Below are positions 1-56,599 of a DNA stretch of 56,599 bases, piece after piece. The DNA is taken from positions 1-56,599 of the forward strand of contig JAFTNJ010000008.1 in NCBI GenBank assembly GCA_017451915.1, read 5' to 3'. The translations under genes were made by a program, and so were the position numbers. The DNA is from Clostridia bacterium (GTDB lineage: Bacteria > Bacillota > Clostridia > Oscillospirales > CAG-272). The notes under the pieces are model-generated. The model ran no database searches. It was not told where the DNA came from and saw nothing but the letters and a program-made list of their open reading frames with translations. The first letter of the stretch is position 1, and each line of letters opens with the position of its first letter.

Positions 1-150
1 ACCACCTACGGTGGTCCCCCTTCTCCCACAGGAGAAGGCTTATGTTACATCTGCTCCAAGAACAAGGGTAAAACCTTTGTCGCCCACCCGCATAGCGGGT
101 GGTTGTCTGTTTCGCGTCAAGCGCTCAACTGCCTAAAGGCATTAATACCA
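1..150. repeat. Gene-free edge with small hairpins
   Basis: No coding region is visible. The first 45 bases hold two small inverted repeats (CCACC-TACGG-TGG and CCTTCTCC-CACA-GGAGAAGG) and 86-106 holds CCACCCGC-ATA-GCGGGTGG. The reverse complement begins AAGCCTTC and resembles the sequence at 56518-56560, so both window ends carry relatives of one dispersed repeat type. Confidence 0.5.
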
Positions 151-197
151 AAAAAGCGTCCTCTCAAATCTGCGACTTGAGAGGGACGCTTTTTTTG
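151..197 (-). terminator. Intrinsic terminator after the GH43-like gene
   Basis: GCGTCC-TCTCAA pairs with TTGAGA-GGGACGC (one bulge), with A-runs on the left and T-runs on the right, so it can work in both directions. It lies six bases past the stop of the minus-strand glycosidase at 203. Confidence 0.8.
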
Positions 198-202
198 TTT
201 TT

Positions 203-1258
203 TTATTCCAAAAACTCCTCCACCGTCCAGGCTCTGCGCCATTCGATGTAGGGGTCTCCCTTGTCGTCAAAGCGGATGGGAAGCCAAACGTAGTTCGCCT
301 CGGAGGTGTTCTCCTCGGAGAAGAGCTTGACCTGCTTCCAGTCAAATTCCTTTTTGCCGTTGGGAGAGTAACGGTCATAGAATACCGCCTCCATGTCGGG
401 AAGATCCTCGGTCAGATCGGTCAACCAGCGATCCCCCAAAGCGATATACAGATCGGGGATATGGGGGTGATGGAACACCGAGGAAAACTGGGCGTGGAAA
501 GAATTGTTCCGCACGTCGTTTCTGCAGGTCTTGCCAAGATCCTTCCACTCGCCGTGAAGATCGGTAATGTCATAGGCAACGGTGGGATTGGGGAAATACC
601 CCGTGGTTCCCGAGGTCAGAATGAATTTTCTGCCCCCGTGTGTGAAATACGCGGGTGCCTCCCGCACGGTGGGAGGGCTTTCCTCGGGCAAGTGCGTCGA
701 CCATTGCTCGGCAAAATCGGTGTAGTCCTCGTTCAATTCCCGCAGGATCATCTCGCTGTGGGGGAACTCAAAGACGGCGTATGCCTTGTCCCCGTCCACA
801 AAGAGGTCAAAATCTCCGCCGTGGTGGGGAGAGACGTCCACGTCTCCGATGTATTGAAGCGAATGCAAGGAGCTTCCCACGCAAACCGAAAAGCCCGCGG
901 TGGAAAAGCCTCCCACGGAGGTCTTTGCCCAGAGCACGTACTGCTTGTTCTTTTCGTGATAGAGAATGTGGGGTCTGTCCATGATGTTGGCGGGATAAAA
1001 GGGATTCTTCTCGTCGGTGCTCTCGGGAACGATCAGCCCCTCGTCGCGCCAGTTATAAAGATCCTCGGAGGAATAGAGACGCACGCCGTGGTGCCAGTGT
1101 TTACACCGCATCCCCGTCGCCTTGCCCGTGATCCCCTCCTTGTTTTCTCCGTACCACCAAAATTTGTTCTCGGCATACAGGATCGAGCCGCCGTGGGCTT
1201 GGATTCTCTTTCCCTCGGTGTCATACCACACCTTTCCGGGACGAATGGATGAATACAT
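203..1258 (-). CDS. GH43-like glycoside hydrolase (five-bladed beta-propeller)
   Basis: A 351-residue cytoplasmic protein without a signal peptide. Motifs match the exo-beta-1,3-galactanase-like branch of family GH43: AHGG near residue 22, WWYGEN near 35, YSSEDLYNW near 62, a RPHILYHE-type blade, GDFDLF near 150, REAPAYF with a conserved Glu near 200, then a TSGTTGYFPN segment and an ALGDRW segment. The expected role is release of a terminal sugar (galactose or arabinose type) from an imported oligosaccharide. It follows the GH3 gene by 3 bases and so is the second gene of a two-gene operon transcribed from the promoter at 2952-2980. The start at 1258 has only a weak upstream GAAGGGA. Family is seen from motifs; substrate is inferred. 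Confidence 0.8.
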   Translation of the reverse strand: MYSSIRPGKVWYDTEGKRIQAHGGSILYAENKFWWYGENKEGITGKATGMRCKHWHHGVRLYSSEDLYNWRDEGLIVPESTDEKNPFYPANIMDRPHILYHEKNKQYVLWAKTSVGGFSTAGFSVCVGSSLHSLQYIGDVDVSPHHGGDFDLFVDGDKAYAVFEFPHSEMILRELNEDYTDFAEQWSTHLPEESPPTVREAPAYFTHGGRKFILTSGTTGYFPNPTVAYDITDLHGEWKDLGKTCRNDVRNNSFHAQFSSVFHHPHIPDLYIALGDRWLTDLTEDLPDMEAVFYDRYSPNGKKEFDWKQVKLFSEENTSEANYVWLPIRFDDKGDPYIEWRRAWTVEEFLE

Positions 1259-1261
1259 TGG

Positions 1262-2908
1262 TTAGTTCCCTTCTTTTTTCTCGTTGAGTTTTTTCAGATA
1301 CCGCTTGCGATCAAAGAGCTTTACGGGGGACTTGCCCTGGAACTCGATCTCCCCGCAGGCCGCGCGTACGAAGGCCTTGACCGAGCAAGCCAGCATGGAG
1401 TAAGCGTTGACGTAGGTCTGCACCTTTTCAAAATACTGATCCCCGAAATAGGGAGAGCCGAAGCTGACCACCATCAGCTTCTCCACCGCGTAGGGAGGCA
1501 GGAGGGCGCGGGAGATGCGGGAGGCTCTGCCATCGGTGTAATCCAAAAATCCAATGGGACGGAAGGCGCGGGAGAAGGTGGCGTAAAGCACCAGATCGTT
1601 CTCACGGTAGAAACGCAATCTTTCCTCGGTGGGAGCACGTCCCTCCTCGGTATATTCCACGGTAAAGCCGCGCTTTTCAAATTCCTCCTTCAGGAGCCTT
1701 GCCTCGGCCAGGGCGGGGGCGTACTCGGCAACGGCGATGATGCCGATGCGAGGGGTCTTTTGGGGATCCAAGGGCAGATGTCCAATATCGTTGCGCAACA
1801 GGGTAATGCTCTGCTCGGCGCATTTCTGCTGGAAGTCCTTGATGAATTGCTTTTCCTCCTCGGAAAGCTCGCGGAACAGCTCGCGTCCCTCTTCAAACAG
1901 GCCTCTCTTTTCCTTGACGCGCAAGATTCGGGTCACGGCGTCGTCGAGACGCTCCATGGGAACCTCTCCCGAAAGGATGGCCTTTTCCAGATTGTCGGCG
2001 TAGGAATCGCTGGGCCAGAGCATCATATCGCAGCCCGCCTTGAAGGACTCGATCTCGGTGATCTCCTGCGTAGGATACCAGCCCGCAAATCCGCCCATGC
2101 CAATGGCGTCGGTGACCACGATGCCCTCAAAGCCCATCTCGCCCTTGAGCAGATCGGTAATCAGCTCCTTGGAAAGGGTTGCGGGCAGGGGCATATCAAA
2201 GCGCTCGGAAAGCTTTTGAGGATAGTCGGGAAGTCCGATGTGGCCCGCCATGATGGAATCCACGCCGGTGGCGATACACTCGGCAAAGACGCGACCGTAG
2301 GTGGCTCTCCAGTCATCCATCTCACAGTCGTTGTAGGTGGTGGTAATGTGCTGGTCTCTGTAATCCATGCCGTCGCCGGGGAAATGCTTGGCGCAGGCCG
2401 AAAGCTCGTGATCCTGCATTCCCTTGATGATCTGAGGGATCATCTTAACCGCCAGCTCGGTGTCGTCGGTCATACCCCGGTTGTTGACCAGAGGATTGCG
2501 GCGGTTGCGGTTGAGGTCACTCACGGGAGAAAAGGTCCAGTTCGCGCCAATGGTGCGTGCCTCCAGGGCCGTGACCTTACCGTAATTGTAGGCGGTCTCG
2601 GCATTATCGGTGGCACCCAGACCCATCATAAAGGGCAGCGGCGTCAAGGCCTTGACCATGCTTCCGCATCCGTTTTCAAAATCCGAGGTGATCAGGGGGG
2701 GAATCTCACATTTTTCCGCCAGCTCCTTGACGTAGCCGCGAAGCTCGTCCAGGCCCGCCTCGTCGGCCTCGGTGATGATCTGACCAAAGAAGAATGCCGC
2801 GCCGGGAGCAATATTCACGGGCTTTCCCTTCTCCATCTTGAACACGATGGTTTGATAGATCTTTTCCCGCAGGGTCATTTCTTCAAGTTTTGGAATACGG
2901 TTTTTCAT
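1262..2908 (-). CDS. Glycoside hydrolase family 3 protein (beta-N-acetylhexosaminidase-like)
   Basis: 548 residues. I place the start at 2908 because AAGGAG lies just upstream; the longer open frame upstream crosses the promoter. The GH3 TIM-barrel carries KHFPGDG at 174-180, followed by a D-x-H pair (Asp185, His187) like the acid/base dyad of NagZ, and a VVTDAIG strand whose Asp267 is the expected nucleophile. The C-terminal ~200 residues form the GH3 alpha/beta sandwich. No signal peptide is present, so it acts in the cytoplasm. It could cleave N-acetylglucosamine from muropeptides or a plant/host glycoside. It is first in an operon with the GH43-like enzyme. Odd: the NagZ motif is KHFPGDG rather than KHFPGHG, so specificity may differ. 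Confidence 0.85.
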   Translation of the reverse strand: MKNRIPKLEEMTLREKIYQTIVFKMEKGKPVNIAPGAAFFFGQIITEADEAGLDELRGYVKELAEKCEIPPLITSDFENGCGSMVKALTPLPFMMGLGATDNAETAYNYGKVTALEARTIGANWTFSPVSDLNRNRRNPLVNNRGMTDDTELAVKMIPQIIKGMQDHELSACAKHFPGDGMDYRDQHITTTYNDCEMDDWRATYGRVFAECIATGVDSIMAGHIGLPDYPQKLSERFDMPLPATLSKELITDLLKGEMGFEGIVVTDAIGMGGFAGWYPTQEITEIESFKAGCDMMLWPSDSYADNLEKAILSGEVPMERLDDAVTRILRVKEKRGLFEEGRELFRELSEEEKQFIKDFQQKCAEQSITLLRNDIGHLPLDPQKTPRIGIIAVAEYAPALAEARLLKEEFEKRGFTVEYTEEGRAPTEERLRFYRENDLVLYATFSRAFRPIGFLDYTDGRASRISRALLPPYAVEKLMVVSFGSPYFGDQYFEKVQTYVNAYSMLACSVKAFVRAACGEIEFQGKSPVKLFDRKRYLKKLNEKKEGN

Positions 2909-2951
2909 AAATTTCTCCTTTTCGGTTGAGTGATGGGGATGTTCTATCTCC

Positions 2952-2980
2952 ATTATAGTAGGAAGGCTTAAAATTGTCAA
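2952..2980 (-). promoter_or_regulatory. Sigma-A promoter of the GH3-GH43 operon
   Basis: On the minus strand TTGACA (2980-2975), 17-bp spacer, TATAAT (2957-2952): a perfect consensus promoter 44 bp before the GH3 start. Confidence 0.9.
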
Positions 2981-3000
2981 TAGACAAAACTTTATATCTT

Positions 3001-3771
3001 TTATACACGGTGACCGGGAGTCACGGCGTAGACCGCTCCGTTGGAGGTTTCCACCCGTCGCAGAGCAACGCCAAGATACTCCTCCACCGCGCCCGAGGCA
3101 TCGATCTGCTCCGGGGTGCCGTCGGCCACCAGCCGCCCCCCGTGGAGCAACAGGATCCGATGGGCGTATTGCATGGCAAGGGAAAGATCGTGCAGGACGC
3201 AAAGAACGCACCGCCCCTCCCCTGCAAGGGCACGGAGCTGCTCCAGCATGGAAAATGCCGCGGCGGCGTCCAGAAAATTGGTGGGCTCGTCAAAAAGGCA
3301 ATGGTTGGCATCCTGGGCCAGCTGCATGGCAAGATACACCCTTTGCCGCTCCCCGTAGGAAAGCTCTCTCACCGGGCGCGACGCAAAGGAGGCCACTCCC
3401 GCCCGCTCCATGGCAAACAGGATGCGTTGCCGCTCCGCGGGGGTCCGTTCTCCCCGCGCGCCCACGTGGGGATAGCGTCCCAAGGACACCACCTCCTCCA
3501 CCGTCATGTCGGGAATGGGGCGACCCTGCGGAAAATAGGAAAGGCTCCGCGCCAAGGCTCGCTTGGGAAGGCTCGCCGTGTCCCGTCCGTCCAAAAGAAT
3601 GCGTCCCTCCCTGGGACGAAGCTCCCCCGCCAGCAAGCGGAGCAGAGTGGTCTTTCCCGATCCATTCTCGCCGATCACCGCCGTCAGGCTGTGATCCTCA
3701 AGGGTCAGGTTCCAATCCCTGGCGGCAAATCCACCGCCGTATCCAAAGGAAACTTGCTGTAGCTCGATCAT
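3001..3771 (-). CDS. ABC importer ATP-binding protein, FecE/BtuD family
   Basis: 256 residues. Walker A GENGSGKT at 34-41, ABC signature LSYGERQ at 137-143, Walker B ending in Asp161-Glu162, and the switch His in VLHDLS. Start is set at 3771, where ATG overlaps the TGA of the permease gene (ATGA), showing translational coupling. It powers the type II importer encoded with the permease (3768-4799) and lipoprotein (4750-5682). Family members take up iron-siderophores, heme or cobalamin. The cargo cannot be read from sequence; the coupled siroheme reductase upstream hints at a tetrapyrrole or iron-linked role. Confidence 0.92.
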   Translation of the reverse strand: MIELQQVSFGYGGGFAARDWNLTLEDHSLTAVIGENGSGKTTLLRLLAGELRPREGRILLDGRDTASLPKRALARSLSYFPQGRPIPDMTVEEVVSLGRYPHVGARGERTPAERQRILFAMERAGVASFASRPVRELSYGERQRVYLAMQLAQDANHCLFDEPTNFLDAAAAFSMLEQLRALAGEGRCVLCVLHDLSLAMQYAHRILLLHGGRLVADGTPEQIDASGAVEEYLGVALRRVETSNGAVYAVTPGHRV

Positions 3772-4799
3772 CGTTTTGCCCTCCGTTCCATCAACACCAG
3801 CCCGATAAAGAAGGGGCCGCCCACCAAGGACAAAAGAATGCCCACGGGGAGCTCGTAGGGGGAAAAGAGGGTACGGGACACCGTGTCCGCCAGAAGCAGA
3901 AAGGCACCGCCCCCGAAGATCGACGCGGGAAGCAGATAGCGATGGCGGTTCCCCACCAGCCGTCGCATGACGTGGGGGACGATCAGACCAACAAAGCCGA
4001 TCAGCCCGCAAAAGCTGACCGCCGCTCCCGCCAGAACCGCGCTCAAAAGCAACCAGAGCAGACGCACGCGGGACACACGCAGTCCCAGTCCCCCCGCCAC
4101 CTCCTCCCCCAGGGAGAGGACGTCCAGGCTACGGGAGCCCAGGAGCGTAATCCCCAGGGCAGGCAAAATCATGACCGCCGCAGGCAGAACGGTGGCAAGG
4201 CTGACTCCGGAAAGTCCGCCGATCAAAAAATCCGAAATATCATAAACGCTATCGGGAAACAGGGTCTTGACCGTGTTGCTGGCCGCGGTGAGAATGCTCC
4301 CCACCGCCACCCCCACCAGGGTGACCGTGACCCGTCCCGCCCCCGTGACCGCGCTGACGGCGTAGATCAGAAGGGCCGCCAATAAGGCACCCAGAAAGGC
4401 CGCCAGAGGCAAATGCCCCAGCACCCCGGGAAACAGAGCCATGGCCAGGATCGAAAAAAATCCCGCCCCGGCGTTCACGCCAATGACGTTGGGGGCCGCC
4501 ATGGGATTTTGAAGCACGGCCTGCAGCAGAACGCCCGCCGTGGCCAGCGCGCCCCCGGCCAGCAGAGCCCCCAGCGCGCGGGGCAGACGCAAATAAAAAA
4601 CGATGCGATAGGCCGTATTTTCCCGCTCTCCCGCCAAGGCGGCAGAGAGTGCCTCCCCAAGGTCTACCCGGGAGGCTCCCACCAGCAGGGCCAGCACAAA
4701 GGCCGCCACCGCCAGAAGGGGAAGGATCCAGAAAAGCCACTCCCGGCGGTCAGGACGCCGCGAAGACTTCGGGATACAACAGTTTTGCAAGATACTCAT
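3768..4799 (-). CDS. ABC importer permease, FecCD/BtuC family
   Basis: 343 residues with about ten hydrophobic segments. FecCD hallmarks are seen: RLPRALGALLAGGALA near residue 75, a QAVLQNPMAAPNVIG segment that forms the conserved loop, and the coupling helix region ending in GLIVPHVMRRLVGNRHR. The start at 4799 makes the gene overlap the lipoprotein gene by 50 bp and its stop overlaps the ATPase start by 4 bp. The ribosome binding site is weak, consistent with coupling. It forms the transmembrane channel (as a dimer) for the substrate delivered by the lipoprotein. Confidence 0.92.
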   Translation of the reverse strand: MSILQNCCIPKSSRRPDRREWLFWILPLLAVAAFVLALLVGASRVDLGEALSAALAGERENTAYRIVFYLRLPRALGALLAGGALATAGVLLQAVLQNPMAAPNVIGVNAGAGFFSILAMALFPGVLGHLPLAAFLGALLAALLIYAVSAVTGAGRVTVTLVGVAVGSILTAASNTVKTLFPDSVYDISDFLIGGLSGVSLATVLPAAVMILPALGITLLGSRSLDVLSLGEEVAGGLGLRVSRVRLLWLLLSAVLAGAAVSFCGLIGFVGLIVPHVMRRLVGNRHRYLLPASIFGGGAFLLLADTVSRTLFSPYELPVGILLSLVGGPFFIGLVLMERRAKR

Positions 4800-5682
4800 A
4801 GCTTTCGTCCCATCTTTCGTTGGGTTTGTAATGAAACAGATCCCGAGGCAACAGAAAGTACCTTCCCTCTCGGACCGCCGTAAGACCGGCAAAGGCGGGA
4901 TTGGTTTCGATCTGCCCCTCCAGGTATCCAAGGGCCGCCGCCTCGTTCCCCATGGTCAGCACCAGGATCACGTCGGGGTCAGTGGCAACGATATGCTCCA
5001 GGCTCATGGTCTCCAAAAGGGAGGGGTTGGCATCGGCCAGATTGGAAAAACCGAACTCCTTGACGATCTGCCCCGCGAGGTGATCCTCGCCCTTGGCCTT
5101 GATCCCCGTGGAATAGACCCGCATAAGAAGCAGACTCCGCGTCTCACCCCCGGGAAGGACGGCACGCACCGCCGCGATCCTCTCGGCCACCCGTGTGACG
5201 TGCTGCTCGTAAAGATCGCTCCGCCCGGTCACCGCGCAAAAGCGCTCCATGACCGAGGCGTAGTCGGAGAAGGTGTCCACGCGAAAATAGGCGCAGGCAA
5301 TGCCCAGGGACTCAAGATGCTCCTTCAGGGTCAGATGCGCCGCAAGATCGGCGGAAAGCAGAGCCACCGTAATTCCCGCGGCCACCATGGCCTCGGCGTT
5401 CACCGTTTTGGCGGTGCCGATCATCGCCGCCTCTCCCACCGCCAGGCCGTGCTCCTCTACGGCGTCCAGGGTCGCTCCTGCCAGAGTGCCGCCGGCCAGG
5501 AGCCAGGCATCGGCAAAGGAGGCGTGGCAGGCCGCCACGCGGTCCTCGGGACGGATCAGGATCACGTTCCCAAGATCATCGGTCAAAGAGACGCCCTCGC
5601 CCTTGGCGGGGTCCGAAGCACCGCAGGAAGGCAGGGAGAGCAAGATTCCAAGAAGGAGCCAAAGGCAGAACCATCGCCTCAT
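4750..5682 (-). CDS. ABC importer substrate-binding lipoprotein, FecB/BtuF family
   Basis: 310 residues. The N-terminus has a charged start, a leucine-rich hydrophobic stretch and a lipobox LPSC with the lipidated Cys near residue 20, so the mature protein is anchored outside the membrane. Two alpha/beta lobes joined by a long helix follow, as in vitamin B12 and ferric-siderophore binding proteins; VRTNPAF-like text appears as IETNPAFAGLTAVREGR near 265. Its start overlaps the stop of the siroheme reductase gene (ATGA at 5679-5682). It captures the cargo and delivers it to the FecCD permease. Confidence 0.88.
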   Translation of the reverse strand: MRRWFCLWLLLGILLSLPSCGASDPAKGEGVSLTDDLGNVILIRPEDRVAACHASFADAWLLAGGTLAGATLDAVEEHGLAVGEAAMIGTAKTVNAEAMVAAGITVALLSADLAAHLTLKEHLESLGIACAYFRVDTFSDYASVMERFCAVTGRSDLYEQHVTRVAERIAAVRAVLPGGETRSLLLMRVYSTGIKAKGEDHLAGQIVKEFGFSNLADANPSLLETMSLEHIVATDPDVILVLTMGNEAAALGYLEGQIETNPAFAGLTAVREGRYFLLPRDLFHYKPNERWDESYEYLAKLLYPEVFAAS

Positions 5683-6593
5683 TTGGACAGGATCTCCTCC
5701 CGACGGGCCAGAAGGCCGTCGTCAAAGAGGGCGGCCTCCACCACGGAAAGCCCTACCCGATCAATGGCCTTGCCAAAACGCTCCTTGGGAAGGCCGTTTT
5801 CCTTGAACCAGAGTAGGGATTTTTCGAGAATGGGAAGGATCTCCTCCTCCCGTACCAAGCGGGACAGGGGGGAGCCCATGCGAGTGGTCTTGCCCCAGGT
5901 GCCGCCAATATAGATGCGGTACAGCGTCTCGCTCTCGGCCGCCACCGCGCCAAAGGGACACTTGCCCGTGCAAACGCCGCAGGAGATGCAGGCATCCTCC
6001 CGAATCACAAGCTTGCCGTCGGTCAGGGTCGCCGCCCCCACGGGACACCGCTTTTCCACCTGGCACTCCTTGCAGCCGCGGCAGAGGGTAGGATCCAGGC
6101 GGGGAGCCTTATGTCCCTCCACGCCAAAATCGTTGAGGCTGGGCTTCATACAGCTGTTGGGACAGCCGCCCACGCCGATTTTGAATTTATGGGGGAGCTT
6201 GACCTCCGACCAGCCCAGATAGTAGGCGTCATGGATCTTTTGCGCCAGGGCGTGGGTGTCAAAATTGCCAAACACGCAGGTACTGCCCTTGCAAACGGCC
6301 ACGGGACGCACCTTGGCACCGGTGCCGCCAAAATGGAGATCATGGGCCGCGGCAAAGGCCTCGGCGGCCTCAATTTGGTCAAAGGGAATGCCGGGCACCT
6401 CCACGGACAGACGGCTGGTGCAGATCAGCTTGCCGTTGCCGTAGGTGGAAGCCAGGATCGAGAGATCACGGAACTGCTCGGCAGTAAATACGCTTCCCCG
6501 TGCCACCACTCTGCCCGAAAAAAGATCGGTGCCCCGATTCCGCAAAAAGCCGCGTCCCTTTACCGATAGGATCTGTTCTGATGTAAGCTTCAT
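5679..6593 (-). CDS. Siroheme / 4Fe-4S nitrite-sulfite reductase family protein with ferredoxin insert
   Basis: 304 residues. The N-terminal half-domain of nitrite/sulfite reductases is followed by CKGSTC near 101 and GGCPNSC near 143, the Cys pattern that binds the siroheme-coupled 4Fe-4S cluster. A ferredoxin insert comes next, with CRGCKEC...CP near 171 and CISCGVCTGKCP near 196, for two more clusters. This layout fits the small anaerobic reductases of the AsrC/Fsr-like group. Start at 6593 has GAGGTGA upstream. It is the first gene of an operon with a FecBCD importer, and its stop overlaps the lipoprotein gene. The electron acceptor (sulfite, nitrite or other) cannot be told. Confidence 0.82.
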   Translation of the reverse strand: MKLTSEQILSVKGRGFLRNRGTDLFSGRVVARGSVFTAEQFRDLSILASTYGNGKLICTSRLSVEVPGIPFDQIEAAEAFAAAHDLHFGGTGAKVRPVAVCKGSTCVFGNFDTHALAQKIHDAYYLGWSEVKLPHKFKIGVGGCPNSCMKPSLNDFGVEGHKAPRLDPTLCRGCKECQVEKRCPVGAATLTDGKLVIREDACISCGVCTGKCPFGAVAAESETLYRIYIGGTWGKTTRMGSPLSRLVREEEILPILEKSLLWFKENGLPKERFGKAIDRVGLSVVEAALFDDGLLARREEILSK

Positions 6594-6631
6594 AGATATA
6601 TCACCTCGTAGATTTCAATCATTTCCCCTTT

Positions 6632-6660
6632 ATTTTATCATTTTTCCATGGCTGTGTCAA
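6632..6660 (-). promoter_or_regulatory. Promoter of the siroheme reductase-ABC operon
   Basis: Minus strand TTGACA (6660-6655), 17-bp spacer, TAAAAT (6637-6632), 39 bp before the start codon. Confidence 0.85.
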
Positions 6661-6691
6661 GGGATGCGCCTCTTTTTGCAAAGAGAAGAAA

Positions 6692-6719
6692 CGCCCGGGG
6701 AAGATGATTCTTCCTCGGG
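6692..6719 (-). terminator. Terminator after typA
   Basis: GCCCGGGGAAGA pairs with TCTTCCTCGGGC (one G-T pair, TGAT loop); on the minus strand the stem is followed by a pyrimidine-rich GTTTCTTCTCTTT tail. Confidence 0.7.
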
Positions 6720-6729
6720 CTTGAAGCTC

Positions 6730-8574
6730 TTATTTCTTCTGTGCTTCCAGAGCACGGCGCTTGCGCATCATTTCCTTCATGCGAAGCTCGGTGTTCAGGA
6801 TCTTCTTACGCAGACGGATCGACTTGGGTGTGACCTCAATGAGATCGTCGTCGGTGATATACTCAATGGCCTCCTCCAGGGTAAAGATCTTGGCGGGGGT
6901 CAGGAGCAGCTTCTCATCGGCACCGGCAGAGCGAATGGCGGTGAGCTGCTTCTTTTGGCAGGGGTTGACGGCAATGTCGTCGTTCTTGGGGTTCTCACCC
7001 ACGATCATACCCTCGTACACCTGGGTCTGGGGGCCAACGAAGAGCTGTCCGCGCTCCTGGGTCTTATACAGACCGTAGCGGGTGGTCTCGCCGTCGCAGG
7101 AAGCCACTAAGGAGCCGGTGAACTTCATGGCAACCTCGCCCTTGTAGGGAGCGTAGCCATCGAAAATGGTGTTGATCACGCCCTCGCCGTGGGTTGCCGT
7201 GAGGAACTCGGAGCGATAGCCAAAGAGGCAACGGGCGGGAATGGAATACTCAATACGGGTGCGGGTACCCACGGGGTTCATGGAAAGGAGCTCGCCCTTT
7301 CTTTGTCCCAGCTTTTCCACCACCACGCCAACGAAATCCATGGGAACGTCCAGGGTAACCCGCTCCATGGGCTCATGCTTGACGCCGTCGATCTCCTTGT
7401 AGAGCACGCGGGGGTTGGAGCAGGCCAGCTCAAAGCCCTCGCGACGCATGGTCTCCAGCAGAATGGACAGGTGCATCTCACCGCGTCCCGCCACGCGGAA
7501 CTCGTCGGTGGTGTCACCGTCGTTGACGCGGAGGGAAACGTCCTTGAGCAGCTCGCGGTAGAGTCGGTCGCGGAGCTGACGGGAGGTAACGAACTTGCCC
7601 TCCTTACCTGCCAGAGGACTGTTGTTGACCATAAAGGTCATTTCCATGGTGGGCTCGGAAACCTTAACGAACTCCAGAGGCTCGGGATTTGCGGTGGTGG
7701 TCAGGGTATCGCCAATGGTAATATCCCCGGCACCCGAGAAGCAAACGATGTCACCCACGGTGGCCGATTCCACGGGGGTACGCACCAAGCCGTCGATCTG
7801 ATAGAGGGAGACCACCTTGGTCTTTTTTACTTCCTCGGAGTTATGATAGTTGCAAACGGCAACCTCCTGACCCACGCGGATGCTTCCACGCTCCACGCGT
7901 CCAATACCGATGCGGCCAACGTAATCGTTGTAGTCGATGGAGGAAACCAGCAGCTGCAGATCTCCCGTCTCGTCACCGCCGGGGGCAGGCATATAGTTCA
8001 GGATCTTTTCAAACAGAGGGGTCAGATCGGCACCGGGCACGGAGGGATCCTCGGTGGCGGTTCCCGAGCGGCCCGAGCAGTAGAGCATGGGGCTATCCAG
8101 CTGATCGTCGTTGGCACCCAGGTCGATGAGAAGCTCCAGGATCTCGTCCTCCACCTCACCCAGGCGGGCGTCGGGCTTATCAATCTTATTGATGCAAACG
8201 ATGACCCGATGGTTGAGGGCCAACGCCTTTTGCAGAACGAAACGGGTCTGGGGCATGGTGCCCTCGGCGGCGTCTACCAGAAGAATGACACCGTTAACCA
8301 TTTTGAGGATACGCTCTACCTCACCGCCAAAGTCGGCGTGGCCGGGGGTATCAATGATGTTGATCTTTACGTCCTTATAGTGGACGGCGGTATTCTTTGC
8401 CAGAATGGTAATGCCACGTTCCTTCTCCAGGTCGCCCGAGTCCATAACCCGGGTCACGGTTTCCTGATTGTCACGGTAAATGCCGCCCTGCTTGAGCAGA
8501 CCGTCCACCAGGGTGGTCTTGCCGTGGTCAACGTGGGCAATGATAGCGATGTTTCTCAAATTCTCTCTGATCAC
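6730..8574 (-). CDS. typA: Translational GTPase TypA/BipA
   Basis: 614 residues, the usual length. GTPase motifs in order: AHVDHGKTT (G1), RGITI (G2), DTPGHADF (G3), NKID (G4), then domains II, III, V and the BipA-specific C-terminus. It binds the ribosome at the EF-G site and assists 50S assembly and stress adaptation. The start is GTG at 8574 with GGGAG nine bases upstream; no in-frame ATG lies closer. It appears to be a single-gene unit, with an extended -10 at 8631 and a terminator at 6692-6719. Confidence 0.97.
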   Translation of the reverse strand: MIRENLRNIAIIAHVDHGKTTLVDGLLKQGGIYRDNQETVTRVMDSGDLEKERGITILAKNTAVHYKDVKINIIDTPGHADFGGEVERILKMVNGVILLVDAAEGTMPQTRFVLQKALALNHRVIVCINKIDKPDARLGEVEDEILELLIDLGANDDQLDSPMLYCSGRSGTATEDPSVPGADLTPLFEKILNYMPAPGGDETGDLQLLVSSIDYNDYVGRIGIGRVERGSIRVGQEVAVCNYHNSEEVKKTKVVSLYQIDGLVRTPVESATVGDIVCFSGAGDITIGDTLTTTANPEPLEFVKVSEPTMEMTFMVNNSPLAGKEGKFVTSRQLRDRLYRELLKDVSLRVNDGDTTDEFRVAGRGEMHLSILLETMRREGFELACSNPRVLYKEIDGVKHEPMERVTLDVPMDFVGVVVEKLGQRKGELLSMNPVGTRTRIEYSIPARCLFGYRSEFLTATHGEGVINTIFDGYAPYKGEVAMKFTGSLVASCDGETTRYGLYKTQERGQLFVGPQTQVYEGMIVGENPKNDDIAVNPCQKKQLTAIRSAGADEKLLLTPAKIFTLEEAIEYITDDDLIEVTPKSIRLRKKILNTELRMKEMMRKRRALEAQKK

Positions 8575-8630
8575 CGTTTTGTTCTCCCTATCCTTATTTT
8601 TTCTCGAATGATTTACACCTTAACTTATAT

Positions 8631-8639
8631 ATTATATCA
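8631..8639 (-). promoter_or_regulatory. Extended -10 element for typA
   Basis: Minus-strand TGATATAAT, an extended -10. The -35 position (TTTCTT at 8659-8654) is weak. Confidence 0.6.
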
Positions 8640-8745
8640 CAAAACTTCCCCCCAAGAAAAGAAGGAGAAATTACGATTTTCGCAAAAATCTGCTCGGTTA
8701 TTTTGTTAGTATTGCCAAAACCAGCCCCTTCCGGGCGTAAAAATC

Positions 8746-8772
8746 GCGGCGACCCGCCGTACGGGTCGCCGC
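8746..8772 (-). terminator. Terminator after the transketolase genes
   Basis: A perfect 10-bp stem GCGGCGACCC / GGGTCGCCGC with a 7-base loop, followed on the minus strand by GATTTTTA. Confidence 0.85.
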
Positions 8773-8782
8773 TTTTCATACA

Positions 8783-9724
8783 TTATTTCTTCAGGGCAAT
8801 CGACTTCTTTGCCGCGTCAACGATGGCGGCAGGGGTCAGACCGTACTGCTCCAGGAGTGCGGGTACGGTTCCCGAGTGTCCGTAGGTGTCCTTCATACCC
8901 ACGCGAACCACCGGTACGGGGGCGTTCTCGCCAACCACCTCGGCCACGGCAGAGCCCAGACCGCCGATGATATTGTGCTCTTCTGCGGTCACAATAGCAC
9001 CGGTCTCCTTGGCTGCCTTGGTGATGATCTCGGCGTCGATGGGCTTAATGGTGTGAATGTTGATCACACGGGCACGGATGCCCTCCTGCGCCAGGGTCTC
9101 GGCGGCCTCCAAAGCCATGGAAACCATCAGGCCGGTGGCAACGATGGTCACGTCGGAGCCGTCCACAAGGCATCTGCCCTTACCCAGCTCAAACTTGTAG
9201 TCGGGAGTATCGTTGATCACCGGAACGGCAAAGCGTCCAAAGCGGAGATAGAAGGGTCCGTTGGTATTGAGGGCGGCCTCCACGGCAGCCTTGGCCTCTA
9301 CGGCGTCGGCGGGATTGACGATGGTCATGCCGGGAATGGTGCGCATCAGAGCGATGTCCTCGTTGCACTGGTGGGTCGCGCCGTCCTCACCCACGGTAAT
9401 GCCGGCGTGGGTGGCACCGATCTTGACGTTGAGGTGGGGGTAACCGATGGAGTTGCGCACCTGCTCAAAGGCGCGTCCTGCGGCAAACATAGCAAAGCTG
9501 GAGGCAAACACGGTCTTGCCCGTGGTTGCGATACCGGCGGCAACGCTCATCATGTTGCCCTCGGCAATGCCGCAATCAAAGAATCTCTCGGGGTATGCCT
9601 TTTTGAACTTTACCGTCTTGGTCGCCTCGGCAAGGTCGGCGTCCATAACTACGAAATCGTATTTTTCGGCCAGCTCTACCAGAGCCGCGCCGTAGCTTTC
9701 ACGGGTTGCAATTTTCTCTGCCAT
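8783..9724 (-). CDS. Transketolase, C-terminal subunit (pyrimidine-binding and C domains)
   Basis: 313 residues. Start placed at 9724, with TAAGGAGG just upstream; an in-frame ATG 21 bases earlier lies inside the neighbour's tail and has no site. The chain contains the TPP pyrimidine domain (DADLAEATKTVKF, then RFFDCGIAEGNMMSVAAGIA with the Glu that activates thiamine) and the C-terminal Rossmann-like domain. It pairs with the separate N-terminal subunit encoded 13 bases upstream to make one transketolase of the pentose phosphate pathway. Split transketolases are common in Clostridia and other anaerobes. Confidence 0.93.
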   Translation of the reverse strand: MAEKIATRESYGAALVELAEKYDFVVMDADLAEATKTVKFKKAYPERFFDCGIAEGNMMSVAAGIATTGKTVFASSFAMFAAGRAFEQVRNSIGYPHLNVKIGATHAGITVGEDGATHQCNEDIALMRTIPGMTIVNPADAVEAKAAVEAALNTNGPFYLRFGRFAVPVINDTPDYKFELGKGRCLVDGSDVTIVATGLMVSMALEAAETLAQEGIRARVINIHTIKPIDAEIITKAAKETGAIVTAEEHNIIGGLGSAVAEVVGENAPVPVVRVGMKDTYGHSGTVPALLEQYGLTPAAIVDAAKKSIALKK

Positions 9725-9737
9725 TGCGGGATCCTCC

Positions 9738-10559
9738 TTATGCATTCAGCTCGGCAAGTGCCGCTGCGTATTGCTCGTCATTGGGGGCCGAGCCGTGCCA
9801 GCTGACCTGGTTCTCCATAAAGGAGACGCCCTTGCCCTTTACGGTCTTGGCGATGATGGCCGTGGGCTTGCCCTTGACGGTTTTGGCCTCGGCAAACGCC
9901 TTTTCGATGGCGTCAAAATCGTGACCGTCGATGGAGATCACGTGGAAGCCGAAGGCCTCCAGCTTTTTATCGTGGGGGGTGGGATCCATGACCTCTGCCA
10001 CGGGACCGTCGATCTGCAGACCGTTCCAGTCAATGATCACACAGAGGTTGTCCAGCTGATAGTGGGCGGCAAACATGCAGGCCTCCCAAACCTGTCCCTC
10101 CTCGCTCTCACCGTCGCCAACGACGGTGTATACGCGGTAATCCTTGCCGTCGATCTTGGCCGCCAGTGCCATGCCTGCGGCAGAGCTGATGCCCAGACCC
10201 AGGGAGCCTGCCGACATATCCACGCCGGGCGTCAGGGTCATATCGGGATGTCCCTGCAGGCGACTGCCGATCTTACGCAGAGTGGTCAGCTCCTCCACGG
10301 GGAAGAAGCCGCGGTTGGCCAGGGTTGCGTAAAGGGCGGGAGCGCAGTGTCCCTTGGAGAGAACAAAGCGGTCGCGGTTGGGATCCCGGGGATTGGCGGG
10401 GTCTACCTTCATTTCCGCAAAATAGAGATACGTCAGAATATCGGTGATCGAAAGCGATCCGCCGGGATGGCCCGACTTTGCGGCGTGGGTGCCCTCAATG
10501 ATACCGATACGGATCTTTCGCGCCGCGTCGCGGAGCAGCTCGAGTTTCGATTGTTCCAT
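9738..10559 (-). CDS. Transketolase, N-terminal subunit (TPP pyrophosphate-binding domain)
   Basis: 273 residues. The PP domain is evident: SGHPGGSLS near 29, RFVLSKGHCAPALYA near 64 and the thiamine-diphosphate motif GDGESEEGQVWEA near 148 followed by NLCVIIDWNGLQIDG. Together with the downstream subunit it moves two-carbon ketol units between sugar phosphates. CAGGAGGA precedes the ATG at 10559. The pair is transcribed from the promoter at 10601-10629. Confidence 0.94.
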   Translation of the reverse strand: MEQSKLELLRDAARKIRIGIIEGTHAAKSGHPGGSLSITDILTYLYFAEMKVDPANPRDPNRDRFVLSKGHCAPALYATLANRGFFPVEELTTLRKIGSRLQGHPDMTLTPGVDMSAGSLGLGISSAAGMALAAKIDGKDYRVYTVVGDGESEEGQVWEACMFAAHYQLDNLCVIIDWNGLQIDGPVAEVMDPTPHDKKLEAFGFHVISIDGHDFDAIEKAFAEAKTVKGKPTAIIAKTVKGKGVSFMENQVSWHGSAPNDEQYAAALAELNA

Positions 10560-10600
10560 GAACAGTCCTCCTGAATGTGATTTGATTCAATAACAAAAAT

Positions 10601-10629
10601 ATTATACTCCAAAAGTCGATTCTTGTCAA
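10601..10629 (-). promoter_or_regulatory. Promoter of the split transketolase operon
   Basis: Minus strand TTGACA (10629-10624), 17-bp spacer, TATAAT (10606-10601): perfect consensus, fitting a highly expressed central-metabolism operon. Confidence 0.92.
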
Positions 10630-10657
10630 GGCGTTTTCGAAAATCCCCATCGCCGCC

Positions 10658-10686
10658 TTGACTTTCTATTGAAAAAATGCTATAAT
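10658..10686 (+). promoter_or_regulatory. Promoter of maf
   Basis: TTGACT (10658-10663), 17-bp spacer, TATAAT (10681-10686), 37 bp before the maf start. It is divergent from the transketolase promoter 28 bp away. Confidence 0.9.
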
Positions 10687-10722
10687 GTGGGAGAAAAAAC
10701 GTTGCTTGAAAGGACGCATCCC

Positions 10723-11310
10723 ATGAAACTGATTTTAGCCTCTCAATCCCCCCGCCGCAAGGAGATCCTGGAAAACCTGGGGCTTTCCTTTGAGATCGTG
10801 GTGGCCAACGCCGACGAATCCAGTCCCCTGACCGATCCCTGCGCCCTGGTGGAGCTGCTCTCCCACCGCAAGGCCGCGGCCGTGCGGGAACGCTTGCTGT
10901 CCGAGGGACGGGATCTTTCCGATACGGTGATCTTAGCCTCGGATACGGTGGTGGCGGTGGACGGACAGATCCTGGGCAAGCCCCGGGACGCCGCCGACGC
11001 CAAGCGGATGCTGGGTCTGCTCTCGGGGCGCGCCCATCAGGTGGTCAGCGGCGTCTGCCTGATGAGTCTTGACCGGGAAGGGGTCTCCCACGAGGTCACC
11101 GAGGTGGTGTTTGATCCCCTGGAGGAGGACACCGTCAACGCCTATATTGAAAAGGCACAGCCCTATGACAAGGCCGGTGCCTACGCCATCCAGGGTCTGG
11201 CCTCGGCCTACATCCGGGGGATCCGCGGGGACTATTTTAACGTGGTGGGGCTTCCCGTCCACGAAACCTGCGCTCTCTATCGCAAAATTTTCCACGAAAA
11301 TTTGCTGTAA
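10723..11310 (+). CDS. maf: Maf-family nucleotide pyrophosphatase
   Basis: 195 residues with the Maf signatures ASQSPRRKEIL at the N-terminus, LASDTVVAVDG near 72 and YDKAGAYAIQG near 150. Maf/YhdE proteins hydrolyse dTTP/UTP or modified NTPs and are linked to septum and cell-shape control. Start chosen at 10723 with AAAGGA nine bases upstream; the longer frame would place the start inside the promoter. As in Bacillus, maf sits just ahead of mreB. Confidence 0.95.
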   Translation: MKLILASQSPRRKEILENLGLSFEIVVANADESSPLTDPCALVELLSHRKAAAVRERLLSEGRDLSDTVILASDTVVAVDGQILGKPRDAADAKRMLGLLSGRAHQVVSGVCLMSLDREGVSHEVTEVVFDPLEEDTVNAYIEKAQPYDKAGAYAIQGLASAYIRGIRGDYFNVVGLPVHETCALYRKIFHENLL

Positions 11311-11334
11311 GGGGTAGCCAAAGCCGGTTCTTTG

Positions 11335-11343
11335 TGATATAAT
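11335..11343 (+). promoter_or_regulatory. Extended -10 element for mreB
   Basis: TGATATAAT, 56 bp before the mreB start; no good -35 at 17 bp, so recognition would depend on the TG extension. Confidence 0.65.
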
Positions 11344-11399
11344 GAAGAAGAACGGTCGCCCGTGATCGAATTCCAAAACCAAGCAAAGGAGGTTGCGCC

Positions 11400-12407
11400 A
11401 TGGCAAAGCAGATCGGCATTGATCTTGGAACGTCCAATACCCTGATCTATAAGGACAAGGGCATCGCTCTGCGCGCCCCCTCCGTGGTCAGCATTGACCG
11501 CTTTACCCACGAGGTGATCGCCTCGGGACGGGCCGCCAAGCAGATGCTGGGAAAGACCCCCGGAAATTTGCTGGCCCTGCGCCCCCTGAAGGACGGAGTG
11601 ATCACCGACCTGGAGGTGACCTCCCTGATGCTGCGGGATTTTTTTACCCGCCTGGATATGACCTCCTTTTTCAACCGTCCCTCCGCCCTGGTCTGCATCC
11701 CCTACGGAGTGACCGAGGTAGAGCGCCGCGCGGTAGAGGACGCCACCATGGAGGCGGGAGCCAAGAACGTGGGACTCATCGACGAGCCCATTGCCGCCGC
11801 CGTTGGCGCCGGCATCAAGGTCTCCAAGGCGCGGGGTGCCATGCTCATTGACCTAGGCGGCGGTGTCTCCGAGACCGCGGTCATCAGCCTGGGCGGCGTG
11901 GTGCAATCCAACTCCCTGCGCATTGCCGGGGACGAGCTGGATCAGGCCATCATCAATCATCTGAAGCAGACCCGCAACATTCTGATCGGCGAGATCACCG
12001 CCGAGCGGCTGAAGATCCGCATTGGCACCGCCGTGGACGGGATTGACCGTGGAAGCATGGAGGTGTGCGGACGCGATCTGCAAACCGGCCTGGCCGTAAC
12101 CGCCGAGATCACCACCGCCGAGGTGCGGGAGGCCATGCGGGAACCGATCTCCGAGATCATTGCCATGGTAAAGCAGACCCTGGAGGAGACCCCTCCCGAG
12201 CTCTCGGCCGACATCTTTGATCTTGGCATCGTTATGGTAGGGGGAGGCTCTCTGCTCCCCGGCATCGACCGTGCCATTCACGACCGCACGGGCATTCGCG
12301 TGATCGTGGCCAAAAAGCCGGTAGACTGCGTTTGCCAAGGGCTGGGACGAATGCTCCGCAGCACCGGCGGCGACTTTTCCGAATTCATCCGCTACAAGGT
12401 CAAATAA
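11400..12407 (+). CDS. mreB: Rod shape-determining protein MreB
   Basis: 335 residues, normal for bacterial actins. Actin-fold nucleotide motifs: IDLGTSNTLIY at 6-16 (phosphate 1), LIDLGGGVSETAVISLGG near 150 (phosphate 2), MVGGGSLLPGID near 280 (adenosine). It polymerises on the inner membrane face and guides the elongation synthases. AAAGGAGG precedes the ATG. It lies between maf and a CPBP protein plus a class B PBP; the usual mreC and mreD are absent, see findings. Confidence 0.95.
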   Translation: MAKQIGIDLGTSNTLIYKDKGIALRAPSVVSIDRFTHEVIASGRAAKQMLGKTPGNLLALRPLKDGVITDLEVTSLMLRDFFTRLDMTSFFNRPSALVCIPYGVTEVERRAVEDATMEAGAKNVGLIDEPIAAAVGAGIKVSKARGAMLIDLGGGVSETAVISLGGVVQSNSLRIAGDELDQAIINHLKQTRNILIGEITAERLKIRIGTAVDGIDRGSMEVCGRDLQTGLAVTAEITTAEVREAMREPISEIIAMVKQTLEETPPELSADIFDLGIVMVGGGSLLPGIDRAIHDRTGIRVIVAKKPVDCVCQGLGRMLRSTGGDFSEFIRYKVK

Positions 12408-12421
12408 AGGACTACATCAAG

Positions 12422-12452
12422 GGGCTGTCGCCGAAGGACTCTGCGACGGCCC
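12422..12452 (+). terminator. Hairpin between mreB and the CPBP gene
   Basis: GGGCTGTCGC pairs with GCGACGGCCC (10 bp) with an 11-base loop. The tail is TCTCTC, not a T-run, so it is more likely an attenuator or mRNA-stability element than a full terminator. Confidence 0.45.
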
Positions 12453-12486
12453 TCTCTCAAACCTACTCCCCCGAAAGGAGACCCCT

Positions 12487-13485
12487 ATGAACGACCCCTT
12501 GAACGATTTCGGCTTTGCTCCCCCGCAGGCCGATCTGCGCGCCGCGCGCCGCCGCCTGGCGGTACCGGCCTTTGCCATTGCCTTCGTCTTTCTCTGCTCC
12601 CTTTTGGTGCAGGTGGGCGCGGTGGCGGTGATCCGTCGCTACTTCCCCGCACTCTTGGAGATCGACTGGTTCCCCTGGATCCTCTCCATGGTGCCCATGT
12701 ACGGCGTAGCCATGCCCCTCTCCCTGCTGCTTTTTCGTCTGGCTCCCCCCGAGGAGCCTGCCTCCCCCCGCGGGAAGCTCTCCTTCCCCGCCTTTTTGGG
12801 GCTTTGGGCCATCTGCATCTCCCTGACCTTTGCCGGTAACATCCTGGGGCAGATCGTCAACAGCATCATCGGCTCGATCACGGGAGAGATGCCCTCCAAC
12901 GATCTGGAAAGCCTCACCCTTGCCTCCCCTCTTTGGATCAACCTGCTCTTTGCCGGGATCCTGGCCCCCGTGATGGAGGAGATCTTTTACCGCAAGCTGG
13001 TCATTGACCGCCTGCGTCCCTTTGGAGATCTGCCTGCCATCCTGCTCTCGGGTCTGCTCTTTGGCCTGATCCACGGAAACTTTCATCAATTCTTCTACGC
13101 CGCGGCCATCGGACTTCTCTTTGGCTATATTTACCTCTACACGGGAAGCATCAAGACCACCCTTGCCCTCCATATGTGCATCAATCTCATGGGCGGCGTT
13201 TACTCGGTGGAAATGCTCAAAAAATTTGACCTCGTCCTTTTCGAAACGGCTCCCATGACCGCCATTCTCGACGGCTTTGGCGGCTTTAGCATGATGATGA
13301 GCTATCTGGCGTTTGCCGCCATTGCCATCATTGCCACCCCCGTGGCCATCGTCCTGTTGCGACGGTATCTGCGCCTGCAAAAATCCCGGGCACCCCTCTC
13401 CCCCGCACAGTGGGCAAAGGTCCTTTTGCTCAATCCCGGGGTCTGGATCCTCGCCCTGGTGATCCTGTATCTTTTCCTGGGCTGA
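12487..13485 (+). CDS. CPBP-family intramembrane metalloprotease
   Basis: 332 residues with about eight membrane spans. The CPBP/Abi motifs are complete: EEIFYR at Glu164-Glu165...Arg169, FGLIHG with His196, and a third motif HMCIN near 230. Related proteins process prenylated or lipidated substrates or act as scaffolds and bacteriocin-immunity factors. An AAAGGAG site precedes the ATG. Its place between mreB and the penicillin-binding protein, where mreC/mreD normally lie, suggests a role tied to the cell envelope; that is an inference from position only. Confidence 0.85.
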   Translation: MNDPLNDFGFAPPQADLRAARRRLAVPAFAIAFVFLCSLLVQVGAVAVIRRYFPALLEIDWFPWILSMVPMYGVAMPLSLLLFRLAPPEEPASPRGKLSFPAFLGLWAICISLTFAGNILGQIVNSIIGSITGEMPSNDLESLTLASPLWINLLFAGILAPVMEEIFYRKLVIDRLRPFGDLPAILLSGLLFGLIHGNFHQFFYAAAIGLLFGYIYLYTGSIKTTLALHMCINLMGGVYSVEMLKKFDLVLFETAPMTAILDGFGGFSMMMSYLAFAAIAIIATPVAIVLLRRYLRLQKSRAPLSPAQWAKVLLLNPGVWILALVILYLFLG

Positions 13486-13522
13486 TTCCCATCCAACCAA
13501 AACAAGAAAGGAGGAAAGCCTC

Positions 13523-15577
13523 ATGCATCCCCCCCGCAAAGAGCATACCCTGCGCTACCTTTCGGTGGTCGCGGTGTTCTGCCTGATCTGCGTGGTCTAT
13601 CTCGGACGGCTCTTTTACATCCAGATCGCCCAGCGGCAAAACAGCTATGAAAGCGGTACCACCACCCGCCTGGTCACGGTTTGCGCCGTGCGCGGGGAGA
13701 TCTATGACCGCAACGGCAATCCTCTGGTCAAGAACCGCTATACCTACGATCTGATTCTCTCCTACGCCACGTTCTCCGCGTCGCCCCTGAACGAGGCAAA
13801 CAAGACCGCCCTCTTCCTGTTGGAGGAGTGCGCCAAGGAGGACAAGCACTCCGAGCAGTACTTCCCCTTTGCGGGACAGTACCCCTATTACAGCTTTACC
13901 GAGGAGGTGAGCGGCGGCGACTCGATCCCCTACTACCGCCTCCAGCGAGTGCTCAAGGAGATCGGCCTGGAAAAGGACGCCACCGCCGCCGAGATCCGCG
14001 ACTATTACGTGACCACCTACCAGCTCCTGGCCACCGACGAGAACGGCGCGCGCCTCTTTTCCGATGACCAGGTGGATCTTCTTCTGCGTCTGCGCTACGA
14101 CATGGACGCCGTGCAATTCAGTCCCAGCAACGACTACGTGTTTGCCACCGACGTGAGCATGGAGCTGATGACCCGCGTTAAGGAGCCCTCCCCCGTTGGG
14201 GTGGAGCTGAAGGTGCAGGCTGAGCGCATTTACTGTTACCCCGGCTACGCCTCCCACGTGCTGGGCACCGTGGGCCCCATCTACTCTGAGGAATGGGACT
14301 ACTACAACGAGCAGGGCTACCAGATGAACGCCATTGTTGGCAAGACCGGCTGTGAGGCCGCCTTTGAGGAATACCTGCGGGGAAGCGACGGCGTGCTGCT
14401 CATTGAGGAGGACGCCGCGGGCAACGTGATCCGTACCACCGTCAAGAAAGCCCCCGTGGCGGGAAGCGACGTCTACCTGACCATTGACATCCACCTGCAG
14501 ATCGCCGCGGAGGACGGGCTGAAGGAGAACGTGGACTACGTGGTGGATCGCTCCAACGGGTTGGAATCCCGTGGAAGCAACTGCCAAGCCGGAGCCGCCG
14601 TGGCTCTGGATCCCAACACCTTTGAGGTCCTTGCCATCGCCTCCTATCCCACCTACGATCTGACCACCTACCGCACCCTCTACGATACCCTGGCCTCCAA
14701 TCCTGCCCAGCCTCTGCTCAACCGCGCCCTGAACGGAAGCTACGCCCCCGGCTCCACCTTTAAGCCCGGCGTGGCGGCGGCGGGTCTGCTCTCGGGGGTG
14801 ATCCAAGCCAACTCCTATCTGGAATGCACCGGGGTCTACAAGCGGTACGAAAGCTACCAGCCCAAGTGTGCCACCTACGCCTCCCACGCGGGACTTTTGA
14901 CGGTCAAGACCGCCATTGCCGACTCCTGCAACTGCTTCTTTTACGAGCTGGGCTACCGCATGGAGATCGATACCATGAATTCCTACCTCAAGCGCTTTGG
15001 CTTTGGACAATCCACCGGCTTTGAGCTGGGGGGCACTGCAGGGATCCTGGCAGGTCCCGAATACCGCCAGGAGATCCACGGCGACCTCTGGACCCCGGGT
15101 CTGACCCTTTCGGCAGCCATTGGACAGTCCGACAACCAGGCCTCCCCTCTGCAGCTGGCCTGCTACCTGGGCACCCTCTCCAACGGCGGCACCCGATACA
15201 GCGCCCATCTTCTCAAGAGCGTCTACGCCTTTGGCGCCGATACGCCCACCACAAGCTACGACGCAAGTGCCAACGTGCTGGATTCCTTCGTCCTTCCCAC
15301 GGAGTACCGCGAGGTGATTCTGGAGGGAATGCGGGAAATGATCCTGACCCACACCAACGCCAACCGTTTTATGTCGAGTCTGCCCGTAGCCGTTGGCGGC
15401 AAGACCGGAACCGCCCAGACCTCGGGCGCGTGTGACAACGCCCTCTTTGTATGCGCCGCCCCCTACGATGCCCCCGAGATCGTGATCTCGGTGGTACTGG
15501 AGCAGGGCTACTCCGGCGAATACGCCTCCCTGACCGCCGCACGGATCCTGGAATCCTACTACAACGTGCAAAAATAA
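13523..15577 (+). CDS. Class B penicillin-binding protein (PBP2-like transpeptidase)
   Basis: 684 residues. One N-terminal membrane span at about 10-33 anchors it; a PBP dimerisation domain (RGEIYDRNGNPLVKNRY near 55) follows, then the transpeptidase domain with Ser411-x-x-Lys414 (GSTFKPG), Ser468-Cys-Asn470 and Lys627-Thr-Gly629. It cross-links peptidoglycan stems, and the MreB neighbour points to the elongation complex. AAAGGAGG lies before the ATG. The second motif being SCN rather than the common SxN with other residues is within family range. A bidirectional terminator at 15591-15633 ends the operon. Confidence 0.95.
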   Translation: MHPPRKEHTLRYLSVVAVFCLICVVYLGRLFYIQIAQRQNSYESGTTTRLVTVCAVRGEIYDRNGNPLVKNRYTYDLILSYATFSASPLNEANKTALFLLEECAKEDKHSEQYFPFAGQYPYYSFTEEVSGGDSIPYYRLQRVLKEIGLEKDATAAEIRDYYVTTYQLLATDENGARLFSDDQVDLLLRLRYDMDAVQFSPSNDYVFATDVSMELMTRVKEPSPVGVELKVQAERIYCYPGYASHVLGTVGPIYSEEWDYYNEQGYQMNAIVGKTGCEAAFEEYLRGSDGVLLIEEDAAGNVIRTTVKKAPVAGSDVYLTIDIHLQIAAEDGLKENVDYVVDRSNGLESRGSNCQAGAAVALDPNTFEVLAIASYPTYDLTTYRTLYDTLASNPAQPLLNRALNGSYAPGSTFKPGVAAAGLLSGVIQANSYLECTGVYKRYESYQPKCATYASHAGLLTVKTAIADSCNCFFYELGYRMEIDTMNSYLKRFGFGQSTGFELGGTAGILAGPEYRQEIHGDLWTPGLTLSAAIGQSDNQASPLQLACYLGTLSNGGTRYSAHLLKSVYAFGADTPTTSYDASANVLDSFVLPTEYREVILEGMREMILTHTNANRFMSSLPVAVGGKTGTAQTSGACDNALFVCAAPYDAPEIVISVVLEQGYSGEYASLTAARILESYYNVQK

Positions 15578-15590
15578 CCGTTCCAAACAG

Positions 15591-15633
15591 AAAAAGACGT
15601 TCTCCCCACAAGCAAACGGGGAGGACGTCTTTT
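15591..15633. terminator. Bidirectional terminator between the PBP gene and the catabolic operon
   Basis: AAAAAGACGTTCTCCCC pairs with GGGGAGGACGTCTTTT; A-run on one side and T-run on the other serve the convergent genes ending at 15577 and 15656. Confidence 0.9.
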
Positions 15634-15655
15634 CTGTTGTTCGGCCTTGGTTGTA

Positions 15656-17356
15656 TTAACCTTCGGCACTCTGCTCTATGGGAAGGATCTCGATGTTCAC
15701 GGTCAGCTGCCCCTGCCCGTGGGTCAGGAAGGCGCGGTAATGTCCGTTGCGGTTGCAGGCGATCTTGCCGGTATCGCGGATGCTTCCATCCGTGGTGTAG
15801 CGGCAGATCCAGCCCTGATACGCCACCGTGAGAGTATGCTCCGTGGCGGTGATCTCGGGCTTCGATTCTCCGTCAAAGGCAAAGGCGGGGAGGGCATGGG
15901 CGATCTCGCCCTCGCCCCACACCCGGATCTCAACGCCATCCGAATTTACCCTGTAATCCGCCGTTACCGCTTTTTCGCCAAAGAAATCGTACCGCAAGGT
16001 CGCCTTGGTATCGACGTTGGTGCGGGACGTTGCCGTGACCGCATGCCCAACGCCCTCCTCGGTGGCAAAGATCCATTCCCCGTTCCCCTTGATGGCGGGA
16101 CAGAGGGAAAGATCGTACCGCTCCTCCCGATCCACCCTGTAGCTGGGTGTTTTGGTTGCGGGAACCGACATACAGATGGGAGACGGAGCTCCCGCGCGAT
16201 GCACGCGTCCCAAACCCTTGGCGTCGTAATGGGGATCGGCGTCGGTATCAAATTCCAGTCCGTAGCCGCCGCATTTCAGGAACAGCTTGTGGAAGCGCGA
16301 CGAGGTCATGCACACGGTCGGCTCCGTATCGGGCAAAGCCTCTGCCGTGAGGGAATCGTCACAGATCTGGTAGGCAACGTAAAGAAGCGACGCCACGGTG
16401 ATCATGTACTTGTCAAAATAAGCGTAGTCCTCGCAACCGTAGCCCGTGTCGGTGGGATAGCGGTTTTTGATGTGGCGGATGGGATCCTTATTGAGCCATT
16501 CCTCCATCACAGCAATGGCGCGCTCACGTGCCGCCGCAAAGCGCGAGGCAAGAAGGAGATTGCCTTCTCTCATATACCGCTTTGCCTCATATTCACAGAT
16601 CCCCACCAGCCATGCCTCGTTGTGTACGAACTGGTTGCTTCTGCCGCCGTAGGCGATCTCTCCCGTGGGAGATTGCATATCCAGCGTCAGGAGCGCAGAT
16701 TTTTTCAAAATAGCATCAATGGTCTGGTAATGCTCTCCCCGATACCCCTTTTCCAAAAGGATCGAAAGCAAGCCTCGGGGCACGAGATCGTAAACGATGG
16801 GATGATGACGGTCGTTGGTTTTTTTGTTATCCAGATACATGCCGTTCTCGTCAAAGAATTGCAGCTGATGGCGGAGCTGGAACTCCAAAAACGCATCGTC
16901 CCTGCAGAGCCCGTCCAAACTGCGGAAAAACTCACTCACCGCCGTAAAGAGCACCCAATTACGGTAATTGTAATCCATGGACGTGGCAACGCGGGTGTAA
17001 CAGGTCAAGGGATCAATGGCACGCAGATAGCCTCTCCAGCGCGCCAGCGACTCGGCATCCGCCACGCCGCTTCTCTCCACCTCCCAAATACAGCAGATCA
17101 TCTCACGCACCGAGAAATCGTTTGCCGCCTTGACGTTTGGAATGGTCTTACAGCAAAACTTCATCATTTCCAAAAAGATGGGAAGCAGGTCGCGGCGTCT
17201 GCCGTGAGAGATCAGAATACCAATGTTGGCGGTCAGTCTTGGAAAGCCGTGCTCGGTGAGTCCGTGCTCCTTCACGTCGTCAAAATAACGCTGAATATGC
17301 TCGTACGGGTACGCCGAAAGGGCCTTCTCCATCAGATCAAGGTATCGTTTTTTCAT
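15656..17356 (-). CDS. Uncharacterised protein, probable carbohydrate-active enzyme (helical toroid plus beta-sandwich)
   Basis: 566 residues, not assigned with certainty. The first ~370 residues are helix-rich with aromatic- and charge-rich turns (DYNYRNWVLF near 130, NDRHHPIVYDLVPRG near 190, GGRSNQFVHNEAW near 245, YPTDTGYGCEDYAYFDKYM near 305), like the (alpha/alpha)n barrels of heparinase, alginate-lyase and unsaturated-uronyl families. The last ~180 residues are strand-rich. No signal peptide, so it acts inside the cell on an imported saccharide. It is the last gene of the minus-strand operon; GAAAGGA precedes the start. A polysaccharide-lyase or GH88/105-like role is inference from fold-like features and from the sugar-oxidising neighbours. 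Confidence 0.6.
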   Translation of the reverse strand: MKKRYLDLMEKALSAYPYEHIQRYFDDVKEHGLTEHGFPRLTANIGILISHGRRRDLLPIFLEMMKFCCKTIPNVKAANDFSVREMICCIWEVERSGVADAESLARWRGYLRAIDPLTCYTRVATSMDYNYRNWVLFTAVSEFFRSLDGLCRDDAFLEFQLRHQLQFFDENGMYLDNKKTNDRHHPIVYDLVPRGLLSILLEKGYRGEHYQTIDAILKKSALLTLDMQSPTGEIAYGGRSNQFVHNEAWLVGICEYEAKRYMREGNLLLASRFAAARERAIAVMEEWLNKDPIRHIKNRYPTDTGYGCEDYAYFDKYMITVASLLYVAYQICDDSLTAEALPDTEPTVCMTSSRFHKLFLKCGGYGLEFDTDADPHYDAKGLGRVHRAGAPSPICMSVPATKTPSYRVDREERYDLSLCPAIKGNGEWIFATEEGVGHAVTATSRTNVDTKATLRYDFFGEKAVTADYRVNSDGVEIRVWGEGEIAHALPAFAFDGESKPEITATEHTLTVAYQGWICRYTTDGSIRDTGKIACNRNGHYRAFLTHGQGQLTVNIEILPIEQSAEG

Positions 17357-17379
17357 AACGTCAAAATCCTTTCAATATT

Positions 17380-18381
17380 CTACGCCATGGTGGCAAGCAT
17401 GGAAAGGGTCACCTCGTAGCGGGTCTGCTCGCCCTTGGTGTAGCGTTCCCATTCCTCTGCCATATACTCTGCCATGCGATGGGTCTCGTTGCCCATGCTC
17501 CCCGCGATGTGAGGGGTGAGGATGCAGTTGGGCAGGCTGTAAAAGGGATGCCCCTCTACGGGCGGCTCGGGATAGGTCACGTCCAGGATCGCCGTCAGAT
17601 CCTCCCGCTCGCCCAGCACCCGTGCCAGGTCCTCTTCCACCACCTGCGCCCCTCTGCCCGTGTTGATGAAGGTGGCGTAGGGCATCATGCTTGCAAACAG
17701 CCCACCGTTCAGCATTCCAACCGTTTGCTCGTTGTTGGCCAGATGGTTGGAGACCACGCGGCAGGTGGAAAAGATCTCGTCAAGGGATGCTTTTTTCACG
17801 TTCAGTCTCTTCGCTTTTTCGTCGGAGAGGAAGGGATCAAAGGCCAGAACCTCCAGGCGGTAATCCTTCAGCATTTCGGCCACCAGAGAGCCGATCATGC
17901 CCACGCCCAGAAGCCCTACACGCTCCCCGTAGTTGCCGGGATAGCAAGCTGCCAATTGTTTCGCTTGACGGTGCTCCCCCTGACTCATAACGCGAGAGGT
18001 GAAGTAATACCCCTTGTTGGCAAGCAGGATCTGCGCCAGGGTGTACTCGGCCACGGGAACGGCGTTGGCCGCCCACGCGCTGAAGACCTTAATGCCCTTT
18101 TCCAGGAAGGGGCGGGCGAACTTTTGCACCGATCCCGCGGCGTAAAAGACGCATTTGAGATTTGGGAAACAAAGCTCGATCTCCTCCTCCGTAAAGGCGG
18201 GCATCCCCCAGGTGGAAAACAGATACTCCACGTCGGCAAAGCGTTCGGGTGTTGCCAAAATTTCCTCACGGGAATAGACGCCTTCGTCCAGGGCCGCGCG
18301 GCGGCGCAGGTCCGCTATCAACGCGGCACTGTATACGTCGGTAATTTTTTGCTTTTTATCGCTGATGAGTATAGATCTCAT
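17380..18381 (-). CDS. NAD-dependent D-2-hydroxyacid dehydrogenase family protein
   Basis: 333 residues. Start set at 18381 because AAAGGA is seven bases upstream of that ATG and too close to the one 6 bases earlier. The NAD-binding motif is GLLGVGMIGSLVAEML near 148, and the catalytic trio is visible: Arg in NTGRGAQVVEE, Glu in DVTYPEPP and His in LTPHIAG. It resembles phosphoglycerate-dehydrogenase-like enzymes of catabolic operons, which reduce 2-oxo acids or oxidise 2-hydroxy acids. In this operon it probably handles a sugar-derived acid. Located 23 bases before the downstream gene. Confidence 0.88.
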   Translation of the reverse strand: MRSILISDKKQKITDVYSAALIADLRRRAALDEGVYSREEILATPERFADVEYLFSTWGMPAFTEEEIELCFPNLKCVFYAAGSVQKFARPFLEKGIKVFSAWAANAVPVAEYTLAQILLANKGYYFTSRVMSQGEHRQAKQLAACYPGNYGERVGLLGVGMIGSLVAEMLKDYRLEVLAFDPFLSDEKAKRLNVKKASLDEIFSTCRVVSNHLANNEQTVGMLNGGLFASMMPYATFINTGRGAQVVEEDLARVLGEREDLTAILDVTYPEPPVEGHPFYSLPNCILTPHIAGSMGNETHRMAEYMAEEWERYTKGEQTRYEVTLSMLATMA

Positions 18382-18393
18382 AATCATATCCTT

Positions 18394-19140
18394 TCACATT
18401 CCCGAAAGAATGAGTCGGAGGGCTTCGGCCTCGGCGGCCAGCTCCTCGGGCAAATGGTTGGGCATAAACTCCAAAAGCAGAGCGTGGTCGCCCTCAAAGC
18501 AGGAGAGATAGCTTCTCCAAGTGTCCACGGCATCCGCCAGAGGATAGCGATCCTTTTCCTTCCAGTTGAAAACGTGGATTTGCGTTACGTATGGAGCAAT
18601 CGTCTTGGCGTATTCCATGTTCTCCTCAAAGGAGATATACTGATTGGGCTGCCAGTACATTCCAAAATGCTTGGAATTCACCGTCTCTATCAATTCCATC
18701 GCGCCCGCAAGGCAATTTGTAAAGGTGTTTGGATGGCATTCCATACAGAAATACACGCCCTCTTCCTCCGCGATTTTAGCAAGGGCCTTGGCATCACGCA
18801 AAAGGATCGCTTTGGCCTCCTCGGTAAAGTCCTCGTAGTTGCCCTTGCCGCACCAAAGGCGGATGATGTTGGTGCCCAGAATCCCGGCGGCGGCAATATA
18901 GCCGTAAATCTCCTCCACGGGGGTGATGCCCACGCGGAAATAGGTGCCGTAGGAGGAGCAGGTCAGCCCCCTTCTCTTTTGCTCGGCGGCAAGGTAGGTA
19001 AGACGCTCTTTGTCGTTGCAGGGGGCGTGAACGTCACTTCCCCATTCCACAAATTTCAAGCCGCATTGGGCACACAGATCCATGATCGCATCCACCGTCA
19101 AAGAGCGGAAGGAGATCGAAACGAGTCCGGTTTGAAACAT
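18394..19140 (-). CDS. Sugar phosphate isomerase/epimerase family (TIM barrel, xylose isomerase-like)
   Basis: 248 residues, AP-endonuclease-2 TIM-barrel type. FVEWGSDVHAP near 30, a CMECHPNTF segment near 133 with metal-ligand Glu and His, HFGMYWQPNQY near 160, QIHVFNW near 192 with a His ligand, and a final LLLEFMP Glu complete a typical divalent-metal site. Members interconvert keto and aldo sugars, act on inositol derivatives, or open C-glycosides. GAGAGGA precedes the ATG. The operon context suggests action on the intermediate made by the flavoenzymes or dehydrogenases; the substrate is unknown. Confidence 0.85.
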   Translation of the reverse strand: MFQTGLVSISFRSLTVDAIMDLCAQCGLKFVEWGSDVHAPCNDKERLTYLAAEQKRRGLTCSSYGTYFRVGITPVEEIYGYIAAAGILGTNIIRLWCGKGNYEDFTEEAKAILLRDAKALAKIAEEEGVYFCMECHPNTFTNCLAGAMELIETVNSKHFGMYWQPNQYISFEENMEYAKTIAPYVTQIHVFNWKEKDRYPLADAVDTWRSYLSCFEGDHALLLEFMPNHLPEELAAEAEALRLILSGM

Positions 19141-19161
19141 ATCTGTATCCTCTCAATCTGT

Positions 19162-21069
19162 TCAGTCAATATTTTGATTTTGGCGGTAGCTTCGCCAAAC
19201 GTTCTCAAAAAAATCCTCGTTTTGCGGCAGGGGACGGCGGGCTCTCCAGCGGATGCCAAAGCCCTCGGCCTCCAAAAAGACGTGCTGGATCCTCTCAACC
19301 GTTTTCCCCTCGGTATCGGCGGTAAAGCGGAAGAGCTCCTCCAATCCTTTGGCAACCCGGCCCTTTTCGTCCCGATAAAGAGCCGATCCGCGGGAAAGGC
19401 CTACCTGCTTGGTATAGTCGATCATTGCCAAGAGGACCGCGGCCTGTACCGTGAGAATATCCCGTAAGCGGTAGAGCTGCTCGAACTCGTTTTCCGCGCC
19501 AACGCCGAAGCGATCCCCGAAGCAGCGCAGATCGTCCAAAATCGGTTCCAGAGCCCGTTCCATGGCGGAAACGTCACGAATGGCGGCTCCGCAGGCACTC
19601 ATGCGCTCCTGCGCCGCTCTCACCTCGCCCGCAACGTTGGAAGGACGGTTCAAAGCGCCTTGGCAAACAGCGGTATTTTTTTCGATCGCATCCCCAAGAA
19701 TGGCTTCAAAGGACCGTTCCTCCATAACGGATCGCTTCGAGGCTCCAATGAACTGGGCCGCCCGCAAGGATCCCACCTGCCCCGCGTTCAGAGCACTTCC
19801 CCCGGGACGGGTGACGCCGTGAGTCCCCGCGCACTCGCCAGCGGCAAAGAGGCCCTTGACCTCGCTCTGCCACCAAGCGTCCACGGCAACGCCGCCGTTG
19901 TTGTGCTGGGCGCAGAGAGCGATCTCCAGCGGCTCCTTGGTAATATCCACGCCGTAGCCGCGGTAAAGCTCCACGGCGGGGGCATTCATCTTTAACAACC
20001 GCTCTATGGGCGTGCCAAAGCAAGCCCCCGCGTTTTGGAGATAGGTGTGCGCCTCCTCGCTCAAAGAGGAAAAATCGATCGCGCCGAGCCCAAAGGGATT
20101 CTTGGTAAAATCCAGATAGACGCGGCGGTGGCGCATGACGGTCTCGCGGTAGACCAAAAGGTCGATGACCGAGGAGCCCTCCAGGGCTTTCTTGACGTCA
20201 AAGGGCCATTGGTATCCCTTGAGAAAGAGCATGGAGAGTGCCTCATAGGAATTGGCGTAATGCTCGGCCAAAAACTCGTACTCACTTCCGTTCTCATCCA
20301 CCGAAAACACTCTCGGCAACACCTGCATATAGGTCCCCGACACGTTCCAGCGAGGGGCCACCGAGGCCAGGCCGTACTGCCACTCGGTCATGTTCTGCAA
20401 GGATGCCCCCGCACGCAGAGCCAGGGAGCTGGAGCCCATATGACACTCCGGGTAAACGCTCCGGGCATAGATCCCCGCAGGGCCGCCCGTGGCCATGACC
20501 ACGTGGGGCGTGCGGAAGGCCACGAAGCCTCCCTTTTGCAGATCCAGGCAGAGCAGGCCGCACACGCCGTCCTCCCCCGTCAGGATCTCCACGGCCAGCA
20601 GCCGATCCTGGATCTCCACGCCCAAGGATTTGGCTTTTTGCTCCAGAGCCTCGGTCATGAATTTGGAGGTCAGGGGGCCTGCCGAGGTGGCGCGGGCATA
20701 AGGGTCGTGGTCGGTCTTATATCCCACGTATTCCCCGTAGCGGTTATGGGGAAAGGGGACACCGATCTCGCAAAGGTGAAAGAAGCAGCGTGCCGAGAGG
20801 GCGGCCTCGCAGAGCGCGTTGTCACCGTCCACACAGCCCCCCGCAAAGAGGTTCTCGGCCATGAAGGCAACGCTGTCGGGAGCACTGCCCCCCAGTCCCA
20901 ATTTATAGTAGGTCTGCTTGTCGCTTCCCGTGTTGCGGGAGGTTCCCATACCCACGCCCTCGGTAACGATGCAAACGCTTTTTTTGCCGCTTTCCTTGAT
21001 GCGGCAGGCGGCGTTGTAGCCCGCCGCCCCCGTGCCGATCACCACGGCATCGTAGGTTTTATAATCCAT
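19162..21069 (-). CDS. FAD-dependent oxidoreductase, fumarate reductase/aspartate oxidase flavoprotein family
   Basis: 635 residues. Start at 21069, with AAGGA eight bases upstream. The FAD dinucleotide motif VVIGTGAAGYNAA begins at residue 7, followed by a second FAD contact MATGGPAGIYA near 195 and the C-terminal capping part QHNNGGVAVD...GLFAAGECAGTHG near 400. The His-x-x-Gly-Gly region and layout match FrdA, NadB and ApsA-type subunits, but no Fe-S or cytochrome partner of the classical kind is encoded nearby; the OYE-like Fe-S protein of the operon could supply electrons. It probably dehydrogenates or reduces a carbon-carbon or C-N bond of a sugar acid or plant compound. Confidence 0.87.
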   Translation of the reverse strand: MDYKTYDAVVIGTGAAGYNAACRIKESGKKSVCIVTEGVGMGTSRNTGSDKQTYYKLGLGGSAPDSVAFMAENLFAGGCVDGDNALCEAALSARCFFHLCEIGVPFPHNRYGEYVGYKTDHDPYARATSAGPLTSKFMTEALEQKAKSLGVEIQDRLLAVEILTGEDGVCGLLCLDLQKGGFVAFRTPHVVMATGGPAGIYARSVYPECHMGSSSLALRAGASLQNMTEWQYGLASVAPRWNVSGTYMQVLPRVFSVDENGSEYEFLAEHYANSYEALSMLFLKGYQWPFDVKKALEGSSVIDLLVYRETVMRHRRVYLDFTKNPFGLGAIDFSSLSEEAHTYLQNAGACFGTPIERLLKMNAPAVELYRGYGVDITKEPLEIALCAQHNNGGVAVDAWWQSEVKGLFAAGECAGTHGVTRPGGSALNAGQVGSLRAAQFIGASKRSVMEERSFEAILGDAIEKNTAVCQGALNRPSNVAGEVRAAQERMSACGAAIRDVSAMERALEPILDDLRCFGDRFGVGAENEFEQLYRLRDILTVQAAVLLAMIDYTKQVGLSRGSALYRDEKGRVAKGLEELFRFTADTEGKTVERIQHVFLEAEGFGIRWRARRPLPQNEDFFENVWRSYRQNQNID

Positions 21070-21093
21070 TGCTTTCATCCTTTTCACGTCCCA

Positions 21094-21840
21094 TCAGAGT
21101 CGTTGCAGATGGAAGCCGCCGTCCACGTCCAGGGAATGTCCCGTCACGTAGGGGAGTGCCCCCGTGCAGAGAGCAAACACGGCCTTGGCAATGTCCTCGG
21201 GTCTGCCCCAACGCTTGATGGGGAGCAGACCGCCCTCGATGAGGGCGTCGTATTTTTCCTTGACCTTCTCGGTCATGCCCGTGGCAATGATGCCGGGGCG
21301 CACCTCGTTGACGGGGATGCCGTACTCGGCAAGACGGTCGGCAAAGAGCTTTGTCATCATAGAAACCCCCGCCTTGGAAATACAATACTCACCGCGACTC
21401 ACCGAGCTCGCATAGGCGGACAGGGAGGAAATGTTGCAGATGTAGCCTCGGATCCCATCCTCGGGGGTGTTTCCGATCATCTCCCGCGCCACCAGCTGGG
21501 TGAGGAACAAGGTTCCCTTGGCGTTGATATTCATGACCTGATCGTAGCTTTCCTCGCTCATTTCCAAAAGATCGGCACGCACCTTTGGAGCGATGCCCGC
21601 CACGTTGACCAGGCCGTCGATTCTTCCGAACCTCTCCTTGGCCGCCGCCACGAGAGCGATGCGATCCTCACGGTTTCCCACGTCGCCGCGCACGCAGACA
21701 AAGCGGTCGCCGTAATCCTTTTCAAAGTCGGCGGGCGTGGAACGGATCAAGCCCGTCACCCCGTAGCCCGCATCCAGAAACAACTTGGCGGTTGCCGCGC
21801 CGATGCCTCCGGCACAGCCGGTGATGATGATATTTTTCAT
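21094..21840 (-). CDS. Short-chain dehydrogenase/reductase (SDR)
   Basis: 248 residues, classical SDR length. TGCAGGIG at 6-13 binds NAD(P), NVAGIAP near 85 is the NNAG-type motif, and the catalytic Ser-Tyr-Lys set is Ser in ISSLSAYA, then Tyr-Cys-Ile-Ser-Lys near 155. Start at 21840 with AAAGGAG upstream. C-terminal residues match sugar-acid and 3-oxoacyl reductase-like SDRs. It likely oxidises a hydroxyl on the operon's substrate, as KduD does for uronates, but specificity cannot be read. Confidence 0.9.
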   Translation of the reverse strand: MKNIIITGCAGGIGAATAKLFLDAGYGVTGLIRSTPADFEKDYGDRFVCVRGDVGNREDRIALVAAAKERFGRIDGLVNVAGIAPKVRADLLEMSEESYDQVMNINAKGTLFLTQLVAREMIGNTPEDGIRGYICNISSLSAYASSVSRGEYCISKAGVSMMTKLFADRLAEYGIPVNEVRPGIIATGMTEKVKEKYDALIEGGLLPIKRWGRPEDIAKAVFALCTGALPYVTGHSLDVDGGFHLQRL

Positions 21841-21870
21841 GGTTCCTTCTCCTTTTTCAAGCAAAGAGAT

Positions 21871-23184
21871 TCAGTTCTTCAAAACACTTTTATACAGATC
21901 GGTGTAAAGCTCGTCCCGCAGGACACAGCCGGGGGTGGAGCCGTTTCGCATCAGCTCGGTGCACTTGGAGCAGCAGAGGCAAAGACGCTCCTTCTTCAAC
22001 TCTCCGGCGCCAAGGATCTCCTTGGCAAAGTTGGGATGGGCAAAGATGGTGCGGCCAAAGCCGGCCAGATCAAAGCCGTCCTTTTCCACAAAGCCCGCGG
22101 CTACGCCGGGGGCGGCAACGCCAAGATAGGAAAGTCCCGAGCAGATCAGCCGGATCTCGGGCACCGCCGCCTTGAGGGTGGCGGTGCCGTGCAGCATCCG
22201 CGCAACGCCCTCCAGGGGATGCTCCTCGGCGGTATATCCCCCTTGGGCAAAGGGGCGATTGACGTGGGGATTGACGTACGGATTCCCCATGGTGATATTC
22301 AAAAGCTCCACGCCCAGAGCCGAAAGCTCCCGCAGCAGGCGGATCGGCTCGGTGGGGTCAAACGCCAGACTGCCGTCATTCCGAACCCCAAAGCCGTAGG
22401 GATAGGGGAAGCCGTCGTACACGTTGAGACGGGAGCTGACCAAAAAGTCGCTTCCGCAGGACTGGATCGCCCCCTCCACGCTCTCCCGGAGCAGACGGGT
22501 GCGGTTCTCAAAGCTTCCGCCGTAGCGACCCTTTCGCTCGTAGGCCGAGAGAAGCTCGGAATTGAGGTAGCGATGACAGCACTTGATATCCACGCCGTCA
22601 AAGCCCGCTTTCTCGGCCAGGCGCGCCGTGGCGATCAGATCCTCCTTGACCCGATCAATGCCCTCGTCGGTGATGATGCGGGAGGCGTCGATGGGGTTGT
22701 CCTTTTCAAACAGGGGATTGTTGTAGGCAATGACGGGAGCGGGGGTACCTTGGGGCTTACTGTATCGCCCCGAATGGGTGTCCTGCATCAGGATCAGGGG
22801 CGCGTAGCCGTTCTCCCGCAGGCCGATCTCCCGGATCTCCTCCACCGTCTCCCGAAAAACGTCCAAATTCTTCTCGGTGAGCCAGAGCTGACGGGGATTG
22901 GCCCGTCCCTCCTCACAGCAGGCGGTGGCCTCAAACCAGATCACGCCCGCCCCTCCCGCGGCAAAGCGGCGGTAGCGGCGGCGGGTCAGCTCGTCGGGAG
23001 CCCCGTCTCCCCGTCCGTCACAGCCCTCCATGGCCTGGCAGACCAGGCGGTTGGGGGCGGTCTTTTTCCCCAGGGACAGGGGCGCGGCCAGGGCAGAGGT
23101 GTCTGCCGTATAGGGCAGGGGACACTCCAGCGTGGCGTTCTGTTGTTCAAAATCTTCGATCTTTGTATATACTCTACGGTTCAT
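21871..23184 (-). CDS. NADH:flavin oxidoreductase, old yellow enzyme family with 4Fe-4S motif, short form
   Basis: 437 residues. The OYE TIM barrel shows VCQAMEG near 50, the active-site strand VDIKCCHRYLNSELL near 195 and an ENRTRLL helix. A Cys motif CLCCSKC-x11-C near 410 fits the 4Fe-4S site of 2-enoate, dienoyl-CoA and bile-acid (BaiCD/BaiH) reductases. The gene stops right after it, so the FAD/NADH domains of those ~650-residue enzymes are absent and electrons must come from elsewhere, perhaps the FAD protein at 19162-21069. First gene of the operon; GGAGGGA precedes the ATG. Confidence 0.88.
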   Translation of the reverse strand: MNRRVYTKIEDFEQQNATLECPLPYTADTSALAAPLSLGKKTAPNRLVCQAMEGCDGRGDGAPDELTRRRYRRFAAGGAGVIWFEATACCEEGRANPRQLWLTEKNLDVFRETVEEIREIGLRENGYAPLILMQDTHSGRYSKPQGTPAPVIAYNNPLFEKDNPIDASRIITDEGIDRVKEDLIATARLAEKAGFDGVDIKCCHRYLNSELLSAYERKGRYGGSFENRTRLLRESVEGAIQSCGSDFLVSSRLNVYDGFPYPYGFGVRNDGSLAFDPTEPIRLLRELSALGVELLNITMGNPYVNPHVNRPFAQGGYTAEEHPLEGVARMLHGTATLKAAVPEIRLICSGLSYLGVAAPGVAAGFVEKDGFDLAGFGRTIFAHPNFAKEILGAGELKKERLCLCCSKCTELMRNGSTPGCVLRDELYTDLYKSVLKN

Positions 23185-23204
23185 AGTTCATCCCTCCTGC
23201 CCCC

Positions 23205-23247
23205 ATTATACATCAAAAATCAAAAAAATAATATAGCAAGATTGCTA
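23205..23247 (-). promoter_or_regulatory. Catabolic-operon promoter -10 with upstream inverted repeat
   Basis: Minus-strand TATAAT (23210-23205) lacks a good -35. Upstream lies a perfect inverted repeat TAGCAA-GA-TTGCTA at 23234-23247, and another TTGCT half-site at 23264-23268. A missing -35 plus an adjacent palindrome fits an activator site for the divergent AraC protein. The protein-site pairing is inferred. Confidence 0.55.
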
Positions 23248-23263
23248 ATTTCTATGTAAATAT

Positions 23264-23291
23264 TGCTTTTTTTCAAAAAATGTGTTATATT
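23264..23291 (+). promoter_or_regulatory. Promoter of the AraC-family regulator gene
   Basis: TTGCTT (23264-23269), 16-bp spacer, TATATT (23286-23291) with a TG two bases ahead. The TTGCT half-site lies inside the -35, so autoregulation is possible. Confidence 0.5.
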
Positions 23292-23324
23292 AAATGCAGA
23301 AATCCTCAAAACGGAGGTTGCATC

Positions 23325-24161
23325 ATGCGCGTTTTATCGGTTGGTTACGCAGATACCCCTCTGCGGTTGCACAGTCATTACCACGAGGGTCACCAGCTCC
23401 TATTTGTGGTTGGGGGCGAGACAGACGTGACCGTGGGGACCCAGCACTACCACATGGAGCCGGGGTCTCTGTTGCTCCTGAGCCGTTTGGAGGAGCATTC
23501 GATCCACGGTGCCACGCCCGAATACCGCCGCTACACGCTGCGCGTGGCCCCCGAGGCCTCCACGCCCTCCAACCAAGAAAACGCCCTGCTCTTTTCGGTG
23601 CTGGTCAACCGCGGCGCGGGCTTTCGCCACGTGATCGCCCTGGGAGACCGGGCTCCAATCTTTGAAGATCTGTTTGCCGAAATGGCGCGGGAGTATGCAT
23701 CCGAGGCTCCCATGCGGGAGGAAATGCTCGCTCTGCTGTTCCGACGCTTTTTGATCCTGCTTCTTCGCCACGCGCCCCATCTCTTTTTAACCGAGGCCAA
23801 CCGCAGCACCCGCTTGATCCAGGCCATTCAGCAGCGCATAGAACAGGATTGCCGTGAAAACACCCCGCTGACCAAGCTGGCCGAGGAATACCACGTCAGC
23901 ACCTCCCACCTGGCCCACCTCTTTAAAAGAATTACCGGCTACGCCCTCATGGAGTACCGCCAGGCCTGCCGCCTGACCACCGCAAAGGGATTGTTGAGCA
24001 GTACCCAAAAGTCCATCAAGGAGATCGTGGAGATCTGCGGATTTGGAGACGAAAGCAACTTCAGCCGCAAGTTCCGGGAAAAGACGGGCATGACCCCCTC
24101 GGAGTTCCGCCGACAAAACCGCTCCCACACCGAAAATGTAAAAAAGCAATCAAAAAATTGA
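23325..24161 (+). CDS. AraC-family transcriptional regulator
   Basis: 278 residues. Start at 23325, with ACGGAGG upstream. A cupin sensor domain occupies about 1-150 (HSHYHEGHQLLFVVGGETDVTVG near 15), and the C-terminal ~100 residues carry the two AraC helix-turn-helices: LAEEYHVSTSHLAHLFKRITG and IKEIVEICGFGDESNFSRKFREKTGMTPSEFR, the second being the family signature. Divergent from the six-gene catabolic operon 140 bp away, it most likely senses its sugar substrate and activates it. Confidence 0.93.
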   Translation: MRVLSVGYADTPLRLHSHYHEGHQLLFVVGGETDVTVGTQHYHMEPGSLLLLSRLEEHSIHGATPEYRRYTLRVAPEASTPSNQENALLFSVLVNRGAGFRHVIALGDRAPIFEDLFAEMAREYASEAPMREEMLALLFRRFLILLLRHAPHLFLTEANRSTRLIQAIQQRIEQDCRENTPLTKLAEEYHVSTSHLAHLFKRITGYALMEYRQACRLTTAKGLLSSTQKSIKEIVEICGFGDESNFSRKFREKTGMTPSEFRRQNRSHTENVKKQSKN

Positions 24162-24200
24162 ATTCCCGTTTATGTTTTCGGCTTTCCTCCCATTTTTTTA

Positions 24201-24229
24201 TTGTAATTTCCACCGCGCCGTGCTAAAAT
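24201..24229 (+). promoter_or_regulatory. Promoter of the metF-metH operon
   Basis: TTGTAA (24201-24206), 17-bp spacer, TAAAAT (24224-24229) preceded by TGC (extended -10). Only about 45 bp separate it from metF, so there is no room for a long riboswitch leader. Confidence 0.75.
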
Positions 24230-24280
24230 GGAACCGTACTCCCATTGACACGGCAGCGGCGTTTGATAAAGGAGCCCCAA

Positions 24281-25156
24281 ATGAAGCTTACGCAACTCTT
24301 TCAACGTCAAACCCTATCCCTCTCCTTCGAGGTGTTCCCTCCCAAGACCGACTCGGCCTTTGAGAGCGTGAAGCACGCCGTGGAGGAGATCGCCGCCCTG
24401 CGCCCCTCCTTTATGAGCGTGACCTACGGTGCCGGCGGCGGAACCAGCCGCTATACCCTGGACATTGCCAAGGACATTAAGGAGCGCTACGGCGTTCCCA
24501 CCCTGGCCCACCTGACCTGCGTTTCCTCTACCCGCGAGACGGTGCGGGAAAGGATAAGGCAGATCCGCGAGGCGGGAATTGAAAACATCATGGCCCTGCG
24601 GGGAGATCTGACCCCCGAGCTGGCCGCCACCGACCGCAGTACCTGGGAATACCGCCACGCCACCGACCTGATCCGTGACATTCGTGAGCTGGCCCCCGAC
24701 GTCTGCATTGGCGGTGCCTGCTACCCCGAGATCCATCCCGAGAGCCCCAACCAACGGGAGGACATTCTCCACCTGAAGGAAAAGGCCGAGGCAGGCTGCT
24801 CCTTTTTGACCACCCAGATGTTTTTTGACAACCATCTCCTTTATAATTTCCTGTATAAGATCCGGGAGGCCGGCATTACCCTGCCCGTGATCCCCGGCAT
24901 CATGCCCATTACCAACGCCAAGCAGGTAGAGCGCGCCATTCACCTCTCGGGCTCCTTTATGCCCCAGCGCTTTAAGAGCCTGGTGGATAAATTCGGCTAC
25001 TCCCCCGAGGCCATGAAGCAGGCCGGCATCGTTTACGCCACCGACCAGATCATTGACCTCTTTGCCAACGGCATTACCAACGTACACGTCTACTCCATGA
25101 ACAAGCCCGACGTGGCCGAACAGATCCTGAACAATCTCTCGGCCATCTTGGGATGA
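24281..25156 (+). CDS. metF: Methylenetetrahydrofolate reductase MetF
   Basis: 291 residues. LSFEVFPPKT near 12 is the conserved opening, YGAGGGTSR near 49 and ALRGDL near 105 are FAD/folate contacts, and GASCYPE appears as GGACYPEIHPES near 147. It reduces 5,10-methylene-THF to 5-methyl-THF, the methyl donor for MetH. Start at 24281 with AAAGGAG upstream. It overlaps the next gene by ATGA, so the three genes are coupled for methionine synthesis. Confidence 0.95.
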   Translation: MKLTQLFQRQTLSLSFEVFPPKTDSAFESVKHAVEEIAALRPSFMSVTYGAGGGTSRYTLDIAKDIKERYGVPTLAHLTCVSSTRETVRERIRQIREAGIENIMALRGDLTPELAATDRSTWEYRHATDLIRDIRELAPDVCIGGACYPEIHPESPNQREDILHLKEKAEAGCSFLTTQMFFDNHLLYNFLYKIREAGITLPVIPGIMPITNAKQVERAIHLSGSFMPQRFKSLVDKFGYSPEAMKQAGIVYATDQIIDLFANGITNVHVYSMNKPDVAEQILNNLSAILG

Positions 25157-25779
25157 GGGCCGTCATGATCCACACGTTGACTCTGACCCCTCCTCCGCCC
25201 CACCGCGATACGGTGCTGCGCTACGCGGGGATCTCTCCTGCCGCGGCCTATGGGGATCCTTCCCTGCCCTCCCTTTTGGAGGACTGTCTCTCCCTTGCCG
25301 CCGAGCCCTCGGCCTTCTCGGTCTGCTACGGCGTCTTTCCCCTGCGGATCTCGGGAGAGGATCTGGATCTCGGCTTTGCCACCCTCTCCTCCGCGGATCT
25401 CCTTGCGCTGTGGAAGGACTGCCGCCACGTTCTGGCCTTTGCCGCCACCGTGGGGCTCTCCTTTGACCGTGCCGTGGCCCGCGCCGAGGCCCACTCCCCC
25501 ACCCGGGCTCTGCTCTTGGACGCCCTGGGATCCGAGCGCGTGGAGGCGCTGTGCGACACCTTTTGCCAACGGATGGCAACCCAATATGCATCCGAGGGAG
25601 CCCTTTTGACCCCTCGCTTCAGTCCCGGCTACGGCGACCTGCCCCTCTCCTTTCAAATTCCGCTGTTCCAAGCCCTGGACTGCTCCCGCAGGATCGGCCT
25701 GACCCTGAACCAAAGCCTTTCCATGTCGCCCTCCAAATCGGTGACCGCCATGGTGGGCATCCGATACCAATCCCAATAG
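25153..25779 (+). CDS. Stand-alone methionine synthase reactivation-domain protein
   Basis: 208 residues. The C-terminal half carries the MetH activation-domain hallmarks RFSPGYGDLPLSFQ near 155 and SPSKSVTAMVGI near 192, which bind AdoMet for reductive methylation of inactive cob(II)alamin. In E. coli this is the fourth MetH domain; here it is a separate small protein lying between metF and metH. The start overlaps the metF stop. The N-terminal ~90 residues look like a helical adaptor. Confidence 0.9.
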   Translation: MRAVMIHTLTLTPPPPHRDTVLRYAGISPAAAYGDPSLPSLLEDCLSLAAEPSAFSVCYGVFPLRISGEDLDLGFATLSSADLLALWKDCRHVLAFAATVGLSFDRAVARAEAHSPTRALLLDALGSERVEALCDTFCQRMATQYASEGALLTPRFSPGYGDLPLSFQIPLFQALDCSRRIGLTLNQSLSMSPSKSVTAMVGIRYQSQ

Positions 25780-25788
25780 GAGGAACCG

Positions 25789-28200
25789 ATGAACCTTCTC
25801 GAATACGCCAATCAACATCTTCTATATCTCGACGGCGGCATGGGAACCCTGTTGCAAAAGGCAGGACTTGGCCCCGGCGAGCTCCCCGAACGGTGGAATC
25901 TCTCTCATCCCGAAGTCATCACCAAAATCCATACCGATTACCTTTGCGCCGGCTCCAACGTGATCAGCACCAATACCTTTGGTGCCAATCTCCTCAAGTT
26001 CACGCCCGAGGAGCTGGACACCGTCGTTGGCGCGGCGGTGGAGAACGCCCGTCGGGCGCAGACCGCGGCAGGCGTCCCCCACCCCACCTGGGTGGCTCTG
26101 GACATTGGCCCCACGGGGCGGATGCTGGCTCCCTACGGTGATTTTGATTTTGAAGAAGCCGTTGCCACCTTTGCCGCCACGGTGCGGCTGGGCGTAAAGC
26201 ACGGCGTGGATCTGATCTTTATAGAAACCATGAGCGACAGCTACGAGACCAAGGCCGCCCTCCTGGCCGCCAAGGAGAATTGCGACCTCCCCGTCTTTGT
26301 TTCCAACGCCTACGGCGCCGACGGAAAGCTGATGACCGGGGCCTCCCCCGCCGCCATGGTAGCCCTTTTGGAGGGCATGGGAGCCGACGCCATTGGAGTG
26401 AACTGCTCCCTGGGTCCCCGCGCTCTGGCTCCCGTGGTGGAGGAATACCTTGCCTGCGCCTCGGTGCCGGTCCTCCTCAAGCCCAACGCGGGACTCCCCC
26501 GCGCCAACGGGCAGGGGGAAACCGTGTATGACGTCCTCCCCGAGGACTTTGCCCGGGAGGTCACAGCCCTTCTGCAAAAAGGCGTCCGCATTGCCGGCGG
26601 CTGCTGCGGAACCACCCCCGCGTATATTCGCGCCCTGACCCAAGCTGCGGCAGAGATTCGTCCCCTGCCCATCGTTCCCAAGGAACGCACCCGGATCTCT
26701 TCCTACACCCATGCCGTATCCTTTGGCGACCGTCCCCTGCTCATTGGCGAGCGCATCAATCCCACCGGCAAAAAACGCTTTAAAGAAGCCCTGAAGGCCG
26801 GGGATATGGACTACCTTTTGAAGGAGGGTCTTGCCCAGGAGGAGGCCGGCGTGGATATTCTGGACGTCAACGTAGGACTTCCCGACATCGACGAGGTCAC
26901 CCTCCTCACCGACGCCGTCTGCCGTCTGCAGGCCATTCTCGATCTGCCCCTGCAGATCGACACCGCCGATCCCGTAGCCATGGAAAAGGCCCTGCGCCGC
27001 TACAACGGCAAGGCCCTGATCAACTCGGTCAACGGCAAGCGCGAAAGCATGGACGCCGTCTTCCCGCTGGCCAAGAAATACGGCGGCGTGATCATTGCCC
27101 TGACCCTGGACGAGAACGGCATTCCCCCCACGGCCGAGGGACGCCTGGCCATTGCCAAGAAGATCCTGGCCGAGGCCGAAGCCTACGGAATTCCCCGCCA
27201 CGACCTGGTCTTTGACCCCCTTGCCCTGACCGTGAGTGCCGATGCCAACGCCGGCATCCAGACCCTGACCGCCGTGGAGCGCATCACCCGCGAGCTGGGA
27301 TGCCATACCTCCCTGGGGGTATCCAACGTCTCCTTTGGTCTGCCCTGCCGCGACGCCATCAACAGTGCCTACTTTGCCATTGCCCTTTCCAAGGGGCTCT
27401 CGGCGGCCATTATGAATCCCTACTCCACGGAGATGATGAAGACCTACCACGCCTTTTGCGCTCTGTACGGACGGGACGAAAACTGCGCCTCCTACATCGC
27501 CTTTGCCGAAAGGCTCCCCGCATCCTCCCCTGTGGTCGGTGCGACCGCCACGGCTCCCGCAACCGTTGCCGACACCGCAGCCTCGGAGCTGCAATACGCC
27601 ATTGGCAAGGGGCTGAAGGAGCGTGCCGCCGAGATCACCTCCCGTCTGCTGGGGCAGAAGGAGCCTTTGCAGATCGTGAACGAGGAGATCATTCCCGCCC
27701 TGAATACCGTGGGCGTGGGCTTTGAAAACAAAACCGTCTATCTTCCCCAGCTCCTGATGAGTGCCGAGGCCGCCAAGGCCGCCTTTGAGGTCATCAAATC
27801 GGCCCTGCGGGATGCGCCCGTGGCCGCCAAGTGCTGCTTCATTCTCGCCACGGTCAAGGGAGATATTCACGATATTGGAAAGAACATCGTCAAGCTCCTT
27901 TTGGAAAACTACGGCTTTGCCGTGGTGGATCTGGGACGCGACGTTCCCCCGGAGGTCATCGCCCGGGAGACCGTGGCACGTCATGCCCCCTTGGTGGGGT
28001 TGAGTGCCCTGATGACCACCACCGTCCCCGCCATGGAGCAAACCATTGCGCTGTTGCGTAAGGAGGCTCCCTGGTGCAAGATCGTGGTGGGCGGTGCCGT
28101 CCTCAATCCCGAGTACGCCGCGGCCATTGGTGCCGATTGCTACGCCAAGGACGCCATGGAGGGCGTGCGCTACGCCGAGGCCGTTCATCAATCCCTGTAA
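25789..28200 (+). CDS. metH: Cobalamin-dependent methionine synthase MetH (without activation domain)
   Basis: 803 residues in three modules. Homocysteine-binding barrel (1-~290) with zinc ligands Cys206 in NCSLGP and Cys272-Cys273 in GGCCGTTP; pterin-binding barrel (~310-580) starting LLIGERINPTGKKRF; cap and B12-binding domain (~590-803) with Asp692-x-His694-x-x-Gly697 that ligates cobalamin. It transfers methyl from methyl-THF to homocysteine. Lacking the activation domain, it depends on the upstream 208-residue protein. GGAGGAA precedes the ATG. Confidence 0.96.
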   Translation: MNLLEYANQHLLYLDGGMGTLLQKAGLGPGELPERWNLSHPEVITKIHTDYLCAGSNVISTNTFGANLLKFTPEELDTVVGAAVENARRAQTAAGVPHPTWVALDIGPTGRMLAPYGDFDFEEAVATFAATVRLGVKHGVDLIFIETMSDSYETKAALLAAKENCDLPVFVSNAYGADGKLMTGASPAAMVALLEGMGADAIGVNCSLGPRALAPVVEEYLACASVPVLLKPNAGLPRANGQGETVYDVLPEDFAREVTALLQKGVRIAGGCCGTTPAYIRALTQAAAEIRPLPIVPKERTRISSYTHAVSFGDRPLLIGERINPTGKKRFKEALKAGDMDYLLKEGLAQEEAGVDILDVNVGLPDIDEVTLLTDAVCRLQAILDLPLQIDTADPVAMEKALRRYNGKALINSVNGKRESMDAVFPLAKKYGGVIIALTLDENGIPPTAEGRLAIAKKILAEAEAYGIPRHDLVFDPLALTVSADANAGIQTLTAVERITRELGCHTSLGVSNVSFGLPCRDAINSAYFAIALSKGLSAAIMNPYSTEMMKTYHAFCALYGRDENCASYIAFAERLPASSPVVGATATAPATVADTAASELQYAIGKGLKERAAEITSRLLGQKEPLQIVNEEIIPALNTVGVGFENKTVYLPQLLMSAEAAKAAFEVIKSALRDAPVAAKCCFILATVKGDIHDIGKNIVKLLLENYGFAVVDLGRDVPPEVIARETVARHAPLVGLSALMTTTVPAMEQTIALLRKEAPWCKIVVGGAVLNPEYAAAIGADCYAKDAMEGVRYAEAVHQSL

Positions 28201-28241
28201 ATCATAGAAATCACACATATCAAGGAAGGACAGAACAAGCT

Positions 28242-29507
28242 ATGAAAAAAATAAAAGTGATCCTCATTGGCGCGGGCAACCGCGGTACGACCTACGCCCG
28301 TTTGGGAAAGGAGCATTGCCCCGAATTTGAGCTGGTAGCGGTAGCCGATCCCAAGCCCCACCGCAGAAACTACATTCGTGATATGTTCGATCTCCCCGAA
28401 AGCGCTTGCTTTGAATCCTGGGAGGATATTCTGGCTCTGCCCAAGATGGCCGACGCCGCCATCATTGCAACCCAAGACGATATGCACTACGAGCCCGCCA
28501 TGAAGGCCATTGAGCTGGGCTACCACCTGCTCCTGGAAAAGCCCGCGGCTCCCACTCCCGAGGAGTGCCTGGCCATTGACCGCGCGGCAACCGCCAAGGG
28601 GCTGGAGGTCATCATTTGCCACGTTCTGCGCTTTACCCCCTTCTTTACCACCCTCAAGCGACTGATCGACGAAGGCCGAGTGGGTCGCGTGATCAACATG
28701 ATCCACCTGGAGGGTGTTGGAAACATCCATCAGGCGCACAGCTACGTGCGCGGAAACTGGGGCAACGTGGGCAGATCCACCCCCATGATCCTTGCCAAGA
28801 GCTGCCATGATATTGATATTGTGCAATGGCTGTTGGATCAGCGTTGCACCCGTGTGCAGAGCTTTGGTTCTCTTTCTTACTTTAAAGCCGAAAACAAGCC
28901 CGAGGGCGCACCCGAATTCTGCGTGGACGGTTGTCCTGTAGAGGATACCTGTCCCTACCACGCGGGCAGAATCTACCACGTTCTGAAAAAATACGTCACC
29001 CACGCCACAGGCAAGCATCAGCCCACCAAGGAGGACGTGGATTACGCCATCCGGAACACCAATTACGGCAGATGCGTATTCCAGCTGGACAACGATGCCG
29101 TAGACCATCAGGTGGTCAACCTGGAGTATGAGGACGGTGCCACCGTTTCCTTTACCATGAGCGGCTTTAACAAGGGCGGACGCAAGATCCGCATTATGGG
29201 TACCAAGGGCGAGATCTATGGCGATATGTCGCAAAAGACCGTATCGCTTTACGACTTTGAAACCATGAAAACCGAGGAGATCCCGATTGTGAACGCGGTC
29301 ACCGACGAGTCGATCTTTGGCGGTCACGGTGGCGGAGACCTGGGAATCATCAAGGCCTTCTGTCAGTTTATGACGGGTACTTATACCGGAAATTCCATCA
29401 CCGACATCACCACCTCGGTGGAGAACCATCTGGCCACCTTTGCAGCCGAGGACGCCCGCCTCAGCGGCACCGTCATCAAGATGGACGAGTATAAAAAGAG
29501 CCTGTAA
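28242..29507 (+). CDS. Gfo/Idh/MocA family oxidoreductase
   Basis: 421 residues. Rossmann NAD motif VILIGAGNRGTTYARLG at 5-21, EKPAAPTPEECL near 100 (the EKP motif with catalytic Lys), and SCHDIDIVQWLL near 187 with the conserved His. An added Cys-bearing loop (CVDGCPVEDTCPYHAGR near 230) is typical of a clade acting on amino- or deoxysugars. It sits 41 bases after metH and may ride on its transcript, but the function is unrelated. AAGGAAGGA precedes the ATG. Confidence 0.88.
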   Translation: MKKIKVILIGAGNRGTTYARLGKEHCPEFELVAVADPKPHRRNYIRDMFDLPESACFESWEDILALPKMADAAIIATQDDMHYEPAMKAIELGYHLLLEKPAAPTPEECLAIDRAATAKGLEVIICHVLRFTPFFTTLKRLIDEGRVGRVINMIHLEGVGNIHQAHSYVRGNWGNVGRSTPMILAKSCHDIDIVQWLLDQRCTRVQSFGSLSYFKAENKPEGAPEFCVDGCPVEDTCPYHAGRIYHVLKKYVTHATGKHQPTKEDVDYAIRNTNYGRCVFQLDNDAVDHQVVNLEYEDGATVSFTMSGFNKGGRKIRIMGTKGEIYGDMSQKTVSLYDFETMKTEEIPIVNAVTDESIFGGHGGGDLGIIKAFCQFMTGTYTGNSITDITTSVENHLATFAAEDARLSGTVIKMDEYKKSL

Positions 29508-29775
29508 TTCTGTATTCCAACAAACAGCAAAATAAAAATTCCCGCAAGCAAAAAGCGTGATGTTCTTATTGGAGGAATCACAAAACGGGTTCTTCTTACA
29601 AGAAAACTCCCCTAACGCACGGTAGGGGCGAACTGTGTTCGCCCGCGGGAGACCACAGGTCTCCCCTACGGATAAACAAGAAATGCTCCGCAGTAAACAA
29701 ATAGTAAGCCCCGACAGATTTTCAAGGTCTGTCGGGGTTCGCTTTTGATGTTTCATTGTTTGATGAATGTGGATA
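29508..29775. repeat. Gene-free gap with a three-way-junction repeat
   Basis: No gene. It holds one copy of the 49-bp repeat (29622-29670) also found at 41950 and 42408, and a terminator at 29709-29737. In this copy GTAG/CTAC close two hairpins, GGGCGAA-CTGTG-TTCGCCC and GGGAGACC-ACA-GGTCTCCC. Confidence 0.7.
29709..29737. terminator. Terminator between convergent genes
   Basis: A perfect 10-bp stem CCCCGACAGA / TCTGTCGGGG with a 9-base loop, followed on the plus strand by TTCGCTTTT. It lies between the Gfo/Idh gene and the minus-strand gene ending at 29776. Confidence 0.7.
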
Positions 29776-30237
29776 TCAATCAAGAATCCATGGCAAGTGA
29801 GCATCTATTTCAAGTTGTATGCAGGGTTGCGGAAAATCTTTTTCAAGAAGAACTGTATTTGATGTAAATCCCACCTTGAAACCCTTATCGATTTCATGGT
29901 AATTTTCGAGAATTTGCTCAAATCCATTATTTCCAATCGGTCTATATATATCGACTGACTTTACAAGTGTACCAACAATATGAAAGCATAACGAATAATA
30001 TGCCACACCATTATCATCGGTATCCCACCATGTTGCTTCGGGAGATTTTTGTGGGTCTATTCCGAGAGAATCAAAAAATGCTTTCACTTTATCAGAAGCT
30101 CTTGATATAGACGCATAATAATTACGACAATTACTACAACCACAGTCTTCAAGCACAGTTTTGCCCAGATTATGATAAAACTCCCTTGTGCGTTCCACGT
30201 CAACATCCACGCAAAAGCTACCAAACTGAAAGACCAT
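29776..30237 (-). CDS. Hypothetical cytoplasmic protein with a Cys pair
   Basis: 153 residues, not recognised. There is no signal or membrane segment. A CGCSNCRNYYA motif near residue 32 suggests metal binding or a redox-active site; the rest is a mixed alpha/beta chain ending in EIDAHLPWILD. Lower GC and AT-rich codons compared with neighbours suggest recent acquisition. AAAGGAG precedes the ATG. It appears to be a single-gene unit. Confidence 0.7.
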   Translation of the reverse strand: MVFQFGSFCVDVDVERTREFYHNLGKTVLEDCGCSNCRNYYASISRASDKVKAFFDSLGIDPQKSPEATWWDTDDNGVAYYSLCFHIVGTLVKSVDIYRPIGNNGFEQILENYHEIDKGFKVGFTSNTVLLEKDFPQPCIQLEIDAHLPWILD

Positions 30238-30387
30238 TAGATATCTCCTTTTTGCAATTTTTTATTGTTCTGTTTTATCGCCAGTTTCGCCTTTGTATTA
30301 CAAATGCATCGGGCAAAGCCCATACCCTTAAAATCACACGGGCGCGTACATAGGCTCCCTCCGGGAGGGAGGCTTTTCGTTAGTTCC

Positions 30388-30416
30388 ATTATAACACAAA
30401 TCGGCAGAGAGAACAA
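30388..30416 (-). promoter_or_regulatory. Candidate promoter for the 29776 gene
   Basis: Minus strand TTGTTC (30416-30411), 17-bp spacer, TATAAT (30393-30388). It would give a ~145-nt leader. Confidence 0.5.
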
Positions 30417-30434
30417 TATCTCTGCCGATTTTTT
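30399..30434 (+). terminator. Strong hairpin with T-run
   Basis: AATCGGCAGAGA pairs perfectly with TCTCTGCCGATT (8-base loop) and runs into TTTTTT on the plus strand. No plus-strand gene precedes it, so it may shield the locus or end an unannotated transcript. Confidence 0.65.
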
Positions 30435-30505
30435 GTGCCTCCAATTTCTCCGTGAATGACAACAGAGAAACAGCTTTTGGGTTTTTTATGACAGAACCGG
30501 AAAGC

Positions 30506-31177
30506 TTACTCCGTCTTCGTCAGCAGGACGAAGCGGTTCTTTTCAAAGCGGAGGATTCCCTCGTCCCGCATCTTGCAAAGCTCGCTCGACATGGCGCTCC
30601 GATCCACCGACAAAAAGTCGGCCAGCTGCTGGCGGTTAAAGGGGATCGCAAAGGCCGATGTTCCCTGCTTTTTGGCTTGGTCGGACAGATAGGCCAAAAG
30701 CTTTTCCCGGGTGGTGCGGCTTGCCATATACCCCAGCTTGGCCACCAAAGCCCGATTCTTCTCCGACAGGGCGTAAAAGAGATTCTTTACCGTCAGGGCG
30801 TGGAAGGGGCAGGCCGAGGGACACACCGATAGGATCCTCTGCACGTCAAAATGCAGGGCCTCACTCTCCTCCAGCGCCACCACGTCGTTGAGCAGGACGC
30901 CGCTGTCGGGAGAAGCGTAGGCCTCCCCAAACATCTCCCCTACCCCCACCTGCTGGACGATGGAGCGATTGCCCCAGTAATCATCCCGCTGAATGTGTAA
31001 GCTCCCCTTGACCAGCAGGGTGATGCTATGCAAATGCTCCCCCGCGCGGAACACGAAGGCCCCCTTGGGGTAGTGCCGCAGGCGAGCCCCCAGGCAGGTC
31101 AGCATGGACTCGATCTCGTCCTCTCCCACGCCGGCAAACAGCTTGGTCTTTTTCAAAATTCCCAGATATTTTTTCAT
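30506..31177 (-). CDS. Crp/Fnr-family transcriptional regulator
   Basis: 223 residues. A cyclic-nucleotide-binding-like beta-roll (about 15-130) with FRAGEHLHSITLLVKGSLHI near 43, a dimer helix, then a winged helix-turn-helix with RQQLADFLSVDRSAMSSELCKMRDEGIL near 178. No N-terminal Cys cluster of classic FNR type is present; a CPSACPFH patch near 120 might bind a ligand or metal. Relatives in Clostridia control hydroxylamine reductase and ferredoxins under nitrosative stress. It is divergent from such a ferredoxin gene. Confidence 0.9.
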   Translation of the reverse strand: MKKYLGILKKTKLFAGVGEDEIESMLTCLGARLRHYPKGAFVFRAGEHLHSITLLVKGSLHIQRDDYWGNRSIVQQVGVGEMFGEAYASPDSGVLLNDVVALEESEALHFDVQRILSVCPSACPFHALTVKNLFYALSEKNRALVAKLGYMASRTTREKLLAYLSDQAKKQGTSAFAIPFNRQQLADFLSVDRSAMSSELCKMRDEGILRFEKNRFVLLTKTE

Positions 31178-31217
31178 AAAAACCTCATTTTCGTTGGAAA
31201 TACAACCGACTTACCGT

Positions 31218-31250
31218 CTTTATTGTACTATAATAAAGGCACAAAGTCAA
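31218..31250. promoter_or_regulatory. Overlapping divergent promoters with a palindromic operator
   Basis: A perfect inverted repeat CTTTATT-N7-AATAAAG spans 31218-31238. Minus strand: TTGACT (31250-31245), 17-bp spacer, TACAAT (31227-31222) for the Crp/Fnr gene. Plus strand: TATAAT (31229-31234) with no clear -35 for the ferredoxin gene. The palindrome covers both -10 boxes, so one bound dimer could control both genes. Confidence 0.65.
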
Positions 31251-31274
31251 GAAGATTTTCAGGAGGAACCAAAA

Positions 31275-31988
31275 ATGATCCGTAAAATTATAAAAATTGA
31301 TGAAGAAAAATGCAACGGCTGCGGTCTTTGTGCAAAGGCCTGCCACGAGGGTGCCATTGGCATGGTGAACGGCAAGGCAAAACTGTTGCGGGAGGACTAC
31401 TGCGACGGCCTGGGCGATTGCTTGCCCGCCTGCCCCACGGGAGCGATCTCCTTTGAAGAGCGGGAAGCCGCCGCCTACAACGAAAAGGCCGTGGAGGAAG
31501 CCAAAAAGCAGGCCGCCAAGCCCCTGCCCTGCGGCTGTCCCGGCACGGCGGCCAGAGCCATTGCCCGTCCCGCCGCGGCCTGCTCCACCGAGGTGCCCTC
31601 GGCGATGCCCGTAAGCAGCCGTCTCTCCCAATGGCCGGTGCAAATCAAGCTGGTGGCTCCCAACGCTCCCTATTTCCAAAACGCCCATCTGCTGGTGGCC
31701 GCCGATTGCACGGCCTACGCCTACGGGAACTTCCACAACGATTTTATCAAAAATAAGATCTGCATCATTGGCTGTCCCAAGCTGGACATGGTGGACTATA
31801 CCGAAAAGCTGACCGCCATTCTTTCCAACAACAACATCAAAAGTGTGACCGTGGTACGCATGGAGGTTCCCTGCTGCGGCGGCATCGAGAACGCCGTCAA
31901 GCAAGCCCTGAAGAACAGCGGCGTCTTTATCCCCTGGCAGGTGGTGACCATCTCCACCGACGGCCGCATCCTGGAGGACGTTGACTGA
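31275..31988 (+). CDS. Dicluster 4Fe-4S ferredoxin-type protein
   Basis: 237 residues. Start at 31275 with AGGAGG upstream. Two 4Fe-4S motifs lie at the N-terminus: CNGCGLCAKACHEGA near 13 and CDGLGDCLPACPTGA near 42; a Cys-rich linker (PCGCPG) follows and a C-terminal ~120-residue domain has CIIGCPKLD near 170 and a PCCGGIENAV patch near 200. Proteins of this build stand next to Crp/Fnr regulators and hydroxylamine reductase in Clostridia; no hcp gene is here. It probably carries electrons or maintains a redox enzyme. Confidence 0.88.
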   Translation: MIRKIIKIDEEKCNGCGLCAKACHEGAIGMVNGKAKLLREDYCDGLGDCLPACPTGAISFEEREAAAYNEKAVEEAKKQAAKPLPCGCPGTAARAIARPAAACSTEVPSAMPVSSRLSQWPVQIKLVAPNAPYFQNAHLLVAADCTAYAYGNFHNDFIKNKICIIGCPKLDMVDYTEKLTAILSNNNIKSVTVVRMEVPCCGGIENAVKQALKNSGVFIPWQVVTISTDGRILEDVD

Positions 31989-32003
31989 CAGAGAATGAAA
32001 AAA

Positions 32004-32036
32004 ACGCGGGAACCGCAGTGAGCGGTTCCCGCGTTC
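32004..32036. terminator. Bidirectional terminator
   Basis: A 13-bp perfect stem ACGCGGGAACCGC / GCGGTTCCCGCGT with a 5-base loop, A-rich on the left, between the convergent ferredoxin and EamA genes. Confidence 0.85.
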
Positions 32037-32040
32037 TGTT

Positions 32041-32964
32041 TTATTCGACGGAGGGTGTGTCCTTGTCCCTTCTTTTCTTTTTGGAGAACAGCGGCTCGTC
32101 CTTGGCACACAGCCAGGCGCCTACGATCATCAAGCCCAGAGCCAGGAAATAGGTCACGGGAGGCGGCTCCCGAAAAATGGCCAGGGACAGCAAGGTTCCA
32201 ATGAAGGGCGCCACCGCATAATAGGCACTGGTGCGCGCCGCGCCCAGCCGCCGTTGGGCGTAAACGTAGAAGAAAATGCTGAGTCCATAGGCCACAAAGC
32301 CCACCCCAAGCAAGGCAAACACACTCCAGAGCAGAGTAAAGCGCTCTCCAAGACACAGCCCGATGATCACCGATCCGGTTCCCGAAAAGATCCCCTTGAG
32401 CAGGACGATCTGCAAGGGATCCTTGGAGGAGAGTCGACGGGTGCAGTTGTTCTCCACGCCCCAGCAAACGCAGGCCAGAAGCACGAACAGAGAGCCTGCG
32501 GAAAACTCCAGGCCGGTGCGATCCTCCAGGGAAAGCAGGGCGCAGGAGAGGGTAACAAAGAGGATCCCCGCCCAAAGCCTTGGGCTGATCCGCTCCCGAA
32601 AGACGGCCAGGGCAATGAGGGCGGTGGCAACGATCTCAAAATTGTTCAACAGAGAGGCGTTGGCCGCCGTGGTGTGGGAAAGTCCCAGCAGCAAAAAGAT
32701 GGGGGCGGCCACGTCCAAAAGGATCATGGCCAGCACGTAAGGAAGATCCAATCGGGTCAGGGGATCCTCCGTGGCAACGCCTCCCCGCCATCGGCGCACC
32801 AGTGCCACCACGCCCATGCCCAGCCCCGCACCCAGATACAGCACCCCCGCCATCAGGGTGGAGGGCATGACCGAAAGCAACAGCTTGGACAGGGGAGAAT
32901 TTAAGGCGTAGAGAGCCGCCGCCAAAATGGCCAACAAAATCCCCGTATGGGTCTTTGACTTCAT
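32041..32964 (-). CDS. EamA/DMT-family transporter
   Basis: 307 residues with ten hydrophobic spans in two EamA repeats (about 8-140 and 155-290). Features: SHTTAANASLLNNFEIVATALIA near 103 and the second repeat's YGLSIFFYVYAQRRLGAARTSAYYAVAPF near 225. Such carriers export amino acids, nucleosides or metabolites in exchange for protons. Its start follows the FliB-like gene by about 60 bases, so the two are probably cotranscribed. AAAGGAGG precedes the ATG. Confidence 0.88.
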   Translation of the reverse strand: MKSKTHTGILLAILAAALYALNSPLSKLLLSVMPSTLMAGVLYLGAGLGMGVVALVRRWRGGVATEDPLTRLDLPYVLAMILLDVAAPIFLLLGLSHTTAANASLLNNFEIVATALIALAVFRERISPRLWAGILFVTLSCALLSLEDRTGLEFSAGSLFVLLACVCWGVENNCTRRLSSKDPLQIVLLKGIFSGTGSVIIGLCLGERFTLLWSVFALLGVGFVAYGLSIFFYVYAQRRLGAARTSAYYAVAPFIGTLLSLAIFREPPPVTYFLALGLMIVGAWLCAKDEPLFSKKKRRDKDTPSVE

Positions 32965-33024
32965 ATGCTCTCGCCTCCTTTCTGATTTGTAAAATAGATC
33001 AATGCAAGAAATGGCTTCGGCTGT

Positions 33025-33951
33025 TTAACCGACCTCCGACGCCGTCCACTCGGCCACGGCATCACGAATGGCCGCGGTATTCTCCTCGGAGTATTCCAGC
33101 TCCTCGGACACCGTTTGCGCCAGCAGGATCATCGCCTCAAGGGAATCGACGCCTCGGGATTCGGCCAAGGAGGCCAGCAATCGCTCGCAGAACAGGCAAA
33201 AGCCCGCCCGCGCCCGCAGATCCCACGCGTCCTCGGCCCGAGCGCAATGACGGAAGAGAAAATACGCCAGTGCCCGCTCCAGCCAGAGCTCCCGCGCGTC
33301 GGTGGGGGCGGCGGTGGAAAAGCAGGAGAACCACGCCCGATGGGTCTCGTCCAAGTACTCCAGGGAATCCAGCAATGCCCGCCAGGCGGCGTCGGTCACA
33401 GAAGAAAGATCGATTCCGCAGGTCTTGCAAAGCTCCTCCAGACGCGCGGCATAGGAACGGGATCCGTCCGCCAGCAGAGCCAGCCAGCGATCCCGATGCT
33501 CTGCCGCCGCAAAATCCTCCGGCAGGGCCTCCCCCGAGACCTCCCCAACCTCGATCCACTCGCCGTAACCGTCCGAGGAAAGGATCAAACGGCAGGCCTC
33601 CTCGCAGGCCATGCCCAATCCCACCTCCCGTCCCCGGGAGGTGTCGTTATAAAAGCGGGGATGCTCCCGGCAGATCTCGCACAGATAGGATTCCCCCAGC
33701 TCCAGAATGACCCGACACAGCCCGTTCGGCTCCAGATGAGGGCAACGCTCCCCCGCGGTCAGGCAGAAGTGAGGCGTATCCTCCCGGGAAATGCTTGCCA
33801 TCAGCGTCTTGCCATAGGGGTGCTCCAGGGCGGCATAGGCGCGAAGGCTCTCCTCGTCCACGTCGATCTCCCAGCCCACGCAGCAGCTGTGCTTACAGCG
33901 ATCGGCAATGCAAGAAAAGTGCGAATAATATTTGGGTGCGTATAGCTTCAT
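33025..33951 (-). CDS. FliB-family (flagellin lysine N-methylase-like) Cys-rich protein
   Basis: 308 residues. Start at 33951 with AAAGGAG upstream; the longer frame runs into the promoter. The N-terminal half has the FliB Cys pattern: CIADRCKHSCCVGWEID near 13, CP-HLEPNGLC near 70 and LCEICREHPRFYND near 91, likely an Fe-S site. In Salmonella FliB methylates flagellin lysines; many Clostridia without flagella keep a copy. No flagellar gene is in this window, so the substrate may be another protein. Confidence 0.85.
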   Translation of the reverse strand: MKLYAPKYYSHFSCIADRCKHSCCVGWEIDVDEESLRAYAALEHPYGKTLMASISREDTPHFCLTAGERCPHLEPNGLCRVILELGESYLCEICREHPRFYNDTSRGREVGLGMACEEACRLILSSDGYGEWIEVGEVSGEALPEDFAAAEHRDRWLALLADGSRSYAARLEELCKTCGIDLSSVTDAAWRALLDSLEYLDETHRAWFSCFSTAAPTDARELWLERALAYFLFRHCARAEDAWDLRARAGFCLFCERLLASLAESRGVDSLEAMILLAQTVSEELEYSEENTAAIRDAVAEWTASEVG

Positions 33952-34015
33952 CTTCTCGATCTCCTTTGTCCCTCCGGGACGTCGCCTTTTTGAAGGATTC
34001 CGCTTCTTTTTTGCC

Positions 34016-34044
34016 ATTATAGCATAAACCGCGCCCTTTTTCAA
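34016..34044 (-). promoter_or_regulatory. Promoter of the FliB-like gene
   Basis: Minus strand TTGAAA (34044-34039), 17-bp spacer, TATAAT (34021-34016) with TGC just before it. Confidence 0.8.
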
Positions 34045-34061
34045 TATAAAATAAAAACCGC

Positions 34062-34090
34062 TTGACTTTTTTATCAAAATCGTCTATAAT
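34062..34090 (+). promoter_or_regulatory. Promoter of the 34164 gene
   Basis: TTGACT (34062-34067), 17-bp spacer, TATAAT (34085-34090). The leader then forms a hairpin at 34115-34147 (GAGGGC-C-CAC / GTG-A-GCCCTC), which may affect translation because the ribosome binding site is weak. Confidence 0.85.
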
Positions 34091-34163
34091 AAAGGGGAAG
34101 ATACAAAAATGGTTGAGGGCCCACAGCCGATTGGCGCGTGAGCCCTCTGTGAATGGGTATGAT

Positions 34164-34919
34164 ATGAACGTAAAGAGAAAAAAACTGACACCGATCTGCG
34201 TGCTTCATTACGTGAAGCTCCTGTACCGCTCCCTGCTCTTTCTTCTGGCCGGCGTGACCTACGTCATCGGACGGATCCGCCACTCGGGAGAGCTGTTCCA
34301 GGGCTACGAAAAGGACGTTTGGGTACTGGGCATCGTTTGCCTGGTCTTTATCACCGAGATGGCCTTTCGCTTCTTCCCCTCCAAGCTGGAAAGTCCCGGT
34401 TGCCAGAAGCAGTTCAAACGGAACTATCAGCCCACGGGAGAGACGACCCCCATCCTGCAATCCTGGAAGCGCACTCTGGCCGTGGTCCTGGCATGGGTGG
34501 GCCTCAACGGGATCATTGGCATCCTATACTTCACCCAGGTCATCGACGCGGGCATCCTGATCCTGATCAGCCTGGCCTATAGCGTGTGCGACATGATCTG
34601 CATCCTGTTCTTCTGTCCCTTCCAGATCTGGTTTATGAAGAACCGCTGCTGCACGGTCTGCCGCATTTACAACTGGGATTACGCCATGATGTTCACCCCG
34701 TTGGTCTTTATCCCCAACCTCTACACCTGGAGCCTCCTGGGCGTATCACTGTTGCTCCTGCTCCGCTGGGAGCTCTCCCTGCGACGCCACCCCGAGCGCT
34801 TTTCCGATGCCACCAACGCCTGCCTGAATTGCAAAAACTGCGAGGAAAAGCTCTGCCACCACAAAACGCAGCTGCGCAGCTTCTGGCGCAAGAACCGCTC
34901 CAGATTCAAGTTCCGTTAA
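34164..34919 (+). CDS. Hypothetical membrane protein with Cys clusters
   Basis: 251 residues. Four to six hydrophobic spans (about 20-38, 50-65, 100-118, 122-150, 175-205) are separated by a cytoplasmic loop MKNRCCTVCRIYNWDYAMM near 157 and a C-terminal CLNCKNCEEKLCHHK near 225, both Cys-rich and likely metal or Fe-S sites. I recognise the type from Clostridia genomes but know no function. Only the ATG at 34164 is in frame near the 5' end; its ribosome site is weak. Confidence 0.78.
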   Translation: MNVKRKKLTPICVLHYVKLLYRSLLFLLAGVTYVIGRIRHSGELFQGYEKDVWVLGIVCLVFITEMAFRFFPSKLESPGCQKQFKRNYQPTGETTPILQSWKRTLAVVLAWVGLNGIIGILYFTQVIDAGILILISLAYSVCDMICILFFCPFQIWFMKNRCCTVCRIYNWDYAMMFTPLVFIPNLYTWSLLGVSLLLLLRWELSLRRHPERFSDATNACLNCKNCEEKLCHHKTQLRSFWRKNRSRFKFR

Positions 34920-34935
34920 TCCCACAAAAAAGAGA

Positions 34936-34971
34936 AGCGTCCACCTCGATCCTGCGGGGTGGACGCTTTTT
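34936..34971 (+). terminator. Terminator after the 34164 gene
   Basis: AGCGTCCACC pairs with GGTGGACGCT across a 12-base loop, followed by TTTTT. Confidence 0.9.
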
Positions 34972-35014
34972 CTTCGGGGTGCAATGCCATGCCTGTAAAC
35001 GGAGCTATGTAGAT

Positions 35015-35341
35015 TTATACTCCGCCGCTATGACGAACAAAAAAGCAAACCGCAACCACCCAACAAATAACGATCAAAATGGGGGAAATAATTACCCACG
35101 CCAAAGCTTTCTTTGATTTTTTCAGGTCGGATGTACAACACGCAACGATATTCATGATCGTTCCGATCAATCCAAGAGGATTAAAAGTTGAGATAAAAGT
35201 TAAAACAGCTCCTATCGTAAAGCAAATTTCTCCAAATTGTGTGGGGTAAAATGCAGTATACAACGGCATGCATATTACAACAATTAAACACAGAAGACAA
35301 TAAATGAATTGTAATATTGTTCCCACTTTTAATAATTTCAT
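35015..35341 (-). CDS. Small membrane protein coupled to the four-helix-bundle gene
   Basis: 108 residues, start at 35341 (GGAG upstream, and ATGA overlap with the preceding gene). Three hydrophobic spans (about 8-28, 40-62, 78-100) with a short loop TSDLKKSKKA. No recognised family. Low GC like its partner, and unlike nearby genes, suggests joint acquisition. Confidence 0.72.
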   Translation of the reverse strand: MKLLKVGTILQFIYCLLCLIVVICMPLYTAFYPTQFGEICFTIGAVLTFISTFNPLGLIGTIMNIVACCTSDLKKSKKALAWVIISPILIVICWVVAVCFFVRHSGGV

Positions 35342-35685
35342 TTCGAAATCTCCTTCGCCGTATTGATGGAGGCAATCAACATTCTGCGGATCGTACCGCA
35401 TTGATTATACAGATCTTTTGCAATCTCGCGATCAAGCAATCCCGATTTTACGAATAATACCAGCCAATATTCGGTTTCGTAGCACTCTTTCAGCGCAATT
35501 TGAAACTTGGCAACAAAGTCGGCTTTGCTATGAGCATAATTTGCTTCGTGAATATTAGCACCGATAGAGGTTGAGGAACGCTCTAACTGATTGACGAGAG
35601 AGTAATGACCTTTGATACTGTCACACATTTTGATTACTTTAACCGCAAAACCTGTGGACAAGTCACGAAGCTTCGATTCTGCCAT
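35338..35685 (-). CDS. Four-helix-bundle protein (23S rRNA intervening-sequence protein family)
   Basis: 115 residues, almost wholly helical. Family features: LSTGFAVKVIKMCDSIKGHYSLVNQLERSSTS near 9, IGANIHEANYAHSKADFVAKFQIALKECYETEYWL near 41, then a C-terminal helix. Such proteins are encoded inside 23S rRNA intervening sequences in some bacteria, and are related in fold to Avd of diversity-generating retroelements; most free-standing copies have no known role. Its start has a consensus promoter at 35709-35737. A hairpin array lies just upstream. Confidence 0.9.
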   Translation of the reverse strand: MAESKLRDLSTGFAVKVIKMCDSIKGHYSLVNQLERSSTSIGANIHEANYAHSKADFVAKFQIALKECYETEYWLVLFVKSGLLDREIAKDLYNQCGTIRRMLIASINTAKEISK

Positions 35686-35708
35686 GGTAACACCGCCTTT
35701 CTGCCGCT

Positions 35709-35737
35709 ATTATATCATATAGCCGTAAGTATTTCAA
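35709..35737 (-). promoter_or_regulatory. Promoter of the four-helix-bundle operon
   Basis: Minus strand TTGAAA (35737-35732), 17-bp spacer, TATAAT (35714-35709). Confidence 0.85.
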
Positions 35738-35789
35738 GTGAAAGATTCGGTTCGCGCCGAATGTAAAATAGTATTTTTGAAGCGATGCA

Positions 35790-36000
35790 CTGAAATTTTG
35801 GGCTTTTAGTGAAATATTTTGCCTTGCGGCAAAATGTGAAATAATTTCCTTACGGAAATTGTGAAATATCTCACGCCGCCTTCGGCTCTGTTCGATGTGA
35901 AATGAAATTTGCCCACATTCGCGTCAGCGAATATTTCACATTTGCGAAGCAAATATTTCACAGCGAAGCTATTTCACTTGCCCGAAGGGCAAATTTCACT
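35790..36000. repeat. Hairpin array with GTGAAAT / ATTTCAC spacers
   Basis: GTGAAAT occurs at 35809, 35836, 35861 and 35897, and its complement ATTTCAC at 35933, 35955, 35971 and 35993. Small hairpins fill the gaps, e.g. ATTTTGCC-TTGC-GGCAAAAT, AATTTCC-TTAC-GGAAATT, ATTTGC-GAA-GCAAAT and TTGCCC-GAA-GGGCAA. So four direct copies face four inverted copies and the whole can fold into one branched structure. No gene. Confidence 0.85.
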
Positions 36001-36001
36001 G

Positions 36002-36035
36002 AAAAAAGCCGATTGCTTTCGCAATCGGCTTTTTT
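36002..36035 (-). terminator. Terminator of the tRNA-Trp gene
   Basis: A 15-bp stem AAAAAAGCCGATTGC / GCAATCGGCTTTTTT with a 4-base loop; on the minus strand it follows the tRNA directly and ends in Ts. Confidence 0.92.
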
Positions 36036-36037
36036 CT

Positions 36038-36113
36038 TGGCAGGGGCAGAAGGACTCGAACCCACGACCCATGGTTTTGGAGACCAGTACTCTACCAACT
36101 GAGCTATACCCCT
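36038..36113 (-). tRNA. tRNA-Trp (anticodon CCA)
   Basis: The minus strand folds as a cloverleaf: 7-bp acceptor AGGGGTA / TGCCCCT, D-arm GCTC-AGTTGGTA-GAGT, anticodon loop CTCCAAA giving CCA, T-loop TTCGAGT, discriminator G and an encoded 3' CCA. A mismatch closes the anticodon stem (C27-T43), another lies in the T stem (T50-T64), and the D stem ends in G-T. Confidence 0.93.
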
Positions 36114-36140
36114 GTGTGTAAATTTCTTTACAACGTGAGT

Positions 36141-36169
36141 ATTATATCACACTTTTTTTGAAATTGCAA
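36141..36169 (-). promoter_or_regulatory. Promoter of tRNA-Trp
   Basis: Minus strand TTGCAA (36169-36164), 17-bp spacer, TATAAT (36146-36141) with a TG extension. Confidence 0.8.
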
Positions 36170-36237
36170 TACCTTTTTTCAAAAAAATTAAAATCTTGCC
36201 CTATTTCTTTTTTTCCATGGGTTAAAATCCTTTTTTC

Positions 36238-36266
36238 TTGACAATCCTTTCGGGGTATGCTATACT
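36238..36266 (+). promoter_or_regulatory. Promoter of the NERD-TPR gene run
   Basis: TTGACA (36238-36243), 17-bp spacer, TATACT (36261-36266) with TGC before it. Confidence 0.88.
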
Positions 36267-36302
36267 ATTTTTAAGAAATGATAGAAAGAAAAGGAGCCCC
36301 CT

Positions 36303-37130
36303 ATGGCCGATCGTCTCAAAACCGCGTTCCACCGTATAACAAGCAAAAAACTGCCTCCCCTGGAGGAGATCGAAGCCTTTGGCGGCGACGGTGAGGAGGC
36401 GGTCTACCGCATCCTGCGACAGCACTTTGACTGCGTGATCCGCAATTTGGTGGTGCCCCACAAGGAGCTCTTTTTGGAAAAGGATTTTTTGGTGATCCAC
36501 AAGGGCGTTCCCTTTGTGCTGGAGGTCAAAAACTGGAAGGGCGTTATTGGCATGGACGGCGACCAGTTCTATCAAAATAAGGACAACGGCGTCCGCAAGA
36601 CCCTCAAAAGTCCCGTGGGAACCACCCAGCAATTTCTTCGCCGCATGAAGGAATTCTACGCCCTGGAGCGCCGTATCTACGGCATGGTGGTCTTTGCCGA
36701 GCCCGACTGCACCCTGCAGCTCCCCACCGAATCCCAGGGCATCGCTCTGCTCCCCGTGGAAAAAATGGTGGCCTACATCCGCTCCAAGGCCAAGGAGGAG
36801 GGGCGCGACGCCATCCCCGTGGAGGGCGATACCTTTCTCCGCTGTACCCGTTTTTACAGCGATGACAGCGAATTTTGCAAGGGCGTGCTGGCCGATTGCG
36901 AGATCCCCTGCTACACCGAGGATCACCGCACCGCGCTCCTGGACACCACCCGCATTGCCTACCTCTCGGTGGAGCCCCAGCCTCTGCGTCTGCGGGACAA
37001 GCTCTACGTCACCTTCTGCAACGGCTCCAGCGGCGTCTTTTACAACCGCGATGCCCTTTTGACCGTCAAGCTCCTGGACGGAAGCTTTGAAAAGATCGCC
37101 CTCAATCGCGTCCGTCACATCGTCTTTTAA
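36303..37130 (+). CDS. NERD-domain (nuclease-related) protein
   Basis: 275 residues. The N-terminal ~150 residues form a NERD domain: GEEAVYRIL near 30, then NLVVPHKELFLEKDFLVIHKGVPFVLEVKNWKG, with the Asp-x(n)-Glu-x-Lys core typical of PD-(D/E)XK nucleases (Asp in EKDF, Glu-x-Lys in LEVKN). The C-terminus is a strand-rich domain of unknown role. No signal peptide. AAAGGAG precedes the ATG. It heads a run of five genes separated by 8-54 bases, starting at the promoter 36238-36266. Confidence 0.85.
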   Translation: MADRLKTAFHRITSKKLPPLEEIEAFGGDGEEAVYRILRQHFDCVIRNLVVPHKELFLEKDFLVIHKGVPFVLEVKNWKGVIGMDGDQFYQNKDNGVRKTLKSPVGTTQQFLRRMKEFYALERRIYGMVVFAEPDCTLQLPTESQGIALLPVEKMVAYIRSKAKEEGRDAIPVEGDTFLRCTRFYSDDSEFCKGVLADCEIPCYTEDHRTALLDTTRIAYLSVEPQPLRLRDKLYVTFCNGSSGVFYNRDALLTVKLLDGSFEKIALNRVRHIVF

Positions 37131-37138
37131 GAAATCCC

Positions 37139-38083
37139 ATGAAAGATCTGCACAGTTACGTTCCCGAGGCCGAGCAACTGGAACACAAGCAGCGTCCCAC
37201 CTCCCGGGAGCTCTGGGAGGATCTTGCCGTTCTGGACGCCGGGAATGCCTATCGGATCCTGGCCGCCCGAGGGGAGGACTTTACGGTGGGGGAGGATTTC
37301 TTTCTCCGCTGTCCCATTCCAACGGAGCATCGTCCGCTTCTCGCCGCCCTCTCTCCGCGCTCACCGCGATTGCTACTCCCCACCCGGGACGGGCGCACCC
37401 TTCTGCTCTTTGCCGAGGGAGCCGCGCTGACGGGGCTGGTTCTGGCCGTCCGTTTGCCTCTGCCTCCAACCGCCACCCTGCGGGCTCTGCATTTTTTGAA
37501 CAGCGACGATCTGTTATTCCCCGCCGCGCTGTCTCCGAAAAAGGATCCCTCCCCCCGCGTTGAGGACGAGGAGGTCTGCCGCCGCTTGAGTGAGGTCTTG
37601 TACTACCTCAACCGCATCCTGGCTCCCGGCTCCCGTGTGGGGCTCTGGACCCGGTGCCTTTTGATTGCAAACTTTACGGGCTGTCCTCTGGATCGGGCCT
37701 CCCTGCCCACCCAAGTCCCGCCTTTGGGAGATTACGACGAAGCCCGTCTGCGCTTCTTTCTGCTTTGCGCCTTTCTCTCCTTGCGAGGAAGTGCGGGAAG
37801 TATTGGCGCACGCGGAGATGCCCTCCCCCTGTCCCCCGCCACGCCCCTCTACCGCTGTCGGGTAACCCTCTCGCCCACGGAGCCGTTGGCCGACGCAACG
37901 CCTCCCATCGCCGCCCCCATTCCCTTCCTTACTGCGCCCTGCTTTGCCGATCTTTTGACGGTGACGGATGAGAAGGGCCTGCGAATGGAGGTCGCTCTGC
38001 CCGTGTCCCACAACCGCGAAGGTCTGCGGGCTTCGGGCCCCGCATACGGCGTGCGGTTGTGTATTTTCATTGAAAAAACCTGA
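37139..38083 (+). CDS. Hypothetical protein downstream of the NERD gene
   Basis: 314 residues, no family recognised. It is soluble, rich in Ala, Leu, Arg and Pro, with helices (LSEVLYYLNRILAPGSRVGLWTRCLL near 160) and strands; no signal or membrane segment. The start lies 8 bases after the NERD stop, without a good ribosome site, so translation probably depends on coupling. The close spacing suggests it works with the NERD protein or the HAD enzyme after it. Confidence 0.6.
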   Translation: MKDLHSYVPEAEQLEHKQRPTSRELWEDLAVLDAGNAYRILAARGEDFTVGEDFFLRCPIPTEHRPLLAALSPRSPRLLLPTRDGRTLLLFAEGAALTGLVLAVRLPLPPTATLRALHFLNSDDLLFPAALSPKKDPSPRVEDEEVCRRLSEVLYYLNRILAPGSRVGLWTRCLLIANFTGCPLDRASLPTQVPPLGDYDEARLRFFLLCAFLSLRGSAGSIGARGDALPLSPATPLYRCRVTLSPTEPLADATPPIAAPIPFLTAPCFADLLTVTDEKGLRMEVALPVSHNREGLRASGPAYGVRLCIFIEKT

Positions 38084-38095
38084 AAAGGAGATCCT

Positions 38096-38746
38096 ATGTC
38101 CTATTCTCTTGCGATTTTTGATCTGGACGGCACCATTCTTCACACCCTGACCGATCTGGAGATCAGCCTCAATTACGCTCTGACCCAGCTCCAATTCCCC
38201 ACCCGTACCTCCGCCGAGGTGCAACGCTTTATTGGCAACGGTATGCTCAAGCTCATCGAGCGCGCCACCGCCCCCAACGCCACCGAGGAGGAGCGGGCCG
38301 AGGTCTATCGGGTCTTTACCGATCACTACGCCGCCCATTGCGTCGATCATACCCGTCCCTACGATGGGATCCCCGCCCTGCTCTCACAGCTTGCCGAACA
38401 GGGGCTGCGGCTGGCCGTGGTTTCCAACAAGGACGACTACGCCGTGCGCGAGCTTTGCCAACGCTACTTTCCCGGAGCCTTTGCATTTGCCGTGGGACGG
38501 CGGGAGGGAATTCCCAAAAAGCCGGCACCGGATTTGGTAAATCTCGTCTTGCAGGAGCTGAAGATCCCGGCAAAGGACGCCGTTTATATCGGTGACTCCG
38601 ACGTGGATATGGAAACCGCCCGCAACGCGGGAATGGATTGCATCAGCGTGACCTGGGGCTACCGCGATACCGACTTTCTTCGCGCCCACGGAGCCAGCGT
38701 TCTGGTGGACACCCCCGAGGCTCTGTTGAAAAAAATCCTCGCCTGA
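38096..38746 (+). CDS. HAD-superfamily phosphatase (phosphoglycolate phosphatase-like)
   Basis: 216 residues. HAD motifs: DLDGTI at 9-14 with nucleophile Asp, VVSNKDD near 104 (Ser/Thr motif II), KKPAPDLV near 138 (Lys motif III) and YIGDSDVDMETARNAG near 162 (acidic motif IV). The small cap fits the Gph/PGPase group that clears 2-phosphoglycolate and similar small phosphates. AAAAGGAG precedes the ATG, 12 bases after the previous stop. Confidence 0.92.
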   Translation: MSYSLAIFDLDGTILHTLTDLEISLNYALTQLQFPTRTSAEVQRFIGNGMLKLIERATAPNATEEERAEVYRVFTDHYAAHCVDHTRPYDGIPALLSQLAEQGLRLAVVSNKDDYAVRELCQRYFPGAFAFAVGRREGIPKKPAPDLVNLVLQELKIPAKDAVYIGDSDVDMETARNAGMDCISVTWGYRDTDFLRAHGASVLVDTPEALLKKILA

Positions 38747-38766
38747 CCCATGAAAGGAGACCTCCC

Positions 38767-39594
38767 GTGCGAAAACTCTCTACCCTTTTGAAAATTCTGA
38801 TCCCGCTCTTTCTTCTGGGGCTGATCGCCCTCTACGTCTACCAGGTGGCCGTACAAAAGAAGGATCCCATGGAAAACCTCTTTGAGCTCCTCATCATTGC
38901 CGCGGGTCTGGTGGTCACCATGGCCAAGCTTTATATGAAGGATCGGGGACGTCGCTCCCCGGCCTTCTACGAGCAGAGCTACCGCGAGCTCCTGGAGGGA
39001 GTATTTACCGATGAAAAGAGCCTGCGGCAGGATCTGCTAAAGGCCATCCGCTATTACAACGAGGATCGCTACGACCTTGCCCTGCGCGCTCTGGAGCGTT
39101 TGGAGCCCCGTTGCTCCGGTCCTGCCGAGCACCGCGCCGTGGGCATCTTTACCGCCCGCGTACTGACCGACCAAGGGCTCCTGCGGGAGGCCGCCGCCTG
39201 CTACGAGGCACTGATCCGCCGCGGCTACGCCAACGACACCCTGCACTGCAATCTGGGATTCCTCTACGACCGCTTGGGCGAGTTTGAGAACGCGGAACGG
39301 CATCAGGAGCAGGCGCTGTTCTACAATCCCAAAAACGAGTCGGCGCTGAACAATCTGGCACAGCTTCATTTTCACCACGGCAACCTGGAAAAGGCCGAGG
39401 ACTACGCCAAGCGCGCCCTGGAGTGCAACGGACGCTTTTCCCCCGCCTCCAATCTCCTGGCTCTGATCTACGCCATTCAGGAGAAGGAGCCCGAGGCCGA
39501 GCAGTATTTCCGTCTGGCCGTGGCCAACGGAGAGGATCCCCAAAATTTGCGCATTGCCATTCAACACTTTCGTTCCGCCGGGACGGAAGAATAA
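38767..39594 (+). CDS. Membrane-anchored tetratricopeptide-repeat protein
   Basis: 275 residues with a GTG start; AAAGGAG lies eight bases before it and no ATG fits. Two membrane spans (about 6-24 and 39-58) are followed by a soluble C-terminus carrying TPR units: NEDRYDLALRALERLEP near 110, HCNLGFLYDRLGEFENAERHQEQALFYNP near 160, ALNNLAQLHFHHGNLEKAEDYAKRALECN near 190 and one more. TPRs hold protein partners, here likely near the membrane. Part of the 36.3-40.7 kb run. Confidence 0.82.
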   Translation: MRKLSTLLKILIPLFLLGLIALYVYQVAVQKKDPMENLFELLIIAAGLVVTMAKLYMKDRGRRSPAFYEQSYRELLEGVFTDEKSLRQDLLKAIRYYNEDRYDLALRALERLEPRCSGPAEHRAVGIFTARVLTDQGLLREAAACYEALIRRGYANDTLHCNLGFLYDRLGEFENAERHQEQALFYNPKNESALNNLAQLHFHHGNLEKAEDYAKRALECNGRFSPASNLLALIYAIQEKEPEAEQYFRLAVANGEDPQNLRIAIQHFRSAGTEE

Positions 39595-39648
39595 TCCCGT
39601 CTTTCATTGATTCTACATAAAACACAAATCCATTGGAGGTACATCAGT

Positions 39649-40737
39649 ATGGAAAACAAAAAGACCCGCATTGGCATCATCGGCTGCGGCGGCATTGCCA
39701 ACGGCAAGCATATGCCCTCCCTGAAAAAGGTAACCGACTGCGAAATGGTCGCCTTTTGTGACATCATCCCCGAGCGCGCCGAAAAGGCCTGCGCCGAGTA
39801 CGGTGCCGAGGGTGCCAAGGTCTACACCGATTACAAGGAGCTGCTGAAGGACAAGACCATTGACGTGGTTCACGTCTGCACTCCCAACCGCTCCCACAGC
39901 GAGATCACCGTGGCCGCCCTGGAGGCCGACAAGCACGTAATGTGCGAAAAGCCCATGGCCATCAACTCCGCCGAGGCCAAGAAGATGCTGGACACCGCCA
40001 AGCGCACCGGCAAGCTCCTGACCATTGGCTACCAGAGCCGCTTCCGTGACGATGCCATCTATTTGAAGAAGGAAGCCGAGGCCGGCGTTTTTGGTGACAT
40101 CTACTACGCCAAGGCAACCGCCCTCCGCCGTCGCGCCGTTCCCACCTGGGGCGTCTTCCTCAACGAGGAGGAGCAGGGCGGCGGTCCTCTGATCGACATT
40201 GGTACCCACGCCCTGGATCTGACCCTTTGGACCATGGACAACTACAAGCCCAAGTACTGTGTGGGCACCACCTACCACAAGCTGAACAAGGACACCGACC
40301 AGGGCAACGCCTGGGGACAGTGGGATCCCGAAAAGTTTACCGTGGAGGACAGTGCCTTTGGCTTTATCGTCATGGAGAACGGTGCCACCATTGTGCTGGA
40401 ATCGGCCTGGGCCCTGAACACCCTGGACTACAGAGAGGCCGTGACCTCGGTTTGCGGAACCCTGGCAGGGGCTGACATGATCGACGGCCTGCGCATCAAC
40501 GGCGTTCGCCACAACGTACAGTACACCACCAAGCCCGAGTTCAAGGGCGCGGGCGCGGCCTTTAACGACAGCAAGAAGAGCGAATCCGCCTCCGGACGCG
40601 AGGCACGCTTGTGGATCGAGGCGGTACGCGGCGGCGCGGCCCCCATCACCAAGCCCGAGCAGGCCTATTGCGTCACCCGCATTCTGGAGGGCATCTACGA
40701 GTCGGCCAAAACCGGCAAGCCCTACTATTTTGATTGA
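39649..40737 (+). CDS. Gfo/Idh/MocA family oxidoreductase
   Basis: 362 residues. NAD motif IGIIGCGGIANGKH near 7, EKPMAINSAEAK near 101 (EKP catalytic motif), and GGGPLIDIGTHALDLTLWTM near 184 with conserved Asp and His. Related enzymes oxidise inositols, glucose or deoxysugars. It has only moderate similarity to the family member at 28242, so the two are different paralogues, not a recent duplicate. GGAGG precedes the ATG. Last gene of the run. Confidence 0.9.
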   Translation: MENKKTRIGIIGCGGIANGKHMPSLKKVTDCEMVAFCDIIPERAEKACAEYGAEGAKVYTDYKELLKDKTIDVVHVCTPNRSHSEITVAALEADKHVMCEKPMAINSAEAKKMLDTAKRTGKLLTIGYQSRFRDDAIYLKKEAEAGVFGDIYYAKATALRRRAVPTWGVFLNEEEQGGGPLIDIGTHALDLTLWTMDNYKPKYCVGTTYHKLNKDTDQGNAWGQWDPEKFTVEDSAFGFIVMENGATIVLESAWALNTLDYREAVTSVCGTLAGADMIDGLRINGVRHNVQYTTKPEFKGAGAAFNDSKKSESASGREARLWIEAVRGGAAPITKPEQAYCVTRILEGIYESAKTGKPYYFD

Positions 40738-41164
40738 TGGAACAGGAACCGTCCATTCGCGTGATGTCCTTAACGGACAAATCACGCGAAGTTATGATTG
40801 CCCTTGTGGGCAAGTTATGAGTTATGAAATGCTTCGCATTGTTATGATTGGCTTCACCAAGTTTAAGGTTCATTGGGCAATCATATCATAACATTTGCGC
40901 AGCAAATTCATAACGGCGAGATAAATTGCAACGCAATTTGGCGAGCCTCATAACTCTAAACGAAAACGAGCAGAAAAAAGAGGAAACATTTCGGATATGA
41001 AACCGATTTGTTTCCTTTTTCTGTCGTTATAAGGGGTTGGGCTTAACCCATTCTATGTTTGTCCGGACAAATGCGATGCTCGCACTTAGTGGGATTTTTC
41101 AAATTCTCCGATAAGAACATCACCCATTTTGGAGGTGCTTTCGTTTATGATCAAAATCAAGGGG
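40738..41164. repeat. Hairpin array with GTTATGA / TCATAAC spacers
   Basis: No gene. GTTATGA occurs at 40791, 40814, 40821 and 40841, and the complement TCATAAC at 40886, 40908 and 40948. The gaps hold hairpins such as TTGCCC-TTGT-GGGCAA, AATGC-TTC-GCATT and ATTTGC-GCA-GCAAAT. A longer hairpin TTCGCGTGAT / ATCACGCGAA lies at 40756-40790. Same plan as the array at 35790 with a different 7-base word. Confidence 0.8.
40975..41020 (+). terminator. Terminator-like hairpin
   Basis: AAAAAGAGGAAACA pairs with TGTTTCCTTTTT, with an inner TCGG / CCGA stem; T-run on the plus side. It may end the 36-41 kb transcript. Confidence 0.6.
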
Positions 41165-41563
41165 TTAAGAAAGCTGGTAAACCAGAAGGATCAGCGATTT
41201 GGGGACGTTTTCTTCCACGACGGCATCTATAACAAATTGCTTGGCCTCGGCAATCGCCGCGGAAAACAGCATTGCGGAAGTGTTCGAAAGACTGACGATC
41301 TCGGTAACAATGAGCACACTTGCCTCCCGAGTGTCGGGATCGACTGCCAAGGAGATCTCGCCCCTGGCTTGGGCGGCCACGATATGGCATTCAAAGAAAA
41401 CGGCGAATAATCGACCGCTTTCCTCCGTGTTGAGTTGGTTCAAAAAGGAATCCCGTTCCATGGCGCGGGAAAAAGCCGCCTGATATTTTTTCAGCCGCTG
41501 TACCATTGCGTCGTGGTTTTTTATTTTCGTATAATCAAAGTGTAAAACGTCATATTCCGCCAT
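41165..41563 (-). CDS. Hypothetical protein controlled by a structured leader
   Basis: 132 residues, no family recognised. It is mixed helix and strand, without signal or membrane segments; central text ARGEISLAVDPDTREASVLIVTEIVSLS suggests a small beta-sheet domain followed by a helix of small residues (AMLFSAAIAEAKQFVIDAV). Start at 41563 with GGAAAGGAA upstream. The mRNA begins near 41732 and has a ~165-nt folded leader ending in a terminator before the start codon, so expression is probably conditional. Confidence 0.68.
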   Translation of the reverse strand: MAEYDVLHFDYTKIKNHDAMVQRLKKYQAAFSRAMERDSFLNQLNTEESGRLFAVFFECHIVAAQARGEISLAVDPDTREASVLIVTEIVSLSNTSAMLFSAAIAEAKQFVIDAVVEENVPKSLILLVYQLS

Positions 41564-41590
41564 GGTGTTTTTCCTTTCCAAAATAAAAAA

Positions 41591-41732
41591 GTGCGCTCCA
41601 CAAGGGAACGCACCGAAAAAGTGTTATCCCCCATGTTGCTACACAAGCCTATTCCGGTTAAGGTATAAGGAAAAGAGAAAACACCTTTTACCAAAGTGTT
41701 TCCTTAACCGAAACAATATTTACTTGTGTAGC
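41591..41732 (-). ncRNA. Structured leader RNA with terminator (candidate riboswitch/attenuator)
   Basis: Minus-strand RNA. P1: GCTACACAAG (41732-41723) with CTTGTGTAGC (41647-41638), 10 bp. P2: CGGTTAAGG (41710-41702) with CCTTAACCG, 9 bp. P3: AAACACTTT / AAAGGTGTTT hairpin. Then a terminator GTGCGTTCC-CTTGT-GGAGCGCAC plus six Ts (41612-41585). The terminator holds CTTGTGGAGC (41604-41595), a 9-of-10 match to the 3' strand of P1. Does not match a riboswitch class I know. Confidence 0.7.
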
Positions 41733-41738
41733 GAGATC

Positions 41739-41767
41739 ATTATATCACAATTTTTGGAGAATGTAAA
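41739..41767 (-). promoter_or_regulatory. Promoter of the structured leader RNA
   Basis: Minus strand TTTACA (41767-41762), 17-bp spacer, TATAAT (41744-41739) with a TG extension; predicted start of RNA at about 41732, exactly at the P1 stem. Confidence 0.85.
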
Positions 41768-41949
41768 GAGATTTTCTAAAAAAGGCCGTGATACATTTAT
41801 TGGAACATACAGGAGAGCAAGACTCCTTACAAGATCCCGTCACGCTCCGCGCGCCGCCCTCCTTAAGGTCGGGTTCGACTGCGAAAACAGCCACCCCGGG
41901 CTGTTTTCTCCGCTCAGGATGACACGTTAAACGGGCGTTTTCATACACC

Positions 41950-41998
41950 GTAGGGGCGACCTGTGGTCGCCCGCGGGCGTTCAAAGAACGCCCCTACG
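41950..41998. repeat. Three-way-junction repeat, copy 2
   Basis: GTAG closes CTAC around two hairpins: GGGCGAC-CTGTG-GTCGCCC and GGGCGTTC-AAA-GAACGCCC. Compare the copy at 29622-29670. Confidence 0.8.
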
Positions 41999-42114
41999 AA
42001 TATATCAATTTTGTCGCTATGAACATATCACATCATTTTGCGAGCATAACGAGAAAACAAACCGCAAGCGGGACGGCCGCGCCTACTACAATGTAGCAAC
42101 GAAAACTTTTTTTT

Positions 42115-42383
42115 GTGTCATCCTGAGCGAAGTCGAACTTTTGCGCAATGAGAAAAGTTGCAAAGCAACGTTGCGAATGGAGCAAAAGCGCGAGACAAGG
42201 CGTGGAACGCCGGTCGAAGCGGGATCCACGAAGGATTACTGCTATCTTGTTGTTAGGAAAGTTACTTTTGTTAGCATATGAAGATAGCAAGACTCGTTAC
42301 GAGATCCCTTCGTCGCTTCGCTCCTTGGTTTTGCTCCTACGTCGCAAAACTTCGGCTTCGTTTCACTCCGCTCAGGATGACAC
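42115..42383. mobile_element. MITE-like element with 15-bp terminal inverted repeats
   Basis: GTGTCATCCTGAGCG at 42115-42129 is exactly complementary to 42369-42383; the pairing continues inward (GAAGTCGAACTTTTGCG against an imperfect complement). About 269 bp, no coding capacity. The right arm alone recurs at 41908-41925, so this is a dispersed, partly decayed family. Confidence 0.6.
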
Positions 42384-42407
42384 GTTAAACGGGCGTTTTC
42401 ATACACC

Positions 42408-42456
42408 GTAGGGGCGACCTGTGGTCGCCCGCGGGCGTTCAAAGAACGCCCCTACG
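42408..42456. repeat. Three-way-junction repeat, copy 3
   Basis: Identical to copy 2 at 41950-41998 and part of the 110-bp direct repeat. Confidence 0.8.
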
Positions 42457-42590
42457 AATATATCAATTTTGTCGCAGGAGCGACTGTTGCGAGCATAACG
42501 AGAAAACAAACCGCAAGCAGGACGGCCGCGCCTGTGCCGAATCGTTGTCCTTTTTCACTGTCAAAAAAGAGTCAAAATCCCGTCAAGCAC

Positions 42591-42619
42591 TTGACACATT
42601 CGCGTTTTACCATTATAAT
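42591..42619 (+). promoter_or_regulatory. Promoter of the ABC exporter operon
   Basis: TTGACA (42591-42596), 17-bp spacer, TATAAT (42614-42619). Confidence 0.92.
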
Positions 42620-42677
42620 AATAAGGTGATTGTTTTTATTTTTTCATCAATTTTTGTATGCAAGGGAGGCAACCGCT

Positions 42678-43712
42678 TTGATAGAAGTAAAAAATCTAAC
42701 CAAAGTGTACGGAAACCATACCGCCGTGGACGGTATGAGCTTTAAGATCTACAACGGAAAGATCTACGGATTCCTGGGCCCCAACGGCGCCGGAAAATCC
42801 ACCACCATGAACATGATGACGGGCTGTCTTTCCCCCACCGCGGGAAGCGTCCGCATCAACGGCTTTGACATCTATCGGGAGCCCCTGAAGGCCAAAAAAT
42901 GCATTGGCTATCTCCCCGAGATTCCTCCCGTCTACGGAGAAATGACCCCCTACGAGTACCTGCAGTTTGTGGCCGACGCCAAGGGCTTGACCTACGAGCG
43001 CGCCGTGCGCCAGGTGCAGGAGGCCATGGAGCTGACCGGAATTCTGGACATGAAGGACCGTTTGATCAAGAACCTCTCCAAGGGCTACCGCCAAAGAGTG
43101 GGCATTGCCCAGACCATGCTGGGGAATCCCGACATCATCATCCTCGACGAGCCCACCGTGGGACTGGATCCCAAGCAGATCATTGAGATCCGCGAGCTGA
43201 TCCGCCGCCTGGGCGAAACCAAGACCGTGATTGTGAGCAGCCATATCCTGGCCGAGATCCAGGAGGTCTGCGACCATGTGCTCATCATCTCGGGGGGCAA
43301 GCTGATTGCCAACGCTCCCATTGAGGAGCTGCAGGGTAAGGTCAACTCGGGCTGCAAGCTCAAGCTCTCGGTGCGCGGCGACGAGGCCGGCATCCTGGAG
43401 GTGCTGAACGCCATGGAGGCCATTACCACTTGCACCCTTTCCCCCTCCCGGGAGGAGGGCGTGGTCAACATGACCCTGAGCGTGGAGGGCGAGGAGGATC
43501 TGCGGGATCGCATCTTCTTTGCCATGGCCGACCGTCGCTACGCCGTGCTCTCCATGGAGCGGGAAGAAGAGAATCTGGAAAGCATCTTCCTGCGCCTGAC
43601 CGAGGAGGCCGCGTCGGCTCCCTCCGGGGCGACCAAAAAGTCCCGCGCCCTTCCCGAGCGGGACGGCGAATACGAACTGATCGACACCGACAAGGAGGAA
43701 AAAGAGAACTGA
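42678..43712 (+). CDS. ABC exporter ATPase (GldA/CcmA-like)
   Basis: 344 residues with a TTG start at 42678, fixed by AAGGGAGG eight bases upstream and by the first residues IEVKNLTKVYG. Walker A GPNGAGKS near 37, signature LSKGYRQR near 135, Walker B IIILDEPTVGLD near 153, His switch in VSSHIL. The C-terminal ~100 residues (VRGDEAGILEVLNAME on) are a regulatory extension common in ABC-2 exporters. It drives the permease at 43714 and works with the accessory protein at 44593. Confidence 0.94.
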   Translation: MIEVKNLTKVYGNHTAVDGMSFKIYNGKIYGFLGPNGAGKSTTMNMMTGCLSPTAGSVRINGFDIYREPLKAKKCIGYLPEIPPVYGEMTPYEYLQFVADAKGLTYERAVRQVQEAMELTGILDMKDRLIKNLSKGYRQRVGIAQTMLGNPDIIILDEPTVGLDPKQIIEIRELIRRLGETKTVIVSSHILAEIQEVCDHVLIISGGKLIANAPIEELQGKVNSGCKLKLSVRGDEAGILEVLNAMEAITTCTLSPSREEGVVNMTLSVEGEEDLRDRIFFAMADRRYAVLSMEREEENLESIFLRLTEEAASAPSGATKKSRALPERDGEYELIDTDKEEKEN

Positions 43713-43713
43713 T

Positions 43714-44577
43714 ATGTCTGCCATCTATCGAAAAGAACTCCATTTGTACTTTCGCAGTGCCTTCGGTTACGTGATCATGGCTCTGCTCCTGCTCTTTGAG
43801 GGCGTGTTCGTTACCGTCTTTAATCTCGCCCTTTCCTCCTCGGATTTTCTCTATTCCCTGGATGCCATGAAGCTGGTGCTGATCCTGCTTCTTCCCCTTC
43901 TGGCCATGCGTACCGTGGCCGAGGAGCGACACACCCACACCGACCAGCTCCTCTTTTCTCTCCCCTTGCGCTTGAGGGACGTGGTTCTTGGCAAATACTT
44001 TGCTATGCTCACCCTCTTTGCCATTCCCACCCTGGTCACCGCCCTCTATCCCCTGCTGCTCAGCGGCATGGGAAGCGTTTCCCTGCCCACCGCCTACACC
44101 GCTCTCTTTGGCTATTTCCTCATGGGTGCCGCGGTGATCGCCCTGTGTGCCTTTGTTTGTTCCCTGGTGGAGAACCAGATCCTTGCCGCCGCCTTGAGCG
44201 TGGGCGCCTGCCTCTTGTTCTACTTTATGGACATGCTCTCGGGAATCCTCCCCGCCACGGCCCTGGCCTCCTATCTGTTTTGCCTGCTGGGGGCACTCTT
44301 GCTGGGGCTTTTGTCCTGGCGACTGAGCCGTAGCCTTCCCTTTGGTCTTATCACGGCCATCCTGTTGGTGCTCGTCACCTCTCTGGTCTACTTCATCAAT
44401 GCCGACCTCTTTGTTTGTCTGGTTCCCAATTTCCTGACAAGCATCAACGTCTTTGGTCGGATGCTGGGCTTCTCCTACGGGCATCTGGACCTGGGCGGCA
44501 TCCTGTTCTTCCTCAGCTTTATCACGGTTTTCCTGTTCTTTACCGTACAGTCCATGGAAAACCGTCGCCGCGCGTGA
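43714..44577 (+). CDS. ABC-2 type permease (GldF-like)
   Basis: 287 residues with six hydrophobic spans. It opens with IYRKELHLYFRSAFGYVIMALLL, has a RTVAEERHTHTDQLLFSLPLRLRDVVLGKY coupling loop near 65-95 and ends in ENRRR. The start follows the ATPase stop by one base; AAGGAGG is 14 bases upstream, inside the ATPase end. It forms the membrane pore of the exporter. In gliding bacteria GldF is part of a secretion machine; in Clostridia the cargo is unknown. Confidence 0.9.
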   Translation: MSAIYRKELHLYFRSAFGYVIMALLLLFEGVFVTVFNLALSSSDFLYSLDAMKLVLILLLPLLAMRTVAEERHTHTDQLLFSLPLRLRDVVLGKYFAMLTLFAIPTLVTALYPLLLSGMGSVSLPTAYTALFGYFLMGAAVIALCAFVCSLVENQILAAALSVGACLLFYFMDMLSGILPATALASYLFCLLGALLLGLLSWRLSRSLPFGLITAILLVLVTSLVYFINADLFVCLVPNFLTSINVFGRMLGFSYGHLDLGGILFFLSFITVFLFFTVQSMENRRRA

Positions 44578-44592
44578 TTGGAGGTGCATCCT

Positions 44593-46107
44593 ATGCAACA
44601 TGAAACCAATACCAAACAGACCCTGTTCTCGGGTGCCCGCCGTGACGGCATGATCACCGTGGGCTGGGTGCTCCTGCTCCTGACCGTTGCCATTCTGATC
44701 AATTCCCTGGTGGGACTTCTCCCCGCCCATATCCTCAAGCCCGACGTTACCAACTCCAATACCTTCCGTCTGTCCTCCACCACCGTCAACTGGCTCCAGG
44801 ATGACCTGCAGGAGCCCGTGACCCTTTACCTGATCTGCGAGGGCGGAAGCGCGGGAACCGAAAATGAGATCTTCCTTTTCCTCTCCCGCTTTGCCGCGGT
44901 AACCGACAAGGTGACCCTGGAGGTCATTGATCCCGCCGTTTCCCCCGAGTTCATTGCCGCCTACGGCGGAGAATGGCCCGAGAACCTGAGCGTGATCGTG
45001 CAGAGTTCCAAGCGTTACAAGCTTTTGACCAACAGCGACCTCTACTATTACTACAACGAGGAGCTCTCCATGACCTTTACTCCCACCGAGTACCAGGCCT
45101 ACTGCAATCAGTTCATGGAGCTGATCCAGCAGAATGCCGACTACCAAAGCGTTTACCTCTCCTTTGTGGAGGGCACCACGCCCATGTTTGACGGCGACAG
45201 CAAGGTGACCAACGCCATGCATTTTGTGACCCTGGACAAGATCTCGGTGCTTTACACCTACACCGGAAAGGCCACCGCCCTGGATACCAAGCTGGAGGCC
45301 AACCTGCTCCTCAACGGCTACGAAATGAAGACCCTGCTCTCCATTCAGAGCATTCCCTCCGACTGCGATCTTTTGATGATCCACACCATTTCCTCGGATC
45401 TGACCGAGGCCGAGGCCGCCGCCCTGAAGGCTTATCTGGGACGGGGCGGAAAGCTCTTCCTTACCACCCACTATCAGCTGGGGGCTCTGCCCAATCTGGG
45501 AAGCGTGCTTTCGACCTACGGCATGAGCTACGCAGAAAAGACCAATCTGGTGTATGAAGGAAATACCGACTACTTCCTGAGCGATTCCTCCTACTCCTAC
45601 CCCTACTACATCCTGGCTCACGTGGCACGGCATGAGGCCACGGGCAACTTTGACGGAAGCTTTGTGGCTCCCTTTGCCCACGCCATTACGCTGACGGAAA
45701 CCAACGGCGTAACCCTGACGCCCTGGCTCTATACCTCGGAAAGCGGTTATCAGGTCTATGCCGACACCACCTCCGAAACCAAGCCGGAATACGGCACCCA
45801 AGTTTTTGGAGCCCTGGCGGAATCCGGAGACACCAAGATCCTTTGGTTGGCCTGCGCCTCCGCCGCCACCTCCGACGGCAACTCCATGGCCTCCGGCGGC
45901 AACTTCAGTCTGCTCCTCTCGGCCGTGCAATGGCTCAGCGGCTCGAACAACGCCGGCATTGCCATTGATTCTGCCACCATTCCCTCGGGCTCCATCAGCG
46001 TCACCGTTGGTCAGTTCGCCCTTTGGGCCGTGGTCATCGTTCTTCTGCTGCCCCTGGGCACCCTGGTAGCAGGCATCCTGGTCTGGTACTCCAGAAAACG
46101 CAGATAA
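44593..46107 (+). CDS. ABC exporter accessory protein (GldG-like, periplasm-facing)
   Basis: 504 residues. Start at 44593 with GGAGGT upstream. One N-terminal membrane span (about 20-38), a large extracytoplasmic alpha/beta domain (about 45-445) and a C-terminal membrane span (about 470-495) before a short charged tail (WYSRKRR). This layout and the gene order ATPase-permease-accessory match GldG-type ABC partners with a ThuA/DUF4350-like fold. It likely positions the substrate or extends the channel. Confidence 0.85.
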   Translation: MQHETNTKQTLFSGARRDGMITVGWVLLLLTVAILINSLVGLLPAHILKPDVTNSNTFRLSSTTVNWLQDDLQEPVTLYLICEGGSAGTENEIFLFLSRFAAVTDKVTLEVIDPAVSPEFIAAYGGEWPENLSVIVQSSKRYKLLTNSDLYYYYNEELSMTFTPTEYQAYCNQFMELIQQNADYQSVYLSFVEGTTPMFDGDSKVTNAMHFVTLDKISVLYTYTGKATALDTKLEANLLLNGYEMKTLLSIQSIPSDCDLLMIHTISSDLTEAEAAALKAYLGRGGKLFLTTHYQLGALPNLGSVLSTYGMSYAEKTNLVYEGNTDYFLSDSSYSYPYYILAHVARHEATGNFDGSFVAPFAHAITLTETNGVTLTPWLYTSESGYQVYADTTSETKPEYGTQVFGALAESGDTKILWLACASAATSDGNSMASGGNFSLLLSAVQWLSGSNNAGIAIDSATIPSGSISVTVGQFALWAVVIVLLLPLGTLVAGILVWYSRKRR

Positions 46108-46120
46108 TAACTACCTACGC

Positions 46121-46171
46121 ATCGACCTCCTGTCTTTTCCTCTTGGGCGAAAAGAAAGGAGGTCGATTTTT
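46121..46171 (+). terminator. Terminator whose 3' arm contains the next gene's ribosome binding site
   Basis: ATCGACCTCC (46121-46130) pairs perfectly with GGAGGTCGAT (46158-46167), extended by TCTTTTC / GAAAAGA with one mismatch; TTTTT follows at 46167-46171 and ATG at 46172. The Shine-Dalgarno AAAGGAGG (46155-46162) of the 46172 gene lies in the stem. Confidence 0.8.
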
Positions 46172-46522
46172 ATGAAAAAAATTCCCTGGAAGCGCGTCGT
46201 CCGCTTTCTGCTCAATCCCCGTCTGCTTTTCTGCCTGTCGGTGGCTTGGCTTCTGACCAACGGCTGGGCCTATCTCCTCTTTGCCGCGGGAACCTATTGG
46301 GGAAATCCCTGGATGCTGGGCATCGCGGGGACGTATCTGACCTTCCTCTGGCTCCCCATCTCCCCCGAGAAGCTCCTGACCCTGCTGATCGCCGTGGGAC
46401 TGTTGCGTCTCCTGTTTCCCAAGGACGAGCAAACCCTGGGCACCCTGCGTCAATGGCAAAAAAAGCTTTCCGTGAAAAAAGCAAAGAAGAAGGAAAAGGA
46501 AAACCGGACGGGAAAGGAATAA
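46172..46522 (+). CDS. Small hydrophobic protein with basic tail
   Basis: 116 residues. Three hydrophobic stretches (about 15-32, 45-60, 66-82) and a Lys-rich C-terminus (QWQKKLSVKKAKKKEKEN). No family recognised. Its ribosome binding site is held inside a terminator-like hairpin directly before the ATG, so it may be made only when that hairpin is opened or the terminator is passed. Confidence 0.72.
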   Translation: MKKIPWKRVVRFLLNPRLLFCLSVAWLLTNGWAYLLFAAGTYWGNPWMLGIAGTYLTFLWLPISPEKLLTLLIAVGLLRLLFPKDEQTLGTLRQWQKKLSVKKAKKKEKENRTGKE

Positions 46523-46567
46523 TGGAAAAAGGCTGATTTTTTCTTGCCGTCTTTTTTAGAAAATCTA

Positions 46568-46596
46568 TTGACAAACGCTTCAAAAAGGGGTATGAT
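46568..46596 (+). promoter_or_regulatory. Promoter of the MATE pump gene
   Basis: TTGACA (46568-46573), 17-bp spacer, TATGAT (46591-46596). Confidence 0.85.
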
Positions 46597-46655
46597 AGGG
46601 GCGATCGGTTTTCACGTAAAACACTTTTTACTTACGGTAAAGGGAGGTACTTGTC

Positions 46656-48047
46656 TTGAACGCCGCAAAAACCAAACGTATATCCAAGGATTTTACCCAG
46701 GGTCCCCTTCTTCCCCAGATCCTGATGTTTGCTCTGCCCTTGATTGCCACCTCGGTGCTGCAACGTCTGTTCAACACCGCCGACGCGGTGATGGTAGGCT
46801 CCTTTTGCGGAACCCCCGAGGAGTGTGAGACCGCCCTGGCGGCGGTGGGCTCCTGCGGTTCTCTGATCGATTTGATCGTCAGCCTGTTTATGGGACTTGC
46901 CGTAGGCGCGGGAATCTGCGTGGCTCACGACATTGGCGCCAAGCTCTTCCACGACGTGAGCCGTGTGGTACATACCGCCGTGATCGCCGCCGGCGTTTGC
47001 GGAATCTTCGTTATGCTGTTCGGTCTTTTGATGGCGCGCCCTCTCCTTGCGGCCATGGGCACCGGAAACGGTGACACCGCCGTACTGGATCAGGCGGTCC
47101 TCTATATGCAGGCCTATTTTTGCGGTATCCCCGCGAGTCTTCTTTATAACTATTGCGCCGCCATGCTCCGCTCCTCGGGAGACTCCACCCACCCCATGAT
47201 CTTTCTGACGGTGGCAGGTGTGGTCAACGTCCTTCTCAACGGAGTTACCGTGATCGGCTTTGGAATGGGCGCCATGGGCGTTGGTCTTGCCACCGCCGTT
47301 TCCCAATGGGTAGCCTGCATCTGGATCCTGCTCTTTATGATCCGCTCCGATGGCCCCTGCAAGCTGGAGCTGAAAAAGCTGCGCGTGGATCGAAAAAAGC
47401 TGCGCCGCATCATTCTTCTCGGCATTCCCGCGGGAATCCAGGGCTCTTTGTTCTCGGTCTCCAACGTGCTGATCCAATCCTCCATGAACAGCTTTGGCAA
47501 GGTGATTGTAGCCGGAAACACGGCGGCCAGCAACCTGGAGGGCTACATCTACGCCACGCAAAACGCCCTCTACCACACCGCTCTGACCTTTGTGGGACAG
47601 AACGTGGGCGCGCGGAAGTTTGACCGACTGAAAAAATGCATTCTTTGGTGCGTGATCGTAGTGACCGTGATCGGCCTCTTCTTTGGTTTGACGGCCTACA
47701 TCTTTGGTGAGACGCTGTTGAGCATCTTTGCCCCCGACAACGAGGCCGTGGTACAGGCAGGACTGAGAAAGCTGGCCATTACCGGCCTGACCCAGTTCCT
47801 TTGCGGACTTATGGAGGTAGGCTGCGGCATCATGCGCGGTTTGGGAAATTCGGTTACCCCCATGATCGTTTCCCTGGTTGGCTCCTGCGTTCTGCGTGTG
47901 GTCTGGATCTATACCGTCTTTGCCCTTTACCCCTCCCCCGAGACTCTGTATATCTCCTACCCCGTGACCTGGATCATCACGGCATCCACCCACTATCTGT
48001 TCTGCTTTGCCGCCCTGCGAAAAAAGCAACGAATGGCAACCGTTTAA
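46656..48047 (+). CDS. MATE-family efflux transporter
   Basis: 463 residues with a TTG start at 46656, set by AAAGGGAGG seven bases upstream; the N-terminus NAAKTKRISKDFTQGPLLPQ is typical for the family. Twelve spans in two halves, each starting with a MFALPLIATSVLQRLFNTADAVMVG- or RIILLGIPAGIQGSLFSVSNVLIQSS-type segment. It exports cationic or multidrug compounds using Na+ or H+ gradients. A hairpin follows the stop at 48065. Confidence 0.93.
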   Translation: MNAAKTKRISKDFTQGPLLPQILMFALPLIATSVLQRLFNTADAVMVGSFCGTPEECETALAAVGSCGSLIDLIVSLFMGLAVGAGICVAHDIGAKLFHDVSRVVHTAVIAAGVCGIFVMLFGLLMARPLLAAMGTGNGDTAVLDQAVLYMQAYFCGIPASLLYNYCAAMLRSSGDSTHPMIFLTVAGVVNVLLNGVTVIGFGMGAMGVGLATAVSQWVACIWILLFMIRSDGPCKLELKKLRVDRKKLRRIILLGIPAGIQGSLFSVSNVLIQSSMNSFGKVIVAGNTAASNLEGYIYATQNALYHTALTFVGQNVGARKFDRLKKCILWCVIVVTVIGLFFGLTAYIFGETLLSIFAPDNEAVVQAGLRKLAITGLTQFLCGLMEVGCGIMRGLGNSVTPMIVSLVGSCVLRVVWIYTVFALYPSPETLYISYPVTWIITASTHYLFCFAALRKKQRMATV

Positions 48048-48416
48048 AAAATTTGAAATAGAAACACCGAGGGATCTCTGCACAAAGCAGAGATCCCTCG
48101 CAGACGATAGACAAAAGGATAACCAATCGACAAAAGTACAATCGCCTTAGCCACTTTTTTCTTTGAAGCCAAAGGCACAAAGAAAAAAGTTATCAAAAAA
48201 GAAACGCCTAGGAGGATTTCGCGCTCTGCAGAGCGCGAGGAGGCTTACGCAGCCTCCACTGCGCGAGCTTTTGAAAAAGCTCGACCAAAACTTTCGCCAA
48301 GCTGACGAATCTCGTTCGTTGGGGCTACACGCACCGAGGGATCTCTGCACAAAGCAGAGATCCCTCGAAGGTTTTTTATCGGTTGATTCCAACGCCTCGC
48401 CCGGATGCCCGAAGGA
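48048..48416. repeat. Gene-free interval with duplicated hairpins
   Basis: A 36-bp block (48065-48100 and 48332-48367) is identical; each holds a perfect 14-bp stem CGAGGGATCTCTGC / GCAGAGATCCCTCG around ACAAA. Between them lie further palindromes: GCGCTCTGCAGAGCGC (48221-48236), GGAGGCT-TACGC-AGCCTCC and CGAGCTTTT-GA-AAAAGCTCG. No gene. Confidence 0.8.
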
Positions 48417-48629
48417 TCAATCCTCCCGGGGCTCGAACTCCGAGAGGTCGATGGCGCGGAGCGCGGCGGGATCCATGCGTCCCTTGGCGCGCTCAAAATA
48501 CTGGACGTTGTTCCGCAGAAGCATCAAAATATGATTGTTGGGAGAACGGCCCTCGGCCTTGGATACGTAAAGCAGCTTGCGCAGCAGATCCTCGGGGATC
48601 CGCAGGGTCAGCTCGGGTTGATTTTTCAT
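48417..48629 (-). CDS. Small ribbon-helix-helix (Arc/MetJ-like) protein
   Basis: 70 residues. The first ~45 residues fit a ribbon-helix-helix fold: an ELTLRIPEDLLRKLLYVSKAEGRSPNNHILMLLRNNVQYF pattern with a basic beta strand (LTLRI) and two helices, as in Arc and CopG. Such proteins bind DNA as dimers and are often antitoxins, but no toxin gene is adjacent. AGGAGAG precedes the ATG. It follows the membrane-protein gene by 23 bases and shares its promoter. Confidence 0.75.
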   Translation of the reverse strand: MKNQPELTLRIPEDLLRKLLYVSKAEGRSPNNHILMLLRNNVQYFERAKGRMDPAALRAIDLSEFEPRED

Positions 48630-48652
48630 AGTACTCTCCTTTCCTGACGTGC

Positions 48653-49213
48653 TCAGTAGCTCTTGCGTCCGGCAGACAGTGCCGACGCGTTATAATAGCG
48701 AAGGATCTTGAGCGCCTTTTCGTTGGGCTCAAACCAAAGCAGGTTCCGCTTGCCGTCCTCATCCTTCCAGGTGGCGGCATAGAGGTCGGGGGCCGATTGG
48801 TCCGACGCGGCGTAGATCGTTCTCTCGGGCTGGTAGGCATTGGCCTTATCAACAAACTCCTCGGTAGCGGGATAGATCTCGGCCAGCTCCCGAATGGTAA
48901 CGGTCACCAGCTCCTTGCGGCTCCTCCCTCCCAGAATGCGGCTGACGGTAAGCTTGCCCGAAAAGAAGGAATACTCGTATTCCACCTGGGTAAACCGCCA
49001 GGTCAGAAAGACCAGGATCCAAAGAGACAGGGGGACGAAGGCCAGCAAAGGAACGATCAAACGAAACATCATTCCCCCGGCCAAAAGTGCCACCGCCCAC
49101 AAGACATATACCATTATCAGCGCCATGCGCTTCATCATCAAAACAGGGGTTTTCTTCTCTGCCACCACGTACTCAAAGGCAGAGCCCGACCCCAGACCCA
49201 TATCCGAATTCAT
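48653..49213 (-). CDS. Hypothetical membrane protein
   Basis: 186 residues. Two adjacent membrane spans (about 30-48 and 53-70) separate a short N-terminus (FEYVVAEKKTPVLMMKRM) from a C-terminal cytoplasmic domain (about 80-186) that is strand-rich and resembles a small lipid-associated PH-like fold. I recognise the type from other Clostridia but not a function. GGAGGAG precedes the ATG. First gene of a two-gene operon. Confidence 0.75.
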   Translation of the reverse strand: MNSDMGLGSGSAFEYVVAEKKTPVLMMKRMALIMVYVLWAVALLAGGMMFRLIVPLLAFVPLSLWILVFLTWRFTQVEYEYSFFSGKLTVSRILGGRSRKELVTVTIRELAEIYPATEEFVDKANAYQPERTIYAASDQSAPDLYAATWKDEDGKRNLLWFEPNEKALKILRYYNASALSAGRKSY

Positions 49214-49247
49214 CGTTCTCCTCCGTTCTTTTTTTCTTTCCGGAATT

Positions 49248-49276
49248 ATTTTATCACGGATTTAAAATACTGTCAA
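49248..49276 (-). promoter_or_regulatory. Promoter of the 49213 membrane-protein operon
   Basis: Minus strand TTGACA (49276-49271), 17-bp spacer, TAAAAT (49253-49248). Confidence 0.88.
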
Positions 49277-49316
49277 GGCGTATTGTAAAAAGTTTGCAAA
49301 AATCTTGCCCCGGGGC

Positions 49317-49345
49317 TTGATTAATTCCCCCGAATCATATATAAT
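49317..49345 (+). promoter_or_regulatory. Promoter of the ACT-UPF0210 operon
   Basis: TTGATT (49317-49322), 17-bp spacer, TATAAT (49340-49345), 45 bp before the ACT gene. Confidence 0.88.
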
Positions 49346-49390
49346 AATGGTATCGTTCTTATTTTCACTTTTGGAAAGGATTCCTTTACT

Positions 49391-49660
49391 ATGAAAGCAG
49401 TCATTACCGTAACCGGAAAGGATACCGTGGGCATCATTGCCGACGTTGCCACCCATTGCGCCAAATACGACGCCAACATTCTGGACATTACCCAGAGCGT
49501 TTTGGGCGAATATTTTGCCATGATCATGCTGGCCGATATCTCCAAGCTGAACATTGAGTTCGCCTCCTTTGTGGACATTCTGTCGGCGCTTGGCAATGAG
49601 AAGAACCTGGTGATCCACACCATGCATGAAGACATTTTTAATACCATGCATCACATCTGA
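49391..49660 (+). CDS. ACT-domain protein (UPF0237 type)
   Basis: 89 residues forming a single ACT domain: [25 protein letters not shown] at the N-terminus (ligand-binding turn) and a second beta-alpha unit ending in [14 protein letters not shown]. The family is nearly always encoded next to a UPF0210 protein, as here (17 bases upstream of its start), and may sense an amino acid. AAAGGATT precedes the ATG. Confidence 0.92.
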
Positions 49661-49677
49661 GGAGGTCACGGGTTATT

Positions 49678-51036
49678 ATGATCAATACACAGGACGTCCT
49701 GGAAACCATAGGCATGATCCGGGAGGAAAACCTCGACATCCGCACCATCACCATGGGCATTTCCCTGTGGGACTGCGTGAGCGAGGACACCGATCGGCTC
49801 TGCCAGCGGATCTACGATAAAATTACATCCAAGGCCAAACATCTGGTGCGCACGGGCGAGGAGATCGAAAAGATGTACGGCATCCCCATCGTCAACAAGC
49901 GTGTTTCGGTGACCCCCGTTTCTCTGATTGGCGGCACCGCCACCCCCGAGGGCTACCTCAAGATCGCCCATACCCTGCAACGGGCGGCCAACGAGCTGGG
50001 CATCAACTTTATTGGCGGTTTCTCTGCCCTGGTGCAAAAGGGCATGACCGAGGGGGCGCGGAATATGATCTCCATCATTCCCGAGGCCCTGACCGAGACC
50101 CAGAACGTTTGCTCCTCGGTGAACGTGGCCTCCACCAAGGCCGGCATCAATATGGATGCCATTGCCCTGATGGGCTCCACCATCAAGCGCGCCGCCTACC
50201 TCACCCGGGATAACAATTCCATTGCCTGCGCCAAGCTGGTGGTGTTTGCCAACGTGCCCGAGGACAACCCCTTTATGGCGGGTGCCTTCTGCGGCATTGG
50301 GGAACCCGAGGCCGCCATTAACGTAGGCGTCAGCGGTCCCGGCGTAGTGGCATCGGCCATTCGCCGCGCGGGAGATTGCAACCTCTCCGAGCTGGCTGAC
50401 GTCATCAAAAAAACCGCCTTCAAGATCACCCGTGTAGGACAGCTGGTGGCCAACGAGGCGGCAAAACGCCTGGACACCCCCTTTGGCATTGTGGACCTCT
50501 CCCTGGCACCCACCCCTGCCATTGGTGACTCGGTGGCCCACATTCTGGAGGGTATGGGTCTGGAATCCTGCGGTGCTCACGGCACCACGGCCGCCCTGGC
50601 CATGCTCAACGACGCGGTAAAGAAGGGTGGCGTGATGGCATCCTCCCACGTGGGTGGACTTTCGGGTGCCTTTATTCCCGTCTCCGAGGACGCCGGCATG
50701 ATCGCCGCCGCCGAGAAGGGAGCGTTGACCCTGGAGAAGCTGGAGGCCATGACCGCCGTTTGCTCGGTGGGTCTGGATATGATCGCCATTCCCGGGGACA
50801 CCCCCGAGGAAGTGATCGACGGCATTATTGCCGACGAGATCGCCATTGGCGTGGTGAATACCAAGACCACCGCCGTCCGTTTGATTCCCGCCTACGGCAA
50901 GAAGGCCGGCGACAGCGTGGAGTTTGGAGGCCTGTTGGGCTACGCTCCCGTGATGGAGCTGAACACCTACTCTCCCGCAAAATTCATCCGTCGCGGCGGA
51001 CGCATCCCCGCGCCCATTCATAGCCTGAAGAATTAA
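49678..51036 (+). CDS. UPF0210/PFL-family protein
   Basis: 452 residues, typical family length. Conserved text includes [13 protein letters not shown] near 21, [24 protein letters not shown] near 79, [21 protein letters not shown] near 203 and [18 protein letters not shown] near 273. It shares a glycyl-radical-like alpha/beta fold with PFL enzymes but the family has no glycyl-radical loop and an unproven role. GGAGGT precedes the ATG. Cotranscribed with the ACT protein. Confidence 0.93.
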
Positions 51037-51067
51037 AAATAAACCCCTGGGGGGAAGGAGTCCCATC

Positions 51068-52207
51068 ATGAAAAATCAACAGACCGATGCCATGTCCTAT
51101 CTGCCTGCGGTATACGCCGTGGGAGAGAGTTATCAGATCGTTATGCCCTTTGCCGTGGAGGCCATTGTAAAGGTTGCGGTGGGAGATCGCGTGTTCTACG
51201 ACGATACCTGCGGCGTTCTTCGCTCCAGCGACCGCATTCATCGGGTGGAGGTTCCCATGTCCCTTTTGGACGCGGCGCGGGAGTACTCCGTGATCTATCG
51301 GGTCATCATCGACCGCAAGGCCTATTACCCGGAGATGGAGGAAGAGGTCTGCGTCACCTTTGATTTCCGCCCCCTGCCCCAGGATCGGGAGATCCGCATC
51401 TACCACCTCTCGGACACCCACAACATGGTGGAGGAGCCGGTGGCGGCCAGCGGGTATCTGGGAGACGCCATGGATCTGTTGATCCTCAACGGCGACATTC
51501 CCAACCACGCGGGCAAGCACGAGCATCTGGAAACCGTGTTCAAGCTGGCGTCGGCCGTAGCCAAGGGAAATATCCCCGTGATCTGCACCCGAGGCAATCA
51601 CGACGACCGCGGACGCTGCGCCGAGGATTTTCTCAACTACATCCCCCACCAAAACGGCAAGACCTACTACACCACCCGCATGGGACGCTACTGGTTCCTG
51701 ATTCTCGACTGCGGCGAGGATAAGACCGACGACCATGAGGAATACGGCAACACCATCTGCTTCCATCCCTTCCGTCGGGCCGAGACCGAGTTCCTCAAGG
51801 ACGTGATCCACAACGCCGAGAAAGAATATCTGGCCGAGGGCGTGGAGCACCGCTTGGTGGTCTGCCACATTCCCTTCACCTTCAGCAAGCTGGTGGAGCC
51901 CTTTGATATTGAAAAGGAGCTGTACGCCGAGTGGGCGCGAATGATGCGGGAGGAGATCCACCCCGAGCTGATGCTCTGCGGTCACCGCCATTTGGCCGAG
52001 GTTTGGGAGGTAGGAGGCAAGAACGACGTGTACGGTCAGGCCTGCCCCGTAATCGTGGGCTCCCGTCCCATTCGCCACAAGGACACCAAGGAGAAGGAGT
52101 TTATTGGTTGCGCCATCACCCTGGGCGACGGGAGTGCCAAGGTGGTGTTCAACCATCACAGCGGCGAGATCCGTGGGGAGCAAACCATCCCCCTGTGCGC
52201 GGAATAA
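51068..52207 (+). CDS. Calcineurin-like metallophosphoesterase
   Basis: 379 residues. An N-terminal ~100-residue strand-rich domain precedes the phosphoesterase domain with DTH near 118, NGD near 141, GNHDD near 178, VCHIPF near 266 and GHRH near 308, the full metal-ligand set for two metals. It likely cleaves a phosphodiester or phosphomonoester in the cytoplasm. AAGGAG precedes the ATG; 31 bases after the UPF0210 stop, so it may be the third gene of that operon. Confidence 0.9.
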   Translation: MKNQQTDAMSYLPAVYAVGESYQIVMPFAVEAIVKVAVGDRVFYDDTCGVLRSSDRIHRVEVPMSLLDAAREYSVIYRVIIDRKAYYPEMEEEVCVTFDFRPLPQDREIRIYHLSDTHNMVEEPVAASGYLGDAMDLLILNGDIPNHAGKHEHLETVFKLASAVAKGNIPVICTRGNHDDRGRCAEDFLNYIPHQNGKTYYTTRMGRYWFLILDCGEDKTDDHEEYGNTICFHPFRRAETEFLKDVIHNAEKEYLAEGVEHRLVVCHIPFTFSKLVEPFDIEKELYAEWARMMREEIHPELMLCGHRHLAEVWEVGGKNDVYGQACPVIVGSRPIRHKDTKEKEFIGCAITLGDGSAKVVFNHHSGEIRGEQTIPLCAE

Positions 52208-52222
52208 ATTGCAAAATGATTT

Positions 52223-52256
52223 GCGCCCAACCTCAATGAGGTTGGGCGCGTTTCTT
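52223..52256. terminator. Bidirectional terminator
   Basis: A perfect 12-bp stem GCGCCCAACCTC / GAGGTTGGGCGC with a 3-base loop, then TTTCTT; ends both the metallophosphoesterase and the minus-strand surface protein gene. Confidence 0.9.
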
Positions 52257-52260
52257 CTTA

Positions 52261-55200
52261 TTAAGGATTCAGCTCTACCAGGAGCAGGCCGTAGCCGTTG
52301 GGAGTATAGACCAAGGCGCGGCCGTCGGGCGTAAAGAGAACCTTTTCGGCATAAAAGTCCAGCTCGCGGGTCTGGCCGGCGGCGTTCTTCAATACCGTTT
52401 TTACCACGTAGCGGGTGTCGATGCACAGATATGCCGTCCCCGCCGTGGAGGTCTCCTGCACCTCCAGGCGCATATAGTTCCAAGGCAGCGTCAGAGTGAT
52501 CTCATCCCCAACGGGGCGCTCGGTGATCACCTGCGCGTTCAGATCGTACATCGTTCCGTCGCTCAGCTCAATGTAGTTGCTGTGCACGGTGATCTTAACG
52601 CCCGTGCCGTTGCCGGCATCCACGGTGCCCACCGCCTTGGCGTTGGCCGTATCGAAAATAAATACCTGCTTATGGGTGGTACCGGTTGCCACAATGAGCA
52701 GACGCGTGCGGTCGGGGCTCAGCAGCAGCGTAGGCTCATAGGTGCGCTGAATGGAAAGGAACTTCTTTGTGGAAAGGAAGAAGTTGATGACCTCGCAATG
52801 CTGATCGTTATGGGTCAGGAATACCCGATCTCCCACGATGAGGATCTGATCAACGTACTGGTACCGGTTTTGGGAACCGATCTTGGTTGCCACCTGCTCT
52901 CCGTCGCTCAGTCGGTAGGTGTGGACGTAAACGTCATCTCCCTGCCCCGTGGTGACTACCACATAATCGCTTCCCACGGCCAGAGCCGTAGCGTCACCGG
53001 AAACGGTAAAGCGGTGCAGCTCTTGGAGGTCGCTGCCCAGCACCACGATCACGGTGATCTTGCTTGCGCTGTCATATGCTCCGTAATAGGCGATGACGCC
53101 GGTCTCGGGATCTACCGCGGCCTTGCGCACCACCGTATCGGTCAGAACGGTCAGGCCTGTATTCTCATCCGCCAGTTGCTGCATTCCTGCCGCGCTGCCG
53201 TTTACAACGTCCTTGGCAATGCTCACGGCACCCTCTACGATGGAGGCCTTCAAAAAGCTGGTGCTCACGGTCTTGGCCGAGGCCCCCTCGGGACAGAAGA
53301 TCACGGCAACGTTCTTCCAAAGCTCGGCATATTCGTTCTTTTCCACCGCGTTCCATTGCTCCTCGGTGCCCTCAAAATAGATCACGTGGAGAGGGATCGA
53401 CTTGTAGAACGCGCCACTCTCGATGGTGGTGACGGTGGAGGGCAGAACGAGCACCTGCAGCTCCTTTGCTCGGGAGAAGGTATTGGCCGAAATTGTGGTC
53501 ATAAAGGAGGGAACGCGAATGGTTACGGCCGATCGCAAGGAAGTGGGAACCATAACGTCGGGCTCGGCTTGGGTAATGCCGGCCTGCTCGATCAGATCCT
53601 CGGGGATCTGAATATGCAGGGAGTTGTTCCCCCAGGAGGGTGCTTGATACGAGGTGATCGTATAGGTGCCGTCCTCTTTTTTATCCAGGTACACCGTAAT
53701 AAACTCCGAAACCTCGGCGCAGTAGTGTTCGCCGCAGGTGTTGCACGTATACAGGGAGAGATACCGCTCCTGGTTATCGTCGGTGGTTACCATCATGTTC
53801 AGAGATGCGGGACCGGCATGCCCAAAGGCAGGCACCGGGTTCTCCAGAACGTCGCCGCATCGGGTGCAGACCTCTACCATCAGGCCGTCCCGATCACAAA
53901 GCGCGTCGTAGCTCTTTTCGGCATCCAGCTCTCGCTTGTGTCCCAGAGGGGAGATCTCCACCACGTAGTCCTTATCGCACACGCTGCAATGATAGGACTT
54001 TTGTCCAAACTGATCGCAGGTGGGATCCACGGTGGAATTCTCGGTGAGCCGGTGAATGGTCAGACCAAGCTCGTTGTCCGGGACCGCCTCGTGATAGGTG
54101 CGCATCCGAGATTCGGTCATCTCGTAGGCAAAGTCAATGTCGATCTTCTGGGAGGTAGAATAATAGGACATAAGAACGTAAACGTCCAGCTCCTCGTTGT
54201 AGATAAAGATCCGATTGGCCACGGGAATTCCTTCCTTGGAGCCGACCTGGATCAGATAGACGTAGCGTTGATAGTAATCGTCGGCCACCTCCATGCAGGC
54301 GTCGGAGTTGAGCAGGACCTTTTGGTCGATGGTATAGAGCAGACCAAAGCTCTGTCCCGTCAGATTGGCAAACATCAGCTCCACGTTGTACAAAGGGAGC
54401 TGCCGCAAAAAGGCGGTAAATTCCTCCTCGGTCATGGAAAGCAGGGCGGCCGCCGCAGGGGCGGGCAGCGCGGGACGGCTCTCGCAGGCCTTGGTCGAGA
54501 TCTCCAGCACGGTGCTCTCCAGCAGGGGCTGCTCCCCAAGGGTCGCCTTATCTACGGTAAAGCGGAACACGCCGGTCTCCCGATTGACCTCCAGAGCACC
54601 CGTGAGGACGAAATCGGTCTCGGGAGCCATTTCCTTCAGAGTCAGGGTATAGGTGTGGGCAGTGTGATCCAGCACCAAGGAGCCCTCGGAGGTATCCTCC
54701 TCGCTCTTGGCGGAAAAGGTGATCTCGGTGGTGCCCTCGGTCTCCTTCTTTTGGTATTCCAGGGTCACCTGCTCGGCAGGCTCGCCCTCCACGCCCATGG
54801 TCAGCACAAAGCCGTTGGCCTCCTCGGCGTAGGAAAAGACCAGATCCATCAGGAAGGTCTCGGGTTCCGTCATATCCTCGTCTTGGGCGGTCACCGCGCA
54901 GGACGCGGACGCGATCCGTCCACCGCTGACCGTGTAGGAAAAGACGATCTCGTAGGTGGGGGGAAGTGCGTCCTTCAGCTCCACCAGGAGCATGGCCAGG
55001 GACTCATCGGTCTCGGAATAGAAGTATTCCTTCAGGGTGGGGTCGGTCTCGGCGGTGGACAGCAGGGAGTTGATCATATCCTTGATGTCATCCTGGTCGA
55101 GGCGGTACTCAACCCGACGCTCCAAACGGAAGGCCCCCTTGGCAAAGCCGATCTTGCTCTCGGGCGTCAGGATCTCGCTCCACTCGGTCAGCACGGGCTC

Positions 55201-55896
55201 CAGAGCCGTCATTATCTTGCGAAGCTCCTCCTCTTGCTCGGCCTGCAGCTTGTCAAGACTTTCCAGAGCTTCGATCAGCTCCTCGTAGCTCTCGCTATCC
55301 AGGGCGTAGTCCTTCGAGCCGCTGTCGGGATGGAAGATCGAGGCCTCCATGGCCTTGCGGATCTCCTTACGGGGAATGCTGAGGAACTGCTCGGGATCCT
55401 GGTACAGGCCCTGAATGGCCAGAACCTCGGGACTGTAATAGACGCCAAGCTTGACCTCGTCGGATCCAAAGGTCAGGGTGAATGAGGTGTGCCCCACAAC
55501 GCTGGAAAGGCTTCCCACCTCGGTGGATTGCAGGGTCATGGAAAGATCCCTGGACAATCCGGTAAACGCCTTGGGAAGATTGACGTCAATCCGGGACTCG
55601 GCGCCGGATTCCTGCCAGAGGGCGCTCAGATCCGAGAACAGGGTGGGGTCAAAAAAGACCTCCTCCATCGTGCTTCCCAAAGGATCGGCGGCAAGAATGG
55701 GCAAAAAGAGCACCAGAGCCACCACCGCGGCGGCCACCAGGACGCTGCCCGCGGAAACGAGGGAGATGATCAGCGCCTTTTTGCTCCGGGGTTTAGGCGT
55801 CTCCCCTTGAGGGAATTCGGTATAATACTCCACGCCCTGCTCTGCGGGGACGGGTTCTTGCTCTTCCGGACGGAATTGTTCGTTGTTTTGATCCAT
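52261..55896 (-). CDS. Large membrane-anchored surface protein with LRR and beta-propeller-like domains
   Basis: 1211 residues. A Pro/Glu-rich N-terminal tail is followed by one membrane span at about 41-68, so ~1140 residues lie outside the cell. Parts seen: a repeat-like helical/strand region (~75-600), a zinc-ribbon-like module with CSVC near 637, CTRC near 678 and CNTCGEHYC near 722, a BspA-type leucine-rich-repeat segment (~785-870; ITISANTFSRAKELQVLVLPSTVTTIESGAF) and a C-terminal strand-repeat domain (~900-1211), probably a beta-propeller. It may bind host or food polymers. No LPXTG sorting signal. Confidence 0.82.
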   Translation of the reverse strand: MDQNNEQFRPEEQEPVPAEQGVEYYTEFPQGETPKPRSKKALIISLVSAGSVLVAAAVVALVLFLPILAADPLGSTMEEVFFDPTLFSDLSALWQESGAESRIDVNLPKAFTGLSRDLSMTLQSTEVGSLSSVVGHTSFTLTFGSDEVKLGVYYSPEVLAIQGLYQDPEQFLSIPRKEIRKAMEASIFHPDSGSKDYALDSESYEELIEALESLDKLQAEQEEELRKIMTALEPVLTEWSEILTPESKIGFAKGAFRLERRVEYRLDQDDIKDMINSLLSTAETDPTLKEYFYSETDESLAMLLVELKDALPPTYEIVFSYTVSGGRIASASCAVTAQDEDMTEPETFLMDLVFSYAEEANGFVLTMGVEGEPAEQVTLEYQKKETEGTTEITFSAKSEEDTSEGSLVLDHTAHTYTLTLKEMAPETDFVLTGALEVNRETGVFRFTVDKATLGEQPLLESTVLEISTKACESRPALPAPAAAALLSMTEEEFTAFLRQLPLYNVELMFANLTGQSFGLLYTIDQKVLLNSDACMEVADDYYQRYVYLIQVGSKEGIPVANRIFIYNEELDVYVLMSYYSTSQKIDIDFAYEMTESRMRTYHEAVPDNELGLTIHRLTENSTVDPTCDQFGQKSYHCSVCDKDYVVEISPLGHKRELDAEKSYDALCDRDGLMVEVCTRCGDVLENPVPAFGHAGPASLNMMVTTDDNQERYLSLYTCNTCGEHYCAEVSEFITVYLDKKEDGTYTITSYQAPSWGNNSLHIQIPEDLIEQAGITQAEPDVMVPTSLRSAVTIRVPSFMTTISANTFSRAKELQVLVLPSTVTTIESGAFYKSIPLHVIYFEGTEEQWNAVEKNEYAELWKNVAVIFCPEGASAKTVSTSFLKASIVEGAVSIAKDVVNGSAAGMQQLADENTGLTVLTDTVVRKAAVDPETGVIAYYGAYDSASKITVIVVLGSDLQELHRFTVSGDATALAVGSDYVVVTTGQGDDVYVHTYRLSDGEQVATKIGSQNRYQYVDQILIVGDRVFLTHNDQHCEVINFFLSTKKFLSIQRTYEPTLLLSPDRTRLLIVATGTTHKQVFIFDTANAKAVGTVDAGNGTGVKITVHSNYIELSDGTMYDLNAQVITERPVGDEITLTLPWNYMRLEVQETSTAGTAYLCIDTRYVVKTVLKNAAGQTRELDFYAEKVLFTPDGRALVYTPNGYGLLLVELNP

Positions 55897-56599
55897 ACAA
55901 ATGATCTCCTTTCAAAGGGATGGGGTGAAAAAACAGCGTTTTTTGCTTCTTTTCCAATTTTAGTATAGCATAGTTATTAGAAAATGTCAAGTATTTTGTG
56001 TCAAAAAAATATCAACCGTTGATTGAGTCAATTCCTCAACGGCAACCGCCCTTGGGCTTTGGCGTTTCTTTTCATAATAAGGGAGGTAAAAAAGAGTGCT
56101 GTCCGCCATAGAGACGCACATTGCGCGTCCGCGAACGACCGATAGTCACCTTACGATGAATCGGAACCCTTCCTTATAAAAAAAGCCTAAACAGCCGCTT
56201 TTTTGGCTCTTTGGATGGCATGTTGTTTTTTCATTTTAATTATGTTACATCAAATGGTTGTTTTTTGTGAGACACTTTAGGAGTTATCTGTGTATTACGA
56301 TGGTGTTGCACTTCGTATGATAACATACCCACCTCCCTTTACACAAGGGAGCCTTTGCTTTCGCCGTTTCTTCTGCTTATAAAGTCATAACCACCGGCCG
56401 TGCCGGTGGCTTGCACCAGCCCCCTTGGGGCATGTCACACGCAGAGCCTATAGGCTCGTCGAATAATCCGTCGCTTGCGATAGTCGCCCTACCGCCACAG
56501 ATGTGGCAATTGCTAAACCCAAGCCTTCCCCAGTGGGGGAATGGTGTCATATGTCGCAAGCGACAAGTGACGGATGAGGTGTCCTTAACGAAAAGTAAC
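55897..56599. other. Gene-free end region with hairpins and repeats
   Basis: No gene. Between the promoter and 56200 lies an imperfect enclosing stem (ATAAGGGAGG near 56080 with CCTTCCTTAT near 56170) around smaller hairpins. 56391-56411 has CCACCGGC-CGT-GCCGGTGG and 56518-56560 an AAGCCTTCCCC-type repeat. A short minus-strand open frame at 56377-56559 is within repeat sequence. Confidence 0.55.
55962..55990 (-). promoter_or_regulatory. Promoter of the large surface protein gene
   Basis: Minus strand TTGACA (55990-55985), 17-bp spacer, TATACT (55967-55962) with TGC before it. Confidence 0.92.

Follow-up and report, generated by a model that had tools for sequence, protein, structure and literature searches.

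Riboswitches in the strict sense bind a small molecule or an ion directly and thereby alter gene expression, and transcription-terminating riboswitches with an anti-antiterminator exist as a general kind. The c-di-GMP riboswitches (GEMM) regulate surface and motility genes, and the raiA motif is a member of the Rfam catalogue. In the text covered for it, the raiA motif is described as a widespread structured RNA found in Clostridia, and a survey covered in part (PMC8040213) reports 3161 candidate structured RNAs from human microbiomes. We describe here an element on the minus strand of a 56,599-nucleotide stretch of DNA from a member of the Clostridia (contig JAFTNJ010000008.1; hereafter the window) that shares features with each of these systems, and which is probably an uncatalogued class of cis-acting, terminator-controlling, riboswitch-like RNA, as judged from its sequence and those of its homologues. 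We rate it as a new class within a known kind, the terminator-controlling leader RNAs. An earlier note, made from the letters of the window, had proposed a candidate cis-acting transcription switch at this place; the homologues support an element of that kind, but the exclusive pairing proposed for it is wrong. The observation itself is correct, and is weightier than one locus implied.

The likeness to anti-antiterminator riboswitches lies in a structured 5′ domain, a strand shared by sensor and antiterminator, and a terminator adjoining the ribosome binding site. Unlike those riboswitches, the element has no aptamer match in Rfam, its shared strand comes from a hairpin within the sensor (P3′) and pairs outside P1, its promoter belongs to the conserved unit, and its target genes are very diverse. 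It resembles the raiA motif, as far as the text covered describes that RNA, in being structured and widespread in Clostridia, but differs in being a multicopy leader with a terminator, and no Rfam match of the element to the raiA motif was found in the window or at 20 homologous loci. Literature searches, with supplements and most subscription journals outside their coverage, yielded no description of the motif, and the text covered of PMC8040213, PMC11109978, and PMC8632094 contains no matching motif. The terminator-bearing candidates of PMC8040213 could include the present motif, and the part of that paper covered does not describe a family like it.

The fold, which the earlier note did not recognize, likewise matches no Rfam 15 family at or above the gathering score. 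A permissive scan of the element strand gave Phe_leader (RF01859) as the best match, with 19.9 bits against a gathering score of 55 and an E value of 0.63; this top score is the extent of the likeness, whereas the score lies far under threshold and the element has no conserved leader peptide. Leader-peptide (translation-coupled) attenuation, to which this subthreshold match would point, is very improbable, as upstream open reading frames with a Shine-Dalgarno sequence and an ATG occur in 8/186 elements compared with 16/186 shuffled ones, and the distances from P1 to the terminator, taken modulo 3, are divided 62, 56, and 48 with no marked preference; with neither an excess of such frames over shuffled sequences nor a preferred phase, we rejected it. 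T-boxes gave no gathering-level Rfam match in the window and none on the element at E values up to 10. When the 20 homologous loci were scanned against Rfam with a limit of E = 0.5, nothing exceeded its gathering score except a tRNA adjoining one element, and HIV_POL-1_SL overlapped the element of one locus (L018) below threshold (29.3 bits against 54).

Anatomy, promoter, and distribution of the element

Comparison of sequences establishes the anatomy of the element, its coupling to a promoter, its place before genes, and the co-variation of four pairings. The element proper spans 148 nt (41732-41585, minus strand; Table 1), slightly offset from the interval 41591..41744 given for it in the earlier note, the parts of which are all present. 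The consensus promoter that was said to fire at the start of P1 is there, and P1, the 9-bp P2, the P3 hairpin, the intrinsic terminator, the ribosome binding site, and the 132-amino-acid (aa) gene all lie where they had been described. After the terminator hairpin (GTGCGTTCC/GGAGCGCAC) come TTTTTT, the ribosome binding site, and the ATG. Positions 41591-41744 fold with an energy of −58.6 kcal/mol, compared with −33.2 kcal/mol (SD 3.35) for 200 shuffled sequences, none of which was as low (0/200; z −7.58).

Table 1. Features of the element, its promoter, and the downstream gene in the window
Feature	Position	Strand	Remark
−35 box TTTACA	41762..41767	-	17-nt spacer to −10
−10 box TATAAT	41739..41744	-	Six bases 5′ of the element
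P1 5′ strand GCTACACAAG	41723..41732	-	Expected RNA start is 41732, the first P1 base
J1/2, unpaired conserved AUA (here AATATT, internal loop)	41715..41720	-	A, T, A at 93-97% in alignment A2
P2 5′ strand (9-bp stem)	41702..41710	-	Minimum free energy (MFE) structure
P3 5′ strand	41693..41701	-	Own versus swapped P3′ partner energies
P3′ strand and loop GGTAAAAGGTGTTTTCTC	41675..41692	-	Alternative partners: P3 5′ strand or A
P2 3′ strand	41655..41663	-	MFE structure
P1 3′ strand CTTGTGTAGC	41638..41647	-	P1 is 10 bp; covariation
Conserved linker AACAT (family mostly ARCAA)	41633..41637	-	Alignment A2
Strand A GGGGGATAACACTTTTTC	41615..41632	-	Putative partner P3′ (off) or B (on)
Strand B	41600..41613	-	Antiterminator (A:B) or terminator 5′ arm (B:C)
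Strand C, terminator 3′ arm	41591..41599	-	99.4% of cells paired; 7/9 pairs change on both sides
Terminator U-run	41580..41590	-	Sequence
Ribosome binding site region GGAAAGGAAAAACACC	41564..41579	-	Sequence
132-aa gene	41165..41563	-	ATG at 41563

In a DNA search (E ≤ 0.1), 31 of the 35 genus genomes contained similar stretches, many of which matched over the terminator only, and 14 full-length copies were aligned to build a covariance model (R1). With R1, the element is found in 31/35 genomes of the genus and, in the family sample, in 87/146 genomes and 54/71 genera (E ≤ 0.01 for both), in 75/245 genomes of the order sample (E ≤ 0.001), and in 61/245 of the class sample (E ≤ 1e-4). The phylum sample contains a single match (1/249), solely the genome of the window itself, and at least seven other class members in that sample are also without a match. 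The largest number of copies in one genome is 13 (G163, family sample). A pattern scan of named genomes gave at least 120 stretches, and all 100 of the loci on which R1 was run match it; among the matches listed, the titles name Clostridia, Oscillospiraceae, Ruminococcaceae, and Ruminococcus, or in some cases just Bacillota or bacterium, and the source, where readable, is mostly gut, rumen, or feces. The element set used below comes from the genus, family, and order searches, and comprises 189 distinct elements, of which 186 are full length; from the 101 + 104 R1 matches, seven repeats of place or sequence and nine weak opposite-strand matches were dropped, and 14 class loci (L208-L221) were left out. 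The pairing tests exclude 12 of the 189 elements that fail the motif rules, plus 4 in the second set.

Two types of element can be distinguished, a shorter one, to which the window copy belongs, and a longer one with extra sensor sequence and helices (L020, L023, and L030; helices recognized by eye). Copies may also stand in tandem, with three in a row in L188 and L310, and four within 1.8 kb in L063. One record titled 'Bacteriophage sp.' and marked UNVERIFIED (MT835845.1, 124-4245; L345) contains a complete element (90.6 bits) that precedes a lipoprotein-like gene; from neighbor genes recognized by eye, this phage-labeled record looks bacterial chromosomal. A mobile, phage, or plasmid repeat is unsupported: viral contigs gave no hits (0) to the exact pattern, which fits only some copies and excludes the window's own, a plasmid search with the window copy gave no hit, and the orientation of the element to genes is fixed.

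The promoter accompanies the element throughout. In 176/186 full-length homologues a −10 box fitting TANNNT precedes P1 by exactly six bases, compared with 11/186 when the upstream sequence is shuffled, and the TG of an extended −10 is present in 166/186. The second set gives 96/108 for a −10 at the six-base spacing and 96/108 for the extended −10, and among the 184 copies having a −10 box, 162 have a −35 with at least four of six matches to TTGACA. Because the spacing of the −10 to P1 is fixed, we regard the promoter as part of the conserved unit. A strictly defined start had to comprise an ATG with a ribosome binding site and an open reading frame of 50 codons or more, no further than 60 nt downstream. 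Such a start follows 116/184 elements, compared with 95/2974 random positions (3.2%) and 1/80 on the 5′ side; the remaining 68/184 elements fail this test. The element is a predicted 5′ leader with its own promoter, directly before a gene. The same features bear on whether it might instead be a stand-alone, trans-acting small RNA whose place before genes is incidental. A promoter, a closed 5′ end, and a terminator would make a self-contained unit, and tandem copies exist (L188, L310), but the frequency with which the element directly precedes a start codon and ribosome binding site speaks against this, and a co-varying antiterminator (see below) would have no obvious use in such an RNA; we consider it improbable.

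Covariation and mutually exclusive pairings

Covariation was assessed in an alignment (A2) with 93 distinct rows tested, in which opposite-strand rows are still included. For P1, P3′:A, and the terminator taken together, 96.0% of cells are paired and 22/30 pairs have changed on both sides; none of 500 shuffles (0/500) attains the observed pairing or double-change values, and sliding the columns by one to three positions reduces pairing to 36-64%. Both-side changes are found in 11/12 pairs of P1 and in 7/9 of the terminator. The inner pairs of P3′:A are nearly invariant A-U, except that G-U also occurs at one position; each of the outer four changes on both sides, yet these are paired in just 82% of cells. 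Because A2 was fitted to the R1 pairs, among which P3′:A is not included, the A2 result leans to P1, P3, and the terminator. The fold described in the earlier note is accompanied by covariation in P1 and P3, with P1 as given above and P3 favoring its own partner (z −16.5), and compensatory changes across homologues are found in P1 and the terminator. From P1 and P3, the 5′ part is predicted to be a sensor fold that is conserved and covaries. In P1, not only the pairing but also the sequence is conserved (ACACAA/UUGUGU), and there are conserved unpaired positions as well: AUA after P1, a G(G/A)(U/C)AAAA loop, UU(U) between P3′ and P2′, and mostly ARCAA after P1.

The conserved switch would be a chain of four pairings, namely P3 5′:P3′, P3′:A, A:B (the antiterminator), and B:C (the terminator). 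Pairing energies were compared between each strand's own partner and swapped partners from other elements, with the common AAAA and the U-run removed. The own partner is favored in all four, with −9.1 versus −5.6 kcal/mol for P3 5′:P3′, −11.4 versus −7.7 kcal/mol for P3′:A (z −17.2), −14.1 versus −10.0 kcal/mol for A:B (z −16.4), and −16.2 versus −11.2 kcal/mol for B:C (z −21.8); no such preference is seen for a control segment (z 0.8). When the swapped partners are those of the 10 nearest relatives, the own partner is better in 1037/1420 comparisons for P3′:A (47 ties; z −11.2) and in 1030/1420 for A:B (65 ties; z −10.8). In the second set, consisting of 60 nonredundant new elements from named genomes in which P3′:A, A:B, the control, and P1 5′:terminator were tested, the mean energies give z −7.0 for P3′:A, −5.5 for A:B, and −0.4 for the control. 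The rank measure is weak in this set, with the own partner in the best tenth for 18/60 (P3′:A) and 14/60 (A:B), compared with 10/60 for the control; the variety of A and B is narrowed here because the scan pattern fixed part of both. Across 268 elements, the bases of A that are common to P3′:A and A:B amount to a mean overlap of 0.72 of the smaller pairing. The two pairings use largely the same A bases and are therefore mutually exclusive, and the element has a predicted intrinsic terminator opposed by a conserved antiterminator that excludes it.

This chain differs from the switch proposed in the earlier note, in which the 5′ strand of P1 would pair with either its 3′ strand or a copy of that strand in the terminator. 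The nine-of-ten match of the terminator sequence CTTGTGGAGC to the P1 strand CTTGTGTAGC is real in the window copy, but it is not kept in relatives: only 2/142 nonredundant homologues reach 9/10, the window copy being among these, and the P1 3′ 10-mer finds in the terminator a best match of 5.98/10 on average, near the 5.86 of shuffled sequences. Nor is there a preference of P1 5′ for its own terminator in mean energy, with the own better in 628/1420 nearest-relative comparisons (144 ties; z −0.4) and z −1.1 in the second set, even though 20/60 own terminators there rank in the best tenth. As far as the homologues speak, the match is a coincidence of the window copy, and we give the exchange of P1 partners next to no probability. 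A constitutive leaky terminator or insulator, lowering expression without sensing, has only a small probability too: a fixed terminator could do without conserved unpaired bases and without conserved pairings that exclude one another.

For the window RNA, the calculated energies are −15.8 kcal/mol for the P3′:A duplex (with no pseudoknot penalty), −11.7 kcal/mol for the P3 hairpin, −15.1 kcal/mol for the A:B hairpin, and −14.0 kcal/mol for the B:C hairpin, so modeled as closely matched alternatives. When growing lengths are folded, A:B appears as soon as B is included, and the terminator has to wait for C. The MFE structure of the full 148-nt RNA contains P3 plus the terminator, and for this reason the balance between A:B and B:C depends on kinetics. 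From these energies and growing-length folds we infer that free A corresponds to read-through and A held by P3′ to a stop; that transcription is actually switched, the direction of switching, and a deciding ligand, either a small molecule or a protein, belong to the same inference.

The preferred reading, with the P3′:A/A:B/B:C chain at its center, would work as follows. Transcription would begin at P1 from the promoter, which is strong and of the extended −10 kind, and P1-P2-P3 would form in the 5′ part of the RNA. The emerging strand A would face two exclusive partners, B or P3′. In the on state, A:B would block the terminator and the downstream gene would be transcribed; in the off state, A would pair with P3′ (the P3 3′ strand and the AAAA loop), allowing B:C to form and stopping transcription ∼20 nt before the start codon. 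The choice would be set by a signal that stabilizes either P3 (on) or the P3′:A pairing (off). With P1 and P2 intact, P3′:A is a pseudoknot with a linker of ∼5 nt, and it therefore requires that either J1/2 bends or P1 opens; a pseudoknot that folds back would be consistent with the A-rich conserved linker and the AUA loop. The pairings are defined precisely enough for mutation-and-compensation testing.

Downstream genes and the proposed deciding signal

Pfam was run on 116 downstream proteins of 129 that are nonredundant, and the matches include 20 BspA-type LRR_5 proteins, 4 AMP-binding proteins, and 2 YpsA-like SLOG proteins; of the 48 other Pfam families listed, 25 occur in one member only. 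PADLOC assigned seven families to the downstream proteins, with one member each. A simple regular expression for the lipobox matches 34/108 regulated open reading frames, compared with 26/480 in a background of crudely called frames on 80 named loci (L222-L301), rather than in annotated genomes. The regulated genes thus appear mutually unrelated, but enriched in lipoproteins and BspA-type proteins. They have no common pathway and hence give no clue to the ligand; from the mixture of target genes, a global signal is favored over a pathway metabolite, and a ligand common to so many unlinked genes would probably be such a signal.

Many copies per genome before unlinked genes for surface proteins and lipoproteins is also a likeness to the c-di-GMP riboswitches, from which the present element differs in having no Rfam match. 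No GGDEF protein match was found in the genome of the window (87% complete). Of the 87 element-bearing genomes in the family sample, 22 appear in the list of 42 that have a GGDEF match and 65/87 are outside that list, the two lists having been compared by hand on the assumption that both draw on the same 146 genomes. Because GGDEF is missing from the window genome and 65/87 genomes are unlisted, c-di-GMP as a required ligand is unlikely, and with no GGDEF protein found in the host the element would not be assigned to the c-di-GMP riboswitches.

We rank a small molecule or second messenger first as the deciding ligand, and hold this to be modestly probable. Ranked second, and rather unlikely in our estimation, is that the same RNA is an attenuator run by an RNA-binding protein, acting as antiterminator or anti-antiterminator. 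Conservation of P1 in sequence as well as pairing would suit protein recognition, the lack of a common pathway among the regulated genes is consistent with it, and many copies per genome fit a global regulator; the conserved unpaired AUA, ARCAA, and UUU, however, would suit a ligand pocket equally. More specifically, and as a tentative proposal in which we have somewhat less than even confidence, the element may be a new class of riboswitch, where a widely used signal of gut Clostridia makes or breaks a pseudoknot of the sensor hairpin with the antiterminator strand (P3′:A), controlling a surface regulon (lipoproteins and BspA-type leucine-rich proteins) together with small proteins via promoter-coupled copies that number up to about a dozen in a genome. 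If this is true, an RNA switch outside Rfam 15 is common to a large part of one class of animal-gut bacteria, and would provide a handle on when mostly uncultured gut bacteria express surface lipoproteins and adhesin-like proteins.

The small proteins include a recurrent downstream partner rich in cysteine (LTPGEPxVCLGNGEQGFECCCDECDYFLLCFPEFD), seen at L034, L036, L038, L068, L088, L141, and other loci. At L028, L121, and L125, elements precede peptides of 38-47 aa that by eye resemble ribosomally made peptide precursors.

The 132-aa protein encoded downstream of the window element has no Pfam or NCBIfam match. A protein search with it in a database of genome contigs found no relative, and among 98 genomes its relatives are two genes, both in one genome (G001), with 31% and 28% identity; both also sit behind copies of the element. 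An AlphaFold2 model, built from three sequences, predicts an alpha/beta fold with a mean pLDDT of 77.1.

Upstream of the element, the window contains a perfect 110-nt direct repeat (41908-42017 and 42366-42475). The sequence GTGTCATCCTGAGCG occurs three times in the window, and there is a 25-nt inverted repeat (CGTAGGGGCGACC...); the region of the 110-nt repeat looks like a dispersed intergenic repeat. Elsewhere in the window, a Gut-1 RNA (RF01706, 67.5 bits) and a tRNA gene lie 39 nt apart, the pair occupying 35928-36001 and 36041-36113, both on the minus strand.
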